From Sedimenticola hydrogenitrophicus (GTDB taxonomy: Bacteria; Pseudomonadota; Gammaproteobacteria; Chromatiales; Chromatiaceae): DNA of 64,000 nucleotides. How positions within the stretch are numbered: the first letter of the stretch is position 1; every line of letters starts with the position of its first letter. The position numbers and the translations under genes were made by a program. Below the pieces are notes generated by a model. It did not search any database, was not told the DNA's origin, and saw nothing but the letters and a program-made list of their open reading frames with translations. Shown here in pieces: positions 1 through 64,000 of this stretch. Location of the stretch: NCBI RefSeq assembly GCF_029017505.1, contig NZ_JAQGEI010000011.1, forward strand, positions 1 through 64,000, given 5' to 3'.

Positions 1-17
1 CTTGCGAACCGCATCAT

Positions 18-33
18 GCGCGGGTCCTTAGGG
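18..33. repeat. Partial end of 165-bp palindromic repeat family B
   Basis: The 14 bases from 18 match exactly the right end of the full repeat copy at 33853-34018 (GCGCGGGTCCTTAG). The rest of the element would lie outside or at the edge of the window. The TTA inside it (28-30) is the stop codon TAA of fbpC read on the minus strand. Only one end is visible, so membership in the family is an inference. Confidence 0.4.
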
Positions 34-1107
34 CTTCCCGGGGAGCGAGAGCGCCTGTCCGTTATCCGAAAACAGCACCAGGTCCTGCATATCCAGCTTC
101 AGGGTGACGGTGTCACCGATATTATGTTGCTGATGGCTGGGGGCGAGACACTGAAAGCGGTCGCCGCTCTCCAGTTGCAGGGTGTAGAGATACTCCGCGC
201 CCTGAAACAGGCGTTCGCTGATCCGGGCGCTGATAGCGCCATCCTTGGTGGTGAGGTGGATATCGTCGGGGCGGATCAGCAATTGCAGGCCGGTGCCGGG
301 TTGGCTACAGTCCGGCAGTTTCCCGCTGAGCCGTCCGAACGGGGTGTCGATGCTGTTGCGGTCGGCAACCGTGATGGCGAACAGCGCCCCGCGGCCGACG
401 AAGTCGGCGACGAAGGTGGTGGCCGGGTGATGGTAGAGGTTGTAACCGCTGTCCCACTGATGCAGCACCCCCTGGTTCATGACGCCGATCTGGTCGGCCA
501 TGGTGAAGGCCTCGGTCTGGTCGTGGGTCACCAGAATGGCGGTGATCCCATCCTCCTTCAGCAGCATCCGCACTTCACTTGCCAGCTGTCCCCGCAGCTC
601 CGGATCGAGGGCGGAGAACGGCTCGTCCAGCAGCAGGATTTCCGGGCGCGGGGCCATCGCCCGGGCCAGGGCGATCCGTTGCTGCTGCCCCCCGGACAAC
701 TGATGCGGGTGCTGTCGGGCGGATTCGGTCAGGCCGACCAACGTCAGCAATTCGGCAATCCTGGCCTGCTTGGCCTGGGCCGTCCGTCCGCGCAGGCCAA
801 AGCCGATATTCTCGGCCACGCTGAGATGGGGGAACAGCGCGAAGTCCTGAAATACCATACCCACCCGGCGCTGCTCGGGGGCAATCATTTGTTGCGTGTC
901 ACAGACCACTTTGCCATGCAGGGCGATGCTGCCCTGGCGCAGGGGTTCAAATCCGGCGATCGCCCGCAGCAGGGAGGTTTTGCCGCAGCCGCTGGGACCC
1001 AGCAGACAGCCGATGTCCCCCTCCCTCAGTTTGAGGCTGACTTGCTTGACCACATCGGTTGAGCCGAAGGCGATCGATGCCTCATTCAGTTCCAGTTGGT
1101 AGGTCAT
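28..1107 (-). CDS. fbpC: Ferric iron ABC transporter, ATP-binding subunit
   Basis: This is the cytoplasmic ATPase that energises Fe3+ import through the Fbp-type permease. Seen in the 359-residue product: Walker A GPSGCGKTS (about 38-46), Q-loop at VFQDF, signature LSGGQQQR, Walker B LLLDEPFSALD, the switch histidine in VTHDQTEA, and a C-terminal TOBE-like regulatory domain from about 240. Length is normal for FbpC/PotA-type ATPases. Its start overlaps the 3' end of the permease gene by 26 bp, so the two are translationally coupled. The stop codon lies in a repeat end. The iron substrate is inferred from FbpA next door; the ATPase alone could also fit a spermidine or sulfate importer. Confidence 0.93.
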   Translation of the reverse strand: MTYQLELNEASIAFGSTDVVKQVSLKLREGDIGCLLGPSGCGKTSLLRAIAGFEPLRQGSIALHGKVVCDTQQMIAPEQRRVGMVFQDFALFPHLSVAENIGFGLRGRTAQAKQARIAELLTLVGLTESARQHPHQLSGGQQQRIALARAMAPRPEILLLDEPFSALDPELRGQLASEVRMLLKEDGITAILVTHDQTEAFTMADQIGVMNQGVLHQWDSGYNLYHHPATTFVADFVGRGALFAITVADRNSIDTPFGRLSGKLPDCSQPGTGLQLLIRPDDIHLTTKDGAISARISERLFQGAEYLYTLQLESGDRFQCLAPSHQQHNIGDTVTLKLDMQDLVLFSDNGQALSLPGKP

Positions 1108-2755
1108 GCTTCTCTCTTGAATTGCGTATTGAGCGGCTCAGCAGGATCACCGGGATGATCCCCGCCAGGACAATGGTCAGGGCGGCACTGGCGGAATCCT
1201 GCAGGCGCTCGTCCGAGGCCAGTTCAAAGGCCCTGACGGCCAGGGTGTTGAAGTTGAAAGGACGCAGCACCAGGGTGGCGGGCAACTCCTTCATCACATC
1301 CACGAAGACCAGCAGCAGGGCGGTGAGCAGGCTCCCCTTGAGCATCGGCAGGTGCACCCGCTTCAACACCTCGCCTGGCGATGCCCCCAGGGTGCGGGCG
1401 CTTTCGTCAATGCTCTGTTTGATCTTGCCCAGCCCCGCTTCCACCGTCTGCAGCGAGACTGCGAGAAAGCGTACCAGGTAAGCGAACACCAGCGCCACCA
1501 GGGTACCGCTGAGCAGCAGTCCGCTGGAGATGCCGAAGTGCGCCCGCAGCCAGCCGTCGATGCTGTTGTCGATCCAGGCCAGCGGCAGCATGACGCCGAC
1601 CGCGATCACCGTACCGGGAACCGCATATCCCATACCGGCCACCCGCACGGCGGCCACGGTACGCCGGTCGGGGCTGAGCCGGCGTCCATAACCCATCAGC
1701 AGCGCCAGCAGCAGGGCGAGCAGCGCGGTACCGGCGGCCAGACCTACGGTGTTCAGGGTCAGTTGCAGGAAGTCATAATCGATCATCTCCCGGGTCGCTA
1801 TCGCCCACAACAGCAGCTGACCGGCGGGCAGCAGAAAGCCCAGGAACAGGGTCGCGGAGCAGATCAGCACGGCGCCGAATCGCTGCCGGCCCTTGAGCAC
1901 AAAACCAGGCAGTGCCTGATGGCGCTGGCTGGAGTGGTGGTAGCGCATCTTGCGCCGCGACCAGCGCTCCAGCAGGACCAGGGTGAACACAAACAGCAGC
2001 AGCGCGGTGGAGAGCTGGGCGGCGGCGGCGCTGTCATCCATGCCGAACCAGGTGCGGAAGATGCCGGTGGTGAAGGTACCGACGCCGAAGTACTGCACCG
2101 TGCCGTAGTCGGCCAGGGTCTCCATTAAGGCCAGACTCAGGCCGGCGACCACCGCCGGCCTGGCCAGCGGCAGGGCCACCCGGAAGAAGGTGCGCCAGGG
2201 TCCGTTGCCGAGCGAGCGGCTGACCTCCAGGACACACACCGACTGCTCCAGAAAGGCGGCGCGGGAGAGCAGGTAGACATAGGGATAGAGGGTCAGTGAC
2301 AGCATCCCGCCGGCGCCCCAGAGCGAACGGATGTCGGGAAACCAGTAGTCGCCGTAGCGCAGGTCGAGCCACTCGCGCAAGGCGGTCTGGATAGGCCCGG
2401 CCACATCGAACATGCCGGTGTAGGTGTAGGCGATGATATAGGCCGGCATGGCCATGGGCAGGAGCAGGGCCCACTCGAAAACAGTTCGGCCGGGAAAGCG
2501 GCACATGGTGGTGAGCCAGGCGGTGGAGACGCCGATCAGCAGGGTGCCGACGGACACCTCCAGCATCAGCAACAGGGTGTTGCCGACATAATCCGCGAGC
2601 ACGGTGTCGGCCAGGTGCCGCCACACCTCCCCGGCCGGTACCAGGGCATAGCTGGAGACCACCAGCACCGGCATGGCCAGCAACAGGGCGGTGCCGATAA
2701 TGCTGATCCGCCACGACAGCGGCGCTGTTGCTCTCCTGTAGTTGCCAGATGCCAC
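1082..2755 (-). CDS. fbpB: Ferric iron ABC transporter, fused permease
   Basis: This inner-membrane permease of the Fbp/Sfu/Hit-type Fe3+ importer takes iron from periplasmic FbpA. The 557-residue product carries two binding-protein-dependent permease domains in tandem, about residues 60-260 and 335-545, each with several hydrophobic spans and an EAA-type loop. The second loop is visible around DESARTLGASPGEVLKRVHLP and the first around EVSRSLGNGPWRTFFRVALP. The two-domain fusion is the usual FbpB architecture. It lies downstream of fbpA, separated by about 360 bp containing two repeats, and overlaps fbpC. The start is the first Met of the frame; its ribosome binding site is weak. Confidence 0.93.
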   Translation of the reverse strand: MASGNYRRATAPLSWRISIIGTALLLAMPVLVVSSYALVPAGEVWRHLADTVLADYVGNTLLLMLEVSVGTLLIGVSTAWLTTMCRFPGRTVFEWALLLPMAMPAYIIAYTYTGMFDVAGPIQTALREWLDLRYGDYWFPDIRSLWGAGGMLSLTLYPYVYLLSRAAFLEQSVCVLEVSRSLGNGPWRTFFRVALPLARPAVVAGLSLALMETLADYGTVQYFGVGTFTTGIFRTWFGMDDSAAAAQLSTALLLFVFTLVLLERWSRRKMRYHHSSQRHQALPGFVLKGRQRFGAVLICSATLFLGFLLPAGQLLLWAIATREMIDYDFLQLTLNTVGLAAGTALLALLLALLMGYGRRLSPDRRTVAAVRVAGMGYAVPGTVIAVGVMLPLAWIDNSIDGWLRAHFGISSGLLLSGTLVALVFAYLVRFLAVSLQTVEAGLGKIKQSIDESARTLGASPGEVLKRVHLPMLKGSLLTALLLVFVDVMKELPATLVLRPFNFNTLAVRAFELASDERLQDSASAALTIVLAGIIPVILLSRSIRNSREKHDLPTGTE

Positions 2756-2814
2756 GGCTTCACCGAATGACTGAAACCTGGACCCATGGCTTGACTGCCA
2801 ACCCTATGTATTCG

Positions 2815-2921
2815 TGGGCATATCCCGGAAGCCTTGGGTGAGACGCCGTGAATACATCCCTGTAGGCTTGGATGCCGCATCCCTGCGGCATACACTCACC
2901 CAAGACCTCCGGAACATGCCC
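2815..2921. repeat. 107-bp imperfect inverted repeat between fbpA and fbpB
   Basis: Arms at 2815-2841 and 2895-2921 are reverse complements at 23 of 27 positions, enclosing a GC-rich loop with a second small hairpin (GCCGCATCCCTGCGGC). It would fold as a long RNA hairpin between fbpA and fbpB. It could attenuate or protect the transcript, giving more binding protein than permease, or be a passive dispersed element. No T-run follows it on either strand. Confidence 0.6.
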
Positions 2922-3038
2922 TGAAGTCACGGATTCAGGTGAAACAAAAAACTCAACGCCATCCGTCGAGAATGGCGCTGAGGCGTGAAGGGTCTATTTT
3001 CTGGGGTTCGGTGCGATTGTGCAAGCCGCGTACCCACA

Positions 3039-3108
3039 GGGGTCGAAGTCAAGCCGAGCACCGGTGGGGGGAAATGCTTCCAGATCCGGGCGGCTTGACT
3101 CCGACCCC
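3039..3108. repeat. Short repeat with TTGACTCCGACCCC ends, copy 1
   Basis: The element begins GGGGTCGAAGTCAAG and ends TTGACTCCGACCCC, so its ends are near-perfect inverted repeats around a variable core. Similar elements lie at 19345-19416 and 22990-23088. This copy lies directly 3' of fbpA, 8 bp beyond its stop codon. Such short palindromic families resemble REP-type elements mobilised in trans by RAYT transposases; no such transposase is in the window. Confidence 0.7.
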
Positions 3109-3116
3109 TTCGATCC

Positions 3117-4133
3117 TTATTTCCAGCCGGCCCGGTCCATCAGCCGAACGGCCGCGGGATTGTTTTTACCCAGTACCGAGAGGTTCAGGGTGTCGGCCTT
3201 GAAGGTTCCCCACTGGGTCAGGGTCTCGGACCACTCCACTCCCGGGCGCACCGGATATTCGTGATTGACGCTGGCATACCAGCCCTGTGACTTTTCACTG
3301 GCCAGGAACTCCAGCAGCTTCACCGCCGCCTCCTTGTTCTTGGCGGAACGGGTGACGCCGGCGCCGCTGACGTTGACATGGGTGCCCCGGCCATTCTGGT
3401 TTGGCCAGAACAGGGCTACCTTGGCGGCGGCTGCCCGCTCGCTTTCATCCTTGCCGTTGAGCATGGCGCCCAGGTAGTAGGTGTTTAAGATCGCCAGATC
3501 ACATACGCCCGCGGCGGCGGCCTTCACCTGATCCCGGTCGCCGCCCTTGGGGTCGCGAGCAAAATTCTTTACCAAACCGTCGGCCCACTGCTGGGCGGCC
3601 GCCTCGCCGTTCGTCGCAATCAGCGACGCCACCAGCGACTGGTTGTAGATGTTGCCGGAGCCGCGGATACAGATACGGCCTTTCCATTGCGGGTCCGCCA
3701 GCGCCTCATAGCTGGAGAGTTGCTTGGGATCGACCCGGTCCTTGACGTAGGTGATGACCCGGGCACGTACCGACAGCCCATGCCAGTAACCTTCCGGGTC
3801 GCGGAAGTGTTCAGGGATGGCGGCACTCAGGGCTTCGCTGGAGATCGGCTGCAGCACATCGGCTTCCTTGGCGCGGTGCAGGCGTCCGGCGTCAACGGTA
3901 ATGAACAGGTCGGCTGGGGAGTTGGCCCCCTCGCTCTGCAGCCGCTTCAGCAGGGCGTCCGCCTTGCCGGTGACCAGGTTGACCTTGATGCCGCTTTCGC
4001 TGGTGAACTGGTCCAGCAGCGGTTTGATCAGGGCCTCCTTGCGGGCGGAGTAGACGTTCACCTCGGCTGCTAGCGCGTTGCTGCAGAGGGTGAGGGCGGT
4101 GGTAAAGAGGGCTAGCTTGAAGCGGATATTCAT
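3117..4133 (-). CDS. fbpA: Ferric iron ABC transporter, periplasmic binding protein
   Basis: This periplasmic Fe3+-binding protein of the transferrin-like FbpA/FutA family feeds FbpB-FbpC. The product from the chosen start has 338 residues: a signal peptide (MNIRFKLALF...NALA, about 22 residues), then the family start AEVNVYSARKEALIKPLL. The neighbouring tyrosines in NTYYLGAML, with another in GSGNIYNQS, fit the iron-liganding tyrosines of the family. The frame opens 22 codons earlier, but the Met at 4131-4133 has a ribosome binding site (CTGGAG) and gives a proper signal peptide, so it is preferred. A Fur-box-like sequence lies about 45 bp upstream, fitting iron repression. Confidence 0.94.
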   Translation of the reverse strand: MNIRFKLALFTTALTLCSNALAAEVNVYSARKEALIKPLLDQFTSESGIKVNLVTGKADALLKRLQSEGANSPADLFITVDAGRLHRAKEADVLQPISSEALSAAIPEHFRDPEGYWHGLSVRARVITYVKDRVDPKQLSSYEALADPQWKGRICIRGSGNIYNQSLVASLIATNGEAAAQQWADGLVKNFARDPKGGDRDQVKAAAAGVCDLAILNTYYLGAMLNGKDESERAAAAKVALFWPNQNGRGTHVNVSGAGVTRSAKNKEAAVKLLEFLASEKSQGWYASVNHEYPVRPGVEWSETLTQWGTFKADTLNLSVLGKNNPAAVRLMDRAGWK

Positions 4134-4178
4134 GTTTTTTGATCTCCAGGAATTGTTAGCTTTGATGCGCATTCTATT

Positions 4179-4197
4179 AATAATCATTCGCGTTATC
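4179..4197 (-). promoter_or_regulatory. Candidate Fur box upstream of fbpA
   Basis: On the minus strand the 19 bases read GATAACGCGAATGATTATT and match 14 of 19 positions of the classical GATAATGATAATCATTATC Fur box. The site lies 46 bp before the fbpA start in an AT-rich stretch. Iron-responsive control of fbp genes by Fur is well known; binding here is an inference. Confidence 0.5.
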
Positions 4198-4310
4198 AAT
4201 ACCCGCTGTTCTTTTATTTTGTCCAGGACAGCCTTACCGTGAATGCTGTGGTACGCAAGTTTATCTGCATACTATCCCAGTAACCTTATTCGCATTTATT
4301 TGTGTATATT

Positions 4311-4380
4311 CCATCCGTAGGTCCGTAAACGGTGCATTGCATCCTCGGCTCCGTTATCGGTACATCCCTGTACCACTCCT
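4311..4380. repeat. Dispersed repeat with GTACAGGGATGTACC motif, copy 1
   Basis: On the minus strand this reads AGTGGTACAGGGATGTACCG, then a run close to TTTACGGACCTACGGATGG. The same block recurs at 9824-9863, 13632-13680 and 48774-48813. It contains the palindrome GGTACAnnnnTGTACC. All copies are intergenic. No coding potential is seen. Confidence 0.65.
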
Positions 4381-4454
4381 CTTGCACCACTCCTCGCGGC
4401 TAAAATGTTTTCTCGGTATAGCTGAGTTGGATGGGTATTCAGGTAGCCTTAATA

Positions 4455-4483
4455 TTGGCAAAGGGATATTCAACGGGTATAGT
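4455..4483 (+). promoter_or_regulatory. Sigma-70 promoter for the glycine riboswitch and gcv genes
   Basis: A -35 TTGGCA (4455-4460) and a -10 TATAGT (4478-4483) are separated by exactly 17 bp. The predicted transcript would start near 4490, just before the first glycine aptamer. The sequence match and the position are both good. Confidence 0.75.
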
Positions 4484-4504
4484 CGAGCCCTCAATCCAAA
4501 CCAC

Positions 4505-4690
4505 TGTGGGAGAGATCGGCCCTGGCCGACGCCGAAGGCGCAAACCGTCCGGAATCGCTCAGGCAGAAGGACCGCGGTGTGGGGAGGGAAGTCTCCTTCC
4601 GGGTTGACTCTGGAGAGTGGCCGTCAGGCCCACCGACGGGGCAGGGACCGGTGATTCCGGTTTCAAACTCTCAGGTTCAGGACAGAGGGG
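4505..4690 (+). promoter_or_regulatory. Tandem glycine riboswitch
   Basis: Two consecutive glycine aptamers precede gcvT. The first has GGGAGAG (4508-4514), the CGCCGAAGGCGCAAA internal loop and CTCAGGCAGAAGGACCG (4558-4574). The second has GGAGAG (4612-4617), CCACCGACGGGGCAG and CTCTCAGGTTCAGGACAGAG (4669-4688). These are the conserved core elements of the gcvT RNA class. An intrinsic terminator follows at once, so glycine binding probably lets transcription read through into the glycine cleavage genes. The ON-switch direction is inferred from the known class. Confidence 0.9.
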
Positions 4691-4724
4691 CGGCGCAGGG
4701 GGATCCTTGCGCCGCCCTTTTTTT
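4688..4724 (+). terminator. Intrinsic terminator, riboswitch expression platform
   Basis: A perfect 10-bp GC stem (GGGCGGCGCA at 4688-4697 pairing with TGCGCCGCCC at 4708-4717) is followed by seven T residues. It starts at the end of the second aptamer's closing helix, so formation of P1 and of this hairpin can compete. A GC-rich stretch with a GGGCAGGC...GCCTGCCC hairpin lies between it and gcvT. Confidence 0.85.
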
Positions 4725-4851
4725 GTCCAGGGATGGCCGTAGCCCCCCCGTGGTTGCCCGGACAAAGGGCAGGCACAGGGGCCTGCCCCTACGGGCCGCG
4801 GAGGCCATGGATGGCCGGGAGCGGCGTTGTTTTTGACTGGTGGAGAATCCC

Positions 4852-5943
4852 ATGGGAAACAGAACCATCCTTTTTGACACCCACAACAGCATGGGTGCGC
4901 GTATCGTCCCCTTTGGCGGCTGGGATATGCCGTTGCACTATGGCTCGCAACTCGAAGAACACCACGCGGTACGCAAGGATGCCGGGATGTTTGACGTCTG
5001 TCATATGACGGTGGTGGATCTTACCGGCGACCGGGTGCGCGCGTTTCTGCGCCATCTGCTGGCCAATGACGTGGCCCGTCTGCAAGAGTCCGGCAAGGCC
5101 CTCTACAGCTGCATGTTGAATGAGCAGGGCGGCGTGATCGATGACCTGATCGTCTACTTCATGCATGAAACCTGGTTTCGCATGGTGGTCAATGCCGGCA
5201 CCACCGAGAAGGATCTGGCCTGGCTGAACCGCCAGGCCCCGGCCTTCGATGTCACGGTCAATCCGCGTAACGATCTGGCCATGATCGCGGTTCAGGGCCC
5301 CCATGCCCGACACAAGGCGCTGTTGCAGCTGCCTGTGCCGTTGCAAGAGCCGGCCGCCGATCTCCAGCCCTTCTATGCGGCCACGGCGGCGGACTGGTTT
5401 GTCGGGCGCACCGGTTATACCGGTGAGGATGGCTTCGAGGTCATGCTGCCGGAGACCGAGGCGGTCGCCTTCTGGCAGGCGCTGGCGGATGCCGGGGTGC
5501 GGCCCTGCGGTCTGGGGGCGCGGGACACGTTGCGCCTGGAGGCCGGCATGAACCTGTACGGCTCGGATATGGACGAGACCATCTCGCCGCTTGAGGCCGG
5601 GTTGAACTGGACCATCGCCTGGGAGCCGGCCGAACGGGCATTCATTGGCCGTCAAGCTCTGGAGGCGCGCAAGGGCGATCCCGCCAATCGGCGGTTTGTC
5701 GGTCTGGTGCTGATCGGCCGGGGGGTGCTGCGTGACCATCAAAAGGTCTTTTTCAACGATCGGGAGGCGGGCGAGATCACATCCGGCGGATTTGCGCCTA
5801 CACTGGAGAAATCCATTGCCCTGGCGCGGGTATCGCCGGAGGTGAGTGGGGAGTGTGAGGTGGAGATCCGTGGTAAGCGGGTGCCTGCCAGGGTGGTACG
5901 CCCACCCTTTGTACGCAACGGCAAGGCGCGCGTTGAAGTCTGA
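4852..5943 (+). CDS. gcvT: Glycine cleavage system aminomethyltransferase (T protein)
   Basis: It transfers the methylene group from the lipoyl-bound aminomethyl intermediate on H protein to tetrahydrofolate, releasing ammonia. The 363-residue product has the GCV_T fold: N-terminal [20 protein letters not shown], folate-site region around [23 protein letters not shown], the motif [15 protein letters not shown], and a C-terminal barrel domain (YVTR-type end near [15 protein letters not shown]). The ATG at 4852 has GGTGGAG six bases upstream; an in-frame GTG lies four codons earlier inside that ribosome binding site and is not favoured. It is the first gene behind the glycine riboswitch. Confidence 0.95.
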
Positions 5944-5973
5944 TCGGCTACCGCCGACCGAGTCTGACAGACT

Positions 5974-5995
5974 CCTGATGATTTCAGGTTTTTTT
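5974..5995 (+). terminator. Weak terminator-like hairpin after gcvT
   Basis: A short stem CCTGA/TCAGG with loop TGATT is followed by seven T residues. With only 5 bp of stem it may give partial termination between gcvT and gcvH, which are 115 bp apart. A separate promoter for gcvH cannot be excluded. Confidence 0.4.
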
Positions 5996-6058
5996 ACCGA
6001 ATAGCTGAAAAGTAACAAATCAAGATAACAACCCGTTTAGCGAATAGAGGGCCTAGAG

Positions 6059-6454
6059 ATGAGCAATGTACCCAACGATCTGAAATACGCCAAAACCCAC
6101 GAGTGGGTGCGTGATGAAGAGGATGGCACGGTAGTCATCGGTATTACCGATCACGCCCAGGAGCTGCTGGGGGATCTGGTTTTCGTCGAGCTGCCGGAGG
6201 TGGGCGATACGGTGGATGCCGGTGCCGAATGCGCGGTGGTCGAGTCGGTAAAGGCCGCGTCCGATGTCTACAGCCCGGTGTCCGGTGAGGTGATTGCGAT
6301 CAATGAAACCCTGGTGGACACCCCGGAGACGGTCAATCAGGATGCGTTCGGTGATGGCTGGCTGTTCCAGGTCAGACTCTCGGCACCGGCCGAACTGGAT
6401 GATCTGCTGGATGCCGACGCCTACAGCGATGTAATGGAATCGGAAGCGCACTGA
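6059..6454 (+). CDS. gcvH: Glycine cleavage system H protein
   Basis: This lipoyl carrier shuttles the aminomethyl group between P protein, T protein and the dihydrolipoamide dehydrogenase. The product has 131 residues, the usual length, with the N-terminal motif KYAKTHEWV and the lipoylation motif [13 protein letters not shown], in which the Lys (about residue 65) carries lipoate. It lies between gcvT and the two P-protein genes on the same strand; gcvPA starts 16 bp after its stop. Confidence 0.96.
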
Positions 6455-6470
6455 GAGGACCCCGAGAGAC

Positions 6471-7868
6471 ATGCCATTTATCCCCCATACAGAGCAAGAG
6501 GTCCAGGAGATGCTGGCGGCCATCGGTGTCGGCAGCCTGGACGATCTGTTCGAAGAGATACCGGCCAGCCTGCGGCTCTCCCAGCTGGATGCCATACCGA
6601 CCGCGCTGTCGGAGATGGAGATCGGCCACCTGATGGGCAAACGGGCGCAGCAGGACGGGCAGCCGGTCTGCTTCCTTGGCGCCGGCGCCTACGACCACCA
6701 TATCCCGGCGGCGGTCTGGCAGATCACCGGCCGGGGTGAGTACTACACCGCCTACACCCCGTACCAGGCCGAGGCGAGCCAGGGCACCCTGCAACTGCTC
6801 TACGAGTATCAGTCGATGATGGTGGCGCTGACCGGCATGGATGTCTCCAACGCCTCGCTGTATGACGGGGCCTCGGCCCTGGCCGAGGCGGTGCTGATGG
6901 CGGTGCGGGCCAACCGCAAGTCCAAATCCAAACGCATCCTGATGCCGCGCACGGTGCATCCGGCCTATCGCCGGGTGGTGCACAATATCGTCAAGAACCA
7001 GCAGGTTGAGCTGGTGGAGCTGCCGTTCGACCCCCAGGGCGGGCACACCGATCCGGCCGTGCTGGAACAGTACCGGGGCGAGGATTTCGCCGCCCTGGTA
7101 ATTCCGCAGCCCAACTTCTTCGGCGTGCTGGAGGAGGTGGACGCCTTGACCGACTGGGCCCATGCCAATGGCGCCCTGGCGATCGGCGTGGTCAATCCGC
7201 TGAGTCTGGCGCTGCTGAGCCCGCCCGGTGAGTGGGGCGGCCAGGGTGCCGATATCTGTTGTGGCGAGGGGCAGCCGCTGGGCGCGCCGCTCGCCTCCGG
7301 CGGCCCCTACTTCGGCTTCCTCTGCTGCCAGCAGGCGCACGTGCGGCAGATGCCCGGGCGCATCATCGGGCGCACCCAGGACCTGGATGGCAAGGTGGGT
7401 TACACCCTGACCCTGCAGGCGCGCGAGCAGCATATCCGCCGTTCCAAGGCGACCTCGAACATCTGCACCAACCAGGGGCTGATGGTCACAGCCGCCACCA
7501 TCCACATGGCCCTGCTGGGCAGCGAGGGGCTGGAGCGGGCCGCCGCCGCCAGTTATGCCAATACCCGCGCGCTGGTGGAGGCCCTCAGCGCCATTCCGGG
7601 GGTGGCGCCGCTGTTTGACCGCCCGGCCTTCCACGAGCGGGTATTGCGGCTGCCGGCACCGGCCGCCGGCGTGCTGCGTTCCCTGGCGGCGCACAATGTG
7701 TTGGGCGGGCTCGATCTCTCCCGCGACTATCCGGAGCTGGGCGAGGCGATCCTGGTCTGTGCCACCGAACAGCGCACCGCGGAGGAGATTGCCGCCTACG
7801 CGGAAAAATTGGCCCGGGTGATCCAGCTGCAGGGTGGTGTCACCTGTGGTCTGGTGCCGAAAGAGTAA
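6471..7868 (+). CDS. gcvPA: Glycine dehydrogenase (decarboxylating), P protein subunit 1
   Basis: This is the N-terminal half of the split P protein, a PLP-dependent glycine decarboxylase. It resembles the catalytic subunit in fold but lacks the PLP lysine and completes the heterotetramer active site. The 465-residue product begins [15 protein letters not shown] and contains the family segments [27 protein letters not shown] and [12 protein letters not shown]. Splitting into two ORFs, as here, is the form found in many bacteria other than E. coli. The gene is 16 bp downstream of gcvH and 18 bp before gcvPB, so the three are almost certainly co-transcribed. Confidence 0.96.
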
Positions 7869-7886
7869 TCGGGAGAATCTGTCAGC

Positions 7887-9344
7887 ATGTTGATCTTTGA
7901 ACAATCCAAGGCCGGTCGCTATGCCCCGGCCCAGTCCCCGCTCGACAAGGCGGATATCAGCGCTATCCCGGCACAGTTCCGGCGCCGGCGGTCGGCGGCC
8001 CTGCCGGAGGTCTCCGAGATGCAGGCGGTGCGCCACTACACCCGCCTGTCGCGCAAGAACTTCTCCATCGATACCCAATTCTATCCCCTGGGTTCCTGCA
8101 CCATGAAATACAACCCGCGCGCCTGCAACAGCCTGGCCAGCCTGCCGGGCCTGCTGTCGCGCCATCCCGAGGCGCCGGAGAGCCACAGCCAGGGCTTCAT
8201 GGCCTGCCTGTATGAGCTGCAGGAGATGCTGCGCGAGGTGACCGGCATGCGGGCGGTGTCACTCAGTCCGGCGGCGGGTGCCCAGGGCGAATTTGCCGGG
8301 GTCGCCATGATCCGCGCCTATCACGAGGCTCGGGGCGACAGCGCGCGGTGTGAAATCCTGGTGCCGGACGCGGCCCACGGCACCAATCCCGCCTCGGCGG
8401 TGATGTGTGGTTACCAGGTGCGGGAGATCCCCACCGGCCCGGACGGTGATGTGGACCTGGAGGCGCTGAAGGCGGTGGTGGGGCCGCACACGGCCGGTAT
8501 CATGCTGACCAACCCCTCCACCCTCGGGGTGTTCGATCGCAACATCGAGGCGATCGCCAAGACCGTGCACCAGGCGGGCGGGCTGCTCTACTATGACGGT
8601 GCCAACCTGAACGCCATCCTCGGCAAGGTGCGCCCCGGGACCATGGGCTTCGACGTAATCCACATGAACCTGCACAAGACCTTCTCCACTCCCCACGGCG
8701 GCGGCGGTCCGGGGGCCGGTCCGGTCGGGGTGAGCGAACGCCTGGTGCCCTACCTGCCGGTACCCATGGTGACCCGGGAGGGGGATGAATACCGCTGGCT
8801 CACCGAGCGGGAGTGCCCCGAGAGCATCGGCCGCCTGACCGCCTTTGCCGGTAACGCCGGGGTGCTGTTGCGCGCCTATATCTATGCTCGCATGCTGGGT
8901 CGTGAGGGGATGCCCCGGGTGGCCGAGTTCTCCACCCTGAATGCCAACTACATGCTCAAACGGCTGCAGGCGCTCGGTTTCCAGGCCGCCTATCCGCAGC
9001 GGCGCGCCACCCACGAGTTCATCATCACCCTGAAGAAGCAGGCCAAGGAGCTGGGGGTCAATACCATGGACTTCGCCAAGCGGCTGCTGGATTACGGCTT
9101 CCACGCTCCCACTACCTATTTTCCGCTGCTGGTGCCGGAGTGCCTGCTGATCGAGCCGACCGAGACCGAGGATATGGCGACGCTGGATGGTTTTATCGAC
9201 GCCATGGGCCGCATCCTGGAGGAGGCAACACAAGAACCTGGGCTGGTGAAGGGTGCGCCCCATACCCTGCCGGTGAAACGGCTGGATGACGTGAAGGCGG
9301 CGCGCGAGCTGGATCTGGCCTGGCAGCAACGGGACGCCGGCTAA
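7887..9344 (+). CDS. gcvPB: Glycine dehydrogenase (decarboxylating), P protein subunit 2
   Basis: This PLP-carrying half of the split glycine decarboxylase removes CO2 from glycine and passes the aminomethyl group to lipoyl-H protein. The 485-residue product shows the PLP-lysine segment [16 protein letters not shown] (Lys near residue 263), [13 protein letters not shown] near the N-terminus and [17 protein letters not shown] at the end. The length is normal. Its TAA stop is followed without a gap by the GTG start of the diacylglycerol kinase gene. Confidence 0.96.
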
Positions 9345-9713
9345 GTGGCGGAACAGAAGGCCACCGGGCTGCGTCGTATTATCAACGCCGGTGGCTACTC
9401 CCTGGCCGGATTCCGCGCCTGCTGGCGGCACGAGGCCGCCTTCCGGCAGGAGCTGCTGGGGCTGGTACCGCTGCTGCCGCTGGCCCTCTATCTGGGCCGG
9501 AGCGGGGTGGAGCGGGCCCTGCTGGCGGGCAGTCTGCTGCTGGTTCCGCTGGTGGAGCTGCTCAACTCCGCCATCGAGGCGGTGGTCGACCGTGTCGGCA
9601 ACGAACACCATGAACTCTCCGGTCGGGCCAAGGATGTCGGCTCGGCCGCGGTGTTCCTGGCCATCGCGATGGCCGTCGTCATCTGGCTGCTGATACTCTC
9701 CCCCCGGTGGTGA
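9345..9713 (+). CDS. dgkA: Diacylglycerol kinase
   Basis: This small inner-membrane enzyme phosphorylates diacylglycerol to phosphatidate, recycling lipid left over from membrane-derived glycan synthesis. The 122-residue product has three hydrophobic helices and the DgkA active-site region VELLNSAIEAVVDRVGNEHHELSGRAKD (the Glu and Asp of this stretch are the conserved ones). Translation probably starts at a GTG that directly follows the gcvPB stop codon, so the gene is coupled to the glycine cleavage operon; no functional link is known. An intrinsic terminator lies 48 bp downstream. Confidence 0.93.
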   Translation: MAEQKATGLRRIINAGGYSLAGFRACWRHEAAFRQELLGLVPLLPLALYLGRSGVERALLAGSLLLVPLVELLNSAIEAVVDRVGNEHHELSGRAKDVGSAAVFLAIAMAVVIWLLILSPRW

Positions 9714-9760
9714 GGAGCTGAATTTTTCCATCCGCGAGCCCCGGGTCTGATCTGGATCAT

Positions 9761-9788
9761 TGCCAGCCGGGCTACCGGCTGGCAGTTT
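9761..9788 (+). terminator. Intrinsic terminator after the gcv-dgkA operon
   Basis: A perfect 10-bp stem TGCCAGCCGG/CCGGCTGGCA with the tetraloop GCTA is followed by GTTTTG. It closes the long plus-strand glycine cleavage transcription unit. Confidence 0.8.
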
Positions 9789-9823
9789 TGTCCAGGGATG
9801 GACTTATACCGCGTAGGCCAGGA

Positions 9824-9863
9824 GAAGTGGTACAGGGACGTACCGTATACGGAGCCGAGGATG
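9824..9863. repeat. Dispersed repeat with GTACAGGGATGTACC motif, copy 2
   Basis: The block AGTGGTACAGGGACGTACCG followed by a TATACGGAGCCGAGGATG tail is a close match to copies at 4311-4380, 13632-13680 and 48774-48813. It lies between the terminator and the next gene. Confidence 0.65.
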
Positions 9864-9946
9864 CCATGGCCGAGAGCGGTGTTCTACCCAACCCTACACT
9901 GATCGGTGTAGAATCCCCGGCTTGAATAACATCAATGGAGGACGGA

Positions 9947-10879
9947 ATGTCTGCGCTGATTTGTGGCTCTATGGCCTTTGATACCATTATGGTCTTCCAG
10001 GACCAGTTCAAGAACCACATCCTGCCGGAACAGGTGCATATCCTCAACGTCTCCTTCCTGGTGCCGGAGCTGCGTCGCGAGTTCGGCGGCTGCGCCGGCA
10101 ATATCGCCTATAACCTGAAACTGCTGGGCGGGGAGGGCAAGCCGATGGCCACCGTCGGTGGCGATTTCGGCGCCTATGCCAGCTGGATGGACGAGAACGG
10201 CGTCAGCCGCGATCACATCAAGGTGATCGAGGACAGCTATACCGCCCAGGCCTACATCACCACCGATCGGGACGACAACCAGATCAACGCCTTCCATCCG
10301 GGCGCCATGTCCCACTCCCACCTGAACCGGGTCGCGGAGGCGAAGGATTGCAGCATCGGCATCATCTCGCCAGACGGCCGCCAGGGGATGATCGAGCATG
10401 CCGAGCAGTTCGTGGAGCAGGGAATCCCTTTCATTTTTGACCCCGGTCAGGGACTGCCGATGTTCGACGGCGACGAGCTGACCCGTTTCGTCGAGCAGGC
10501 CACCTGGCTCGCCTTCAACGACTACGAGGCCAAGCTGATGGAGGAGCGCACCGGACTCAGCCCGGCACAGATGGCCGAGCGGGTGGAGGCGGTAGTGATC
10601 ACCCGGGGCGGGCGGGGCTCGCTGATCTATACCCGCGACCAGCTGTATGAGATCCCGGTCGCACCGGTGGCCAACATCGTTGACCCCACAGGTTGTGGTG
10701 ATGCTTATCGGGCCGGCCTGTTGTATGGTTTGATGAATGGCATGGATTGGGAGACCACCGGCCGTATCGCCTCGCTGATGGGCGGCATCAAGATCGAGGA
10801 GGCGGGACCGCAGAACCACCGCTTCCAGTGCGATGAGTTCGCCCAGTGCTTCAAGATCGCCTTCGGTTACGCCCTCTGA
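9947..10879 (+). CDS. PfkB-family sugar or nucleoside kinase (adenosine kinase-like)
   Basis: This is a soluble ribokinase-like kinase that phosphorylates a sugar or nucleoside with ATP. The 310-residue product has the N-terminal glycine-rich motif GGCAGNIAYNLKLLGG and the C-terminal PfkB signature DPTGCGDAYRAGLLYG, in which the last Asp is the catalytic base; the usual GAGD is GCGD here. The ATG at 9947 is preferred because GGAGG lies ideally upstream; an in-frame ATG at 9935 overlaps that site. Adenosine kinase is the closest guess from general similarity, but the substrate cannot be told. The molybdenum cofactor gene moaB follows 18 bp later. Confidence 0.85.
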   Translation: MSALICGSMAFDTIMVFQDQFKNHILPEQVHILNVSFLVPELRREFGGCAGNIAYNLKLLGGEGKPMATVGGDFGAYASWMDENGVSRDHIKVIEDSYTAQAYITTDRDDNQINAFHPGAMSHSHLNRVAEAKDCSIGIISPDGRQGMIEHAEQFVEQGIPFIFDPGQGLPMFDGDELTRFVEQATWLAFNDYEAKLMEERTGLSPAQMAERVEAVVITRGGRGSLIYTRDQLYEIPVAPVANIVDPTGCGDAYRAGLLYGLMNGMDWETTGRIASLMGGIKIEEAGPQNHRFQCDEFAQCFKIAFGYAL

Positions 10880-10897
10880 CCCGGACCTTGTGAGTAG

Positions 10898-11419
10898 ATG
10901 ATGACAGGACATTATGACGAATCGGGCTTCGTGCCCCTGAACATCGCGGTACTGACCATCTCGGACACCCGCACCGAAGAGACCGACAAATCGGGCAGGA
11001 TCCTCCAGGAGGGGGCCGAGGCCGCCGGCCACCGGGTGGTGGAGAAGGCGATCGTCAAGGACGATGTCTACCAGATGCGGGCGATCTTCTCGCGCTGGAT
11101 CGCCGACCCGGAAGTGCACGTGGTGCTAAGCACCGGCGGCACCGGCATCACCGGCCGCGACAGCACCCCGGAGGCGGTCATGCCGCTGCTGGAGAAGTCC
11201 ATTGAGGGATTTGGCGAGCTGTTCCGCCACGTCTCGCTGGAGGAGATCGGCGCCTCGGCGATCCAGTCCCGGGCCATCGCCGGGCTGACCAACCAGACCC
11301 TGGTGTTCTGCCTGCCCGGTTCCACCGGGGCCTGCCGCACCGGCTGGGACAAGATCCTCAATCCGCAGTTGGATCACCGCACCCGCCCCTGCAACTTCGC
11401 CCAGATGTTCCGGGCCTGA
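10898..11419 (+). CDS. moaB: Molybdenum cofactor biosynthesis protein MoaB/MogA family
   Basis: The MoaB/MogA family adenylylates molybdopterin before molybdate insertion, although the role of some MoaB members is unclear. The product has 173 residues with the MoCF-binding motifs LTISDTRTEETDKSG, STGGTGITGRDSTPEA and CLPGSTGACRTGWDKI. Its position in front of moeA, moaD and moaE supports a molybdopterin role. moaA, moaC and mog are not in the window, so the pathway is completed elsewhere. Confidence 0.92.
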   Translation: MMTGHYDESGFVPLNIAVLTISDTRTEETDKSGRILQEGAEAAGHRVVEKAIVKDDVYQMRAIFSRWIADPEVHVVLSTGGTGITGRDSTPEAVMPLLEKSIEGFGELFRHVSLEEIGASAIQSRAIAGLTNQTLVFCLPGSTGACRTGWDKILNPQLDHRTRPCNFAQMFRA

Positions 11420-11472
11420 TCCCGGCCCGGCGCCAGCGCCGGGCCCAGCAACAGAATCGGGAGTAGAGATCG

Positions 11473-12723
11473 ATGAGTGAGTGTGGTTGTTCCTCCGTAG
11501 CCGAGCCGGGAATGAAACCGCTGGAAGAGGCGCTGGCCCTGCTGCTCTCCCACGCCCGGGCGGTGGGCGAGCGTGAGCTGGTGCCGTTGGCCGAGGCCAA
11601 TGGGCGTATCCTGGCCGAGCCGGTGGTGAGCAAAATCAACATGCCGCCCTGGGATAACAGCGCCATGGACGGCTACGCAGTGCAGAGTGCCGACCTGGGG
11701 GAGGTGCCCTGCCGTCTGGCCATCTCCCAGCGCATCCCGGCCGGTGCCGCGCCGCAACCGCTGGCGCCCGGCACGGCGGCGCGCATCTTTACCGGCGCAC
11801 CGGTACCGCCGGGCGCCGATACCGTGGTGATCCAGGAGGTGTGCGCGCAGGAGGGCGACCAGGTCATTGTCAACCAGATGCCGGAGTCCGGTGCCAATAT
11901 CCGCTATGCCGGCGAGGACACCCGCATCGGCCAGGAGGTGCTGCAGGCGGGCACCCGTCTCGGCGCCCAGCATCTCGGGCTGGCGGCCTCCGTCGGCGTC
12001 GGCGAGCTGGTGGTCTATCGCCGGCTCAAGGTGGCGCTGTTCTCCTCCGGTGATGAACTGATCAACCCCGGTCAGCCGCTGGGCCCGGGCCAGATCTACA
12101 ACTCCAACGAGTACACCCTGCAGGCGCTGCTGCAGGCGCTGGGCTGCGAGATCGTCAGCCTGGGCATTGTGGAGGATACCTTCGAGGCGACCTGCCAGGC
12201 GCTATCAAAGGCCGCCGCCCAGGCCGACCTGGTGATGACCTCCGGTGGCGTGTCGGTCGGCGAAGAGGACCACCTGAAGCCGGCGGTCGAGGCGCTGGGT
12301 TCGCTGGACCTGTGGAAGATCGCCATCCGCCCGGGCAAGCCGCTGGCGTTTGGCCATATCGAGGGCACCCCGTTCATCGGTACCCCCGGCAACCCGGTCT
12401 CCCTGTTTGTCACCTTCTGCCTGTTCGCCCGCCCCTTCATCCTCAAGGCCCAGGGTGTCAGGGAGGTGGAACTGGCGCCCACGCCGCTCCTGGCCAAGGC
12501 CGATTTCGACTGGCCCAAGGCGGAGAAGCGCCGCGAGTTCGCCCGTGCCCAGCTCAATCTGGATGCCCGGGGCCAGGCGCAGATCAGCCTGTTCTCCAGT
12601 CGCTCCTCCGGGGTGCTCAACTCCCTCACTTGGGCCAATGGCCTGGCAATACTCCCCGAGCAGCAGACCCTGGCCCGGGGAGAGATGGTGCAATTCCTGC
12701 CTTTCAGCGAGTTACTCAAATGA
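11473..12723 (+). CDS. moeA: Molybdopterin molybdenumtransferase
   Basis: MoeA inserts molybdate into adenylylated molybdopterin. The 416-residue product has the expected order: domain I/III opening with MKPLEEALALLL and NMPPWDNSAMDGYAV, the MoCF-binding domain with SSGDELINPG, NSNEYTLQALL and SGGVSVGEEDHLKPAV, PGKPLAFG and GTPGNPVS, and a C-terminal beta-barrel. The N-terminus MSECGCSS is Cys-containing and slightly longer than in E. coli. The stop codon overlaps the start of moaD (ATGA), so the two are translationally coupled. Confidence 0.95.
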   Translation: MSECGCSSVAEPGMKPLEEALALLLSHARAVGERELVPLAEANGRILAEPVVSKINMPPWDNSAMDGYAVQSADLGEVPCRLAISQRIPAGAAPQPLAPGTAARIFTGAPVPPGADTVVIQEVCAQEGDQVIVNQMPESGANIRYAGEDTRIGQEVLQAGTRLGAQHLGLAASVGVGELVVYRRLKVALFSSGDELINPGQPLGPGQIYNSNEYTLQALLQALGCEIVSLGIVEDTFEATCQALSKAAAQADLVMTSGGVSVGEEDHLKPAVEALGSLDLWKIAIRPGKPLAFGHIEGTPFIGTPGNPVSLFVTFCLFARPFILKAQGVREVELAPTPLLAKADFDWPKAEKRREFARAQLNLDARGQAQISLFSSRSSGVLNSLTWANGLAILPEQQTLARGEMVQFLPFSELLK

Positions 12724-12974
12724 TTCATATGCTCTATTTCGCGCGCCTGCGCGAGGCGCTCCAGACCGGCTCGGAGACCCTGGACTACACTCCCGAACTG
12801 ACCTCGGTCAGCGCCATAGTCGAACGGCTGAAGGGACGTGGCGACGCCTGGGGTGAGGTATTCGCCGATGACCAGACCGTGCTGGTGGCGGTGAACCAGG
12901 AGATGTGCGACTTGTCGACGGCGGTGAAGGATGGCGACGAAGTGGCCTTTTTCCCGCCGGTCACCGGCGGTTAG
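12720..12974 (+). CDS. moaD: Molybdopterin synthase small (sulfur carrier) subunit
   Basis: This ubiquitin-like sulfur carrier of molybdopterin synthase bears a C-terminal thiocarboxylate that donates sulfur to precursor Z. The 84-residue product ends in the diagnostic Gly-Gly (PPVTGG) after the DEVAFFPP strand. Its ATG overlaps the moeA stop codon. The partner moaE lies 95 bp downstream on the same strand. Size and fold motifs fit MoaD well; the alternative ThiS is unlikely given the neighbours. Confidence 0.92.
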   Translation: MIHMLYFARLREALQTGSETLDYTPELTSVSAIVERLKGRGDAWGEVFADDQTVLVAVNQEMCDLSTAVKDGDEVAFFPPVTGG

Positions 12975-13069
12975 GCAGCATCTATACTCTGTTGTAGATA
13001 GTGGGTTTAGCGTAGCGGGGCGTCTCTTCCTGCGGATCTGTTCAACCCTTCAGATCACGGTAAAATTCC

Positions 13070-13528
13070 ATGAACCAGATCAAAATACAGACCGAACCCT
13101 TCGATCTCGCGGCGATCCAGGAGGAGCTGCGGCGGGACAATCCGGCCATCGGCGCGGTGGTCACCTTTCTCGGCCAGATGCGCGACATCAACGAGGGCGA
13201 CCGGGTCAGCACCATGACCCTGGAACACTACCCCGGTATGACCGAGAAGGCGTTGCAGGCGATCGTCGACGAGGCCGGGGCGCGCTGGCAACTGTTGGGC
13301 ATCCGTGTAATCCACCGGGTCGGCCCGCTGCACCCTCTGGATCCCATCGTCCTGGTGGCGGTGGCCAGCGCCCACCGCGGCGAGGCGTTCCAGGCCTGCG
13401 AGTTCGTGATCGACTATCTCAAGACCCGGGCGCCGTTCTGGAAAAAGGAGCAGACCGCGGAGGGCGAGCGCTGGGTTGATGCACGCCACAGCGACGATGC
13501 AGCGGAGCGGCGCTGGAAAAGATCCTAG
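13070..13528 (+). CDS. moaE: Molybdopterin synthase large catalytic subunit
   Basis: This catalytic subunit of molybdopterin synthase transfers two sulfurs from MoaD thiocarboxylate to cyclic pyranopterin monophosphate. The 152-residue product has VVTFLGQMRDINEGD, the dimer-interface motif HRVGPLHPLDPIVLVAVASAHR and the active-site KTRAPFWKKE with the conserved lysines. The length is normal. It is the last gene of the molybdenum cofactor cluster and is followed by about 460 bp of repeat-rich DNA. Confidence 0.95.
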   Translation: MNQIKIQTEPFDLAAIQEELRRDNPAIGAVVTFLGQMRDINEGDRVSTMTLEHYPGMTEKALQAIVDEAGARWQLLGIRVIHRVGPLHPLDPIVLVAVASAHRGEAFQACEFVIDYLKTRAPFWKKEQTAEGERWVDARHSDDAAERRWKRS

Positions 13529-13988
13529 CGGCAGCTGTATTCGCAAAGTACGCAAAGGGTAACTGCTCACCCCTATCCTCACCACGGAGACACAGAGAGC
13601 ACAGAGAAACCACAAGATTCTCCTGCGGGCTCCATCCTCAGGTCCGTAAACGGTATACCCCTGTACCACTCCTGCATCCTGTAGTCCGTAAGCTGTACAT
13701 TCCAGCACTGAGTGCAATGGCTGCTCCAATTATCCGCACGCTACATTGTTCAGTTAACCTCTGTGTCCTCTGTGTCCTCTGTGTCCTCTGTGCCTCCGTG
13801 GTGCATTGGTGAGGCTTTAAGGACACCTCGGGTGAGTGGCTACCACAAAGGTTAGAATCAAGAACTTTTGAGGTGGATAGCGGCACACTCCCTTCCCTGA
13901 TATTTGCGGGGATAAATCCACATCCTCTCCGTGTTATCTTTGCGTACTTGGCGTCTTTGCGAGCGCTTTATCGAATCACCAGGCTGGA
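13529..13988. repeat. Repeat-rich gap between moaE and the LysE gene
   Basis: The 460-bp gap contains nested inverted repeats. The outer pair is GCAAAGTACGCAAAGG near 13544 and CTTTGCGTACTTGGCG near 13939. An inner pair is ACCACGGAGACACAGAGAG (13581-13599) against the complement of 13757-13803. The inner right arm contains four tandem 9-base units CTCTGTGTC (13759-13794). Such CACGGAGACACAGAG and AAAGACGCCAAGTACGCAAAG strings are common intergenic repeats in many bacteria. No convincing gene is seen here. Confidence 0.65.
13632..13680. repeat. Dispersed repeat with GTACAGGGATGTACC motif, copy 3
   Basis: Read on the minus strand this copy gives GAGTGGTACAGGGGTATACCG followed by TTTACGGACCTGAGGATGG. 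It is nested inside the larger inverted repeats of the gap and shows two changes in the palindromic core relative to the other copies. Confidence 0.6.
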
Positions 13989-14624
13989 ATGATGAACACC
14001 ACCCTCAATCCCACCCTGCTGGGGGTCTTCATACCCACTTTCTTTATTGTCTCCGTGACGCCGGGGATGTGCATGACCCTCTCCATGACCCTGGGTATGA
14101 CCATCGGCCTGCGGCGCACCTTCTGGATGATGGCGGGCGAACTGCTCGGGGTGGGGCTGGTGGCGGCCGCCGCGGTGATCGGCGTGGCCACCCTGATGCT
14201 GAACTACCCGTTGCTGTTCGAGCTGTTCAAGTACGGGGGGGGCGCCTATCTGGGCTATCTCGGTCTCAAGATGTGGCGTTCGCGCGGCAAGCTGGCGATC
14301 AATCTCGATGGCCCGCGGCAGGCGCCTGCCACCGGGATGGCGCTGGCGCTGCAGGGCTTCGTGACCGCCGTGGCCAACCCCAAGGGCTGGGCCTTCTTCA
14401 TCTCCCTGCTGCCGCCCTTTATCAGTGACCAGCAGCCGATGGTTCCGCAGCTCGGCGTGCTGCTGGGTCTGATCCTGCTGATTGAGTTCAGCTGTCTGGT
14501 GCTCTATGCCAGTGGCGGCCGCAGCCTGAGCCTGCTGTTGCGGCAGCGCGGCAATGTGCGTCTGCTCAATCGCCTGGCAGGCAGCCTGATGATAGGGGTG
14601 GGCGTCTGGCTGGCGTTCGGCTGA
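13989..14624 (+). CDS. LysE/RhtB-family amino acid exporter
   Basis: This is an inner-membrane exporter of the LysE/RhtB superfamily, which exports amino acids such as lysine, homoserine, threonine or leucine. The 211-residue product has about six hydrophobic spans, the family-typical start FIVSVTPGMCMTLSMTLGMTIG, a middle LGLKMWR and the ANPKGWAFFISLLPPF motif. Two ATG codons stand in tandem at the start; the first is used here. It is a single gene with a strong palindromic terminator after it. The substrate is unknown. Confidence 0.9.
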   Translation: MMNTTLNPTLLGVFIPTFFIVSVTPGMCMTLSMTLGMTIGLRRTFWMMAGELLGVGLVAAAAVIGVATLMLNYPLLFELFKYGGGAYLGYLGLKMWRSRGKLAINLDGPRQAPATGMALALQGFVTAVANPKGWAFFISLLPPFISDQQPMVPQLGVLLGLILLIEFSCLVLYASGGRSLSLLLRQRGNVRLLNRLAGSLMIGVGVWLAFG

Positions 14625-14760
14625 CGGCGCAGTCAGAGGACCTGACCTGGCTGCCGGCTACCGCGCCGGCAGGATGGCAGAAAAACCGATGCAGGGGCAT
14701 TTCAGCAGCGTGCAGGACTATCCGTTCGAGCGGCCGTCTGGCCTGTAACCCCCCGGTAGT

Positions 14761-14799
14761 TAAAATAACCGGCCCGGCATTGCCGGGCCGGTTATTTTA
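14761..14799. terminator. Bidirectional terminator palindrome
   Basis: This is a 39-bp perfect palindrome, TAAAATAACCGGCCCGGCA, one base, then its exact complement. The GC core flanked by A-run and T-run works as an intrinsic terminator in both directions. It stands between the converging LysE-type gene (+) and the DsrE gene (-). Confidence 0.85.
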
Positions 14800-14844
14800 C
14801 TGGTGCGCCACGGGAGTGTGGTCGCACCGGTTTGACTACTTGAA

Positions 14845-15282
14845 TTACGGCCTAACGTAGGCGTAACCCTGCTCCTGCAGTTCCATGATGCGCAACACGC
14901 CGGCCTGGACCACCGAGACCCCTTCCAGGGGCACCGGCATTGTCCCGGTCTTCTTTTCCACAGCCTTCATGGTGTTGCCGCAGGCACTGAACTGGATGTC
15001 CTGCATCGCCAGGCTGGTGATACGTTGTCCCACTTTGGATTCGCTGGTGAGCATGCCGAGTCCGGGCCCATAGGCGACGATCTCAATCTGGACATTGTCC
15101 TGTCCCAGGGCATTTTGCAGATTGACGGCGTTGTTCAGGGCGATGGTCTGGGTGCGGGGGTCGTCGGTGCTGACCTGGATCACCACCTTGTGGGGGGCGC
15201 CTTCCGCGGCCAGCAGGGCCTGTCCGGTGAACAGGCCGAAAAACAGCAGCAGGGCCATCAGGCTATGGTTTATGGTTTTCAT
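14845..15282 (-). CDS. Secreted DsrE/DsrF-like sulfur-relay protein
   Basis: The 145-residue protein has a clear signal peptide (hydrophobic LMALLLFFGLFTG, cleavage near ALLAA at 25-26) and a single DsrE/DsrF-like domain (COG1416 type), so it should act in the periplasm. Its only conserved cysteine is Cys101 in FSACGNTM. The anti-sigma factor encoded just upstream has the same motif (FAACGNTL) and the same end (GYAYVRP against GWAYIKV), so the two domains are relatives. It follows that gene on the same strand, but a 162-bp repeat lies between them. Sulfane-sulfur binding is known for some DsrE proteins; for this one it is an inference. Confidence 0.85.
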   Translation of the reverse strand: MKTINHSLMALLLFFGLFTGQALLAAEGAPHKVVIQVSTDDPRTQTIALNNAVNLQNALGQDNVQIEIVAYGPGLGMLTSESKVGQRITSLAMQDIQFSACGNTMKAVEKKTGTMPVPLEGVSVVQAGVLRIMELQEQGYAYVRP

Positions 15283-15300
15283 CTTTCATCCTCTCTTTGG

Positions 15301-15462
15301 TTAGGCGATTTCTGTCAATGAACATCCCCGCTTGCTGGTCTTTTCGTCCCCCTGCCGCGTTGCCCCAGGCATCACATAATCCGACTATGCTTCGCCTGGG
15401 GCGCCTTGCAGGGAAACGAAAATTCTACGCAATCCAGGATGTTCATTTCCGGCAATCGCCTT
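15301..15462 (-). mobile_element. MITE-like 165-bp palindromic repeat family A, copy 1
   Basis: This 162-bp element starts TTAGGCGATTTCTGTCAATG and ends with the complementary arm TTTCCGGCAATCGCCTTA. The two halves are imperfect reverse complements over nearly the whole length, meeting near GGATTATG. Two further copies in the opposite orientation lie at 36049-36211 and 52904-53068. No open reading frame or transposase is present. This copy separates the anti-sigma gene from the secreted DsrE gene. Confidence 0.8.
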
Positions 15463-15524
15463 ATGGTCTGCAGCGTTTGGCTCTTTGGGTAGCGGCCGCT
15501 TACTGCAGTTGGTAATGGTCTGAA

Positions 15525-16244
15525 TCAGACCTTGATATAGGCCCAGCCGGTCTGCTGGCGCCGGGTAATATAAGAGATCCCGGAGCGGACGATCACCGCC
15601 TCCGGCACAATCTGAATCTGCTCGCCGGTCTCCTTGGTCATGCGCTCCAGGGTGTTGCCGCAGGCGGCGAATACCAGGTTGGGGTAGGTCTCGCTCAACC
15701 GCCGGATCCGCTCCGGAAAGGGCGAAAGCCCCTGCTGCATCAGCCGCAACCCCTGGTTGTTGGCCACCACCTCCAGGCGCAGTGGCTGCCCGCTGGCGCG
15801 ATGCTCCTCGAGGACCGTCTCCACCTGATCCAGCAGCAGCGCCGCGTCCTCGCGGCTGTCGCTGCTGATGTGGAACACCACCCGGGTCTGTGACGTCCGG
15901 GCGTCGCCGAAGGCGGCCAGCGGTGCCCGCCGGTTGTGATCGGAAGAGGAGGGCGCCTCGGTCACCAGCTGCACCGCGAACAGGGAGAGCCCGCCGATGG
16001 CGGCGGCCGTCAGATAACGGGTCAGGCCCCCGCCGGCGGCCAACGCCCGCCGTTCGCCGTTCTTCGGCCCGCTGAGCGGATAGGCCGCGCGGGTGAGTTC
16101 CTTCAGGTACTGCAACTGCAACAGCCGCCTGCGCAGCGGATCGGAATCGGCGGCCGCGCGCAGCAGCTCAAGGCGCTCCTGCGGGGCCAGTTCGTTGTCG
16201 ATGAAGGCGTTGAGCTGTTCGTCGCTGTAGTGGTCCGCGTTCAT
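15525..16244 (-). CDS. Anti-sigma factor with periplasmic DsrE domain
   Basis: The 239-residue membrane protein is probably the anti-sigma factor of the ECF sigma factor encoded directly upstream. Residues 1-55 (MNADHYSDEQLNAFIDNEL...) look like a short anti-sigma domain without the zinc HxxxCxxC motif. One membrane span lies at about 75-95. The periplasmic part (about 120-239) is a DsrE-like domain with one cysteine, Cys195 in FAACGNTL. The start is fixed by an ATGA overlap with the sigma gene; the frame stays open further upstream, but that is a shadow. Fusion of an anti-sigma region with a DsrE sensor is unusual. The domain calls are by motif and could be tested by structure prediction. 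Confidence 0.8.
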   Translation of the reverse strand: MNADHYSDEQLNAFIDNELAPQERLELLRAAADSDPLRRRLLQLQYLKELTRAAYPLSGPKNGERRALAAGGGLTRYLTAAAIGGLSLFAVQLVTEAPSSSDHNRRAPLAAFGDARTSQTRVVFHISSDSREDAALLLDQVETVLEEHRASGQPLRLEVVANNQGLRLMQQGLSPFPERIRRLSETYPNLVFAACGNTLERMTKETGEQIQIVPEAVIVRSGISYITRRQQTGWAYIKV

Positions 16245-16789
16245 TTGATACGCTCCATGAAGGGCCGGCCGTCGGTTTTTGCCCGCGTTTCCGACGCCAT
16301 CAGCTGTTTCAGTTGCTGTCGGGCGCGGCTCAGCCGGCTCATCACGGTACCCACCGGGATGCCGAGGATCTCCGCCACCTCGGCGTAGCTGCAGGCCTCC
16401 AGATCCACCAGCATCAGCACCTCCCGCCGCGCCGGGCTGAGCCGGGCGACGGCCTGGCGGACCCGGTCTACTGTCTGTTGTTGCAACAGCTGCTCGTCGG
16501 CGGGTTGCAGGGTGGGGTCGATGCACTCGTCGAAGCGATCGGCCGGCCGCTGGCGCCGGCAGTGATCGCGAAAACAGTTGGCCAGGATGGCGAAGGCCCA
16601 GCCCTCCAGCGCCGCCCCGTCCTTGAGCGAGGCGAGCCCGGCGAGCGCCCGGGTCAGCGCCTCCTGGGCCAGGTCATCGGCCAGGCTCTCCTCGCCGCAC
16701 CAGCCCAGTGCCAGGCGTCGGAGCCGCGGGCTCAGTGCCGCCAGCCGCTGCCGGTTTTTGCTCTCGTTGCGCCACGCGGTGAACATCAA
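16241..16789 (-). CDS. ECF-type RNA polymerase sigma factor
   Basis: The 182-residue sigma factor has only regions 2 and 4, as in the extracytoplasmic function class. Region 2 runs over LRRLALGWCGEESLADDLAQEALTRAL and the WAFAILANCFRDHCRR segment. Region 4 is LSPARREVLMLVDLEACSYAEVAEILGIPVGTVMSRLSRAR, with the helix-turn-helix. Its last bases overlap the start of the anti-sigma gene (ATGA), the usual arrangement of a sigma/anti-sigma pair. A possible self-recognised promoter lies 28 bp upstream of the gene. The regulon is unknown, but the periplasmic DsrE domain of the partner suggests an envelope sulfur or redox signal. Confidence 0.92.
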   Translation of the reverse strand: MMFTAWRNESKNRQRLAALSPRLRRLALGWCGEESLADDLAQEALTRALAGLASLKDGAALEGWAFAILANCFRDHCRRQRPADRFDECIDPTLQPADEQLLQQQTVDRVRQAVARLSPARREVLMLVDLEACSYAEVAEILGIPVGTVMSRLSRARQQLKQLMASETRAKTDGRPFMERIK

Positions 16790-16816
16790 ACAGCCGTCCC
16801 CTTTCCAGTTGTTGTG

Positions 16817-16847
16817 AATAAGACGCGGCAGCCGGTGGATTTATTCC
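16817..16847 (-). promoter_or_regulatory. Candidate ECF-type promoter of the sigma factor gene
   Basis: On the minus strand a GGAATAAA box (16847-16840) is followed after 15 bases by GTCTTATT (16824-16817), then GGAAAGGGGA as ribosome binding site and the sigma gene start. GGAA-type -35 boxes are typical of ECF promoters. This is a single occurrence, so support is weak. Confidence 0.35.
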
Positions 16848-16892
16848 ATCTTTTTTATCGATTACCCGACCCGCCACGCCTCCGGACCGAAG

Positions 16893-16983
16893 CGCGTAGG
16901 TTGGGGTGAGCTTGCGAACCCCAACGGGGTTTCATGCGGGTGCGCCATGATGTTGGGGTTCGTTCCTCACCCCAGCCTACGCG
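16893..16983. repeat. 91-bp hairpin repeat with GTAGGTTGGGGTGAG arms
   Basis: The left arm CGCGTAGGTTGGGGTGAGCT and the right arm ending CTCACCCCAGCCTACGCG are near-perfect complements, and an inner CGAACCCCAAC/GTTGGGGTTCG pair extends the stem. It would fold as one long hairpin between the sigma gene and the DUF255 gene. A degenerate half copy is seen near 39873-39903. REP-like elements with this string occur in many proteobacteria. Confidence 0.7.
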
Positions 16984-16989
16984 TCGCGA

Positions 16990-19110
16990 CTATTCCCGGA
17001 AACGTTTGAACGAGCCCACCGCGCCGTCGAACCGCTGGCTCTCCGCGTCGGCCGTCGCCTCGCTGCCGCGCAGGGCCTTATCGAACTCGGCGAAGGCGTG
17101 GATCGGGGCCTCGCAGCGGGAGCCGTGACAGAGATAGGCCCTGCAATCCGCGCCGGCCGGCTTGAGGTTCAGGGCCTCCGGCAGGCCGCTGGCCGTGGCG
17201 GGGATGGCGAAGGTGAGGCGGCGCGGCGCATAGTGCCGGTTGGCCCGTTGCAGCCAGGGCTGCATGACCGCCGCCTCGCCCCGGAGGATGATCAGCTCGG
17301 TGGGGTTGATCAGCTCATCCAGCGCCTTCAGCAGGGTGCAGTGGGCGTGGGGGATCTGCCTGAGGTGCTCCCAGGCGCACTGCAGGGTGCGCTCGGCCGC
17401 CTGCAGATAGCGCACCTCGCCCAGCAGGTGGCCAAGCCGGGTGAGCACCGAGGCGGCCACGCCGTTGCCGGCCGGGATCGACTCATCGCCGAACGGCTTG
17501 GGGCGGTAGATCAGCGCCTCGTGGTCGTTGGAGGTGAAGTAGAAACCGCCCTGTTCGCGGTCCTCGAAGCGCTCCAGCAGGGTGTCGGCCAGGTCGCTGG
17601 CGAAGGCCAGCAGCCGGCTGTCCCACTGTGCCTGCAACAGCTCCAGCAGGGCATCGATCAGGTTGGCATAGTCGTCCAGATAGCCGTTCAGGTGGGTCTG
17701 GCCGTCCTTCCAGGCGGCCAGCAGGTGGCGGTCGCGCCATAGTTGCTGCTGGATGAAGTCGACGGCGCGGCGCGCCGAGGCGATCAGTCCCGGTTCGTCC
17801 AGCAGACGGCCGGCCCGCGCCAGCCCCTTGATCATCAGCGCGTTCCAGGTGGTGAGCACCTTCTCGTCCCGCCCGGGGCGTACCCGCAACGCCCGCCGCG
17901 CCAGCAGTTTCTCCCGGGCCTGTTGCAGCAGCTCCCGGGCCTGCTCCGGGCTGCTGCCCAGCTCGCGGCCGAGGGTGGCGAGATCGATATCGCCATGCAG
18001 GTGCCAGCGGCCCTCGAAGTTGGCCTCCCGGTCCAGTCCGTAGAAGTGGCTGAAATGGCGGTACTCCTGCTTGTCCAGCAGCTGTTCGACCTCGTCCCGG
18101 TCCCAGGCGTAGAAGCGCCCCTCGTGGCCCTCGCTGTCGGCATCCAGGGATGCGTAGAAGCCCCCTTCCGGGGACTGCATCTCGCTCATCACCCAGTGGG
18201 CGGTCCGCCGTGCGGTGTCGCGAAACAATGGCTTGCCGGTGGCCTGCCAGAGGTCGGCATAGAGGGCCAGCAGCGGGCCGTTGTCGTAGAGCATCTTCTC
18301 GAAGTGGGGGATCATCCACTGGTCGTCCACCGAGTAGCGGCAGAAACCGCCGGCGAGCTGATCATTGATCCCGCCCAGGGCCATCCGGGTCAGGGTGAAG
18401 TCCACCATGTAGAGGGAGCGGGGGTCGCCGGAGTCGGTGGCCGCCCAGTGCCTGAGCAGCTGCTCCAGGCTGCTGGGATGGGGGAATTTAGGGGCGTTGC
18501 CGAAGCCGCCATGGGTCTCGTCAAAACTGCTGCCCAGCTGCTGGCGGGCGGTCTCCAGCGGGGTCGAATCGAGGGTTGCGGCCTGACCGCCGGAAATCGG
18601 GTCGAGCTGACGGATGGCGCGGATCAGCGCCTGGTTCTGGCGCTCGATGTCGGGGCGCTGCTGGCGGTAGGCGGTGGCGATATTCTCCAGGATCGCCACA
18701 AAACCGGGCAGGCCGTGGCGCTCCTCCCTGGGGAAGTAGGTGCCGGCAAAGAACGGGGTCTGGTCGTGCGGGGTAAGGAACACCGTCAGCGGCCAGCCAC
18801 CGGGACGCTGGGCCAGCAGCTGGTGGGCCGACTGGTAGATCCGGTCCAGGTCGGGACGCTCCTCCCGGTCCACCTTGATGTTGACGAACAGCCGGTTCAT
18901 CACCGCGGCGGTGGCCGCATCCTCGAACGATTCATGGGCCATCACGTGGCACCAGTGGCAGGCGGAGTAGCCGATGGAGAGCAGGATCGGCTTATCCTCC
19001 CGGCGCGCCTTTTCCAGCGCCTGCTCGCCCCAGGGATACCACTCCACCGGATTGTCGGCATGCTGTAGCAGATAGGGGCTGGTGCACTGGCTCAGGTGAT
19101 TGCTGGGCAT
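16990..19110 (-). CDS. DUF255/YyaL thioredoxin-like and six-hairpin glycosidase-like protein
   Basis: The 706-residue protein belongs to the YyaL/SPATA20 family. Residues 1-160 form a thioredoxin-like DUF255 domain with the motif [20 protein letters not shown], in which CHWCH replaces CxxC, and [13 protein letters not shown]. The remainder is an alpha/alpha toroid resembling glycosidases, with [33 protein letters not shown] and [19 protein letters not shown]. Its biochemical role is not established in the family. It has no signal peptide, so it is cytoplasmic. It seems to be a single-gene unit with repeats on both sides. Confidence 0.9.
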
Positions 19111-19442
19111 GGGTTATCCTGTCGGTCTTTAAGGTATTCGGATGGGTGGCATGAGGGTTCGGGAAGGTGCGTGGCGATGCGCACCGGTCGCGCATGACGC
19201 GGTTCGTAGCGCTCACCGCATGCTACGGATTTTAGTCAATAGACATGGTCCCGCCGCCCCTCCGGATGTTTCTGGGATCATGACAGAAACTATAGCCGCT
19301 TCAACCGGCAATTCCCGGTGGAATTGGCCGGCGGGTGTTGGGCGGGGGCGAAGTCAAAGCCTAGGCGCTGGCAGCCAGGCAATCCCGTGTAATTGTGCGG
19401 TTTGACTCCGACCCCTAATTGCGCCTATCCGTTATCGATTGC
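19111..19442. other. Non-coding gap holding one short repeat
   Basis: This 332-bp gap separates the DUF255 gene (start) from metA (3' end). It contains GCGTGGCGATGCGCACCGGTCGCGCATGAC, a hairpin-forming stretch near 19170, and the TTGACTCCGACCCC element at 19345-19416. A TTGACTAAAATCC-type AT-rich stretch near 19230 could be promoter for the DUF255 gene, but no clear boxes were found. No gene is seen. Confidence 0.5.
19345..19416. repeat. Short repeat with TTGACTCCGACCCC ends, copy 2
   Basis: It begins GGGGCGAAGTCAAAGC and ends GTTTGACTCCGACCCC, with a 40-bp variable core. It is placed 3' of metA, 27 bp beyond its stop. The ends match the elements at 3039-3108 and 22990-23088. Confidence 0.7.
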
Positions 19443-20513
19443 CTACCACTTCAGATTCAGCGGGTTGTGCGGGTCGATCCCCGCCATGAACGGCAGGCGC
19501 CGGTCACTGTGGGTGATCTGGTAGACCAGGCCCATCCAGTTGCCGACGATGCCCTCCGCGGTGTCGTGCCAGGTGTTGTCCAGCTCCGCGCTGATCAACG
19601 CTTCCGGGAACTCGGGTGGCTCGCTGCCCTCCTGCAGGGCGCGTTGCAGATAGAGCCGGTACTCGTTGAAGATGGCCTGTACCCGGGGCATAAAGTAGTT
19701 GTCCGGGAAGGGCGGGTAGCTCTCCCGCTTGCCGGCGGCATAGAGCAGCACCTCGCGCTTGTACTCCTTCAGCAGGCTGATGGTTTCGTATTCCGGATGG
19801 CCCTGGAAATAGACCATGCGGAAGCCGTCCTGGCTCACCGCCAGATGCACCCCGGCCTCCTCGCTCTCGGCCAGGATATGCAGGCCGGCTGCCTCGAACT
19901 GCTGGCGGGAGATCTCGTTGAAGCGGGAGTGGGGCACGTCGAAGCGGGTGTTCACGTCGTTCACCAGCGGATGCACCCGGTCCACCACCCGGTGGGGAAA
20001 CACCCCCCAGCGCTTGAAGCCGAGGGGTTGACGTTTGGTGGCGTGGCGCGCCTCCAGCACCGCATGGGTGGCCAGGCAGGAGCAGAGGGTCGAGGTGACA
20101 TTCGCATAGGCCCACTCCACCACCCGTTCCAGCGGCTCCCAGAACGGTTCGTCGGCCAGGTTGGGGTGGACCGGGGTGGCGCCGCTGATGATCAGGGCGT
20201 CCAGCCCCTCCTCCTGGATCTTCGCCAGCGGCTCGTAGTACTGGTCGATATGCCGGCGCGCCTTGTCACCGCGCGGCAGCTCGTCCAGGGTAAAGGGGTG
20301 GACGTAGAACTGGGCGATCGGGTTGCTCTCGCCGATCAGCTGGAAGAACTGGCGTTCGGTCGGCTCCAGGGCGCCGTCCGGCATCATGTTGAGCAGGCCG
20401 ATGTGCAGTTCGCGGATATCCTGGTGCTGGGCCCGGGTCGGCTCCAGCACGGTCTGGCCGGCCTTTCTCAGGCGCTCGAAGGTGGGCAGGTTGTTGTGTG
20501 ATACCAGTGGCAT
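19443..20513 (-). CDS. metA: Homoserine O-succinyltransferase (MetA family)
   Basis: It acylates homoserine at the start of methionine biosynthesis. The 356-residue product shows LNMMPDGALEPTERQFFQLIG, ATPVHPNLADEPFW, the catalytic cysteine in STLCSCLATHA (Cys146) and the catalytic histidine in YFQGHPEYE, with the glutamate two residues later. This is the glutamine amidotransferase-like MetA fold rather than the alpha/beta-hydrolase MetX. It is somewhat longer than E. coli MetA (309). Whether succinyl- or acetyl-CoA is used is not safely readable. It lies 12 bp downstream of the P-loop ATPase gene and is probably co-transcribed. Confidence 0.9.
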   Translation of the reverse strand: MPLVSHNNLPTFERLRKAGQTVLEPTRAQHQDIRELHIGLLNMMPDGALEPTERQFFQLIGESNPIAQFYVHPFTLDELPRGDKARRHIDQYYEPLAKIQEEGLDALIISGATPVHPNLADEPFWEPLERVVEWAYANVTSTLCSCLATHAVLEARHATKRQPLGFKRWGVFPHRVVDRVHPLVNDVNTRFDVPHSRFNEISRQQFEAAGLHILAESEEAGVHLAVSQDGFRMVYFQGHPEYETISLLKEYKREVLLYAAGKRESYPPFPDNYFMPRVQAIFNEYRLYLQRALQEGSEPPEFPEALISAELDNTWHDTAEGIVGNWMGLVYQITHSDRRLPFMAGIDPHNPLNLKW

Positions 20514-20525
20514 GGCGGCTCCCGG

Positions 20526-21380
20526 TCAATCCGGTTGTTTGCGTGAAATGGCCAGCTCCAGCAGGGCCAGGAAATCGGCCTCGTCGCGCACCTGGGCCAC
20601 CTCCAGGGAGGTGACGGTGTAACCGAGCGGTCCGGCGATCGCCTCGTAGTGGGGGAGGCGCGAACGGAACAGGCGCGGAAACACCCAGCGGGTGAAGTCA
20701 TCCGGGTCCATCTGCGCCGTGTAGCGCAGGCCCTGCTCCAGGAGATAGGCCTGCACCTGCTGGCGCAGGAAAGCGGGGCGGAAATAGAGCGGCTTGGGGT
20801 CGTCCTGGGCACGCCGCACCAGCTCCGCCTCCTCGTCCGTCGCGGTGGCCTGGATATAGAGGATCAGGCTGTGCTCGGCCAGCAGGTCGATCACCCCGGG
20901 CTCCTCCATGTCGCACAGGCTGCCGCCCACGTCATTGACGAAGTGCTGGTAACCGTAGATCTCCCGCGCCTTGCGGATGAACTCGGGGACATCGCGCATG
21001 GCGTTGATCTCGGCCTGGCGGTATTGCGCCTGGCGCTGCTGGAACGCCTCCAGCGGCACGCCGCCCAGCTCCGGGTTGCCCAGCTTGCCGACGTAGGAGA
21101 GCACCGGGCCCAGGTCATCCACCTTGATATTGTTGCGGATGTAGATCCAGTCCTTGCGCAGCAGCTCCTTGAGGAACGGCACCCGCATCGCCTCCTGCTT
21201 GATGCTGTCGAGGATCGCCTCGTCCAGGTAACGGGTGCCGATACGGTAGTCGCCGGAGTAGTGAAACCAGTTGTAGCGGCGCATGATCTTGGAGAGGTGG
21301 GTCTTGCCCACGCCGGACATGCCCAGCAGGGTGATGCTCTTGTTTTTCCAGGCGAGGAACTCTTGCAGACTCAACTTCAC
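20526..21380 (-). CDS. P-loop ATPase/kinase-like protein of unknown role
   Basis: I do not recognise a named family. The 284-residue protein opens with MKLSLQEFLAWKNKSITLLG and a perfect Walker A motif GMSGVGKTHLS (about 20-30), as in shikimate-kinase-like or nucleotide kinase folds. Further on it has FVNDVGGSLCDMEEPGVIDLLAEHSLILYIQ, where NDVGGS could be a Walker B-like or switch element, and a helical C-terminal half. It has no signal peptide or membrane span. It sits 12 bp before metA, so a link with methionine or sulfur assimilation is possible but unproven. Confidence 0.75.
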   Translation of the reverse strand: MKLSLQEFLAWKNKSITLLGMSGVGKTHLSKIMRRYNWFHYSGDYRIGTRYLDEAILDSIKQEAMRVPFLKELLRKDWIYIRNNIKVDDLGPVLSYVGKLGNPELGGVPLEAFQQRQAQYRQAEINAMRDVPEFIRKAREIYGYQHFVNDVGGSLCDMEEPGVIDLLAEHSLILYIQATATDEEAELVRRAQDDPKPLYFRPAFLRQQVQAYLLEQGLRYTAQMDPDDFTRWVFPRLFRSRLPHYEAIAGPLGYTVTSLEVAQVRDEADFLALLELAISRKQPD

Positions 21381-21438
21381 GGATTACGGCCTTCTCTATA
21401 AGGGTTGGTGATGCTCAAGCGACATAATATAACCCAAA

Positions 21439-22596
21439 TCAGCGGCGGGCGTCCCTACGCTCTCCTATACCTGCCATAAATGGCAGTAACAGCAGCAGCA
21501 GGCAGATCAGGATCACCCCCTGCCAGCCCCAGCGGGTGTAGGCGAAGCCGCTGCCGGTGATGCCGATCCAGCCGCCCACGTAGTAGAAGAGTACGTACAG
21601 GGCGTTGGCACGGCCCTGGCCACCGGTGAGGCGCCGGTTGAGGGAGCCGACGGCGGCGGCGTGCACTGCGAAGAAGCCGGCGCACAGTCCCAGCAGTCCG
21701 AGAATGATGGCGCTGATGGAGGGCAGCAGGGTCAGCGCCACCGAGGCGCCCAGCAGCAGGGTGCCGCCGATCAGGGTGTTGCCGCTGCCGATGCGGTTGC
21801 TGATGCGGCCCGACAGCGGGCCCATGAAGATGCCCATCACATAGACCAGGTAGAGCAGGGTGATCAGCTCGGTGGAGAAGGAGAAGGGTTCGGCCGCCAG
21901 GCGGAACGGCAGGTAGTTGAATACCGAGGAGAAGATAAAGAAGCCGCCGGCCGCCGCCAGGTAGATACGCACCAGCTCCCAGCGCCGCAGCAGACTGAGA
22001 AAGCGCGGCTGTTCAGTGACCACGCTGTCCACCTTCGGCTGCCGGGGCAGCTGCTTCAACGCCACGAAGGTGGCCACCAGGATCAGCACCGCGGCGGAGA
22101 CAAAGGCGTAGCGCCAGTGCAGCGGCGGGTGGATCCAGCCACCCAGCAGGCGGCCGCCCAGACCGCCCACCACGGTGGCCGAGACATAGGCGCCCATCAC
22201 CACGTTGAGCCGTTCGATCGGCAGCGTCTTGGCCAGGTAGGCGGCGATGCAGGTGGTCAGCGCCGGGATGAACAGCCCCTGCAGGAAACGGGCGCCGATC
22301 AGCACCCAGAGGTTATCCGTGAAGGCGCAGATCAGGCCGCCGGCCGCCACCGCGATGCCGCCGGTGAGGATGATCGGCTGGATCGGCAGGCGGTCCGCCA
22401 GCACCCCGAACGGCAGATTGGAGAGGGCGATGCCGAGGATCACCGCGGCCACGGTGAAGGAGACCTGCAAGGTGCTGGCGGCGAACTCCGCCTGCAGCAC
22501 CGGCAGCACCGGCTGGGTCAGGTAGACGTTGGTGAAGGAGGCGGCCACCAGGGCGAATACCACCAGCTGCAGGCGCAGATGTGAGTCCTTACTCAT
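21439..22596 (-). CDS. MFS transporter, YnfM-like
   Basis: This inner-membrane major facilitator transporter has 385 residues and 12 predicted spans. Seen: YLTQPVLPVLQAEFAAS after helix 1, the MFS loop motif FGVLADRLPIQPIILTGG between helices 2 and 3, and a second-half repeat GPLSGRISNRIGSGNTLIGG. The family includes putative multidrug and sugar exporters such as YnfM and AraJ; the substrate here is unknown. The small Cys-rich gene upstream ends exactly one base before its ATG (TGAATG), so the two are translationally coupled. Confidence 0.9.
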   Translation of the reverse strand: MSKDSHLRLQLVVFALVAASFTNVYLTQPVLPVLQAEFAASTLQVSFTVAAVILGIALSNLPFGVLADRLPIQPIILTGGIAVAAGGLICAFTDNLWVLIGARFLQGLFIPALTTCIAAYLAKTLPIERLNVVMGAYVSATVVGGLGGRLLGGWIHPPLHWRYAFVSAAVLILVATFVALKQLPRQPKVDSVVTEQPRFLSLLRRWELVRIYLAAAGGFFIFSSVFNYLPFRLAAEPFSFSTELITLLYLVYVMGIFMGPLSGRISNRIGSGNTLIGGTLLLGASVALTLLPSISAIILGLLGLCAGFFAVHAAAVGSLNRRLTGGQGRANALYVLFYYVGGWIGITGSGFAYTRWGWQGVILICLLLLLLPFMAGIGERRDARR

Positions 22597-22932
22597 TCAG
22601 GTGCAGCCGCCGCAGCTGCCGCAGCGCCAGTCGCTGGCGTTGACCGCCTGGAAGAACCAGCGGGCGTGCTGTTCGTCGATTGGGATGTCGTGGGCGATGA
22701 ACAGGTCGCTGAGCCAGTCGATGTTCTCCAGCACCCAGTCATCCTCCTCCAGTCCCTCGGCGAATACCGGGTCGTCGGGATAGAGGAAAGAGTAGATGCC
22801 GTGGGTGCCCATGTCCTCCTCATGGCGCGGGGCCGGGATCTCCAGGGGGCGCCCCCGGTAGCGGATCTCCCAGCGGCCGAGACAGATCAGGTGGCCCTGT
22901 TCGCTCCAGGTGGCGGTGAATGGATTACTCAT
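22597..22932 (-). CDS. Small Cys-rich C-terminal protein of unknown function
   Basis: The frame is open far upstream, but the Met at 22930-22932 (MSNPFTATWSEQGHLICLGR) starts a compact 111-residue protein. It is acidic (EEDMGTHGIYSFLYPDD, EGLEEDDWVLENIDWLSDLF), and its very end is RCGSCGGCT, three cysteines in a CxxCGGC array likely to bind metal or a metal cluster. There is no signal peptide. It is directly followed by the MFS gene without a gap. I do not recognise a family; a metal-trafficking or chaperone role is only a guess. Confidence 0.7.
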   Translation of the reverse strand: MSNPFTATWSEQGHLICLGRWEIRYRGRPLEIPAPRHEEDMGTHGIYSFLYPDDPVFAEGLEEDDWVLENIDWLSDLFIAHDIPIDEQHARWFFQAVNASDWRCGSCGGCT

Positions 22933-22989
22933 GTTTCTCGAAATATAAGGTGGTGCCCACTGTGGAATATCGGCGGTCCTTTTTCCCCG

Positions 22990-23088
22990 TGGGTCGGAGT
23001 CAACGGGTCCGGGTGCGAGGGGTTGCAAGCAATCTGGCGGGTGCGGTGAGATCACCTGCCCGTTCAGGTTGGTTTGACTCCGACCCCT
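22990..23088. repeat. Short repeat with TTGACTCCGACCCC ends, copy 3
   Basis: It starts GGGTCGGAGTCAACG and ends GTTTGACTCCGACCCC, a 13-base near-perfect terminal inverted repeat around a 70-bp core. This copy is 18 bp 3' of the RND gene stop codon and 58 bp before the small Cys-rich gene. It is the longest of the three copies in the window. Confidence 0.75.
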
Positions 23089-23105
23089 GCAGCTCAGGTC
23101 GGGGA

Positions 23106-26100
23106 TTATAACCGATCCAGGGCGCCCGCCCGTAGTGCGGATTGGGCGTTGAATTGGGCCGCCAGGCGCCGCCGGGTGACCCAGCCGGCGCCCATGAACA
23201 GCCGGTAGAGCAGCGGGATGACAAACAGGGTCAGCACCGTGGAGACGGCCAGGCCCCAGACGATGGCGGTGGCCACCGGCCCCCACATCAGGGACGATCC
23301 GCCCAGCCCGGTAGCCAGGGAGAACAGCCCGGCGATGGTGGTCAGGGAGGTGATCAGGATCGGGATCACCCGGCGGCGGGCCGCGTACAGGGTGGCGTGC
23401 AGTACGCTCATGCCCCGCGCCAGCCGCGCATTGGCGGCGGAGATCAGCACGATGGCGGCATTCACCGCGATACCCGCCAGGGCCACCACCCCGTACAGGG
23501 TGAACAGGCTCAGGGGGTTGGCGGTGATGGCCAGGCCGATCACCACGCCGGTGAAGGCCATGGGCACGGTGGCCAGGATCATCAGTGGCTGGAAGTAGCT
23601 CTTGAACTGGGTGCCGAGGATCAGGTACATGAGGCCGACACCGAACAGGAACAGCACGGCAATGGCGTCGAGGCTCTCCTGGATGTCGTCCAGCTCACCG
23701 GAGAAGTCGAGATCGATGCTGGGATAGCGCGTCGCGATCTTGTCCCAAGCCTCCTGGATCCGCGCATTGGCGGCCACCGTGTCCATCTGCTGCTTGTCCA
23801 GGTCCGCCTCCACGGTGATGGTACGGCGAAAGTTGTAGTGGCGAATGCTGTTGTCGCTGGGCCGGGTGGTGCTGTGCACCAGCTCCTTGAGGGCGATGCG
23901 CCCACCGCCCGGCAACGGCAGGGTGTAGTTGCCCGGGGCGCCTATGGTGGCCAGGGTGCGCGGCAGCGCGCGCACCCGCACCTCCAGCTCCTCGCCCCGG
24001 TCCTGCATCTGGCTGACGATCTCGCCGTCCACCAGCATCCGCAGGGTGCGGGTCACCTCGGCCGGGCTGATGCCGGCGCGGCGGGCGGCATCCTGGTTCA
24101 CCCGCAGCGCCAGCTCCATCTGGCCCTGGCTGTCGTCGTCGGTGATATCGCGGATCGCCGGGTTCTGCCGCAGGATAGACTTCAGCTCCGCCACCGCCTC
24201 ACGGATGGTGCCGGTATCATCCCCCCGTACCTTCACCTGGATCGGTTTCGAGGTGGGCGGACCACCGGCCAGGCGCAGGAAGGTGATCTTGTCGGGGCCG
24301 GCGGTGGCCTCGATATCGGCGCGCATGGATTCGATCATGGCATCCACACCGCGCAAACCGTTACTCTTGGGGTTGAGCGCCACCAGCACCTGGCCGTAAT
24401 GATCGCCGAAGAAGGGGGCGGTCTCGGTGAACAGCTGCCCGGCGTAGCTGAGAATGTTGCGCGTTTCGCCCGGGCGGATGTGGCGGCGGATCTTCTGCTC
24501 TACCTGCAACACCTTGTCGCGGGTGACATCCAGCGGGGTGCCGGCCGGCATCTCCAGGCTGACATAGAACAGGCGGATCGGGTCGGAGGCGAAGAAGTCG
24601 ATCTTGACCAGTCCGTTGGTGGCGCCCACGACGGCGCCGACAAACATCAGCAACACGCCGATCAACAGGGTCTTCGGCCAGCGCAGGGCGCGCACCAACA
24701 GTTTGGTGTACTTGATGCGGATCCAGTGCAGGGCCTCGCTGCGCCGGCGCTGCAGGCGCGACGGATTGCGCAGGCTGATGTTGGCCCCCAGCATATGGGC
24801 CGGCAGTATCCAGTAGGCCTCGATCAGGCTGATGGCCAGGGCGATGGTCACCACCAGCGGGATGATCAGCATGAACTTGCCGAGGATGCCGGGCAACAGC
24901 ATCAGCGGCAGGAAGGCGGCCATGGTGGTCAGTACCGCGGTGGTGACCGGGGCGAACACCTCCCGCAGTGCCTCCAGGGTGGCCGGCAGCACCGCCATGC
25001 CGCGCTGCAGCCGGTAGTAGATCGACTCCACCACCACCACGGCGTCGTCCACCAGCATGCCGAGGCTGATCACCACCCCAAGCAGCACGCTCACGTTGAG
25101 GGTCTGGTCCAGGGCGTTGAGCACCAGGAAGGTGCCGGCGAGGATGAATGGGATGCCGATAGTGGTGAGCAGGGAGATACGGCTGCCGAGAAACAGCCAG
25201 GTGACAAACAGCACCATGATCAAGCCCAGCAGGGCGTTGGTCTGCATGATGTTGAGGGCGTTGCGGGTGATCTCGGTCTGGTCGTCGATCAGCACCACCT
25301 CGACCCCGGTCTTGTCCTGGAAGCGGTTGCGCGTGTCGGCGTAGTCGGCGATCTGCCGCACCAGCTCCAGGGTGTTCGCGCTCTCCTTCTTGGTGATCGC
25401 CAGCATCACCGCCGGCCGGCCCTGGTAGAACACTGCCTTGTCCTGTTTCTCCCGTGCCCGCACCACCTGGGCCAGATCGCCCAGCGGCACCTCGCCGCTG
25501 ACCCCCGCCACCGGCAGGGCGGCCAGATAGCCCGGATCACTCTCCTGGCCGATGATGCGTACCAGCCAGTTCTGGTCGTTCACCCGGGCACTGCCGGCGG
25601 CCAGATCCTGAAAGCTGCGGGTGACGGTATCGGCCAGTTGACCGGGGCTGATGCCGGCGGCCTCCAGGCGCTCCGGATAGAAGTTGATCTGCAGCTCGGG
25701 ATCGCGCAGGGCGGTGTCGAGTATCCGGTCGACCCCCTTGATACGCTCCAGATCCTTCTTCACGTTCTCCGCCTGGCGGCGCAGGTTCTCGTCGTCGGCC
25801 GGCCCCACCACTGCCAGGGTGGCGCTGGGGAAGGCATTGGCGGTGGTGATCTCGAACACGAACGGGGTGGTGGCATTGGCCGGCAGCTCATCGTCGGCGT
25901 TCTGCACCTCGCGGCGCAGATCCGCCACCCGTTTGTCGAACACCTCGGGTTCGATATCCTCGAAGCGCACCAGGATGCTGGAGATGCTCTCGCGGCTGAC
26001 GCTGGAGACGAACTTGATATCGGAGATGCGGCGGATCTGCTTCTCCAGCACCTCGGTGACCCGTTTCTCCACGTCGGCCGCGGCGGCGCCGGGGAGTACC

Positions 26101-26240
26101 GTGGTGATATCGATCCAGTTGAAGTTGATGCTGGGATCCTGCTCCCGCGGCATCAGGTTGTAGGAGAGAAAACCGACCACCAGCACCAGGCCGAAGGTCA
26201 GGTTGGCCAGCACGTGATTGCTGAACAGGCGTGCCAGCAT
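23106..26240 (-). CDS. RND-family efflux transporter, inner-membrane pump
   Basis: This proton-driven resistance-nodulation-division pump of 1044 residues is the usual AcrB-type length. It has an N-terminal span (LTFGLVLVVGFLSYNLMPREQDP), two large periplasmic loops and two blocks of six spans. The first block contains GVVISLGMLVDDAVVVVESIY, with the paired aspartates needed for proton relay, and the second GVVALAGIAVNAAIVLI. It lies 1 bp downstream of the membrane fusion gene and behind the PadR regulator. No outer-membrane channel gene is in the cluster. The substrate is unknown; HAE1-type drug efflux is most likely because the heavy-metal RND signature was not seen. Confidence 0.92.
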   Translation of the reverse strand: MLARLFSNHVLANLTFGLVLVVGFLSYNLMPREQDPSINFNWIDITTVLPGAAAADVEKRVTEVLEKQIRRISDIKFVSSVSRESISSILVRFEDIEPEVFDKRVADLRREVQNADDELPANATTPFVFEITTANAFPSATLAVVGPADDENLRRQAENVKKDLERIKGVDRILDTALRDPELQINFYPERLEAAGISPGQLADTVTRSFQDLAAGSARVNDQNWLVRIIGQESDPGYLAALPVAGVSGEVPLGDLAQVVRAREKQDKAVFYQGRPAVMLAITKKESANTLELVRQIADYADTRNRFQDKTGVEVVLIDDQTEITRNALNIMQTNALLGLIMVLFVTWLFLGSRISLLTTIGIPFILAGTFLVLNALDQTLNVSVLLGVVISLGMLVDDAVVVVESIYYRLQRGMAVLPATLEALREVFAPVTTAVLTTMAAFLPLMLLPGILGKFMLIIPLVVTIALAISLIEAYWILPAHMLGANISLRNPSRLQRRRSEALHWIRIKYTKLLVRALRWPKTLLIGVLLMFVGAVVGATNGLVKIDFFASDPIRLFYVSLEMPAGTPLDVTRDKVLQVEQKIRRHIRPGETRNILSYAGQLFTETAPFFGDHYGQVLVALNPKSNGLRGVDAMIESMRADIEATAGPDKITFLRLAGGPPTSKPIQVKVRGDDTGTIREAVAELKSILRQNPAIRDITDDDSQGQMELALRVNQDAARRAGISPAEVTRTLRMLVDGEIVSQMQDRGEELEVRVRALPRTLATIGAPGNYTLPLPGGGRIALKELVHSTTRPSDNSIRHYNFRRTITVEADLDKQQMDTVAANARIQEAWDKIATRYPSIDLDFSGELDDIQESLDAIAVLFLFGVGLMYLILGTQFKSYFQPLMILATVPMAFTGVVIGLAITANPLSLFTLYGVVALAGIAVNAAIVLISAANARLARGMSVLHATLYAARRRVIPILITSLTTIAGLFSLATGLGGSSLMWGPVATAIVWGLAVSTVLTLFVIPLLYRLFMGAGWVTRRRLAAQFNAQSALRAGALDRL

Positions 26241-26241
26241 G

Positions 26242-27276
26242 TCAGTTGGTCTGCTCTATGCGGGTGCCATTGGTCACGGCCTGGCGTCCCTCGATGACCA
26301 GCAGGGTATCGGCCGGCAGGTCCACCCGTGCCGGGTGACCCTCCAGGGCATCGGGCAGGGGGAAGAAGCGGGCCTTCTCCTGCTCGACCAGGAACAGCCC
26401 CAGGCGGCCTTCCCGCCGCACCGGCAGGTCGGCCGGCACCTGGGGCCGTAGCGATCGCCACAGCAGGCGGCCACTGCTGCCGGGCAGGGTGCCGCCGTCG
26501 CTGAACTGCAGGCGCACCTCGCGGTTGCGGCCGAGTGCTTCAACCACCGGGACGATCCGGCGCAGCCGCACCGGGTAGCTGCCCTGGTTGGTCTCCAGCA
26601 CGATGGTGTCCGCCTCCCGCAGTGAACCGATCAGGTCCACGGAGACCTGGGCGGAGATCTCCAGATGTTCCAGGTCGGTCAGGCGGATCAGCGGCTGACC
26701 CGGATTGACCCATTCGCCCTCCCCGACCAGCCGCTCCCGGACCACGCCGGCGAAGGGGGCGCGGATCTCACAACGCTGCCGGTTGAGTCTCGCCTCGGCG
26801 ATGCTGGCCTGTTGCGCCCGGCGCTCGGCCTCGGCGATCTGCAGGTCGGCCTCCTGTTGATTGAGTTGCTCCTCGGAGGCGCTGCGGCTCTTGCGCAACA
26901 GCCGGGTCCGTTCGATCTGGCGGCTGGCCAGGGTGATCCGCGCCGCGATACTGGCCAGTCCCGCCTCGGCCTGCTGCAGCCTGAGCTGGTTGTCACGACA
27001 ATCCAGGGCGGTCAGCAGGGCGTCCCGCTCCACCCGGTCGCCGACCCGTACCGGGATGTCCAGCACGGTGCCGGTGGTCTCGGCGCTGATCCGGCTCTCG
27101 TTCAGGCTCAGGGTGGTGGCGGGTGCCGAGTACTCCTGGTAAATGGTGACCTCCCCCAGCCGCGCGGTGGTGACCTGGATGGGCCGCTCCTCGGCCGCCC
27201 CGGGCCGCATGATGAGGGTCAGCAGGCCTGCCAGTAGCAGGCCGGGCAGGTGCCCGGTCGGTTGTTTCATTCTCAT
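26242..27276 (-). CDS. RND efflux membrane fusion protein (HlyD/AcrA-like)
   Basis: This periplasmic adaptor joins the RND pump to an outer-membrane channel. The product has 344 residues with an N-terminal signal sequence (LPGLLLAGLLTLIMRPGAAEE), a biotinyl-lipoyl-like region (TVLDIPVRVGDRVERDALLTALD), a coiled-coil hairpin rich in Q, E and R (about 90-165) and IRAPFAGVVRERLVGEGEWVNPGQPL. The start at 27276 overlaps the PadR stop codon (ATGA); the frame continues upstream only as a shadow inside padR. No lipobox cysteine was seen. Confidence 0.9.
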   Translation of the reverse strand: MRMKQPTGHLPGLLLAGLLTLIMRPGAAEERPIQVTTARLGEVTIYQEYSAPATTLSLNESRISAETTGTVLDIPVRVGDRVERDALLTALDCRDNQLRLQQAEAGLASIAARITLASRQIERTRLLRKSRSASEEQLNQQEADLQIAEAERRAQQASIAEARLNRQRCEIRAPFAGVVRERLVGEGEWVNPGQPLIRLTDLEHLEISAQVSVDLIGSLREADTIVLETNQGSYPVRLRRIVPVVEALGRNREVRLQFSDGGTLPGSSGRLLWRSLRPQVPADLPVRREGRLGLFLVEQEKARFFPLPDALEGHPARVDLPADTLLVIEGRQAVTNGTRIEQTN

Positions 27277-27818
27277 GATGCTGTCGGGCTCCTTGCCGCA
27301 TCGATCTCCCGGAGCAGCGCGGTGCTGCGGCCCTGCATCAGCCGGAGCAGGGCCCGGTTGGCGGCAATGCCGTACTCCAGGGTGAAGCGCATGCCCGGGG
27401 TGAGGGTCGGGCACTCATTGATGATGCGCTCCAGTATGTCCAGTTCACTCCGCAGATGGGCGGTCTGTTTCTCCAGCAGCGCCCTGTTTTGTTCGGTCGG
27501 CAGCAGATGGGCGAACATCATCAGGAACAGGAAGTCACTGCGGTGCTGCTCGGTCGGCTCGGTGGCCATCAGGGTCTGAAAAAATTGTATCCGGCCTGCC
27601 TCGGTGAGGGTGAACACCTTCTTGGTCGGCCGCTTCTGCTGGGTCTGTTCGTGAAAACTGACCAGCCCCTGGTGGGTCAATTTCGCCAGGGCCGGATAGA
27701 TGGAGCCGTAGCTGGTGGCCTGGAAGTGGCTGAAGGTCCGCTCGATCGCCTTCTTGATTTCATAGCCACTGGCGTCACCGAGACAGAGAATGCCGAGACA
27801 GAGTTGGCTGGTGTTCAT
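27273..27818 (-). CDS. PadR-family transcriptional regulator
   Basis: The 181-residue PadR-type repressor has an N-terminal winged helix (LCLGDASGYEIKKAIERTF, then SYGSIYPALAKLTHQGLV and KKVFTLTEAGRIQF) and a C-terminal helical dimerisation part, as in the VirR_C-type subfamily. It is the first gene of the padR-hlyD-RND operon and overlaps the next gene by 4 bp. PadR proteins usually repress an adjacent efflux or detoxification gene and their own promoter; the ATATAT dyad upstream fits autorepression. The inducer is unknown. Confidence 0.92.
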   Translation of the reverse strand: MNTSQLCLGILCLGDASGYEIKKAIERTFSHFQATSYGSIYPALAKLTHQGLVSFHEQTQQKRPTKKVFTLTEAGRIQFFQTLMATEPTEQHRSDFLFLMMFAHLLPTEQNRALLEKQTAHLRSELDILERIINECPTLTPGMRFTLEYGIAANRALLRLMQGRSTALLREIDAARSPTAS

Positions 27819-27854
27819 AGGGAGTTCATCGGGAATCGGTTATATCGGGTCGTT

Positions 27855-27873
27855 ATATATCGGGGCAATATAT
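27855..27873. promoter_or_regulatory. Candidate PadR operator in the padR-rlmI divergent region
   Basis: An ATATAT/ATATAT dyad with a 7-bp GC-rich spacer (CGGGGCA) lies 37 bp before padR and 68 bp before rlmI. PadR operators are AT-rich dyads with short spacers. Only the symmetry and position support the call. Confidence 0.4.
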
Positions 27874-27940
27874 TTATTGGGCGCCGCCCTGTCAAATCTG
27901 TTAATCTTGCGTCCGCATTTTTACCCCAGGACCCCAAACC

Positions 27941-29137
27941 ATGAATTTTGCCCCGCTGCGATTGAAGAAGAACGAGGATCGACGCCTGCGTGCCGGGCAC
28001 TGCTGGATCTACAGCAATGAGATCGATACCGTACTCACCCCGTTGCAGGGGCTGGAGCCGGGACAGCCAGTGGAGGTCTACAGCGACCGGGAGAAGTTGC
28101 TCGGCACCGGCTATGTCAATCCCCACTCCCTGATCTGCGCACGCCTGGTCAGCCGTGATCGTCAGCACCCGCTCAGCGGCTCGCTGATCGTGCATCGGCT
28201 GAAAGTGGCCTTGAGTCTGCGCGAACGGCTCTACCCGAAGCCGTTCTACCGGCTGCTGTTCGGCGAGAGCGACGGGTTGCCGGGACTGGTCATCGACCGC
28301 TTCGGCGACCACTTGGTGATCCAGGTCACCACCGCCGGCATGGAGCGGCTCAAGGCGGAGATTCTGGCTGCGGTGGTCAAGGTGCTGCGCCCCGCCGGCG
28401 TGCTGTTTCGCAACGACTCGTCGGCGCGGGAGCTGGAGGGCCTGGCGCTCTACGTGGAAGATGCCCTGGGCGGCTGGCCGGACGAACTCACGCTCGAAGA
28501 GCACGGCGTGCGTTTCACCCTGCCCTCCCAGGCGGGGCAGAAAACCGGCTGGTTCTTTGATCAGGCGGCGAACCGGGGGCGCCTGATCCCGTATGTTCCC
28601 GGCAGGCGGGTGCTGGATGTATGCAGCTATGTCGGTGCCTGGGGTGTGTTGGCGGCGGTGAAAGGGGCGGCGGAGGTGATTTGCGTGGATGCCTCGACAA
28701 CCGCGTTGGACGCGGTCGATCGCAATGCCCTGGAAAACGGTGTGGCGGAGCGGGTGGCCGGGTTGCAGGGGGATGCCTTCGATGCGCTCCGCGAACTGCG
28801 CCAGGCCAATGAACGTTTCGATGTGGTGCTGGTGGATCCGCCGGCCTTTATCAAGCGAAAAAAAGACGCCAAAGAGGGCGTTATGGCTTACCGTCGACTG
28901 AACCAGCTGGCGCTCCAGGTGCTGAGCAAGGACGGCATCCTGGTCTCCTCTTCCTGCTCCCATCACATGGGCGAGGCGGCGCTGTTGCATGAAATCCAGC
29001 AGGCGGCACGGCACACCGACCGCTCGCTACAACTCCTTGAGCGCGGTTTTCAGGCACCAGACCACCCGGTCCATCCGGCAATACCGGAGACGGCCTATCT
29101 CAAGACCTTCTACCTGCGGGTCCTGCCGAGCTTCTAG
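27941..29137 (+). CDS. rlmI: 23S rRNA m5C methyltransferase, RlmI family
   Basis: This is a class I SAM-dependent methyltransferase expected to methylate a 23S rRNA cytosine (m5C1962 in E. coli). The 398-residue product has an N-terminal PUA domain (about 1-75), then a linker domain with LLFGESDGLPGLVIDRFGDHLV, the SAM-binding motif VLDVCSYVGAWGVLAA, the acidic VDAST, and the catalytic motif DPPAFIKRKKD followed by the conserved SSSCSHHM cysteine segment. The length is normal. It is a single gene, closed by a hairpin at 29198-29231. Confidence 0.92.
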   Translation: MNFAPLRLKKNEDRRLRAGHCWIYSNEIDTVLTPLQGLEPGQPVEVYSDREKLLGTGYVNPHSLICARLVSRDRQHPLSGSLIVHRLKVALSLRERLYPKPFYRLLFGESDGLPGLVIDRFGDHLVIQVTTAGMERLKAEILAAVVKVLRPAGVLFRNDSSARELEGLALYVEDALGGWPDELTLEEHGVRFTLPSQAGQKTGWFFDQAANRGRLIPYVPGRRVLDVCSYVGAWGVLAAVKGAAEVICVDASTTALDAVDRNALENGVAERVAGLQGDAFDALRELRQANERFDVVLVDPPAFIKRKKDAKEGVMAYRRLNQLALQVLSKDGILVSSSCSHHMGEAALLHEIQQAARHTDRSLQLLERGFQAPDHPVHPAIPETAYLKTFYLRVLPSF

Positions 29138-29197
29138 GCGGCTGTCGGGCTTTTCCGCAGTAGATCAGCGTTAAGTCCGGCAGACTACTAGGGCAGA

Positions 29198-29231
29198 CCC
29201 ATCCCTGTGCCGAACAGGACACAGGGATGGG
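29198..29231. terminator. Hairpin between converging rlmI and XRE gene
   Basis: A perfect 12-bp stem CCCATCCCTGTG/CACAGGGATGGG encloses a 10-base loop, only 8 bp from the XRE stop codon. No clear T-run follows on the plus strand. It could act as a Rho-independent terminator with a poor tail or simply as an RNA 3'-end stabiliser. Confidence 0.5.
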
Positions 29232-29239
29232 CAGGACGC

Positions 29240-29578
29240 CTACCCTTTCGAGGAGAGGTCCATGATCTCCCGCTGTAGTCTCGATTTATGCGGCTCCGGC
29301 ATGGCATGCCACGCCTCGGCCACCGCCATGGCATCAGGTGGAAGCGATGCGGCCAGTTCATCGCCGAACATCAACCAGGCGGGGTTGACATCCAGCACGG
29401 CGGCAATCTGGTCTATTTTGCGTGGACGCAGGCTTTTTCCATTTTCAATCTTCTGGATGACGGCCTGGTTGGTCCCGGCTCGCACCGCAAGTTGCTCTTG
29501 TGTCCAGCCTTTTTCCTGGCGCCTGAAGCGCATCCGTTGACCCAGACTCCCGGGGTTTTGGGGATTCTCATTAGTCAT
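29240..29578 (-). CDS. XRE-family helix-turn-helix regulator
   Basis: The 112-residue DNA-binding protein has a Cro/C1-type helix-turn-helix at about 13-67 (LGQRMRFRRQEKGWTQEQLAVRAGTNQAVIQKIENGKSLRPRKIDQIAAVLDVNPAWLMFG). It has a short C-terminal tail instead of a peptidase or ligand domain. The Met at 29578 is preferred over the frame's first Met three codons earlier; the choice is not secure. No prophage or toxin gene is adjacent, so its target is unknown. AT-rich DNA upstream may hold its promoter. Confidence 0.85.
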   Translation of the reverse strand: MTNENPQNPGSLGQRMRFRRQEKGWTQEQLAVRAGTNQAVIQKIENGKSLRPRKIDQIAAVLDVNPAWLMFGDELAASLPPDAMAVAEAWHAMPEPHKSRLQREIMDLSSKG

Positions 29579-30155
29579 TTTCTTCAACCTGTTGTTTGTC
29601 CAATTTTGAGTATAGCTCCCTGTCGGGTGACCGATTGCTGTTCTTGGGTCTTTATTTCAGACCCCTGTCACACGCCGTCATGCCGGGGGTTCGGGGCACG
29701 ACCAGCCACCGCATCAATTACTTCAGGATCGCCCGGCGGTCTACCCGACAATCCCGCGCATTCAGGAGCACCAGCTTCTGTTTTGCTCTTTGCATCACGA
29801 TCAACTATCAATGAATACAATCACTGAAATTAAGGAAATTATTATCTTACGAGAATAATCATCCTCACTGCTAAGCATAACCCTTTTTCCTAAAGCTGTC
29901 CCTATTTTGCGTCCTAAAACAGTACCTGCAAAAGCATTTATTTCATTTTAATGCCCCGATTCTTGACGCGTATCGCTTTTCACATCACCGGTCCGGCTGG
30001 ATTCGAAGGCGTTGCCCGCTACCGCGTCGCTATCTCCACATGGTGCACATTCTGCGGAGATGGTGGTCGTCTCTTTGCCGGTCGTATAGGCCTGGCCCGT
30101 GCCACGTGAAATCTTTGGGTGATTTATTTTTAACCTGACCATAAGATAGCCCCCT
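29579..30155. other. AT-rich intergenic region between XRE gene and lgt
   Basis: This stretch of about 570 bp is much richer in A+T than the rest, above all at 29800-29950 (ATTATTATCTTACGAG, AAAAGCATTTATTTCATTTTA). Its composition suggests a transferred remnant or a promoter region. It contains one possible small gene on the minus strand (29948-30142), described separately. Other short frames here have no sign of being genes. Confidence 0.5.
29948..30142 (-). CDS. Possible small protein upstream of lgt
   Basis: This 64-codon frame (MVRLKINHPKISRGTGQ...) runs divergently from lgt. An AGGGGG run lies about 7 bp before the ATG and could serve as ribosome binding site. The product is hydrophilic and contains ECAPCGDS but no recognised domain, membrane span or signal peptide. 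It stands in an AT-rich stretch where open frames occur less often by chance. It may still be spurious. Confidence 0.25.
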   Translation of the reverse strand: MVRLKINHPKISRGTGQAYTTGKETTTISAECAPCGDSDAVAGNAFESSRTGDVKSDTRQESGH

Positions 30156-30998
30156 ATGCTGACTTACCCAAATATTGATCCGGTGCTGTTTTCCCTGGGG
30201 CCTGTCTCGGTACACTGGTACGGTGCAATGTACCTGGTGGGATTTGTGGCGGGCTGGTGGCTTGGTCGCCGGCGTGCCGCCCGGCCCGATTCCGGCTGGC
30301 GTGTCGAGCAGGTGGATGACCTGCTGTTCTATATAGCCCTGGGCGTGGTGCTGGGCGGCCGACTCGGCTACACCCTGTTTTACGGCTTCGAGGAGCTGCT
30401 GCGCGACCCGCTCTCCCTGCTGCGGATCTGGCAGGGCGGGATGTCCTTTCACGGCGGTCTGCTCGGGGTGCTGGTGGCCATGTGGCTGTTTGGACGGCGC
30501 CATGACAAGGGCTTTTTTCACGCTACCGATTTTATCGCGCCACTGATTCCGCTGGGTCTCGGGGCGGGGCGCATCGGTAACTTTATCAACGGCGAGTTGT
30601 GGGGCGCGCCCGGTTCAGTGCCCTGGGCGATGCAGGTACCCTGCGAACGCTTCATGGCGCTCTGCGTGGACAAATTGCAGCTGCCCCCCGGCACGGCAAT
30701 GACCCCGCCGCTGCATCCCAATCAACTCTATGAGGCCCTGCTGGAAGGAGTAGCGCTGTTTGCCATCCTGTGGCTGTTTTCGGCCCGTCCGCGTCCGGCC
30801 ATGGCGGTCTCGGGACTGTTCCTGGTCTGCTACGGAGTGTTCCGTTTCGCCATCGAGTTCGTGCGCATGCCGGATGCCCATATCGGCTATCTCGCCTTCG
30901 ACTGGGTCACCATGGGGCAGATTCTGACCCTGCCCATGCTGCTGGCCGGCGGCCTGCTGATCGGGTTCGCCTATCGCAACCGAACACGAACGGATTGA
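30156..30998 (+). CDS. lgt: Prolipoprotein diacylglyceryl transferase
   Basis: This inner-membrane enzyme transfers diacylglycerol from phosphatidylglycerol to the lipobox cysteine of prolipoproteins. The 280-residue product has the N-terminal [25 protein letters not shown] (with the conserved His and Gly), the Lgt signature [13 protein letters not shown] and [12 protein letters not shown], with seven hydrophobic spans. The length is normal. thyA starts 3 bp after its stop, so lgt-thyA form one unit as in many gammaproteobacteria. Confidence 0.96.
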
Positions 30999-31001
30999 AT
31001 C

Positions 31002-31796
31002 ATGCGTCAATATCTCGATCTCATGCGCCATGTCCTGGAGAACGGTACCCGCAAGGAGGACCGCACCGGCACCGGCACGCTGAGTCTGTTCGGTTACCAG
31101 ATGCGCTTCGATCTCGGCGCGGGCTTTCCCCTGGTCACCACCAAGAAGCTGCACCTGCGCTCGATCATCCATGAGCTGCTCTGGTTCCTGAAGGGAGAGA
31201 CCAATATCCGCTACCTGAAGGAGAACGGGGTCAGAATCTGGGATGAGTGGGCGGACGAAAACGGTGACCTGGGGCCGGTCTATGGCGCCCAGTGGCGCTC
31301 CTGGCCGACCCCCGAGGGCGGCCACATCGACCAGATCGCCCAGCTGGTGGAGCATATCCGCCACAATCCGGATTCGCGGCGTCTGCTGGTGAGTGCCTGG
31401 AACCCGGCCGAGGTGGAGCGCATGGCACTGCCGCCCTGCCACTGCCTGTTCCAGTTCTACGTGGCGGAGGGCCGGCTCTCCTGTCAGCTCTATCAGCGTA
31501 GTGCCGACATCTTTCTCGGCGTCCCGTTCAATATCGCCTCCTATGCCCTGCTGACCCTGATGATCGCCCAGGTCACCGGGCTTGAGCCGGGGGAGTTCGT
31601 CCATACCTTCGGCGACGCCCATCTCTACACCAACCACCTCGAGCAGGTGGAGACCCAGCTGGCTCGGGACCCCTTTCCGCTGCCGCGCATGCGGTTGAAT
31701 CCCGCTGTCGACTCGCTGTTCGATTTCGTCTATGACGACTTCTCCCTGGAGCAGTACCAGTGTCACCCCCACATCAAGGCACCGGTGGCGGTCTAA
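31002..31796 (+). CDS. thyA: Thymidylate synthase
   Basis: It methylates dUMP to dTMP using methylenetetrahydrofolate. The 264-residue product is the classical short ThyA, with the active-site [11 protein letters not shown] (the first Cys is the nucleophile), [28 protein letters not shown] and HLYTNHLEQ. It is coupled to lgt. Dihydrofolate reductase (folA), which recycles its dihydrofolate product, lies 2.2 kb downstream. Confidence 0.97.
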
Positions 31797-31906
31797 GACC
31801 AACCAATCCCTACCGCACCGACCCAGCGCCGCGTCATGCAACAGGGAAACCTATACTGGATAGTGTGCCTCTAAACTGTTGAAGCATAGATTCCGGGAGG
31901 TGGCTG

Positions 31907-32875
31907 ATGCGGCGCATAGCGACTGTCGGTGTGGCCTCCGGCCAGGCGGGCCGGCATGGGGGATGCTGGCGCGGCCCCCTGGTATTGCGCAATTCACTGG
32001 GCTTGAAACGCTACTGCGCTGCCCAGGGGCTGCAGCTGGTCTGGCATGCGCTGCTGCAGGCGGATGAGCGGGCCGGCAAGCTGGAGGCGGTGACCGGGCT
32101 CTGCCGGCAGGTGGCGCGCTTCGCCTCGGCCCTGGTGCGTCAGCACCGGCCGTTCCTGTTCCTGGGCGGTGATCATGCCACCGCCATGGGGGTGTGGCAG
32201 GGGGTGATGGGGGCGCTTCCCGAGAGTCACCGGCTGGGCCTGATCTGGATCGACGCCCACATGGATGCCCATACCTTCGAAACCACGCTCTCGGGCAATG
32301 TCCACGGCATGCCGGTGGCCGGACTGCTGGGGCAGGGGGACCGGCTGTTGACCCGGGTCTATGGCGGCACGCGCCACCTGCAACCGGAAGACCTGGTGCT
32401 GCTCGGGGTGCGCAGTTATGAGCCGGCGGAACAGCGTCTGCTGGAACGGCTCGGCGTGCGGGTGATCGGTATGCCTGAGCTGAATGAGCCGGGCGCGCTG
32501 CGTTCGCGGCTGGTGGAGACCGCGGCGCACCTGTCGCGGCAAGTGGATGTGCTCGGCATCAGTATCGATCTGGATGCCGTCGATCCCCGGGACGCCCCGG
32601 CGGTCGGGGTGCCGGAACCGGGCGGCATTGCCGGCGATGAGCTGGTCGCGGCGTTGGCCGCCATCGCGGGAGCCCCGCGGCTGGTGGGTATGGAGATCGC
32701 CGAGTTCTGTCCCCGGCATGAGCGTGAAGAGAAGACCGTGCAGCTGATCGGCCGGTTGATCGCCGCCCTTTACGGTGAGAGCGGTGAGATCAGGACGCTG
32801 TACAGATCCTTCGGATCGGCCGGCGAGGGGATCAAATCCACCTCCTCGCCGATCTCCAGGTCGCAGGCCAGCTGA
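31907..32875 (+). CDS. Arginase/ureohydrolase family protein (RocF-like)
   Basis: This Mn-dependent ureohydrolase probably splits arginine to ornithine and urea. The 322-residue product has the three metal-binding motifs GGDHATAMG, DAHMDAH and SIDLDAVDPRDAPAVG. The family fold ends around IGRLIAALYGE; the last 30 or so residues (SGEIRTLYRSFGS...) come from DNA that also encodes the end of the converging ornithine cyclodeaminase gene, a 106-bp overlap. With that neighbour it could form an arginine-to-ornithine-to-proline route. Agmatinase or formimidoglutamase activity cannot be excluded. Confidence 0.87.
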   Translation: MRRIATVGVASGQAGRHGGCWRGPLVLRNSLGLKRYCAAQGLQLVWHALLQADERAGKLEAVTGLCRQVARFASALVRQHRPFLFLGGDHATAMGVWQGVMGALPESHRLGLIWIDAHMDAHTFETTLSGNVHGMPVAGLLGQGDRLLTRVYGGTRHLQPEDLVLLGVRSYEPAEQRLLERLGVRVIGMPELNEPGALRSRLVETAAHLSRQVDVLGISIDLDAVDPRDAPAVGVPEPGGIAGDELVAALAAIAGAPRLVGMEIAEFCPRHEREEKTVQLIGRLIAALYGESGEIRTLYRSFGSAGEGIKSTSSPISRSQAS

Positions 32876-33789
32876 TAGACCAGTTGCAGGATAGCGAAGT
32901 CCTCCAGGGCGAAGCCGACGGAGTCGAACAGGGTCAGCTCCCCGGGGTCCTGCCGGCCCGGCTTGCTGCCGTTGACCAGCTCCCAGAGTTCGGCGTGCAC
33001 CGGGGTCTCCTTTGACAGCTGGATCTCTCCCTCTTCCAGGCTCTGCGGCAAATACTCCACCACGATCCGGCACTGCGCCAGCAGGGCGGGGTCCAGTTCG
33101 GTCTTGCCGGGGCAGTCGCCGCCCATGGCGTGGATATGGCTGCCGGGGCGGATCATGCCCGGCTTCAGCAGCCGGTTATGCCGTCTGGCGGCAGTGGCGG
33201 TGATGATCACATCGCTGTCGCTCAGGGCCGCATCGATCGATTCACACGGGATCAGAGTGGCGTATCCGACCATATTGCGGGCAAATTTCTCCATCGCCCG
33301 CGGGTCGCTGTCGAGATAGGACACCTGCTCGATCGGCAGTACCTGGCGGAGCGCCAGCAGCTGGAATTCCGCCTGGGCGCCGGTGCCGATCAGCGCCAGG
33401 TGACGGCTCTCGGGGCGGGCCAGGTATTTTGCCCCCAGCGCCGTTGTGGAGGCGGTACGGATGGCTGTCAGCAGGGTCATTTCACTCAGCATCAGGGGGT
33501 AGCCGTTCCGCGCATTGGCCAGCATGCCCAGGGCAACGACACTGAGACGACCCGCGGCGGTATTTTTCGGGTGTCCGTTGACATACTTGAAGCTGTACAA
33601 CTCCTCGTCGGCGCAGGGCATCAGTTCAATCACCCCCTGCGGGTAGTGGGTGGCGTGGCGGGGGGATTTGCGGAACTCGTGCCAGCGCCCGAAGGCGGCT
33701 TCGAGGGATGCCAGATTCTGTTGCAGGAAGTGGTCCAGCCCGGTTTCCCGGATTAGCTGTTTCAGGTGGCTGATGGTGATAAGCCGCAT
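32770..33789 (-). CDS. Ornithine cyclodeaminase/mu-crystallin family protein
   Basis: This NAD-dependent enzyme family converts ornithine to proline or reduces cyclic imines. The 339-residue product has the Rossmann motif IGTGAQAEFQLLALRQVLPI, TAIRTASTTALGAKYLARP, DVIITATAARRHNRLLKPGMIRPGSHIHAMGGDCPGKTELDP and a start SFKYVNGHPKNT near the substrate site. It converges on the arginase-like gene, which makes ornithine, and overlaps its 3' end by 106 bp, supporting ornithine as substrate. A longer-than-average N-terminal part is noted. Confidence 0.87.
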   Translation of the reverse strand: MRLITISHLKQLIRETGLDHFLQQNLASLEAAFGRWHEFRKSPRHATHYPQGVIELMPCADEELYSFKYVNGHPKNTAAGRLSVVALGMLANARNGYPLMLSEMTLLTAIRTASTTALGAKYLARPESRHLALIGTGAQAEFQLLALRQVLPIEQVSYLDSDPRAMEKFARNMVGYATLIPCESIDAALSDSDVIITATAARRHNRLLKPGMIRPGSHIHAMGGDCPGKTELDPALLAQCRIVVEYLPQSLEEGEIQLSKETPVHAELWELVNGSKPGRQDPGELTLFDSVGFALEDFAILQLVYQLACDLEIGEEVDLIPSPADPKDLYSVLISPLSP

Positions 33790-33852
33790 GCCGTCAGTCC
33801 CATGTTGTCAGTTGGTGTTATCGCTATTATGCGATCAGTTTTTGGCTGTTGT

Positions 33853-34018
33853 TTAGGGCCCGCGCAAGAATAATTCCGTGGCACCGAGGGTGTTCCTGGG
33901 TCACGTCCACAAGGCGCGCTTCGCAGGCAATGGCCGCTCCCTTACCAAGAAGCGCAACGCGGTGGACGTGTTACAGGGGCGGCCGAATGCAGGAACTTAT
34001 TCTTGCGCGGGTCCTTAG
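33853..34018 (+). mobile_element. MITE-like 165-bp palindromic repeat family B, copy 1
   Basis: This 166-bp element has terminal inverted arms TTAGGGCCCGCGCAAGAATAA and its near-complement TTATTCTTGCGCGGGTCCTTA. It shares about three quarters of its bases over the full length with the reverse complement of 62621-62787, including the central GCAGGCAATGGCCGnTCCCTT. There is no open frame with coding signs. It fills most of the gap between the ornithine cyclodeaminase gene start and folA. Confidence 0.8.
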
Positions 34019-34023
34019 AGTAA

Positions 34024-34560
<537 letters not shown>

Positions 34561-35394
34561 TCAGGGCTTCTTGTAGCCGCTGCAGGCCACCTGGGTAGGC
34601 TTCGGCGGCTTCTCCCGGCGAATTTGCACGGCCGTCAGTTTCCCTCCCCAGAGACAGCCGCTATCCAGGCACCAGCTGTTGTGGCTGTGGTGATAACCCA
34701 GGGTCGACCAGTGGCCGAACAGGATGCGCTGGTCGCGAGTGGCGCGCCCGGGCAGGGCAAACCAGGGCTGGTAGCCGGGGGCCTGGTTTCCCGGCGCCCG
34801 TTTCTCCTTCAACACCAGGTTGCCCTGGTTGTCACAGAAGCGCAGGCGGGTAAAGCAGTTGATGATAAAACGCTGACGCTCCATGCCCCGCAGCTCATCC
34901 GACCAGCGGCTGGGTTCATTGCCGTACATCTGCAGACACAACTCCCCGAGTCCGTCACTATGCAGCACCGCCTCCACCTCGGCCGCGCAGCGCAGGGCGG
35001 TGGCCAGGTCCCACTGCGGCGCCAGGCCGGCGTGAATCAGGCTGTAGCCCCGTTCCGGGCAGTGGTGCATCAGCGGGCGGTGGCGCAGCCACTCCAGCAG
35101 CTCGTCCCGGTCTTTGGCCTTCAGCACCGCGCACAGCGTGTGGTCCTTTTCCGCATGCTTCATGTTGCCCTGTGATAGCGCCAGCAGGTGCAGGTCATGG
35201 TTACCCAGCACCACGGTGGCGCCGTCCCCCAGACCCTTGACGAAGCGCAGGGTTTTCAGGGAATCGGGGCCCCGGTTGACCAGGTCTCCGGCAAACCAGA
35301 GGGTGTCCTGGTCGGGGTTGTACCTGATCTGTTTCAGTAGCCGTATCAGCTCCCGGTAACAGCCTTGAACATCGCCGATGGCATACAGCGCCAT
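34561..35394 (-). CDS. apaH: Bis(5'-nucleosyl)-tetraphosphatase, symmetrical
   Basis: It hydrolyses Ap4A to two ADP and also acts as a cap-removing enzyme on Np4-RNA in enterobacteria. The 277-residue product shows the metallophosphatase motifs AIGDVQGCYREL, WFAGDLVNRGPDSL and VLGNHDLHLLAL, then HAGLAPQWDL and FGHWSTLG. The ATG at 35394 lies 1 bp after the upstream stop codon and is favoured; an ATG four codons earlier overlaps the end of the yjdF-like gene. The usual apaG-apaH pairing is kept, with that gene in between. Confidence 0.95.
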   Translation of the reverse strand: MALYAIGDVQGCYRELIRLLKQIRYNPDQDTLWFAGDLVNRGPDSLKTLRFVKGLGDGATVVLGNHDLHLLALSQGNMKHAEKDHTLCAVLKAKDRDELLEWLRHRPLMHHCPERGYSLIHAGLAPQWDLATALRCAAEVEAVLHSDGLGELCLQMYGNEPSRWSDELRGMERQRFIINCFTRLRFCDNQGNLVLKEKRAPGNQAPGYQPWFALPGRATRDQRILFGHWSTLGYHHSHNSWCLDSGCLWGGKLTAVQIRREKPPKPTQVACSGYKKP

Positions 35395-35395
35395 A

Positions 35396-36025
35396 TTAGA
35401 ATCCATCTCGCTGAAGTGTTGTCAGTTGTCGGTCGTGCACGCCGCCCAGCAGCAGTTGGGAGAGCAGTGCACCGATCAGTGCCAGGAACATGTCCCATTG
35501 GGTATCCCAGACGTCGCCCTGGGTGCCGAGAAAGGCCGCCGAGGCCTCCTCGCTGATCAGGGCGGTCCACCACTCGATCATTTCATAAAAGGCGGAGAAT
35601 GCAAGGCAGATGCTGGTCACCGTGAGCAGCAGCCAGCCACCCGGGGCCAGCGGCGAGCGGCGCAGCAGTATCTCCCGCGCCAGTATGGCCGGGATGAACC
35701 CCTGGGCCAGATGGCCAATCCGGTCATAGTGGTTGCGTGACAGATCCAGGCTGTCGCGCAGCCAGTTGAACAGCGGGACCTCGGCATAGGTGTAGTAACC
35801 GCCAATGATCAGGATTATGGCGTGCAGGGCCAGTAGCCGGTAGAGCAGCGGGGTCAGCGGGAACACGGGTCTGCTCCAGGTCGCCAGCACCAGGCCCAGC
35901 ATCACCGGCGCGGTCTCCAGGAACCAGGTGAGCCGGTCGGCTACCGGATCAATCGCACTGAGCAGCAGCGACAGGGTGACCAGCAGCAGTAACACGGCCG
36001 GTTCCTTGGTGACGGTTCGCTTCAT
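35396..36025 (-). CDS. DUF2238 membrane protein, YjdF-like
   Basis: The 209-residue inner-membrane protein has about six spans. Conserved motifs of the YjdF/DUF2238 family are seen: DRIGHLAQGFIPAILAREIL, SAFYEMIEWWTAL and FLGTQGDVWDTQWDMFLAL. The acidic and aromatic residues in these motifs are the family signature; the function is not known. It lies between apaG and apaH, almost abutting apaH, which suggests a shared transcript. The family A repeat at 36049-36211 lies just upstream. Confidence 0.9.
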   Translation of the reverse strand: MKRTVTKEPAVLLLLVTLSLLLSAIDPVADRLTWFLETAPVMLGLVLATWSRPVFPLTPLLYRLLALHAIILIIGGYYTYAEVPLFNWLRDSLDLSRNHYDRIGHLAQGFIPAILAREILLRRSPLAPGGWLLLTVTSICLAFSAFYEMIEWWTALISEEASAAFLGTQGDVWDTQWDMFLALIGALLSQLLLGGVHDRQLTTLQRDGF

Positions 36026-36048
36026 GCATTCAATCCGGGGTATGAGCG

Positions 36049-36211
36049 TTAGACGATTGCCGGAAATGAATATCCCGGATTGCGTAGGATTTTAGTTTCC
36101 CTGCAAGGCGCCCCAGACGCAGCCTGTTCGGACTATGCGATGCCTGGGGCAACGCCGCAGGGGGACGAAACGACCAGTAAGCCGGGATGTTCATTGACAG
36201 AAATCGCCTTA
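36049..36211 (+). mobile_element. MITE-like 165-bp palindromic repeat family A, copy 2
   Basis: This 163-bp copy begins TTAGACGATTGCCGGAAATG and ends GACAGAAATCGCCTTA, with the central block CCCCAGACGC...GCCTGGGGC. It is in the same orientation as 52904-53068 and opposite to 15301-15462. Its last three bases are the stop codon of apaG on the minus strand. Confidence 0.82.
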
Positions 36212-36592
36212 GTGCAGGATTCGCGGCAGCGCCAGGGAGAAAGGGGCGATGGGGGCGTCAAAATGCTCGCCCGACTCGGACTGCATCTGGTAGCTGCCCT
36301 GCATGGTTCCCACCGGGGTCGGCAGTGCCGTGCCGCTGCTGTAGACGAAATCCTCACCCGGGCGCAGAAACGGCTGCTGTCCCACCACGCCTTCGCCGAA
36401 TACCTCCTGTACGTCGCCATTGGCGTCGGTAATGAGCCAGTGGCGACTTATCAGTCGGGCGCCGGCCCCCCCGGTATTGCGGATCGTGATGGTATAGGCG
36501 AACACATAGCGATCCTCTGCCGGATTGGACTCTCCCTCGACATAGGCGGTGCGTACCTTCACCTCAATGCTGTTGCGTGCTGATTTGCTCAT
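36209..36592 (-). CDS. apaG: ApaG domain protein (Co2+/Mg2+ efflux protein family)
   Basis: The small 127-residue protein has a fibronectin-III-like ApaG fold. Typical stretches are VKVRTAYVEGESNPAEDRYVFAYTITIRNTG, LISRHWLITDANGDVQEVFGEGVVGQQPFLRPGEDFVYSSG and GTMQGSYQM. ApaG has been linked with divalent cation resistance and in some bacteria binds nucleotides; its exact role is open. Its stop codon TAA is formed by the outer end of a MITE-like repeat, so the C-terminus (SLALPRILH) may have been altered by that insertion. Confidence 0.93.
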   Translation of the reverse strand: MSKSARNSIEVKVRTAYVEGESNPAEDRYVFAYTITIRNTGGAGARLISRHWLITDANGDVQEVFGEGVVGQQPFLRPGEDFVYSSGTALPTPVGTMQGSYQMQSESGEHFDAPIAPFSLALPRILH

Positions 36593-36746
36593 GGACAGGT
36601 GTGACTCGTTTTACCAATGGACGGGATTTTATCTGAAACGACAGACTCGTGGATATTATGACAGCTTCAGATATTGGTTGTCCGGTCGCTCAATTAGATA
36701 GTTGAGAGATTCTCTGATGTGCGCTGTTGACTATAGGATGCTGCGG

Positions 36747-37202
36747 ATGAACAAGCGATCATTATTCCTGCTGCTGTGGCTGGGGTGTGTGGCGGCGTGG
36801 GCGGCCGATGCCAATCAATTGCTGCTGTCGGCGGCCGGTCTTGGACAGGAGCGACAGGTGATGGCGCTGTTGGCGCAGGGTGCCGATGCCAATGCCCGGA
36901 ACGGCGCCGGCCGTCCCGCGCTGGTGCTGGCGGCATTCAATGGCAATGCCCGTACCCTGCGGGCGTTATTGGCCGCCGGGGCCGATGTGAACGCCGTGGA
37001 TGGGGTCGGCAACAGTGCCCTGATGGATGCCGCCGCCTTTGGCCATGCGGCGGCCGTGGAGGCGCTGATCCAGGCCGGTGCGGATGTCAATCTCAAGAAC
37101 AAGGTGGGCGTCGGTGCCTTGCAGCGGGCCAATCTGGGCAGGCACCCGGCGGTGATCAGGCTGCTGGAGGAAGCGGGCGCAACCGAGGCGGCCGACCAAT
37201 GA
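36747..37202 (+). CDS. Secreted ankyrin-repeat protein
   Basis: The 151-residue protein has a signal peptide (MNKRSLFLLLWLGCVAAWA) followed by about four ankyrin repeats (LLLSAAGLGQERQVMALLAQGADANARNGAGRPALVLAAFNGNARTLRALLAAGADVNAVDGVGNSALMDAAAFGH...). It should be periplasmic. The frame opens earlier, but the Met at 36747 gives a clean signal peptide. Its last bases overlap the start of a 65-codon frame (ATGA). The binding partner is unknown; the two tiny downstream genes may be partners. Confidence 0.85.
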   Translation: MNKRSLFLLLWLGCVAAWAADANQLLLSAAGLGQERQVMALLAQGADANARNGAGRPALVLAAFNGNARTLRALLAAGADVNAVDGVGNSALMDAAAFGHAAAVEALIQAGADVNLKNKVGVGALQRANLGRHPAVIRLLEEAGATEAADQ

Positions 37203-37396
37203 GCCGGCCGCCGGAGTGGCGGTGTTTGCGGGTGGGTTGGCATTTTTGCGCAGACGCCGATGTGATTGCCGGACGATGTGAAGTGAGTCAATTTCACGAC
37301 GGCGCGTTTGCAGCAGAATATCCCACGATCCCTATGATTCTACTCCCGGGTGATTCCACTCCCTGGTTGGCAGCCGTGATGCGGGAGGAGGTGTAG
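37199..37396 (+). CDS. Small hypothetical protein coupled to the ankyrin gene
   Basis: This frame of 65 codons starts at an ATG overlapping the ankyrin stop codon (ATGA) and ends in VMREEV and TAG. The product (MSRPPEWRCLRVGWHFCADADVIAGRC...) has three cysteines and ends in a hydrophobic-acidic stretch. There is no recognised domain. The tight overlap with the ankyrin gene, and the next gene starting 1 bp after its stop, support translation. The product could also be a coincidental frame. Confidence 0.45.
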   Translation: MSRPPEWRCLRVGWHFCADADVIAGRCEVSQFHDGAFAAEYPTIPMILLPGDSTPWLAAVMREEV

Positions 37397-37397
37397 C

Positions 37398-37559
37398 GTG
37401 TTCAGAGCCCAACACCCCCGGCGCAAGCCGGATGTTCTTCTTCTCCTCTATTCCCTGGTCGGGGCGGCGCTGCTGGCGACCCTGTCGATCCATTTCCACT
37501 TGCTGGATCGGCCGGCGGCAGTTGATCAGAGTCACTCCTATAGCAATCCGCGGGGCTGA
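37398..37559 (+). CDS. Small single-pass membrane protein
   Basis: A GTG start at 37398 has a strong ribosome binding site (GGGAGGAG, seven bases upstream) and begins one base after the preceding stop. The 53-residue product has a basic N-terminus (FRAQHPRRKPD), one hydrophobic helix (VLLLLYSLVGAALLATLSI) and a short hydrophilic tail ending SYSNPRG. It is likely an inner-membrane micro-protein. The gene is too short for standard ORF filters. Its function is unknown. Confidence 0.55.
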   Translation: MFRAQHPRRKPDVLLLLYSLVGAALLATLSIHFHLLDRPAAVDQSHSYSNPRG

Positions 37560-37663
37560 TTGCCCTCCTGAAGGTGCCACTCCCGGCCAGATGGTTTAAA
37601 ATCAGCCGGTTTTTCAGGTTCGCGGCGTTATGCGAACAGTCCTGAACTGAATCCGGGTGGTCA

Positions 37664-38611
37664 ATGAGTAAAAAATTGCGTGTGGGGGTCGTCGGCGTCG
37701 GCTATCTGGGGCGGTTTCACGCCCTGATCTATTCCCGAATGGAAAATGTGGAGCTGGTCGGTGTGGTCGATATCGATCCGCAAACCGCCGCCCGGGTGGC
37801 CGAGGAGTGCGGTTGCACCGCCTTCGGCAGCAGCAGCGACCTGCTGGGAAAGGTCGATGCGGTCAGTATCGTGGTGCCCACCACGGCCCACCTGGATGAG
37901 GCCAGGCCCTTCCTTGAGGCCGGGGTACACATGCTGCTGGAGAAGCCGATCGCCTCCACGGTCGAGGCAGGCCGGGAAATCGTCCGACTGGCCGAGGCCG
38001 CGGGCGTCATTCTGCAGATCGGCCATCTCGAGCGTTTCAATGCCGGGGTCATGGCGCTGGCGGAGCGCATCCGCCGGCCGCGTTTTATCGAGGCCCACCG
38101 CATGGGCGGCTTCGTCGAGCGCGCCACCGACGTGGACGTGGTCTCGGACCTGATGATTCACGATATCGATATCATCCTCTCGCTGGTGAAGTCGGAGATC
38201 ATTGCCATCTCGGCGGTGGGCACGCCGGTGCTCACGTCGCATGTGGATATAGCCAATGCCCGCCTGGAATTTGCCAACGGCACGGTGGCCAATGTGATCG
38301 CCAGCCGGGTCTCGGAAAAGCGTATGCGGCGGATCCGGGTGTTTGAGGAGAACCGCTACGAGTCGCTCGATTTTATCGACCAGCGCATCGAGACCGCCTA
38401 TCCCAAGCCGCGACCCGGCGAGGCCTGGCCCGAAGTGGTGATGGAGAGCCTGGCCATCGAGCCGGTCAAACCCCTGGATGCCGAGCTGGCGGCCTTCGTC
38501 GCCAGTGTGATCTCCGGCGAGCCTCCGCTGGTGGACGGACAGGTAGGCCTTGAGGCGCTGGACGTGGCCATGCGGGTCAAGGCCGAGATCATGGGGCGTC
38601 TCGGGGCGTAG
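37664..38611 (+). CDS. gnnA: Gfo/Idh/MocA oxidoreductase, probable UDP-GlcNAc 3-dehydrogenase
   Basis: This NAD-dependent sugar dehydrogenase resembles GnnA, which oxidises the 3-OH of UDP-GlcNAc. The 315-residue product has the Rossmann start RVGVVGVGYLGRFHAL, the catalytic-lysine motif LLEKPIAST and ILQIGHLERFNAGVMAL, a stretch typical of UDP-HexNAc 3-dehydrogenases. The DegT aminotransferase follows at 107 bp, as expected for the GnnB partner. In Acidithiobacillus ferrooxidans this pair makes UDP-GlcNAc3N for lipid A. The specific function here is inferred; UDP-sugar oxidation for another surface glycan is the alternative. Confidence 0.75.
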   Translation: MSKKLRVGVVGVGYLGRFHALIYSRMENVELVGVVDIDPQTAARVAEECGCTAFGSSSDLLGKVDAVSIVVPTTAHLDEARPFLEAGVHMLLEKPIASTVEAGREIVRLAEAAGVILQIGHLERFNAGVMALAERIRRPRFIEAHRMGGFVERATDVDVVSDLMIHDIDIILSLVKSEIIAISAVGTPVLTSHVDIANARLEFANGTVANVIASRVSEKRMRRIRVFEENRYESLDFIDQRIETAYPKPRPGEAWPEVVMESLAIEPVKPLDAELAAFVASVISGEPPLVDGQVGLEALDVAMRVKAEIMGRLGA

Positions 38612-38717
38612 TCGGTCTCTCATCCACTCCCCGCCGCCCCGGGGTCCGGTGACCTGTATCGCATCGGGCCGGCGACGTGGCGGGAACCATTCACTTTAAT
38701 CAGCTTCGGAAACGACA

Positions 38718-39833
38718 ATGACACAACAGACAGCCCCCGAGGGTGTGCCCTACCTCAGCCTGCAGCAGGAGTTCCATTCCCTGCAGGCAGAGTGGTTCAG
38801 CCGCATCGAATCGATCGGCGCCGGCGGCGCCTTTATCCTCGGCCCCCATGTGCGGGCCTTCGAGCAGGAGGCGGCGGCGTATATCGGCAGCGAGTTCGCC
38901 GTGGCGGTCGCCAACGGGACCGACGCCCTGGTGCTTTCGCTGCGCGCCCTGGATATCGGTCCGGGGGATGAGGTGATCACCTCGCCCTTCACCTTTTTCG
39001 CCACCGCCGAGGCGATCTCCATCGTCGGGGCGACCCCGGTTTTTGCCGACATCGACGAGGCGAGTTTCAATCTCGACCCCGAGAGCGTGGCGGCCCGGAT
39101 CAATGAGCGGACCCGGGCGATCCTGCCGGTGCATATTTTTGGTAACCCGGCGGATATGGAGCGGCTGAACCAGCTGGCCCGGCAGCATGGTCTGAAGGTC
39201 ATTGAAGATGGTGCCCAGGCGTTTGGCGCGCATGCCGGCGAGTCCATCGTGGGCAGTCTGGGGGACAGCGGCTGTTTCAGTTTCTATCCCACCAAGGTGC
39301 TGGGCTGCTACGGTGATGGCGGGCTGATCAGTACCAGCGACGAGGTGACCCGGGAGCGTCTGCTGAAACTGCGCAATCACGGTGCCAGCGCACCCTTTAC
39401 CCATGATGAACTGGGCTATAACAGCCGCCTGGATGAGGTGCAGGCCGCCCTGTTGCGGATCAAGCTGGAGAAGCTGGAGCAGGATATCGCCGCCCGCACC
39501 CAGGTGGCCGACTGGTATGACGCGCGGCTTGCCGGACTCGATCTGGTGACGCCGCTACGCCCCGCCCGGGGGCGCCATGCGTTCAATCTCTATACCATCC
39601 GCCATCCCCGCCGGGATGCACTGCGGGCACACCTGAATGAGCACCGGATAGGCAACAGCCAGTGCTATCCCCTGGGGCTGCATCTGCAGCGGATCTATGC
39701 CGGGCTCGGCTATCGCCCCGGGGATCTGCCGGTCGTGGATCGCCTGTGTGGCGAGACCCTGTCGTTACCGATCTTCCCGGCCATGACCGAGACGCAGGTC
39801 GACTATGTCTGTGACCGGGTAGCCGGGATCTGA
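38718..39833 (+). CDS. gnnB: DegT/DnrJ/EryC1 aminotransferase, probable GnnB
   Basis: This PLP-dependent sugar aminotransferase, 371 residues, has the class V/VI signature segments: VAVANGTDALVLSLRALDIGPGDEVITSPFTFFATAEAI, DIDEASFNLDPE, IEDGAQAFGA and the PLP-lysine motif FYPTKVLGCYGDGG (Lys near 193). It is expected to transaminate the 3-keto product of the preceding dehydrogenase to a 3-amino sugar nucleotide. The two genes lie in the same orientation 106 bp apart. A WecE/WbpE-type role in O-antigen sugar synthesis cannot be excluded. Confidence 0.78.
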   Translation: MTQQTAPEGVPYLSLQQEFHSLQAEWFSRIESIGAGGAFILGPHVRAFEQEAAAYIGSEFAVAVANGTDALVLSLRALDIGPGDEVITSPFTFFATAEAISIVGATPVFADIDEASFNLDPESVAARINERTRAILPVHIFGNPADMERLNQLARQHGLKVIEDGAQAFGAHAGESIVGSLGDSGCFSFYPTKVLGCYGDGGLISTSDEVTRERLLKLRNHGASAPFTHDELGYNSRLDEVQAALLRIKLEKLEQDIAARTQVADWYDARLAGLDLVTPLRPARGRHAFNLYTIRHPRRDALRAHLNEHRIGNSQCYPLGLHLQRIYAGLGYRPGDLPVVDRLCGETLSLPIFPAMTETQVDYVCDRVAGI

Positions 39834-39840
39834 AACGCTG

Positions 39841-39862
39841 CCGGCCGCATCGAGCGGCCGGT
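39841..39862. terminator. GC-rich hairpin after gnnB
   Basis: A 9-bp stem GCCGGCCGC/GCGGCCGGT with loop ATCGA follows 8 bp after the gnnB stop. The T-run is missing, so this may act as a weak terminator or RNA-stabilising end. Confidence 0.4.
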
Positions 39863-40014
39863 GGATGGTCCGTTGGGGTGAGGAACAAACGCCAACATCC
39901 TGGTGCTCACGCATGCAATCCCGCCCCTAGGGCCGACCATGCGCCCCGATCCATCCAGGCTCGCACGCCGATGACGGCGCCAATGGGGAGCCCTGTGATC
40001 GGGTTTCGGAGCCC

Positions 40015-40407
40015 TTAGTCGTCATCCAGCTCCAAATCGATATCCAGATCATCCTCCAGACCCGGATCTTCGATCTCATCCAGTTCCGCCTCCGACTCCA
40101 CCTTTGCGGTACTGGGCTGGGGGGTCAGTTCCACCTGTTTCAGGCGCATGGAGGCACGCGGTGAGAACTCCTTTTTCGCCTTGGTATAACCGGCATTGAG
40201 CAGGCTGACCAGGTAGGATTCATCCTTGGTGAGCTCACGCAGCTTGGGCTCGACTATGCCCACCTGGAATTCGAGGATCTTGTTGCGGTTCAGGGAATAG
40301 AGGTAGACGGTATTGGCATTGCCCGTTTCCAGGCTCAGATCGCGCAGTACCGGTGAGCTTTTAGTACCAGCCTCAAGAAAACCGTGCCAATAATTCTTTT
40401 TGCTCAT
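40015..40407 (-). CDS. Small protein with acidic C-terminal tail, unknown
   Basis: The 130-residue protein has a folded-looking N-terminal part (MSKKNYWHGFLEAGTKSSPVLRDL, then a NKILEFQVGIVEPKLREL strand-helix) and a strongly acidic tail (ELDEIEDPGLEDDLDIDLELDDD). No signal peptide, membrane span or cysteine pair is present. A GCGGGG ribosome binding site precedes the ATG. I do not recognise a family. The tail resembles that of nucleic-acid mimics or protein-binding tails, which is a speculation. Confidence 0.75.
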   Translation of the reverse strand: MSKKNYWHGFLEAGTKSSPVLRDLSLETGNANTVYLYSLNRNKILEFQVGIVEPKLRELTKDESYLVSLLNAGYTKAKKEFSPRASMRLKQVELTPQPSTAKVESEAELDEIEDPGLEDDLDIDLELDDD

Positions 40408-40642
40408 TTTTACCCCGCAACATTGAACCTTTTTCCCAGGCGGAACGCAGAGGAGAACTGCCTGAATAGCGATAAAAACCTCCGCGTCATGCAGGGCCTG
40501 CAGGAGCGGAATCGGCCTGATCTTATTTTAAAATCAGGCGTTCGACAATAGTTTCCGATACGAAGTTTTAGCGCAATTTTGGGCTTGTGTTTTTGCCTCC
40601 GGAACCCCGTTGGAGGGCCGGGCCATAGCCCCCGTTGCGGGA

Positions 40643-41617
40643 CTAATACTCCTGTAGCACCAGGTCGCTGAAAAGGGCGTTTCGCTCCTGCTCGGAGGCC
40701 GCCTCGAGGGCATGGTCCACCAGCTCCCGGGTCAGGTGCGAGGCAAACAGTTGGATGAAATCGTAATGGTATGCCCGCAGGAACAGGCCCGGCCTGAAGC
40801 CGAGCCGGGTGGTGCTCGGGGGAAACAGGTGAGTGGCATCGAGGGAGCACAGATCCTTGTCCTGATCAGGGCTGTAGGCCATCTTGGCCAGGATGCCGAT
40901 GCCGAGGCCCAGTCTGACATAGGTTTTGATCACATCGGCATCGGTCGCCGTGAACACCACATTCGGCTCCAGGTCGTGACGGCGAAACGCCTTGTCGAGC
41001 TGGGAACGGCCGGTAAAGCCGAACACGTAGGTGACGATGGGGTACTCCGCCACCGCCTCCAGGGTCAAGGGGTGAACCTCCCGCAACGGATGGTCGCAGG
41101 GGGTGATGATGGTCCGGTTCCAGTGATAGCAGGGCATCATGATGAGGTTGCCGAAGTCCACCGTTGCCTCGGTGGCGATGGCGAAATCTACCGCGCCACC
41201 GGCCGCCATCTCGGAAATCTGTTCCGGGTTGCCCTGGTGCATCTGCAGGTCGACCGCGGGATAGCGTGCGCGAAACGCCTTGATCACGGGTGGCAGGACG
41301 TAGCGGGCCTGGGTGTGGGTGGTGGCAATGGAGAGGCTTCCGGCGCGCGGATCGCTGAATTCGCTAGCCACATCGCGGATCGAGTCCACTTCCCTGAGCA
41401 CCGCCTCGGCACGGCTGATGATCGCCGTGCCGGCATCGGTGATGCCGGTCAGCTGGCGGCCGGTACGCTCGAAAATGGTGACACCGAGCTCCTCTTCCAG
41501 CAGGCGGATCTGCTTGCTCACGCCGGGCTGGGAAGTGAACAGGCGCTCGGCCGCTGCGGTGATGTTCAGATCATTCTGGGCGACTGCCAGAAGAAAGCGG
41601 AGCTGTTGTAATTTCAT
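40643..41617 (-). CDS. cysB: LysR-type regulator CysB
   Basis: This LysR-type activator of cysteine biosynthesis is inactive without N-acetylserine or O-acetylserine. The 324-residue product begins MKLQQLRFLLAVAQNDLNITAAAERLFTSQPGVSKQIRLLEEELG, the highly conserved CysB helix-turn-helix, and has the co-inducer domain with SIATTHTQARYVLPPVIKAF and VFTATDADVIKTYVRLGLGIGIL. The start codon at 41617 is chosen as the CysB-typical Met; four extra codons are open upstream. It is divergent from the DsrC-like gene, which may be under its control. Confidence 0.93.
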   Translation of the reverse strand: MKLQQLRFLLAVAQNDLNITAAAERLFTSQPGVSKQIRLLEEELGVTIFERTGRQLTGITDAGTAIISRAEAVLREVDSIRDVASEFSDPRAGSLSIATTHTQARYVLPPVIKAFRARYPAVDLQMHQGNPEQISEMAAGGAVDFAIATEATVDFGNLIMMPCYHWNRTIITPCDHPLREVHPLTLEAVAEYPIVTYVFGFTGRSQLDKAFRRHDLEPNVVFTATDADVIKTYVRLGLGIGILAKMAYSPDQDKDLCSLDATHLFPPSTTRLGFRPGLFLRAYHYDFIQLFASHLTRELVDHALEAASEQERNALFSDLVLQEY

Positions 41618-41692
41618 GATACGACCCAATATATATAATGATTCTTATTACCGCTATAACAATCAACTATTTCTATAGACGGAAAAGTTATT

Positions 41693-41720
41693 TTGATGTA
41701 TTGTCGCGCCGCGCTATAGT
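41693..41720 (+). promoter_or_regulatory. Candidate sigma-70 promoter of the DsrC-like gene
   Basis: A -35 TTGATG (41693-41698) and -10 TATAGT (41715-41720) are spaced 16 bp, 76 bp before the coding start. The AT-rich stretch between it and the cysB start (41620-41690) could hold the CysB operator. Confidence 0.6.
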
Positions 41721-41796
41721 CTCATGCAAGCATGCTCCGTGTTGATGGAATAGCCGGATGCGCGCCGCGACTATTTACATTGTAGGGAGCTTTTCA

Positions 41797-42150
41797 ATGA
41801 GCGCAGTACAGAGAGTAGATGAATCCGCAAGAAACGGCCCCGTATTGGCCAGTCTCGGTTTTGATGAGGATGGCTTCCTGTGCGATGTGGCGGATTGGGA
41901 TGATCGGGTGGCGGAGCGGCTTGCCGAGTTGGAAGGCATCGCGCCCCTGCAGGCAGCCCACTGGCGGGTGATCCGTTTCGTGCGCGACCGCTTTCTACGG
42001 CTGGGTGCCATCCCCCCCATGCGCCGGATATGCCGCAGCAGCGAGCTTTCAAGGAGCGAGGTAAAGACGCTTTTCGGCGGCTGCCTCCAGGTCTGGCGCA
42101 TCGCCGGTCTGCCCAATCCGGGCGAAGAGGCCAGGACCTATTTGAGTTAA
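41797..42150 (+). CDS. DsrC/TusE-family protein without C-terminal redox cysteines
   Basis: The 117-residue protein clearly belongs to the DsrC/TusE fold: FDEDGFLCDVADWDDRVAERLAELEGI, HWRVIRFVRDRF and RIAGLPNP match the family. DsrC carries one cysteine just before the K/R-IAGLP block and another at the penultimate position; TusE keeps the last one. Here the first position is Trp (VWRIAGLP) and the tail is GEEARTYLS, so both are lost. Three other cysteines (29, 79, 95) lie elsewhere. Such cysteine-less members have been called RspA and proposed to be regulatory. The start at 41797 has GGGAG upstream. Confidence 0.85.
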   Translation: MSAVQRVDESARNGPVLASLGFDEDGFLCDVADWDDRVAERLAELEGIAPLQAAHWRVIRFVRDRFLRLGAIPPMRRICRSSELSRSEVKTLFGGCLQVWRIAGLPNPGEEARTYLS

Positions 42151-42245
42151 GTCCAGAATTTTCTGTCCGGTCCGGCCGGTCAGCACCGCTGAAAGGCGGT
42201 ATCAGTATTAAGGGCTCGCCCTTTCATCGTGTTATACCTCCCTTT

Positions 42246-42270
42246 GCCCGGTTCGTCCGGGCGTTTTTTT
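42246..42270 (+). terminator. Intrinsic terminator after the DsrC-like gene
   Basis: A 6-bp GC stem GCCCGG/CCGGGC with loop TTCGT and a run of seven T residues starts 95 bp after the DsrC-like gene stop and touches the end of pdxA on the opposite strand. Confidence 0.8.
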
Positions 42271-42275
42271 GTCCA

Positions 42276-43265
42276 TCAAGAAGCGTTTTTTCCAGCCGTT
42301 GCCAGCCGATGCGCCGCTACTATGGCCGCGTGCAGGCTGCCGATGTCGGCCTGGCCGCTGCCGGCGAGATCGAGGGCGGTACCGTGATCCACCGAGGTGC
42401 GGATGATCGGCAGGCCGAGAGTGATGTTCACCGCATTGCCGAAACCCAGGTGTTTCAGTACCGGCAGCCCTTGATCGTGATACATGGCCAGCACCGCGTC
42501 CGCCCGTTTCAGGTGCCGGGGGGTAAACAGGGTATCCGCGGGCAGTGGCCCCTCCAGATGCATACCCTCGCGGCGCAGCCGCTCCAGGACCGGAATGATG
42601 GTGTCGATCTCCTCCATGCCGAGATGCCCGCCTTCACCGGCATGCGGATTGAGTCCACAGACCAGGATCACGGGGTCGGGCAGGGCAAAGCGCCGGGTCA
42701 GGTCGCCGTGCAGGATCCTGAGCACGCGTTCCAGGGAGGCCTGGGTGATGGCGGCGCTGACATCCTTGAGCGGCAGATGGGTGGTGGCCAGGGCCACCCG
42801 CAGGCCGGGGCAGGCCAGCATCATCACCGGGAAGGCATCGGTCAGCCGGGCGAGAAACTCGGTATGGCCGGAGAACGGGATGCCGGCGTCGTTGATCACC
42901 CCCTTGTGGATCGGGCCGGTCACCAGGGCGCTGAAGCGGTTGGCCAGGCAGCCCCGCGTTGCCTGGGTCAGGGTCTCCAGCACATAAGCGGCATTGGCCG
43001 GTTCCAGGAGGCCGGGTCTGACCGGTTCGACCAGGTCCACCGAAACCACACTGAGGCTGCCGGCGGCCTGTGCGGCCGGTTGGGCGGGATCATAGTGGCG
43101 GATGTGGAGCGGGAGGGAGAGCCGGGCCGCCCGCTCCGTCAGCAACTGCGCCGAGCAGACGGCCACCAGCGGATACTCCCGCGTCTCCTGGGCAAGTTGC
43201 ACGCACAGGTCGGGACCGATGCCGGCGGGTTCACCCGGGGTGAAGGCGAGAGGTGGGAGCGGCAT
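42276..43265 (-). CDS. pdxA: 4-hydroxythreonine-4-phosphate dehydrogenase
   Basis: This NAD-dependent dehydrogenase of pyridoxal phosphate synthesis has 329 residues. Visible motifs are [15 protein letters not shown] at the start, [52 protein letters not shown] (metal and substrate histidines) and [43 protein letters not shown]. The Met at 43265 is used because the family begins there; the open frame upstream overlaps surA. It is 19 bp downstream of surA and in the common lptD-surA-pdxA order. Confidence 0.96.
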
Positions 43266-43284
43266 GCCCAATCCTGCTTCCCTC

Positions 43285-44604
43285 TCAGGAGTCGCCGAGG
43301 CGGATGTCGATGAACGCCTCGTCCTTGAGACGACGCAGATAGAGTTCACCCTCCTCGGATGTCTTGCGAGTGCTGATCGCCTTCCTGGCTTCCGCCTTCT
43401 GCACCTCGCTGGTGCTGTCGTGTTCCCGCCGCTCCAGCAGCTGGGCCAGGTGCCAGCCGAAATCGGTGCGGAACGGTTGGGTCAGCTCGCCGGGGGCCAG
43501 CTTGGCAATCTCCTCATCAAACCGCGGCAGCAGTGCGCCGGGGGTGACCCAGCCCAGATCGCCGCCCTTGATGGCGGAGGATTTGTCGTCCGAGTGGGAG
43601 CGGGCCAGGGCGGAAAAGTCGTCGCCGCCCTGGATGCGCAGGCGCAACTGCTCCAGACGGGTGCGGGCGTCCTTGTTGGAGGTGACCTCATTGGTGCTGA
43701 TCAGGATATGCCGGACATGGCTCTGGGTGACGATATTGCGCTCACCGCCCTGATAGTCATTCAGTTTGATGATGTGATATCCGCTGGCGGTGCGGATCGG
43801 GTCACTGATCTCCCCCCGCTCCATATTGATCACCAGGTCGACGAAGATGGTGGGCAGCTGGTTGGCCGGCCGCCAACCCAGATCGCCCCCTTCCAGTGCC
43901 TGCCGGCCATCCGATTTGGTGATCGCGACATCGGTGAAGTCGGCGCCGGCGCGCAGCGATTCGACCAGCGACTCCGCCTGTCGGCGCGCACTCTCCATCT
44001 GCTCCGGTGAGGCGGCCTCCGGGGTGGCGATCAGGATATGCTGCAGCTGGTAGGCGGAGCGCTCGCCCAGGCTGCCGGCCTGGCGTGCGATATAGGTCTC
44101 CACCTCCTGGTCGGTGACCCGGATGCGCCGGCGCACCTCCTGGTCCAGCAGCTGCTGCAGGGTGATCTCTTCCTTGATGTTCTGGCGGAAGCTGCGGAAA
44201 CTGATGCCGCCCTCCTCCAGGGTGCGGCGGAATTCGGACAGACTCAGTTTGTTGTTCCGGGCGATGTTGTTGATCGCCTGGGCGACAATGTCTTCACTGA
44301 CATTGATGCCGGCCCGCGCGGCGGCGGCCAGCTGCAGTTTCTTTAGGATTAACCTTCCCAGTACCTGTTTTTCAATAATCGCCTGGGGAGGCAGACGCTG
44401 TCCCTGCTGGCGCAGTTGCGCGACGATCTTCATGATCTCGCTGTCCAGTTCACTGCGAACGACGATGTCATCGTCGACCACAGCGATGATCTCGTCCACC
44501 GGTTCGATCGGCTGGCTGAGGGCGAAGGTGGCTGGTCCATACAGGAGGGCCACGCCCAGGAGCAGGGCCCCCAGGTTGTTTAACAGGGTCTTTCCAATGG
44601 TCAT
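43285..44604 (-). CDS. surA: Periplasmic chaperone and peptidyl-prolyl isomerase SurA
   Basis: This periplasmic chaperone guides outer-membrane proteins, including LptD, to the BAM complex. The 439-residue product has a signal peptide, the N-terminal SurA domain ([39 protein letters not shown]) and two parvulin domains at about 180-280 and 290-390 ([20 protein letters not shown] and [22 protein letters not shown]). It lies 11 bp downstream of lptD and 19 bp before pdxA in one transcription unit. Confidence 0.96.
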
Positions 44605-44615
44605 GAATGTGTCAA

Positions 44616-47447
44616 TCAGTTGTCTGTGTGATAGCCCAGGATACCGCGTTCCAGGAATTGATCAATCTTGTCGCCGAGGCTGGTGAGTCCCTTCAGCTCC
44701 AACTGCAGGAACAGCGCGAGGTTACCTTCGCCATCGGCATCGGTGCGGTAGTCGCGGACGACAAAACGGCTGACCCAGCAGCAGCTCTCGTACTCGACCC
44801 CGGCAAAGGTCTCCATGCTCGTCTCATGCAGCAGCGAATAGTTCCAGCGCCCGACCGCATGCAACCGGTGGGTGATCGGCCAGCGTGCCGACAGGTCGGT
44901 CTGCTCGATGGAGCCGTTGGTATAGCGGTAAGTCAGGTTGAGGATGCGCCGTCGCTCGTCCAGGTAGTGAACGCCGAAGGCCCCCTTTTCCGTTTCGTTG
45001 CCACTGGCGTGCGGGTTCCACTGCAGCCCCGCCTGCATGCGCCACTCCCGGCTCAGCCGGGTGGCCACCTCGGCCACGATCGATGAGCTGTCCTCCTGGG
45101 TCACCGCGCCGCTGCTGTTTAGCTGTACCTCCCGGTCCCTGAAATAGAAGATCTGACCGATACTGGCGCGGAAGAGTTCCTCACCGCTGGCGCTGCTCAG
45201 CCCGCGGGTGGTTAGGGCGGTGGTGAGCTGGTTGGCGTCGCCCACCTTGTCGACACCGCTGAAGCGGTTCTCACGGAACAGGTTGGCAAAGCTGAAGTCC
45301 AGCGCGCCGGTGTCGAAGTCCGGGAGATCTCCCTGATCCTCCTTCGGCGTGTAGAGATAGAACAGGCGCGGCTCCAGGGTATGGGTGATGGCGTTGCCGA
45401 ACCAGCGGCCGCCGCGGTCGAAGTAGAGTCCGCTGTCCAGGCTCAGAGTCGGCAGGGTGCGGCTCGGGTTGTCACTCGCCCCGGGGGTCTGGTTCTCCAG
45501 GCTGTAGCGGGTATGGCGCAGGCTCAGCTTGGGCGTCGTGAAGCCCCAGGGGCGGCGTAGCGGCAGGCTGATCCCGGGTTGCATATCGAAGCGCTCACCC
45601 TTCACCTTGCTGTCCGAGCTGTGGCCGAAGTGGACATACTCGCTGCGCAGGTGGTAGGTCAGACCCATCGCCTGGTCCGGTTTCTCCAGGTTGAGCAGCA
45701 GTTGGGGCAGGCGGCTGTAGGGACGGTCGTTGAGGGCGATGGCATCGTCGATGGTCTGGAACTGTTGGACGCGGCCGAGGAAACTCCAGCCATCGCCAAA
45801 GTATTGAATATCCCCGCGCCGTTCCTGGTGTTGCGCGCTGGTGGCGGCCAGACTGGTGCCCAGGTCCTCGAGATAATCGTTATCGGAGACGTAATTGAGA
45901 TTGATGTCATAGCTCCAGCGCGGCGCCGGCGTGCCGTTCAGCAGCATATTGAGCGCGCCACGGGTACTGTTCTCTCCCGGCCCCCGTTCACTGTCGCTCG
46001 GCAGCAGTTCGGCGCGAACCTCGCCCTTGTTGTGCTCGGTCAGATAGCGGAATTCACCCCCCAGCAGGATGCCGCGCTTGCCCATGATGCGCGGGGTGAA
46101 GGTGGCATCCAGATTGGGGGCGATATTGAAATAGTAGGGGATGGAGGCGTCCGCGCCGCTGTTCTCCGAGCTGCCGATGGAGGGTGGCAGGAAACCCGAT
46201 TTTCTCCGGTCATCGATCGGGAAGGTGGCGTAGGGGAGGTAGATGAAGGGCACCCCCTTGAAGCGCAGTTTCGCGTGGCGCGCCACGCCCACGCCGCTGG
46301 CCTGATCGATCTCGATCTCCTCGGCCTCTACCTGCCAGTCGCTGTTTCCCGGTGGGCAGGTGGTGTAGCGGACATCGCTATAGCGGGACTGATCCGGATT
46401 CAATATCTCCGCCGTGCCGGCATTGCCCCGCGCCAGCGGATCGGTGAGGCGGAATTCGGCCTGTTCCGCACTGCCCTGCTGGGTATTCAGGTTGTAGTGC
46501 ATTTCACTGCCGGTGACTCGCAGCCCTGGCTGCTCCAGGTAGACGTTGCCCTCGGCGTCCAGGGTATTGCTCCCTTTCAGGTAAGTGACGTGGTCCGCCT
46601 CCAGGCGTTCGTTGCCCTGTTCGACCTGGACATTGCCGGAGAATTCCGCACGGTCTTCACTGCGGTAGAGATCGGCCGCGTCGGCCTCGATCCGGGTGCT
46701 GGTGTCTGTTATCTGCGGGGTGGCCAGGCGCCGGGGGGGGCGCTCGGCGGCGCACTGACTCCAGTCCAGGCCGCGGTCGATCCGCGCTACGTCCGCAGGT
46801 GATGAAGCGACTGTCATTGTTGCTTCAGGGCGCCGAGCTACCACTGGCGCCGATGGCGTGGCCGGGGGTGTCTCGGCGGTCGGCGCTTGCGGACGGATGA
46901 CGGGTGTCGTGCTGGCGGTAGTATTCGTCTCTGCCTGGGTGGATGGCGCGGGAGCCTCGGCTGCCTGCTCCATCGCCTGGTTATCATTCGACGCGGCAGT
47001 TTCACTGGTGGTGATGACCGCGGGCGCAACCTCGACCGGAGCCGCAGGCGCCTCGGTGACGTTGTCTTGCATGGGCGGGGTCGTCGTGGCTTCCGTCGCT
47101 GCGGCTGTTCCGGAGGTGGGTTGTTCCTCCTGCGTGGCCTGTTCGGCGTCCCCGCCAGGCGTCATCGGTGTGATCGCCACCGCCCCGGGTGTCTGGGGCT
47201 CTTCCAGGGGTTGGGTGGTGACGCCCCCTTGAGCGGGTTGCATCACGCTACTACCGCTGGTAGTGGGTGGCCTGTCGCTGGGCCGTTCGATCACTACCGG
47301 TTCGGGAGGGACCAGTAGGCCATCCTGGAAGCACTCCCAGCCGCCATCGCTGGATGCGTGACAATCCCATTTTGGAGCGGCTTGAGCGGCAGGAACCAAC
47401 AGCAATCCACTGATGGCAAGTGGTAGCATCCTTCTTTTTCCGGGCAC
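44616..47447 (-). CDS. lptD: LPS-assembly outer-membrane protein LptD, long linker form
   Basis: LptD inserts lipopolysaccharide into the outer leaflet with LptE. The 943-residue product is long for the family: a signal peptide (MLPLAISGLLLVPAAQA), WDCHASSDGGWEC, then about 170 Thr/Pro/Ala/Glu-rich residues (about 60-225), DWSQCAAERPPRR, the OstA/LptA-like beta-taco (about 245-400) and the C-terminal beta-barrel with the SFAN...ENRFSGVDKVGDANQLTTALTTR strand pair. The tail has the adjacent cysteines (YESCCWVSRF) that pair with the N-terminal ones. It is divergent from the AmgK-like gene and first in lptD-surA-pdxA. Confidence 0.94.
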   Translation of the reverse strand: MPGKRRMLPLAISGLLLVPAAQAAPKWDCHASSDGGWECFQDGLLVPPEPVVIERPSDRPPTTSGSSVMQPAQGGVTTQPLEEPQTPGAVAITPMTPGGDAEQATQEEQPTSGTAAATEATTTPPMQDNVTEAPAAPVEVAPAVITTSETAASNDNQAMEQAAEAPAPSTQAETNTTASTTPVIRPQAPTAETPPATPSAPVVARRPEATMTVASSPADVARIDRGLDWSQCAAERPPRRLATPQITDTSTRIEADAADLYRSEDRAEFSGNVQVEQGNERLEADHVTYLKGSNTLDAEGNVYLEQPGLRVTGSEMHYNLNTQQGSAEQAEFRLTDPLARGNAGTAEILNPDQSRYSDVRYTTCPPGNSDWQVEAEEIEIDQASGVGVARHAKLRFKGVPFIYLPYATFPIDDRRKSGFLPPSIGSSENSGADASIPYYFNIAPNLDATFTPRIMGKRGILLGGEFRYLTEHNKGEVRAELLPSDSERGPGENSTRGALNMLLNGTPAPRWSYDINLNYVSDNDYLEDLGTSLAATSAQHQERRGDIQYFGDGWSFLGRVQQFQTIDDAIALNDRPYSRLPQLLLNLEKPDQAMGLTYHLRSEYVHFGHSSDSKVKGERFDMQPGISLPLRRPWGFTTPKLSLRHTRYSLENQTPGASDNPSRTLPTLSLDSGLYFDRGGRWFGNAITHTLEPRLFYLYTPKEDQGDLPDFDTGALDFSFANLFRENRFSGVDKVGDANQLTTALTTRGLSSASGEELFRASIGQIFYFRDREVQLNSSGAVTQEDSSSIVAEVATRLSREWRMQAGLQWNPHASGNETEKGAFGVHYLDERRRILNLTYRYTNGSIEQTDLSARWPITHRLHAVGRWNYSLLHETSMETFAGVEYESCCWVSRFVVRDYRTDADGEGNLALFLQLELKGLTSLGDKIDQFLERGILGYHTDN

Positions 47448-47695
47448 GGCAACTCTCTGAATTCTTCTGATTTGGCTGGATCGGCAGGGGGCCTATCGGC
47501 CACTCCCGCCCTATACTGCCCCTGGGCGCCGCTCCCCTGGCGGTCGCTGCGGCCTCCGAATATGAGAAGCCGTGGCAAGAACCGCATAAAATCGCATAGA
47601 ATCGCCTTTTCTTCAATGGCCGCAACGGCTTTCAACCTACCGTGATACTCGTCAGGCGGGGGGGACGGCCGGCCTGCCGCAGTACGGAACCGGTG

Positions 47696-48679
47696 ATGCC
47701 CAAGAGAGAACACGCCCTGACCCAATGGTTGACCGAGCAGATTGGTCTGCGGGATTTCCGTATCGAGCCGGCCTCGGACGATGCCAGCTTCCGGCGCTAT
47801 TTTCGTCTTACCCTGGCCGACGGGGCGACCCGGATCGCCATGGATGCCCCGCCGGCGCAGGAGGATTGTGTGCCGTTTCTGCATATCGCCGCGCAGTTGG
47901 GTGCGGTCGGTCTGCATGTGCCGATGATCCATGCCGCCGATCCGGCGCAGGGATTTATCCTGCTGGAGGATCTCGGTACGGTGCATTACCTGGACCGGCT
48001 GAACGCGGCGACCGCGGACCGGCTTTATGGTGATGCCCTGGCCGCCCTGGCGGTGCTGCAGTCGGTGGGGCCGCGCGATGGGCTTCCGCCCTATGATGAG
48101 GCGCTGCTGCGGCGGGAGATGGCGCTGTTTCCCGACTGGCTGCTGGGCCGGCATCTGGAACTGAACCTGGATGCGGCCGAGCAGGCGCGGCTGGACGCCT
48201 GCTTTGATCTGCTGGTGGCGAGTGCCCTGGAACAGCCCCGGGTCTGCGTGCATCGGGATTACCACAGCCGCAACCTGCTGCTGAGCGGATCCCCCAGTCC
48301 GGGTATCCTCGATTTTCAGGACGCGGTGCTGGGGCCGGTCACCTATGACCTGGTGTCGCTGCTCAAGGACTGTTACATCGCCTGGCCGCTGGCGCGGGTG
48401 CAGGCGTGGGCTCTGGGTTATTTCCAGCTAGCGGTGCAGTCGGGGGTGTTGCAGCCGTCCCACGAAGCGCGGTTCCTGCGCTGGTTCGACCTGATGGGGG
48501 TGCAGCGGCACCTGAAGGCGAGCGGAATCTTCGCCCGCCTCAACCACCGCGACGGCAAGCCCGGTTATCTGGCGGATATACCGCGCACCCTGGGTTATAT
48601 CGTCGAGGTGGCCAGCCGCTATCCGGAGCTGGCGGGGTTGGGCGAGCTGATTGAACGGCGGGTGCTGCCCCGGCTGTAA
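47696..48679 (+). CDS. amgK: AmgK-like aminoglycoside phosphotransferase-fold kinase
   Basis: This APH-fold kinase resembles AmgK, which phosphorylates N-acetylmuramate in the cell-wall recycling route of pseudomonads. The 327-residue product has SDDASFRRYFRL (nucleotide-binding loop), ILLEDLGTVHYLD, the catalytic HRDYHSRNLLL and metal-binding LDFQDAVLGPVTYDLVSLLKD. In Pseudomonas AmgK is found next to MurU and LptD; here it is divergent from lptD but no murU follows. The start at 47696 is preferred over an in-frame GTG at 47642. Confidence 0.88.
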   Translation: MPKREHALTQWLTEQIGLRDFRIEPASDDASFRRYFRLTLADGATRIAMDAPPAQEDCVPFLHIAAQLGAVGLHVPMIHAADPAQGFILLEDLGTVHYLDRLNAATADRLYGDALAALAVLQSVGPRDGLPPYDEALLRREMALFPDWLLGRHLELNLDAAEQARLDACFDLLVASALEQPRVCVHRDYHSRNLLLSGSPSPGILDFQDAVLGPVTYDLVSLLKDCYIAWPLARVQAWALGYFQLAVQSGVLQPSHEARFLRWFDLMGVQRHLKASGIFARLNHRDGKPGYLADIPRTLGYIVEVASRYPELAGLGELIERRVLPRL

Positions 48680-48773
48680 TTCAGGCGCTCCAGGCACCTT
48701 GTAGGGTACTCTCGTTCCCGCGCTCCGCGTGGGGACGCATACCCGGCGGTAATGGTGATGAGTGGTACATGCG

Positions 48774-48813
48774 TAGTGGTACAGGGATGTACCGTTTACG
48801 GACCTGAGGATGG
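48774..48813. repeat. Dispersed repeat with GTACAGGGATGTACC motif, copy 4
   Basis: AGTGGTACAGGGATGTACCG followed by TTTACGGACCTGAGGATGG lies between the converging amgK and purD. It is the best-conserved copy of the family found at 4311, 9824 and 13632. Confidence 0.7.
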
Positions 48814-48856
48814 CATGCGCCCTTCGGGCTCATCCACCCTACGATCCGCAGGCGGT

Positions 48857-50149
48857 TTATTCGCCCGCCTGTTCCCGGGCCACCGCGCGGTAGCCGATGT
48901 CGCTGCGGTAGTAGACGTTATCCCAGCTGATCTGCCGAACCAGGGTGTAGGCGCGCGCCTGCGCCTCGGCGACACTGTCGCCCAGGGCGGTGGCGCACAG
49001 CACCCGCCCGCCGGCGGTGACCACCGTACCGTCCTGTGTCGCGGTGCCGGCATGGAACACCTTCTCGCCTGCCACCGGCCGGGTCGGCAGGCCGCTGATC
49101 ACATCGCCCTTGCGATAGCGGTCCGGGTAGCCCCCGGCGGCCAGCACCACCCCGAGGGCGGCACGTGCGTCCCACTCGGCCCGTTCCCGATCCAGCCGGC
49201 CCTCCAGGGCGGCCAGGCAGTGGGCCACCAGGTCCGACTTCATGCGCAACATGATCGGCTGGGTCTCGGGATCGCCGAAGCGGCAGTTGTACTCCAGCAC
49301 CTTGGGCACGCCGTCGGCGTTGATCATCACCCCGGCATAGAGGAAGCCGGTGTAGGGCAGCCCCTCGGCCGCCATGCCCGCCACCGTCGGCCGGATCACC
49401 TCGTTCATGATCCGCTCATGCATCTCGGTGGTGACCACCGGGGCCGGTGAGTAGGCGCCCATGCCGCCGGTATTCGGCCCCTGGTCGCCGTCGTCCCGCG
49501 CCTTGTGGTCCTGGGAGCTGGCCATGGGCAGGATGTGCTCGCCATCAACCATGACGATGAAGCTGGCCTCCTCGCCGGTGAGAAACTCCTCGATCACCAC
49601 CCGGTGCCCGGCCTCGCCGAAGCTGTTGCCGGCGAGCATGTCGCGCACCGTGGCCTCGGCGACGCTCATCTCCGCGGCGATGATCACCCCCTTGCCGGCC
49701 GCCAGGCCGTCCGCCTTGATGACGATCGGTACGCCCACCCGGTGCAGGTAGTCTAGCGCCGGGTCGATGTCGGTGAAGTTGCCGTAGGCGGCGGTGGGGA
49801 TCCGGTGGCGCGCCAGAAAGTCCTTGGTGAAGGCCTTGGAGCCCTCCAGCTGGGCCGCCCCCTGGCTGGGCCCGAAACAGTTCAGGCCGGCGGCCGTGAA
49901 CGCGTCCACCACGCCCAGAACCAGCGGGACCTCCGGGCCGACGATGGTCAGGCCAACCCGGTGATCCCGGGCGAACGCCACGAGGGCGTCGATCTCCTCC
50001 ACCCCGATCGGCACATTCTCCATGCCCGGCTCCAGCGCCGTGCCGGCATTGCCCGGTGCCAGGAAGATCTTCTCCGCCAGGGGTGACTGGGCGGCCTTCC
50101 AGGCCAGCGCATGTTCGCGGCCGCCGCCGCCGATAATCAGGATGTTCAT
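48857..50149 (-). CDS. purD: Phosphoribosylamine-glycine ligase
   Basis: This is the ATP-grasp ligase of purine biosynthesis that joins glycine to phosphoribosylamine. The 430-residue product starts MNILIIGGGGREHALAWKAAQSP and has GPSQGAAQLEGSKAFTKDFL, IVIKADGLAAGKGVIIA, GPNTGGMGAYSPAP, YNCRFGDPETQPIMLR and SAGYRAVAREQAGE-type end motifs. The start at 50149 is the family-typical Met; eight further codons upstream are open. It is the last gene of the dusB-fis-purH-lpxA-purD series. Confidence 0.96.
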   Translation of the reverse strand: MNILIIGGGGREHALAWKAAQSPLAEKIFLAPGNAGTALEPGMENVPIGVEEIDALVAFARDHRVGLTIVGPEVPLVLGVVDAFTAAGLNCFGPSQGAAQLEGSKAFTKDFLARHRIPTAAYGNFTDIDPALDYLHRVGVPIVIKADGLAAGKGVIIAAEMSVAEATVRDMLAGNSFGEAGHRVVIEEFLTGEEASFIVMVDGEHILPMASSQDHKARDDGDQGPNTGGMGAYSPAPVVTTEMHERIMNEVIRPTVAGMAAEGLPYTGFLYAGVMINADGVPKVLEYNCRFGDPETQPIMLRMKSDLVAHCLAALEGRLDRERAEWDARAALGVVLAAGGYPDRYRKGDVISGLPTRPVAGEKVFHAGTATQDGTVVTAGGRVLCATALGDSVAEAQARAYTLVRQISWDNVYYRSDIGYRAVAREQAGE

Positions 50150-50265
50150 GTTCGTTTGCCCTGCATTTTTCAAATTAAGTTATTCGTGTTCATTTGCGGT
50201 CACTCGCGGCGCATCTTTTTCGTGGGTGCGGCTGAGTCAGATCACCAAGCAAGAAAATGTATCAG

Positions 50266-51042
50266 TCAGCGGTGCGTGGTCACGCCGCGGTCGCTGCGCT
50301 CGAAGAAGCGGGTGATGTTGTCGGTTTCAGGGGTGGGGGCTTCCAGTTTCAGTCGTGCCAGCGCCTGGCTGGTATTCAATCCGGCGTGGTAGAGGATCTT
50401 GTAGGTCTGCTTGATGGCGGCGCGGTTCGCCGCCGGCATGCCGGCACGCCGCAGCCCGACCGTATTGAGGCCGATCACCCGGGCCGGATTGCCATCGCAG
50501 GTGACATAGGGCGGGATGTCCTTCACCACCTTGGCGCAGCCGGCGATCATGGCGTAGTCGCCGATAAAGCAGAACTGGTGGATCGCCACCAGGCCGGAGA
50601 TGAAGATCCGCTCGCCCAGTTCGACGTGGCCGGCCACGGTGCTGTTGGGACCGAACACGTTGTGACTGCCGAGCCGGCAGTCGTGGCCGGCATGAAAGCC
50701 GCACATGAAATAGTTGTGGTCGCCGATCTGGGTGCCGCCCTCGGTCTTCACTCCGCGGCTGATGTTCACCCCTTCGCGAAACTGGTTGTGGTCGCCGATC
50801 AGCAGCGGGCGGCTGTTTTCCGGGACAAAGCCCAGATCCTGCGGTTCGCAGCCGAGCACCGCGCCATGGCACACCCGGTTGTGTTTGCCCAGGCGGGTGC
50901 CGCTGAAAATGCGCACACCGCTCTCGATGGTGCAGCCATCGCCGATCTCGACATCCGCCTCGATGATTGAGTAAGGCCCGACCTCAACGGATTCGTGCAG
51001 GCGGGCGCTTTCGTGGATGATGGCGGTTGGATGAATCTTCAT
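50266..51042 (-). CDS. lpxA: Acyl-ACP-UDP-N-acetylglucosamine O-acyltransferase, orphan LpxA
   Basis: LpxA starts lipid A synthesis by acylating the 3-position of UDP-GlcNAc. The 258-residue product is a left-handed beta-helix with hexapeptide repeats (IHPTAIIHESARLHESVEVGPYSIIEADVEIGDGC), YFMCGFHAGHDCRLG with the catalytic-position histidine, GLVAIHQFCFIGDYAMIAGCAKVVKDIPPYVTCDGNPARVIGLN, and a C-terminal helical domain. Unusually, it lies between purH and purD instead of the lpxD-fabZ-lpxA-lpxB cluster. It may be a second LpxA specific for the 3-amino sugar nucleotide made by the GnnA/GnnB-like pair in this window. Confidence 0.88.
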   Translation of the reverse strand: MKIHPTAIIHESARLHESVEVGPYSIIEADVEIGDGCTIESGVRIFSGTRLGKHNRVCHGAVLGCEPQDLGFVPENSRPLLIGDHNQFREGVNISRGVKTEGGTQIGDHNYFMCGFHAGHDCRLGSHNVFGPNSTVAGHVELGERIFISGLVAIHQFCFIGDYAMIAGCAKVVKDIPPYVTCDGNPARVIGLNTVGLRRAGMPAANRAAIKQTYKILYHAGLNTSQALARLKLEAPTPETDNITRFFERSDRGVTTHR

Positions 51043-51256
51043 AACGATTGCTTTGTAGAGGTGCCCTCTGGAGGCTACCGCATCAGGGGAAGACCTGGAG
51101 CGCACTATTCACGCCAGGACGCGAAGGTCGCAAAGTTTTAAAAACAGGGAATTCCGCATGGACCGCAGTCCATTGCCCTATCCGAAAACTGCTCTGCGAC
51201 ATCTGCATGGTATCCGTGCCTTCTTGGCGTGTTGGCGAGAGATCGACTGTGTCGGC
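51043..51256. other. Non-coding gap between purH and the lpxA-like gene
   Basis: This 214-bp stretch holds fragments of the common intergenic string CGCCAGGACGCGAAGGTCGCAAAG (51111-51135) and TTCTTGGCGTGTTGGCGAGAG (51219-51240), which pair as an inverted repeat. No gene is seen. It may hold a promoter for the lpxA-purD pair. Confidence 0.45.
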
Positions 51257-52816
51257 CTAGTGGCGGAAGTGGCGCATGCCGGTGAAGACCATGGCGATGT
51301 CATGTTCATCGGCCGCCGCGATCACCTCCTCGTCACGCATCGAGCCGCCCGGCTGGATTACCGCGCGGATGCCCGCGGCGGCGGCGTTGTCCAGGCCGTC
51401 GCGGAACGGGAAGAAGGCGTCCGACGCCATCACCGATCCCGCTACCGCCAGTCCGGCCTGCTCGGCCTTGATGGCGGCGATACGCGCCGAATTGACCCGG
51501 CTCATCTGGCCGGCGCCGACACCGATGGTCATGCCGTCCCGGCAATAGACGATGGCATTGGATTTGACGAACTTGGCCACCCGCCAGCTGAACAGCAGCG
51601 CCTCCATCTCCGCTTCGCTGGGGGGGCGTCGGGTCACCACCTGGAGCTGGTTGTACAGCTGCAAATCGGCATCCTGCACCAGCAGGCCGCCGTTGACCCG
51701 CTTCATCTCCAGGCGGTGGCTGGACTCGCGGTCCCAGGCGCCGCAGGCCAGCAGGCGCACGTTCTTCTTGGCGGCGACGATCGCCACCGCCTCGTCCGTG
51801 ACTTCCGGGGCGATGATCACCTCGACAAACTGCTTGTCGACGATGGCCTGCGCGGTCTTCGCATCCAGGGTCTGGTTGAAGGCGATGATGCCGCCGAACG
51901 CCGACTCCGGATCGGTGCTGAAGGCGCGCTCGTAGGCCTCGGTCAGATCGCTGCCGAAGGCGACCCCGCAGGGGTTGGCGTGCTTGACAATAACGCAGGC
52001 CGGGGCCTCGTAGAACTGCTTGACGCACTCCAGGGCGGCGTCGGTGTCGGCGATGTTGTTATAGGAGAGCTCCTTGCCCTGCAGCTGCCGGGCGGTGGCG
52101 ATGCACGCCTCGGGCTGGTCGCGCTCGACGAAGAAGGCCGCCTGCTGGTGCGGGTTCTCCCCGTAGCGCATGGTCTGCACCTGGCGATACTGCAGGTTGA
52201 TGGTGCGCGGGAACGTCGCGGTCTCGCCGCTTACCCGGGCGCCCAGGTAGTTGGCGATGGCGCCGTCGTAGTTGGCGGTGTGTTCGAAGGTCTTTATCGC
52301 CAGGTCGAAGCGGGTGGCGTCGCTGACGCGGCCTTCGTTGCTGTCCATCTCCTGGAGCACGCGGGGGTAATCCCCGGCATCCACGATCACGGTGACGTCT
52401 TTGTGGTTCTTGGCCGCTGCGCGCAGCATGGTGGGGCCGCCGATGTCGATGTTCTCGATCGCCGTGGGCAGGTCGCAGTCCGGGTTGGCGACGGTCTCCT
52501 CGAACGGGTAGAGGTTGACCACGATCATGTCGATCGGCGCAATGCCGTTGTCGGCCATCACCGCGTCATCGATGCCGCGCCGGCCGAGGATGCCGCCATG
52601 GATCTTCGGGTGCAGGGTCTTGACCCGGCCGTCCATCATCTCGGGGAATCCGGTATGGGCCGAGACCTCGGTGACCGGGATCTGCTGTTCCGCCAACAGG
52701 CGGGCGGTGCCGCCGGTGGAGAGGATCTCCACGCCGCGCTGATGAAGTGCCTGGGCAAACTCCACGATACCGGACTTGTCGGAGACACTGATGAGGGCTC
52801 GGCTGATTGCTGTCAT
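51257..52816 (-). CDS. purH: Bifunctional AICAR transformylase/IMP cyclohydrolase
   Basis: It performs the last two steps of IMP synthesis. The 519-residue product has the N-terminal cyclohydrolase domain ([58 protein letters not shown]) and the transformylase domain with [12 protein letters not shown], the catalytic [11 protein letters not shown] and [30 protein letters not shown]. The length is normal. In many gammaproteobacteria purH follows fis, as here; a 165-bp repeat now separates them. Confidence 0.97.
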
Positions 52817-52903
52817 GATCCTGAACCTGCTTCTGCTGGATGATTAATGGAAACGCGGCCGGCCGGCCGCGTTATGGGTTCGTTAGGGAATTCGGTTGAT
52901 TGT

Positions 52904-53068
52904 CTTAGGCGATTGACGGAAATGAACATCCTGGATTGCGTAGGATTTTTGTTTCCCTGCAAGGCGCCCCAGGCGAAGCATAGTCGGACTATGTGATGCC
53001 TGGGGCAACACCGCAGGGGGACGAAAAGACCAGCAAGCCGGGATGTTCATTGACAGAAATTGCCTTAG
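52904..53068 (+). mobile_element. MITE-like 165-bp palindromic repeat family A, copy 3
   Basis: This 165-bp element runs from CTTAGGCGATTGACGGAAATG to GACAGAAATTGCCTTAG, with the central CGCCCCAGGCGAAGC and GATGCCTGGGGC arms. It sits between purH and fis, and its last bases make the fis stop codon (TTA at 53065-53067). It resembles 36049-36211 closely. Confidence 0.85.
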
Positions 53069-53361
53069 TCCAAGTCATACAGCGCCAGCTTCTTGCGCAG
53101 GGTGCTGCGACTGATGCCGAGGATCTCGGCGGCACGGGTCTGGTTGCCCTCGGTGTGGGTCATGACGGTCTCCAGCAGCGGTTGCTCCACCTCGGCCAGC
53201 ACCATCTGGTAGATATTGGCCGCACTGTGACCATCCAGCTGTTTGAAGTAGCTGGCCAGGGCATCCCTGACGCATTCTCGCAGGGGTTCTGTCGCCTTGT
53301 TCTTGGCCACGGGAAAATGTGGTTTGTTGGCTTCTTGTGCCAGTAAGGCTTCCATCGTCAT
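53065..53361 (-). CDS. fis: DNA-binding protein Fis
   Basis: This nucleoid-associated DNA bender and regulator is 98 residues long, as in the E. coli protein. The N-terminal beta-hairpin arm region is followed by REVRDALASYFKQL-type helix A (here RECVRDALASYFKQLDG) and the C-terminal helix-turn-helix EGNQTRAAEILGISRSTLRKKLALYDLD. It overlaps dusB by 4 bp (ATGA), the conserved dusB-fis operon. Its stop codon is made by the end of the adjacent MITE-like repeat. Confidence 0.96.
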   Translation of the reverse strand: MTMEALLAQEANKPHFPVAKNKATEPLRECVRDALASYFKQLDGHSAANIYQMVLAEVEQPLLETVMTHTEGNQTRAAEILGISRSTLRKKLALYDLD

Positions 53362-54344
53362 GCTGCCCGCTCCTTATTTATGGCCAGCTGATCGAAAAAC
53401 TCCACGATCAGGGCTTGTTGTTTTTCCGTTGAGTCGGTTGTGTTTATGCGCTGTCTGAAGAGCGCGCCTCCCGGTTGGGTTCTGCTGTACCAGGCGATAT
53501 GTTTGCGTGCGATGCGCACCCCCTGAAACTCGCCGTAAAATGTGTACAGGTTCCCCACGTGCTCCAATAGGATATCGCGAATCCATGCCGGTTGGGGAGC
53601 GGAATGTTTTTCCCCCGTCATCAGATAGTGGTCGATCTCGCGGAATATCCAGGGCCGTCCCTGGGCGGCCCGGCCAATCATGATAGCATCGGCGCCGGTC
53701 AGTTCCAGCACCTTTTTTGCCTTTTCCGGCGATTCGATATCGCCATTGGCGATCACCGGGATAACCACCGCCTGCTTGATCGCGCGGATGGTATGGTACT
53801 CGGCGCTGCCGGAGAAGCCGCAGGCGCGGGTGCGGCCGTGCACCGCCAGGGCCCGGATGCCGCTGGCCTCGGCGATGCGCGCGATCTCCAGGCCGTTACG
53901 GTTGTCCGGGTCCCAGCCGGTGCGGATCTTCAGGGTGACCGGTGCCTCCACCGCCCGCACCACGGCGTCGAGAATGCGTCCCACCAGGGGCGGGTCCACC
54001 AGCAGTGCCGAGCCGGCGGCCACCCGGCACACCTTCTTGGCCGGGCAGCCCATGTTGATGTCGATGATCTGGGCGCCATGGCCGACATTGATCCGCGCCG
54101 CCTCCGCCATGGTTCGCGGATCGGCGCCGACAATCTGTACCGAGACCGGGCCCGGCTCACCCGCGAAGTCGAGCCGGCGCACCGTCTTGCGGGTGCCGCG
54201 CAGCGAGGCGTCGGAGGAGATCATCTCGGAGACCGCCATGCCGGCGCCGAGGCGGCGGCAGAGCTGGCGGAACGGCCGGTCCGTGACCCCTGCCATCGGC
54301 GCGACCAGCAGATTGTTGTCGAGTTGATAAGGACCGATGCGCAT
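53358..54344 (-). CDS. dusB: tRNA-dihydrouridine synthase B
   Basis: This FMN-dependent tRNA dihydrouridine synthase has 328 residues. Visible motifs are LLVAPMAGVTDRPFRQLCRRLGAG, IDINMGCPAKKVC (with the catalytic cysteine), LAVHGRTRACGFSG, IPVIANGDIESPEKA and GADAIMIGRAAQGRPWIF. It is followed by fis with a 4-bp overlap, the usual gammaproteobacterial arrangement. Confidence 0.96.
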   Translation of the reverse strand: MRIGPYQLDNNLLVAPMAGVTDRPFRQLCRRLGAGMAVSEMISSDASLRGTRKTVRRLDFAGEPGPVSVQIVGADPRTMAEAARINVGHGAQIIDINMGCPAKKVCRVAAGSALLVDPPLVGRILDAVVRAVEAPVTLKIRTGWDPDNRNGLEIARIAEASGIRALAVHGRTRACGFSGSAEYHTIRAIKQAVVIPVIANGDIESPEKAKKVLELTGADAIMIGRAAQGRPWIFREIDHYLMTGEKHSAPQPAWIRDILLEHVGNLYTFYGEFQGVRIARKHIAWYSRTQPGGALFRQRINTTDSTEKQQALIVEFFDQLAINKERAA

Positions 54345-54738
54345 CGTCTGTCTATACAGGTCGGTTGATTCTGGAGCGGCCGCGAAGAGAGGCGGCTATG
54401 TTACGACGATCCGCCGGGAGGAACAAGCGCCGACCCATGGATAGGTGGGCCGGACTTTCATGCGCAGCATGAAAGGGTTTACGGTGCGTCTTGGACTCCA
54501 TCCAGCCTGAAGATCTCCGCACGGCGCCAGAATCTAATGGAGTAGAATTAGCATCCATGTGGGCACACAAAGCGTGCCCATACAATCTGCTGATGAAGTA
54601 CCACGGATGAACGCGGATACACACGGATTTTGTATAGGGGAGTTACCCGCTGGCGGTTGGCTGTGCGGGAGGGCATATATGTGCCCGGCCGGGGGTAATC
54701 CACCTGTGTTTATCCGTGTGGATCCGTGGTTCGGGAGC
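54345..54738. other. Repeat-rich non-coding gap between dusB and the zinc ribbon gene
   Basis: This 394-bp stretch holds a perfect hairpin CTTTCATGCGCAGCATGAAAG (54457-54477), a GGGCAC/GTGCCC hairpin (54561-54579), and the large inverted repeat at 54601-54730 (listed separately). No coding frame with supporting signs was found. It probably contains the promoter of dusB-fis, but no boxes are convincing. Confidence 0.5.
54601..54730. repeat. Inverted repeat with CCACGGATGAACGCGGAT arms
   Basis: The left arm CCACGGATGAACGCGGATAC (from 54601) pairs with the right arm TATCCGTGTGGATCCGTGG (to 54729). Strings of the type CCACGGATGAACACGGAT recur in intergenic DNA of many bacteria. The element folds as a hairpin of about 130 bp. 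Confidence 0.6.
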
Positions 54739-55872
54739 TCAGTAGAAGTCGAACTGGAAACCCACAACCTGGTCGCCCGGGTCCTCCAGCTCCAGGTTGA
54801 TGGTCTCGGGAATGCCCGGCTGCAGCAGACCCCTGGGCGTATCGTGGTACTCCTCCGGGCTGAACCGGCGCCGGGCGATCAGGTCGCCGTTGCGGTCCAG
54901 CAGGCTCAGTTCCAGTTGCGGCCAGGGCTGGATGAAGTCGGCGTCATTGCGCAGGATGAGCATCAACTTCAGCGCGCCCTCCCGGTCCGGGTGGGTGGTG
55001 ATGGCGCGGGAGACCACGTGCAGTTTTTCCGGTTCATGCCGGGGCGGTAGCTGACAGAGCAGCAGCCCGCAGGCGCTCTCCAGCAGCTCCCGGCCGGCGG
55101 GATAGCGCAACAGGTGATCGCGGCCGAACCAGGCGAGCTGGCCGAGGGCCACCAGCAACAGCAGCAAGATGGCGAGTGACCAGCCGAGGGTGCCGCGACG
55201 GCGGCCGCCGGCATCCTTCAGGCGCTCCTCCAGAGAGAGCGGCTCGGTCTCGGCCGGCTGGATCTCTGGCAGGTCGGGGGGGATGTCGAACGGAACCCGG
55301 GCGGGGCGGGGCGCAGCCGCCGCATAGCCGGGCTCGGTGTCGGAATCGACCGTCGCCTCACTGGCCGTTGCCGGCTCGCGTGCGGAGTCGGCCTCGCGAT
55401 CCGGTTCGGCGAGCGGCCCGACAGGTGGGTCGATAGCTTCATGCAGCTGCGAGTCGAGGCCGATCCGGACACTGTCCATATCCGGATCGTCGAAGTGATA
55501 GAGCGGCTCGAACGGGTCGCGCTCGTCATCCCTGGCCAGTCCCTCGGCGGCCTCCGGCTGCTCCGGTTCCTGCGTGGGTGTCTCCGGGCTGATCTGCAGG
55601 GTCTGCAGCAGCTCGGTCAGACTGCTGTGCATCTCCCGGGGACTGATCTGCTGCGCAGGGCTGTCGAACGGCAGTTCCAGGTTCTGTTGTGGAGGATACT
55701 CCTCGATCAGGCGGGACTCCGGCCAGGCCGTCGCCGGGGGTGGGTCGCGCAGGTTGTCCAGGGCGCTGAACACCCGGTCGCAACGGCAGCAGTGGGCCTT
55801 GCCGGCGGCCGCTTTCAACTGCTCGGTGCTGATGCGGAACAGGGTCTGGCAGTGGGGGCACTGGGTATGCAC
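54739..55872 (-). CDS. MJ0042 zinc-ribbon membrane protein, DUF3426 family
   Basis: The 377-residue protein has an N-terminal MJ0042 zinc ribbon (CPHCQTLFRIS...AHCCRCDRVF), a long acidic Pro/Glu-rich middle part, one membrane span at about 240-262 (LGWSLAILLLLLVALGQLAWF) and a periplasmic DUF3426 domain. A GTG at 55872 is used as start because the ribbon begins there and AGGA lies about 11 bp upstream; no good ATG is close. It follows prmA by 16 bp. Its function is unknown; family members are typical of proteobacterial prmA-dusB neighbourhoods. Confidence 0.85.
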   Translation of the reverse strand: MHTQCPHCQTLFRISTEQLKAAAGKAHCCRCDRVFSALDNLRDPPPATAWPESRLIEEYPPQQNLELPFDSPAQQISPREMHSSLTELLQTLQISPETPTQEPEQPEAAEGLARDDERDPFEPLYHFDDPDMDSVRIGLDSQLHEAIDPPVGPLAEPDREADSAREPATASEATVDSDTEPGYAAAAPRPARVPFDIPPDLPEIQPAETEPLSLEERLKDAGGRRRGTLGWSLAILLLLLVALGQLAWFGRDHLLRYPAGRELLESACGLLLCQLPPRHEPEKLHVVSRAITTHPDREGALKLMLILRNDADFIQPWPQLELSLLDRNGDLIARRRFSPEEYHDTPRGLLQPGIPETINLELEDPGDQVVGFQFDFY

Positions 55873-55888
55873 GGTCAGCGGGTCCTGT

Positions 55889-56767
55889 TCATTTCCGGGT
55901 TCCCTCCAGCAGCACCCACTCCTCCTGTTGCCGCGGCGGCTGCATGCTGAAGGCCTCGGCATAGGCGTCGCTGACCATCTGTGCCTGCTCGCTGAGAATC
56001 CCGGAGAGGATGATGCGGCCGCCCGGCCGGGTCAGTCGGGTCAGCTGTTCCTTCAACTCGATCAGGGTGCCGGCGAGGATGTTGGCCAGCACCAGGTCCA
56101 CCGGGTGTCCAGGCAGATCGGCGGGGTCACAAGGCTGCAGCCGCTCCAGTACGCCGTTCTTCTCTGCATTGGCGACGGTGGCCTGCATCGCCTGCGGGTC
56201 GTGGTCGGTGGCGTACACCCGCTTCGCCCCCAGCTTCAGCGCCGCCACCGCGAGAATCCCCGAGCCGCAGCCGAAGTCGATCAGCTCCAGCCCCTCCAGC
56301 GGGGTGCGGTCCAGCCACTGCAGGCAGAGGGCGGTCGTCGGGTGGGTGCCGGTGCCGAAGGCGAGTCCCGGATCCAGCTCGACGACGATGGCGTCGTCCT
56401 GCTCTACGTGCCGGCCCTGAGGGCAGATCCACAGCCGCCGGCCGAAGGACATGGCGTGGAAGTTGTCCAGCCAGGCGCGCTCCCACGCCTGGTCCTCCAG
56501 CACCTCAAGGGCGAGGCTGCGGGTGACGTCGCGCTTGAGGGTCTGGTTGATGCGCTGGCGCAGCTCGTCGCTGTCGATGTCGCCAGCAAACAGGCCGGTG
56601 ACCCGGGTCAGCTTCCAGAGGGGGAGTTCGCCCGGCTTGGGTTCCAGCAACGGTTCATCCTCGGCGTCCTCCAGGGTGGTGGAGAGGGCGCCGAGGTGTT
56701 CAAACAGCAGCTCGATCAGCGGCGCCTGATCCTTGCTGGTGGTCAGATGGGCCTGTATCCAGGGCAC
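55889..56767 (-). CDS. prmA: Ribosomal protein L11 methyltransferase
   Basis: This SAM-dependent enzyme trimethylates ribosomal protein L11. The 292-residue product has the N-terminal L11-binding domain, FGTGTHPTTALCLQWLD, the SAM motif LIDFGCGSGILAVAALKLGAKRVYATDHDPQA and VLANILAGTLIEL. The length is normal. It lies 53 bp after accC and 16 bp before the zinc-ribbon gene; accB-accC-prmA is a conserved order. Confidence 0.96.
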   Translation of the reverse strand: MPWIQAHLTTSKDQAPLIELLFEHLGALSTTLEDAEDEPLLEPKPGELPLWKLTRVTGLFAGDIDSDELRQRINQTLKRDVTRSLALEVLEDQAWERAWLDNFHAMSFGRRLWICPQGRHVEQDDAIVVELDPGLAFGTGTHPTTALCLQWLDRTPLEGLELIDFGCGSGILAVAALKLGAKRVYATDHDPQAMQATVANAEKNGVLERLQPCDPADLPGHPVDLVLANILAGTLIELKEQLTRLTRPGGRIILSGILSEQAQMVSDAYAEAFSMQPPRQQEEWVLLEGTRK

Positions 56768-56820
56768 GTTCAGCTCCTGTTGGCCGGCCCCGGTCTCCGC
56801 CGCGGGCCCGCCGCTTGCGA

Positions 56821-58161
56821 CTAGATACCCAGTTTCTTTTCCAGGTAATGAATGTTCGCGCCACCCTTGACGAATGCCTCGTCCACCATGATCCGTTGCT
56901 GCAGCGGGATGTTGGTCTTGATGCCGTCCACCACCATCTCTGCGAGGGCGGTCCGCATGCGGGCAATGGCCGAGGCGCGGTTCTCGCCATGGGCGATCAG
57001 CTTGCCGATCATGGAGTCGTAATGCGGTGGTACCCGGTAACCGTCATAGATGTGGGTGTCCACGCGGATACCCGGGCCGCCCGGGATATGCAGATGGGTG
57101 ATGTCACCGGGGCTCGGCATGAAGGTGACCGGGTCCTCGGCATTGATGCGGCACTCGACCGCGTGACCGCGTATCTGGATGTCGGACTGCCGGTAGGCGA
57201 GCGCCTCGCCGGCGGCGATGCGCAGCTGCTCCTTGACAATGTCGACGCCGGTGATCATCTCGGTTACCGGGTGTTCCACCTGGATGCGGGTGTTCATTTC
57301 TATGAAATAGAATTCGCCGTTCTCGTAGAGGAATTCGAACGTGCCGGCGCCCCGGTAACCGATGCGGCGGCACGCCTCGGCACAGCGCTCGCCCAGGCGG
57401 TTGCGCAGCTCTTCGGAGATGCCCGGGGCCGGCGCCTCCTCCACCACCTTCTGGTGCCGGCGCTGCATGGAGCAGTCGCGCTCGCCCAGGTGGATGGCGT
57501 TGCCGTGGGTATCCGCCAGCACCTGGAACTCCACGTGCCGGGGATTCTCCAGGTACTTCTCCATGTAGACGGTATCGTTGCCGAAGGCGGCACCCGCCTC
57601 CGCCTTGGTCAGGGAGATGGCGTTGAGCAGGGTCGCCTCGGTGTGCACCACGCGCATGCCGCGGCCACCGCCGCCACCGGCCGCCTTGATGATCACCGGA
57701 TAACCGATCCCGGCGGCCATTTTCAGGGTCTTGCGCTCATCGTTGTCGAGGGGGCCATCGGAGCCCGGGACACAGGGTACCCCGGCGGCCTTCATCGCCT
57801 CGATGGCGGTGATCTTGTCGCCCATCAGGCGGATGGTTTCCGGCTTGGGGCCGATAAAGATGAAGCCGCTCTCCTCCACGCGTTCGGCGAAATCGGCATT
57901 CTCGGAGAGAAAGCCGTAACCGGGGTGGATGGCCATGGCGTCGGTCACCTCGGCGGCGCTGATGATGGAGTGGACCTGCAGGTAGCTGCCGGCCGAGGGG
58001 GCGGGGCCGATGCAGACGGTCTCATCCGCCAGCCGGACATGCTTCAACTCCCGGTCCGCCTCGGAGTGGACCGCCACGGTCTTGATGCCGAGTTCACGGC
58101 AGGCCCGCAGGATACGCAGGGCGATTTCGCCCCGGTTGGCGATGACGATTTTTTCGATCAT
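56821..58161 (-). CDS. accC: Biotin carboxylase subunit of acetyl-CoA carboxylase
   Basis: This ATP-grasp enzyme carboxylates biotin on AccB in the first step of fatty acid synthesis. The 446-residue product has [49 protein letters not shown], the ATP-binding [69 protein letters not shown] and [11 protein letters not shown]. It follows accB by 14 bp. Confidence 0.97.
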
Positions 58162-58175
58162 AGCGACAGGGGCCT

Positions 58176-58625
58176 TTAGTCGATAATAAACAGGGGCTCG
58201 TTGTATTCCACCGGCTGGCCGTTCTCCACCAGGACCTGGGTGACGACCCCGGACTTGTCACACTCGATCTGATTGAGGATCTTCATGGCCTCGATAATGC
58301 AGAGGGTTTCACCCACGCTGACGTGCTGGCCGATCTCGACAAAGGGTTTTGAGGTGGGGGTGGGGGAGCGGTAGAAGGTGCCGACCATGGGCGAACGGAT
58401 CGCGTGGCCGGTGAGCTCCGGCTTGGTTTCGGCCACGGCATCGTGGGCAACGACCGGCGCCACGGCCGCGGCCACCTGGGGCTGCGGGGCGGTCATGAAC
58501 ATGGTGGGTGGGGTCGAGCTGACACGGCTGATGCGTACCGACTCTTCTCCTTCGTGAATCTCGATCTCGGCGACGTCGGACTCTTCGATAAGTTCGATCA
58601 GTTTTTTTACTTTGCGGATATCCAT
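58176..58625 (-). CDS. accB: Biotin carboxyl carrier protein of acetyl-CoA carboxylase
   Basis: This is the biotin carrier of acetyl-CoA carboxylase. The 149-residue product has an N-terminal [32 protein letters not shown] region, a Pro/Ala-rich linker and the biotinyl domain with [21 protein letters not shown] and the biotinylation motif [17 protein letters not shown] (Lys at about 115). It lies 26 bp after aroQ and just before accC, in the conserved aroQ-accB-accC order. Confidence 0.97.
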
Positions 58626-58651
58626 TGTGGCTGTAAATCCCGGTTCAGTGG

Positions 58652-59092
58652 CTAGAGGCTGAGGCGCTTGAGGGCGGCGGCGAGTGCGAGTTCATAACTC
58701 TGCACCCCCAGGCCGCTGATGACGCCTTCAGCGATATCGGAAAAATAGGAGTGCCTGCGAAACGGCTCCCGTGCGTGAACATTGGAGAGGTGCACTTCTA
58801 TGAAGGGTATGCCCACCCCGAGCAGGGCGTCGCGTAGCGCCACGCTGGTATGGGTAAAGGCAGCTGGATTGAAGATGATATAGGCGATCTGCTCGTCGCG
58901 GGCGCAGTGAATGCGCTCGATCAGCTCATGTTCGGCATTGCTCTGGGTGAAGGTGAGGTTGTGTCCCGCACCCTGGGTGAGGTGGGTCAGCCGCTCTTCA
59001 ATATCGGCCAGCGTGTCCCGGCCATACAGCTCGGGTTCCCGGGTCCCCAAAAGATTCAGGTTGGGTCCGTTCAGTACCAGGATGGTCGCCAT
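58652..59092 (-). CDS. aroQ: 3-dehydroquinate dehydratase, type II
   Basis: This type II dehydroquinase of the shikimate pathway forms a dodecamer. The 146-residue product shows [21 protein letters not shown] (active-site region with Tyr), [37 protein letters not shown] and [33 protein letters not shown]. The length is normal. It is first of the aroQ-accB-accC-prmA series; the preceding gap carries its promoter. Confidence 0.97.
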
Positions 59093-59393
59093 GATTGTCT
59101 ACCTGAGCGGTGCGCGCGGACGCTGCACCGGTGATGCTGCGGTTGAAAAAGTTCCAGCTAAGGGCAAATTCTGACGGAGCAGCTCCAGTTTGTCCAGATT
59201 TTAACGAAGATAACGTCACGTTCGGCGAAAATTTATCGCGAATTAAAAGGATTACTTGATTACCCATAAGGCGCTCACCTCGGATACCCCGGTACATAGG
59301 GCGTCCCGTGGGCGCCTTTGTCGGTGTGCGGGCCAGGGTGGAGCGGCGGGCATGGCCCGCCCCATGGGCGGTTTGCAACCTGGGGAATTGCCA
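59093..59393. other. Promoter-bearing gap upstream of aroQ
   Basis: This 301-bp stretch separates the aroQ start from the TlpA-type gene end. It is AT-rich near 59195-59260 (ATTTTAACGAAG, ATCGCGAATTAAAAGG) and should hold the aroQ promoter, but no boxes are clear enough to define. No gene is seen. Confidence 0.4.
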
Positions 59394-59927
59394 CTACAGC
59401 AGGGGTTGCAGCTCCCGCTCCAGCACCTCGCGGCTCAGCTCGCCCACCTGGATGTAGCGGGTGTTGCCCTGGCGGTCGAAGATGGCGGTGAACGGCAGCG
59501 AATCGAAGCGATTGCCCATGCGGTTGGAGAGCCTGATGGCGTCGGCATTGCCGATCAGGGTCGGGAAGTTGATGGCGTAGATATCGACGAAATCCTGCAC
59601 CATGAGCGGGTCGTCGATGGCGATGCCGACAAACTGTACCCCCCGGTCGGCATAGTTCTGCTGGGTTTCAATAAACAGCGGCATCTCCTTGCGGCAGGGG
59701 GGACACCAGGTGGCCCAGTAGTTGACCACCAGAACCTTGCCGTTCCACTGGCTGCTGGCCTGCTGTTCACCCTCCAGGTTGGCAAAACTGAAGGCCGGCA
59801 TGCGGCTCTCGGCGTTGCCGGTCAGGTTCGGTTTCGGCGGCTCCTGTTCACAGCCGGCCAGCAGGCCGAGGCCCGGCAGGAGCAGGGCGAGCATCAGGAG
59901 GGAACCCAGGAGAGAACGGGTCGTCAT
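59394..59927 (-). CDS. Thioredoxin-fold lipoprotein, TlpA/ResA-like
   Basis: The 177-residue lipoprotein has a signal peptide with lipobox LLAGC (Cys about 26) and a periplasmic thioredoxin fold with the active site WATWCPPCRKEMP and cis-Pro segment DSLPFTAIFDRQG. TlpA/ResA-like proteins reduce disulfides for cytochrome c maturation or other periplasmic targets. Its start overlaps the dsbD stop by 4 bp (ATGA), so DsbD, which supplies reducing power to the periplasm, is the likely electron donor. Confidence 0.92.
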   Translation of the reverse strand: MTTRSLLGSLLMLALLLPGLGLLAGCEQEPPKPNLTGNAESRMPAFSFANLEGEQQASSQWNGKVLVVNYWATWCPPCRKEMPLFIETQQNYADRGVQFVGIAIDDPLMVQDFVDIYAINFPTLIGNADAIRLSNRMGNRFDSLPFTAIFDRQGNTRYIQVGELSREVLERELQPLL

Positions 59928-62272
59928 TGCAGCGCCTTCCTTACGTGGTTGTTGAAGTCTTCGGGTCCCATGAAGCCGACCACGCGGTAGCCCTTGCGCT
60001 CTTTGCCGTCGCGGCCGTAGAACATGATGCTGGGTGGGCCCGGCAGGCCGAAGTGGCCCTGCAGCAGGGCCACGTCCTGGGCGTCATTGGCGGTCACGTC
60101 GGCCTGCAGCAGGACAGTGTCGGAGAGCGTGGCGATCACCTTGGGGTCACTGAAGGTATAGCGCTCCATCTCCTTGCAGGAGACACACCAGTCGGCATAG
60201 AAATCGAGCATCACCGGTCTCCCGGCGGCGCTGGCCGAAGCGACCTCACGCTGCAGGTCGGCCACGCTCTTGATGCGCCGAAACTGCAGGTGGGCCGCCT
60301 CACTGCCGCCGCTGGCCGCCATCAGGCCACGTAGAGGCTGCACGGTATCCCGGCCGCCGGCCGCGGCACCGATCAGCATCAGCGTACCGTAGATCAGCAC
60401 CACCACGCCGAGGCCCTTCCACAAACGATCCCAGCCCGAGGCCTCCACCGCCAGCTCGCGCAGGGCGCCCATGTAGATGGCGCTCACCACCAGCAGGATG
60501 CCCCACAGCAGCATCGAGACCTCCACCGGCAGTATCCGCTCCAGCAGGATGATGGCCACCGCCAGCATGCCGACGCCGAACACCGCCTTCACCTTGTCCA
60601 TCCAGCTGCCGGCGCGCGGCAGATACTTGCCGGCCGAGGTGCCGATGATGATCAGCGGTGCGCCCATGCCCATGGCCAGGGTAAACAGCGCCAGGCCGCC
60701 TAGCATGGCATCGCCGGTCTGGCCGATATAGATCAACGCGCCGGCCAGGGGCGGCGCCACGCAGGGGCCGACGATCAGCGCCGAGAGGAAGCCCATGACG
60801 GCGACGCCGGCCAGGGTTCCGCCACTCTGCCGGTTGCTGCGTTCCGCCAGCTTGCTCTGCCAGCGGCTGGGTAGCTGCAGCTCATAGAAGCCGAACATGG
60901 AGAAGGCCAGCAGGACGAACACCAGGGCGAAGAAGCTGAGAATCCAGGGGTTCTGGAAGGCCGCCTGCAGATTCTGCCCGAACAGTCCCGCCAGTACCCC
61001 GGCGGCGGTGTAGGTGAGGGACATGGCCAGCACATAGACCACCGAGAGGGTGAACGCCTTGCGGGTGGTGATGCGGCTGCCCTGCCCGGCGATGATCCCG
61101 GAGAGGATCGGGATCATGGGGAAGACACAGGGGGTCAGGGAGAGTGCCAGCCCGAGGCCGAAGAACAGCGGTATCACCAGCCAGGTGTTGCCGCCGGCCA
61201 GGGCGGAGGTGATGCTGTCCAGTTCGGAAACCGGCTCCGCCGCCACGTTGGCTGCGACGGGGCTGGCCACGGCGGCGTTGGGCGTCTGGGTGGCGATCAA
61301 CGCCTGTTGCGCCTGCTGCAGGGGGGAGGGGGTGTCCGGTGCGGCCGCCAGCGGCGGCAGCGCCAGTGACAGGGTCTTGCGGATCGGTGGATAGCAGACT
61401 CCCAACTCGGCGCAGCCCTGGTAGCCCACCTGGAGTTGGATGTCGGTGGCGGCCGGGATGCTGCGGATCAGCGGTAGCTGCAGGTTGATCTCATTGTGGT
61501 AGACCGGCAGATCGCCGATCGTCCCGTCGGGCCGCAGCGCATCCTGCTTCATCTCGGCGGGTGGCAGCTGGAAGCGGCCCAGTTGTACCCCCTCGCCGCT
61601 CAGCAGTTCAACATGGATCTTGTCCTGATAGAGGTAGGTGCCGTCGGCGATGCTCCAGATCAGGCGGATGAGGTCCGGCCGCTCGACTTCCGCCGAGAGC
61701 TGGTAGGCCTGCTCCGGGGTGAGTATCTCGTCCTCGTCCTGCAGCCCCAGCGCCTGGCCCAGGTTGCCGCCCAATTTACCCAGGGCGGCGAGGGCCGGCG
61801 TGGCGGCGGGGGCTGCCTTGGCGGCGGGGGCCAGCGACAGGGTCACGGTCTCCTTCTGCGGCGGATAGCAGAGACCGGCATCGGCACAGCCCTGGGAGAC
61901 CGTGGCCAGGGTCAGGGTGGCGTCCGCGCCGGGGGCGCGCTCGATGGGAATCCGCATGGATACCGAGTTACGGTACACCTCCATGTCGCCGAAAAACTGA
62001 TCCGTTTTGATTTTTCCCGCCGGGAATTCGGCCTCCCCCAGGGTGATGCCGGGGGTCTCGCTGGTGAACTTGAACTTGTCGCGGTAGAGGTAATAGCCGT
62101 CGGATATTTGCCAGGTCGCGCGGATGCTGCCGGCATCCTCGGCCAGGGCGGAGAGTTTGAACGCCTGCTGGGGCAGCAGGTAGTCCGGTTCCTCCTGGGC
62201 GCCGGCGAGGCCCGGTAACAGCAGCAGGATCAGCAACAGCGTCAGTAGATTCAATCTTGTTGTTGTGTGCAT
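59924..62272 (-). CDS. dsbD: Thiol:disulfide interchange protein DsbD with duplicated N-terminal domain
   Basis: DsbD moves electrons from cytoplasmic thioredoxin to periplasmic thiol proteins. The 782-residue product exceeds the usual 570-620. After the signal peptide it carries two periplasmic DsbD-alpha domains (about 30-150 and 185-305), each ending in a Cys pair (GCADAGLCYPP and GCAELGVCYPP). Then follow eight membrane spans with the paired cysteines in LTPCVFPMIP and VGPCVAPPLAG, and a C-terminal thioredoxin domain with DFYADWCVSCKEME. cutA and the TlpA gene overlap its two ends, forming one operon. Confidence 0.94.
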   Translation of the reverse strand: MHTTTRLNLLTLLLILLLLPGLAGAQEEPDYLLPQQAFKLSALAEDAGSIRATWQISDGYYLYRDKFKFTSETPGITLGEAEFPAGKIKTDQFFGDMEVYRNSVSMRIPIERAPGADATLTLATVSQGCADAGLCYPPQKETVTLSLAPAAKAAPAATPALAALGKLGGNLGQALGLQDEDEILTPEQAYQLSAEVERPDLIRLIWSIADGTYLYQDKIHVELLSGEGVQLGRFQLPPAEMKQDALRPDGTIGDLPVYHNEINLQLPLIRSIPAATDIQLQVGYQGCAELGVCYPPIRKTLSLALPPLAAAPDTPSPLQQAQQALIATQTPNAAVASPVAANVAAEPVSELDSITSALAGGNTWLVIPLFFGLGLALSLTPCVFPMIPILSGIIAGQGSRITTRKAFTLSVVYVLAMSLTYTAAGVLAGLFGQNLQAAFQNPWILSFFALVFVLLAFSMFGFYELQLPSRWQSKLAERSNRQSGGTLAGVAVMGFLSALIVGPCVAPPLAGALIYIGQTGDAMLGGLALFTLAMGMGAPLIIIGTSAGKYLPRAGSWMDKVKAVFGVGMLAVAIILLERILPVEVSMLLWGILLVVSAIYMGALRELAVEASGWDRLWKGLGVVVLIYGTLMLIGAAAGGRDTVQPLRGLMAASGGSEAAHLQFRRIKSVADLQREVASASAAGRPVMLDFYADWCVSCKEMERYTFSDPKVIATLSDTVLLQADVTANDAQDVALLQGHFGLPGPPSIMFYGRDGKERKGYRVVGFMGPEDFNNHVRKALQ

Positions 62273-62580
62273 TCATCAATCCAGTGGAGATAGGCCGGCA
62301 GTCCCCGTTGTACAGGGACCGCAATAATCTCCGGTAGTTCATAGGGATGGAGGGAGAGAATGGCCTGCTGCAGGTCCGCGTAACGCGCTTGCGTGGTCTT
62401 GATCAGCAGCAGCCACTCCTCCGACGTCTCAAGCTTATCCTGCCAGGTATAGATCGACTTTACCGGGGCGATGATGCTGACGCAGGCGGCGAGTCGTTGT
62501 TCAACCAGGAGGCCGGCAATCCGGTCGGCGCTTGCCTGGTCGGGACAGGTACAGTAGATCAAAAGCTTGTCCACAGGCAT
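62251..62580 (-). CDS. cutA: Divalent cation tolerance protein CutA
   Basis: The 109-residue trimeric protein has the family motifs YCTCPDQASADRIAGLLVEQRLAACVSIIAPVKSIYTWQDKLETSEEWLLLIKTT and HPYELPEIIAVPVQRGLPAYLHWID. It has been linked with copper tolerance and cation binding, but the role is debated. The Met at 62580 is used; a longer open frame runs upstream through a repeat and is a shadow. Its end overlaps the dsbD start by 22 bp. Confidence 0.95.
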   Translation of the reverse strand: MPVDKLLIYCTCPDQASADRIAGLLVEQRLAACVSIIAPVKSIYTWQDKLETSEEWLLLIKTTQARYADLQQAILSLHPYELPEIIAVPVQRGLPAYLHWIDECTQQQD

Positions 62581-62620
62581 GTGGCGGAAGATACAGGATT
62601 GCCCGTTCGCGCGCAAAATG

Positions 62621-62787
62621 TTAAGGGCTCGCGCAAAAATAAGTTTCGGTATTCGGTCGCAACTGAACCCCGCTGGCGGCGTTACGCTTTTTGCCAAGGG
62701 AACGGCCATTGCCTGCAAAGCGTGCCTTGCCAGCGTGGCCCAGTTACGCCCTCGGTACTGCGAAATTATTCTTGCGCGAGCCCTAAG
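62621..62787 (-). mobile_element. MITE-like 165-bp palindromic repeat family B, copy 2
   Basis: This 167-bp copy starts TTAAGGGCTCGCGCAAAAAT and ends TTATTCTTGCGCGAGCCCTAAG. Its reverse complement matches 33853-34018 along the whole length. It lies between the cutA start and fxsA and provides a long non-coding frame that can be mistaken for an extension of cutA. Confidence 0.8.
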
Positions 62788-62943
62788 TCGACCCGGCGGG
62801 GGGGCGGCCTTCGTGCTGCACCAGGCGTGCGTAAAGAGGGCGGGGGTTGGGGCATCAGGAGAAAGATTCAGGCGATCCGGGCTGAGCCGGTTTGGTCGGG
62901 GTCATCTTGAAACGGGCAGTGGCGGGGCGTAAGCTCTGCCCCC

Positions 62944-63390
62944 ATGAATCCATTACTCGCGCTTCTGCTGCTGTTTGTCGGCATCCCCCTGGTTGAGCTC
63001 TATTTCCTGATCGAGGTCGGTTCCCGGATCGGCGCCCTGCCGACCATTTTCCTCACCGTCTTCACCGCCGTGCTGGGTGGGCTGCTGGTGCGCCTGCAAG
63101 GCTTCTCCACCGCCCTGCGGGTCAGGGCCGGGATGGAGCGGGGCGAGGTACCGGCGATCGAGATGCTGGAAGGGGTGGTGCTGCTGCTCAGCGGCATCCT
63201 GCTGCTGCTACCCGGCTTCTTTACCGACCTGTTCGGTTTCCTCTGCCTGGTGCCGCCGGTACGGCGTGCCATGATCGTCTGGTTCCTGAAGCGCGCCGGC
63301 ACCTTGCATCCGGCTCCGGGGAATGATCCGCAACAGCGCAACACGGAGCATCGCGTCATCGAGGGTGAATGCCGTCGGGATGATGAGTGA
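62944..63390 (+). CDS. fxsA: FxsA-family membrane protein
   Basis: The 148-residue inner-membrane protein has up to four hydrophobic segments. The FxsA pattern is seen: PLVELYFLIEVGSRIGALPTIFLTVFTAVLGGLLVRLQGF and EGVVLLLSGILLLLPGFFTDLFGFLCLVPPVR. In E. coli excess FxsA relieves F-plasmid exclusion by phage T7; its cellular role is unknown. The last codons overlap the start of the murI gene. Confidence 0.92.
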   Translation: MNPLLALLLLFVGIPLVELYFLIEVGSRIGALPTIFLTVFTAVLGGLLVRLQGFSTALRVRAGMERGEVPAIEMLEGVVLLLSGILLLLPGFFTDLFGFLCLVPPVRRAMIVWFLKRAGTLHPAPGNDPQQRNTEHRVIEGECRRDDE

Positions 63391-64000
63391 GCTGGACGCG
63401 GCCGCGCCGATCGGCGTATTCGACTCCGGGATCGGCGGACTCTCGGTACTGACGCAGATTCGCCGGCTGTTGCCGGCGGAGGCGCTGCTGTACGTGGCCG
63501 ATAGCGCCCATATTCCCTATGGCAACAAGCCCGCGGACTATGTTGTCGCCCGCTCCCTGGCGATCACCCGGTTCCTGGCGGAGCAGGGGGCGAAGGCCAT
63601 CGTGGTGGCCTGCAACACCGCCACGGCCGTGGCGGTGGCGGAGCTGCGGCGGCAGTTTGCGCTGCCGGTGATCGGCGTCGAGCCCGGGCTGAAACCGGGC
63701 ATCAGCCGCAGCCGTGGCGGTGTGGTCGGGGTCCTGGCTACCGCGGGTACCCTGGGTAGCGAAAAATTCCAGCGGCTCATCTCGACCCATGGCCAACAGC
63801 GCCGGGTGATCGTGCAGCCGTGCCATGGCTGGGTGGAACAGGTGGAGTCGGGAGCCCTGGCGAGTCAGGAGACCTGGGAGCTGGTGGCGTCCATCATCCA
63901 GCCCCTGCGGCTACAGGGGGTGGATACCCTGGTGCTCGGCTGTACCCACTACCCTTTCCTGGCGCCGCTGATCCGGGAACTGGCCGGACCGGAAGTGGAG
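63380..64000 (+). CDS. murI: Glutamate racemase, cut by window end
   Basis: It makes D-glutamate for peptidoglycan. The visible 207 residues start MMSELDAAAPIGVFDSGIGGLSVLTQIRRLLPAE, and show VADSAHIPYGNKP, the first catalytic cysteine in VVACNTATAVAV, the GVEPGLKPG segment and the second cysteine in LVLGCTHYPFL. The remaining 60 or so residues lie beyond the window. Two tandem ATG codons (63380, 63383) could start it; it overlaps fxsA by 11 bp. Confidence 0.93.
   Translation, partial: MMSELDAAAPIGVFDSGIGGLSVLTQIRRLLPAEALLYVADSAHIPYGNKPADYVVARSLAITRFLAEQGAKAIVVACNTATAVAVAELRRQFALPVIGVEPGLKPGISRSRGGVVGVLATAGTLGSEKFQRLISTHGQQRRVIVQPCHGWVEQVESGALASQETWELVASIIQPLRLQGVDTLVLGCTHYPFLAPLIRELAGPEVE

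Follow-up and report, generated by a model that had tools for sequence, protein, structure and literature searches.

We identified in the genome of a sulfur-oxidising Sedimenticola a three-gene system that is probably a transmembrane switch, made of an ECF sigma factor and an anti-sigma factor with a DsrE-fold sensor predicted to be periplasmic, triggered by sulfane sulfur and controlling sulfur-oxidation genes. The system lies on the minus strand, at positions 14845-16847 of the window (the whole 64,000-nucleotide stretch of DNA that was analyzed). Its three genes code for the sigma factor, for the membrane-bound anti-sigma factor, whose gene overlaps the first, and for a secreted protein made of one DsrE domain. 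All three genes were found where the initial annotation had placed them (Table 1).

Table 1. Features of the sigma/anti-sigma/DsrE locus, in window coordinates
Feature	Position	Strand	Basis
ECF-type promoter of sigma operon, -35 GGAATAAA, -10 CGTCTTA	16819..16847	-	Motif conservation
ECF sigma factor, 181 aa from ATG (182 aa if TTG at 16789)	16241..16786	-	Pfam, congener alignment
Membrane anti-sigma factor, 239 aa	15525..16244	-	ORF, start overlapping sigma stop (ATGA)
Putative membrane span of anti-sigma factor, residues 77-95	15960..16016	-	Hydropathy
DsrE-fold domain of anti-sigma factor, residues 120-239, predicted periplasmic	15528..15887	-	Sequence and fold comparison
Cys195, sole cysteine of anti-sigma protein	15660..15662	-	In 51/51 aligned sequences
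MITE-like palindromic repeat between anti-sigma gene and dsrE	15303..15461		33-nt inverted ends
Secreted single-domain DsrE-like protein, 145 aa, hydrophobic signal-like start	14845..15282	-	Pfam DsrE, 1l1s, AlphaFold
Cys101, sole cysteine of secreted DsrE protein	14980..14982	-	In 19/19 aligned sequences
G+C-rich hairpin with flanking A/T runs, past DsrE gene	14763..14799		Terminator-like on both strands

The sigma factor matches the Pfam models Sigma70_r2 (E 1e-11) and Sigma70_r4_2 (E 2.8e-18), the two regions recognized in the initial annotation, and the 18 Pfam families listed include no region 3 model. This composition of regions 2 and 4 only, in 181-182 residues where about 180 are typical, and a common ECF-type motif upstream of the gene itself, seen in 47 of 69 loci, assign it to the ECF (group 4) sigma factors. 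The ATG at 16786 is a better candidate for its start codon than the TTG at 16789, because the ORF begins at residue 2 in most congeners. The stop of the sigma gene and the start of the anti-sigma gene share the ATGA at 16241-16244, in agreement with the overlap reported before.

The second protein is predicted, by analogy, to be a membrane anti-sigma factor of the class I type that binds and inhibits the sigma factor. In its AlphaFold model the N-terminus forms helices at residues 8-15, 21-32 and 35-54, which fit a class I anti-sigma domain, and no curated domain model scores over its cut-off there. The membrane span is placed by hydropathy only, with a best 19-mer of 1.59 at residues 77-95 and values above 1.3 in 50 of 51 relatives; AlphaFold confidence is low at residues 58-116, and the model does not resolve the putative span. 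Zinc-type sensing in the cytoplasmic part was rejected, as the Hx3Cx2C motif occurs in none of the 51 aligned full-length anti-sigma sequences, which sets them apart from the ZAS type. The motif was already said to be lacking from the start of the protein, and this holds despite a weak resemblance to zf-HC2 (E 0.095 in the window anti-sigma factor; E <= 0.01 in 3 of the 16 members of the anti-sigma set A1).

The C-terminal part of the anti-sigma factor resembles the secreted protein, as had been proposed from shared motifs, both by BLASTP (E 9e-12, 27% identity) and by profile-profile comparison (E 1.6e-26), the latter aligning Cys195 to Cys101. It also matches the solved DsrE-like protein MTH1491 (1l1s; phmmer E 1.3e-10), and the fold comparison suggested by the initial annotation, run with Foldseek, assigned it to the DsrE fold (1l1s, E 3.5e-10; 2hy5_A, E 4.9e-4). 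A chance motif as the source of the resemblance was rejected by these BLASTP, phmmer, Foldseek and profile-profile matches. The Pfam DsrE model has no match in the window anti-sigma factor and matches 3 of the 16 members of set A1, so that routine annotation can miss DsrE in anti-sigma factors.

Each of the 51 aligned full-length sequences carries a single cysteine in its periplasmic part, at the Cys195 position; the His125 position is 98% conserved and the GWxY end nearly invariant. The sensor cysteine column (Cys195/Cys101) coincides with Cys78 of the DsrE of the same genome, in a weak alignment of low hhalign probability, and Cys78 has been shown to be the sulfur-carrying residue of A. vinosum DsrE (PMC3397948). 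The DsrE fold might instead be a module that has a structural role or binds a different ligand, such as a metal, sulfite or a peptide, with a cysteine that carries no sulfur. DsrEFH alone was unable to mobilise sulfur from thiosulfate or glutathione persulfide (PMC3397948), as this would predict, but a single, strictly kept cysteine with neither a second cysteine nor a zinc motif, in host genomes that nearly all have soxB, makes such a module unlikely.

The secreted protein belongs to the DsrE family according to Pfam (E 1.3e-5; 25.8 bits against a cut-off of 22.7) and matches 1l1s, with a mean pLDDT of 89.8 in AlphaFold; its signal-like start was judged by eye. Its gene is either part of the sigma operon or preceded by a sigma-type site in divergent orientation. 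In several metagenome-assembled genomes (MAGs), a second sigma factor with a cysteine-rich anti-sigma factor directly follows the DsrE gene. The MITE-like repeat is an insertion and stands outside the conserved system; it has many matches in two genomes (G000 and G001) and none in eight other genomes searched. The hairpin past dsrE contains terminator-like sites at 14774-14791 (+) and 14786-14769 (-).

Full-length relatives of the anti-sigma factor occur in 66 of 369 genomes of the class, the window genome being counted in both numbers; the 66 genomes come from 40 families. A match was counted as full-length when it began no later than profile position 12 and reached at least position 240. The co-occurrence that the initial annotation had proposed to survey is widespread: a sigma gene lies directly upstream of 69 of the 79 distinct anti-sigma ORFs, the order of class I anti-sigma genes, and a separate DsrE gene lies within six ORFs of 64; in the other 15 it is absent there, some of them being near contig ends. 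Gene calls around the loci followed a longest-ORF heuristic, and some ORFs are mis-called; the gene cluster labelled SOXB includes two genes, L096 and L187, indistinguishable from 5'-nucleotidases. In plasmids, 19 records matched a search for full-length relatives, none over more than 80% of the query. In a phylum sample of 349 genomes, 12 match: three of the class at full length, and nine outside the class in the DsrE part. Some of these nine have a hydrophobic stretch before the DsrE part. No related sigma gene lies within about 1.5 kb in the seven loci returned for out-of-class DsrE matches.

We compared the gene content of the genomes with and without the system at E <= 1e-60. soxB is found in 65 of the 66 genomes with the system and in 86 of the 303 without it, a comparison spread over 40 families and otherwise uncorrected for kinship. 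For dsrA the figures are 52 of 66 and 65 of 303, and for the control nifH they are 10 of 66 and 27 of 303 (P-value 0.17). The totals at this threshold are 151 (soxB), 117 (dsrA) and 37 (nifH) genomes, while the curated cut-offs are exceeded in 148, 112 and 31. None of the 206 genomes lacking both soxB and dsrA carries the system.

The motif GGAATA-N15-17-CGTC lies upstream of 47 of the 69 related sigma genes and is missing from 22. Among other genes it precedes 5 of 1,361 with duplicates included, and 4 of 1,224 after duplicate removal and with a different upstream window. The promoter boxes are kept in five congeneric loci with a variable spacer, one locus having CGTCC. The motif is also found upstream of the divergent dsrE in 13 of 25 cases, and divergent dsrE-porin genes are among the site-bearing genes. 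It is presumably read by the DsrE-linked sigma factor.

We applied two separate criteria, a motif model trained on the sigma promoters and the strict pattern, to the surroundings of soxB in 63 of the 65 soxB-positive genomes with the system (G164 and G322 were left out). As controls we used 20 genomes hand-picked among the 86 with soxB and no full-length anti-sigma factor, all outside the 103 matching genomes. The model places a site before soxX, soxY or soxB in 22 of the 63 genomes with the system and in 1 of the 20 without it; by gene, this corresponds to 31 of 115 and 1 of 39 sox genes, where the 31 ORFs include two overlapping ones of locus L251 sharing one site, and the shuffles were of single bases. 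The strict pattern occurs 38 times in 973 kb around soxB in the genomes with the system and once in 345 kb in the controls, while 57 scrambled patterns gave a mean of 3.9 and a maximum of 13 sites. Twenty-seven of the 38 strict sites lie shortly before soxX, soxY or soxB, and three are sigma promoters themselves, from loci L189-L191 where the system is beside soxB. In one genome the sigma and anti-sigma genes and true soxX, soxY, soxZ, soxA and soxB follow each other on the same strand.

These sites could in principle belong to a different ECF sigma factor, encoded in the same genomes and sharing the promoter preference, which would drive sox and leave the DsrE system to regulate only itself and the porin. 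The second sigma factors next to DsrE genes in MAGs would be candidates for this role, and one soxB genome without the system (L301) has a good site before soxX; we nevertheless regard it as very improbable, given that the model was trained solely on promoters of DsrE-linked sigma genes and that soxB genomes lacking the system have sox sites less often (the 1 of 20 above).

In a further set, 20 of 64 strict sites were followed up, and only eight of them lie before sulfur-related genes, several of which were named by eye: soxX-soxY, soxY-soxZ, two Sulf_transp (SoxT-like) genes, two secreted DsrE genes, an MBL-fold protein and a DUF302 protein. The Sulf_transp genes lie 74 bp downstream of the site in two genomes, and in a genome of the same family as the window genome a site is 88 bp upstream of another secreted DsrE gene. 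One further site precedes a sigma/anti-sigma-like pair and one a cytochrome-like gene; the remaining sites stand before unrelated genes, rpsA among them, or before no clear gene. The link to sox may reflect shared lifestyle only, the system answering general envelope or thiol-oxidation stress with sox genes as occasional targets. The 41 of 63 genomes with the system and no scored site before soxX, soxY or soxB, the window genome among those without one, and the presence of porin genes among the targets would suit this reading. It is, however, improbable in view of the gathering of sites before sox, SoxT-like, secreted DsrE and porin genes, of the absence of the system from genomes without soxB and dsrA, and of the fact that no classical envelope-stress gene was recognized by eye after the 20 followed-up sites.

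In the window genome itself, the exact strict pattern occurs once in 5.13 Mb. Five looser sites reach 12.6-18.3 when the spacer term is left out, where the sigma promoter reaches 26.7; none of the five has a convincing target, and in this genome the sigma operon alone has a convincing site. We rejected the idea that soxX, soxY and soxB of this genome are directly controlled from a promoter of this type, since the best score there in the sigma-promoter model is 2.1 bits and no site was found. The sulfur signal put forward in the initial annotation is upheld in part: it is favored because soxB co-occurs with the system and sites precede sox genes in relatives, and its proposed form, sulfane sulfur on Cys195 passed on by the secreted DsrE, would be one way to carry it. 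The promoter, the porin and sox targets and the lack of a site at the sox genes of the window genome go beyond the initial annotation.

Most likely, the system reports periplasmic sulfane sulfur and controls sulfur-oxidation genes; we infer the signal and the cysteine-to-cysteine transfer. In the resting state, the helical N-terminus of the anti-sigma factor would keep the sigma factor at the membrane, as in the class I type. Periplasmic sulfane sulfur, in the form of a persulfide, polysulfide, thiosulfonate or Sox-derived carrier, would load the single cysteine of the DsrE domain, either directly or via the secreted DsrE protein. The change would cross the single membrane span and free the sigma factor by conformational change or proteolysis. 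The freed sigma factor would then read GGAATAAA-N13-15-CGTCT promoters, namely that of its own operon in the window genome and, in related genomes, also those of the divergent dsrE-porin operon, sox genes, SoxT-like transporters and other secreted DsrE genes.

The part played by the secreted DsrE protein, and hence the sign of its feedback, may be of two kinds. Tentatively, it would act in a relay, taking sulfur from the Sox pathway or polysulfide and passing it from cysteine to cysteine to the anti-sigma factor, upon which the sigma factor would activate sox, SoxT, porin and DsrE genes. It could also be a brake that scavenges periplasmic sulfane sulfur or strips Cys195 and so resets the switch, with the DsrE domain of the anti-sigma factor sensing a small molecule or SoxYZ-bound sulfur directly, a reading to which we give somewhat less than an even chance. 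Either location of the secreted gene, within the sigma operon or after a divergent site, is what negative feedback would have, and the 15 of 79 systems with no separate DsrE gene within six ORFs point the same way; the same layout, however, fits a positive relay.

Class I anti-sigma factors of the RseA, RskA and RsiW type (PMC7406223) likewise have adjacent sigma and anti-sigma genes, an N-terminal helical part, one span (predicted here), an extracytoplasmic domain and a motif upstream of their own gene. The system described here differs in its DsrE-fold sensor, in the lack of a zinc motif and in the free copy of the sensor domain usually encoded nearby. Its predicted sensor has the fold of a sulfur-carrier protein and a single cysteine. 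DsrE/TusD and MTH1491 (1l1s) share the fold and the conserved cysteine with this sensor; DsrEFH is a cytoplasmic hexamer (PMC3397948), whereas here the DsrE domain either forms part of an anti-sigma factor or is secreted as a protein of its own. No anti-sigma factor with DsrE was found in the literature searched, which comprised the main texts of freely accessible papers.

Other regulators resemble the system in part. RpoE1/RpoE4 of Sinorhizobium meliloti (ECF26) are likewise ECF sigma factors with a part in sulfur metabolism (thiosulfate, taurine, sulfite; sorT), but their target is sulfite dehydrogenase, their signal is thought to be made inside the cell, and DsrE goes unmentioned, DsRed being the single similar word (PMC3511301). 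ECF sigma factors 2 and 7 of Arcobacter butzleri also alter sox transcription, with broader energy-metabolism targets and with no mention of DsrE in the source (PMC3445524). The ArsR-type repressors SoxR and sHdrR, with SoxT, likewise exert cysteine-based sulfane-sulfur control of sox genes (PMC11582611, PMC12423496); they are two-cysteine repressors acting on DNA, SoxR relying on SoxT1B as its signal unit, whereas here a one-cysteine domain is predicted to be periplasmic. RsrS-RsrR of Acidithiobacillus caldus and the CsoR-type TTHA1953 of Thermus also regulate sulfur oxidation (PMC5093147, PMC10318464) and belong to other protein families, the two-component system RsrS-RsrR sharing with our switch a membrane-to-DNA route.

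External-sulfur sensing by the regulators of sulfur oxidisers has been called poorly understood, and the repressor SoxR needs the membrane protein SoxT1B for its signal (PMC11582611). The widespread ECF switch described here would be a direct transmembrane route for sulfur sensing, and its predictions are concrete: one cysteine, one promoter and a well-delimited set of genes. Secreted DsrE proteins and the porin family beside them thereby also acquire a candidate function. If the relay is true, extracytoplasmic sulfur would be detected with no need to import it, in at least 40 families of Gammaproteobacteria. Related switches appear to govern genes of thiosulfate oxidation, and the system may show how sulfur oxidisers detect outside sulfur.

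The initial annotation had read the C-terminal part of the window's anti-sigma factor as DsrE-like, and our comparisons bear this out. Residues 120-239 match the secreted DsrE protein encoded in the same operon and also, by sequence and predicted structure, MTH1491; hit number 4 of the domain in Foldseek is 2hy5_A, the DsrE of DsrEFH. A profile comparison between 16 anti-sigma factors and 19 secreted proteins (E 1.6e-26) aligned Cys195, the only cysteine of the window anti-sigma factor, to Cys101, the only one of the secreted protein. Pfam detects the domain in just 3 of the 16 profiled anti-sigma factors, which may be why it has so far remained unnamed. In the AlphaFold model of the anti-sigma factor, three N-terminal helices and the DsrE fold are predicted with confidence, and the poorly predicted stretch between them contains the best hydrophobic segment.

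All 51 distinct full-length anti-sigma sequences, including that of the window, have a cysteine at the position of Cys195, and the periplasmic part of each contains exactly one cysteine. The zinc motif, already described as missing from the window protein, is absent throughout (Hx3Cx2C in 0 of 51). Aligned to the DsrE of the same genome, the sensor cysteine falls on Cys78; since this alignment is weak, we take the match only as a hint. Cys78 is reported to bind sulfur in A. vinosum DsrE (PMC3397948), and the DsrE3A of one archaeon is reported to take up a thiosulfonate from tetrathionate (PMC4175335).

Features of the sigma factor locus in the window, in order of transcription
Feature	Position	Strand	Remark
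ECF-type promoter	16819-16847	minus	first in order, followed by the sigma gene
ECF sigma gene	16241-16786	minus	
anti-sigma gene	15525-16244	minus	overlaps the sigma gene by ATGA
MITE-like palindromic element	15303-15461		33-nt inverted ends; between anti-sigma and dsrE
gene for secreted DsrE protein	14845-15282	minus	strong hairpin after the gene

The repeat element splits the operon in both the window genome and its nearest relative. It has 33 and 36 matches in these genomes, respectively (palindromes can count on both strands), whereas the remaining 8 genomes searched gave no match; further long copies lie in the window at 36054-36202 and 52908-53058. The anti-sigma proteins of the window and of S. 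hydrogenitrophicus SB48 share 97% identity. A gene of 706 aa (16990-19110), whose product we take to be thioredoxin-like, of the DUF255 type, lies immediately upstream of the sigma gene; several related MAGs have it in the same place. The window genome also has soxB, several DsrE-family genes and two dsrA genes (G000:C8:126612-127817 and G000:C17:72604-73803).

The anti-sigma protein found matches in 20 of 55 genomes (its own and relatives), some of them through the DsrE part only. Within the class, the profile matched 103 of 369 genomes, and full-length anti-sigma factors were present in 66, spanning 40 families. The phylum sample of 349 genomes returned full-length matches in three, all inside the class and none outside it. 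Over 79 distinct anti-sigma ORFs, two layouts were counted: dsrE directly downstream of sigma and anti-sigma (38), and dsrE divergent from these two genes (24). The divergent dsrE is often followed by a porin gene (divergent porin in 21 of the 79), and two of the three copies scanned matched Porin_O_P. At six loci (L141, L145, L147, L152, L162, L176) the DsrE gene is followed by a second sigma gene and a cysteine-rich anti-sigma-like gene (cluster c21).

The system is tied to sulfur oxidation by gene co-occurrence, in counts uncorrected for descent: none of the 206 genomes lacking both soxB and dsrA holds the system, which is present in 51 of 105 genomes with both genes, 14 of 46 with soxB only and 1 of 12 with dsrA only. 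In the same uncorrected counts, soxB was found in 65 of the 66 genomes with the system and 86 of the 303 without (P-value 9e-29), dsrA in 52 and 65, and the control gene nifH in 10 and 27 (P-value 0.17), respectively. One genome has sigma, anti-sigma, soxX, soxY, soxZ, soxA and soxB consecutively on one strand, with the Sox genes confirmed by NCBIfam, and in two further genomes the sox cluster adjoins the system. DsrE-family genes also lie beside soxZ-soxB on a Methylosinus plasmid, and adjoin a SoxB-like/5'-nucleotidase gene, a porin and a YeeE transporter on a Runella plasmid; in both cases the DsrE proteins stand alone and do not form part of an anti-sigma factor.

The motif GGAATA-N15-17-CGTC precedes 47 of 69 sigma genes, compared to 5 of 1,361 other genes (4 of 1,224 without duplicates), and 13 of 25 divergent dsrE genes, compared to 2 of 38 collinear ones. 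We propose that it is read by the sigma factor of the system. Around soxB, 63 genomes with the system contain 38 sites of the strict pattern given below, over 973 kb of sequence: 27 a short distance ahead of soxX, soxY or soxB, 3 sigma promoters at loci where the system adjoins soxB, and 8 others. Twenty soxB genomes without the system contain 1 site in 345 kb, and 57 scrambled patterns gave a mean of 3.9 sites (maximum 13) and 1.4 sites in the two groups, respectively. A motif model trained on sigma promoters alone, at a threshold of 13 bits or more that 0.1% of shuffled sequences reach, placed sites ahead of sox genes in 31 of 115 cases (22 of 63 genomes) where the system is present and 1 of 39 (1 of 20 genomes) where it is absent (P-value 0.009 when genomes are counted and 0.0005 when genes are counted). 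Over the full length of the 66 genomes there are 64 occurrences of the strict pattern GGAATAAA-N13-15-CGTCT, with at least one in 42 genomes, compared to 13 for the reversed pattern. Among 20 strict sites inspected, 8 precede sulfur-related genes, including soxX-soxY, soxY-soxZ, two SoxT-type Sulf_transp transporters and two secreted DsrE genes, and others precede unrelated genes. A genome of the same family as the window's (G017) has a 21.9-bit site 88 bp ahead of another secreted DsrE gene, which lies outside the sigma locus (L127). The one genome with the system where soxB was not found (G088, 93% complete) has a strict site ahead of a DUF302 gene (L323); DUF302 also adjoins soxB-DsrE-DsrE on a Methylosinus plasmid (L188).

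Not all observations fit control of sox genes. In 41 of the 63 genomes with the system there is no scored site ahead of soxX, soxY or soxB, and one control genome (G097) has a site ahead of soxX (L301) although the DsrE anti-sigma profile finds no match there. In the window genome, the motif model gives no site for soxX, soxY or soxB (best 2.1 bits), and we reject direct control of these genes through the motif in this genome. There, the strict pattern is found ahead of the sigma gene only, and five looser sites have lower scores and no convincing target. This leaves the operon, with its secreted DsrE gene, as the visible target in the window genome.

S. meliloti (RpoE1/RpoE4, PMC3511301) and A. 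butzleri (sigma 2/7, PMC3445524) are known to have ECF sigma factors with a link to sulfur, and DsrE is mentioned in neither report. Among the reported sulfane-sulfur regulators of sox are repressors of the ArsR type with SoxT (PMC11582611, PMC12423496), and regulators of sulfur oxidation also include a two-component system (PMC5093147) and one of the CsoR type (PMC10318464). In line with the initial annotation, which knew of no sigma system with a DsrE sensor, the literature searched contained no description of such an anti-sigma factor. We assign the system to the ECF/anti-sigma kind, with the DsrE anti-sigma factor as its new feature.

Alongside the observed fold, cysteine, gene linkage, co-occurrence and motif distribution, the system most likely works through sulfane sulfur, Cys195 and release of the sigma factor. 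Periplasmic sulfane sulfur would load Cys195, either directly or by way of the secreted DsrE, whose effect on the switch may be positive or negative, and the loaded anti-sigma factor would let the sigma factor go. The freed sigma factor would raise the operon that encodes it and, in many related genomes, also sox, SoxT, porin and DsrE genes.
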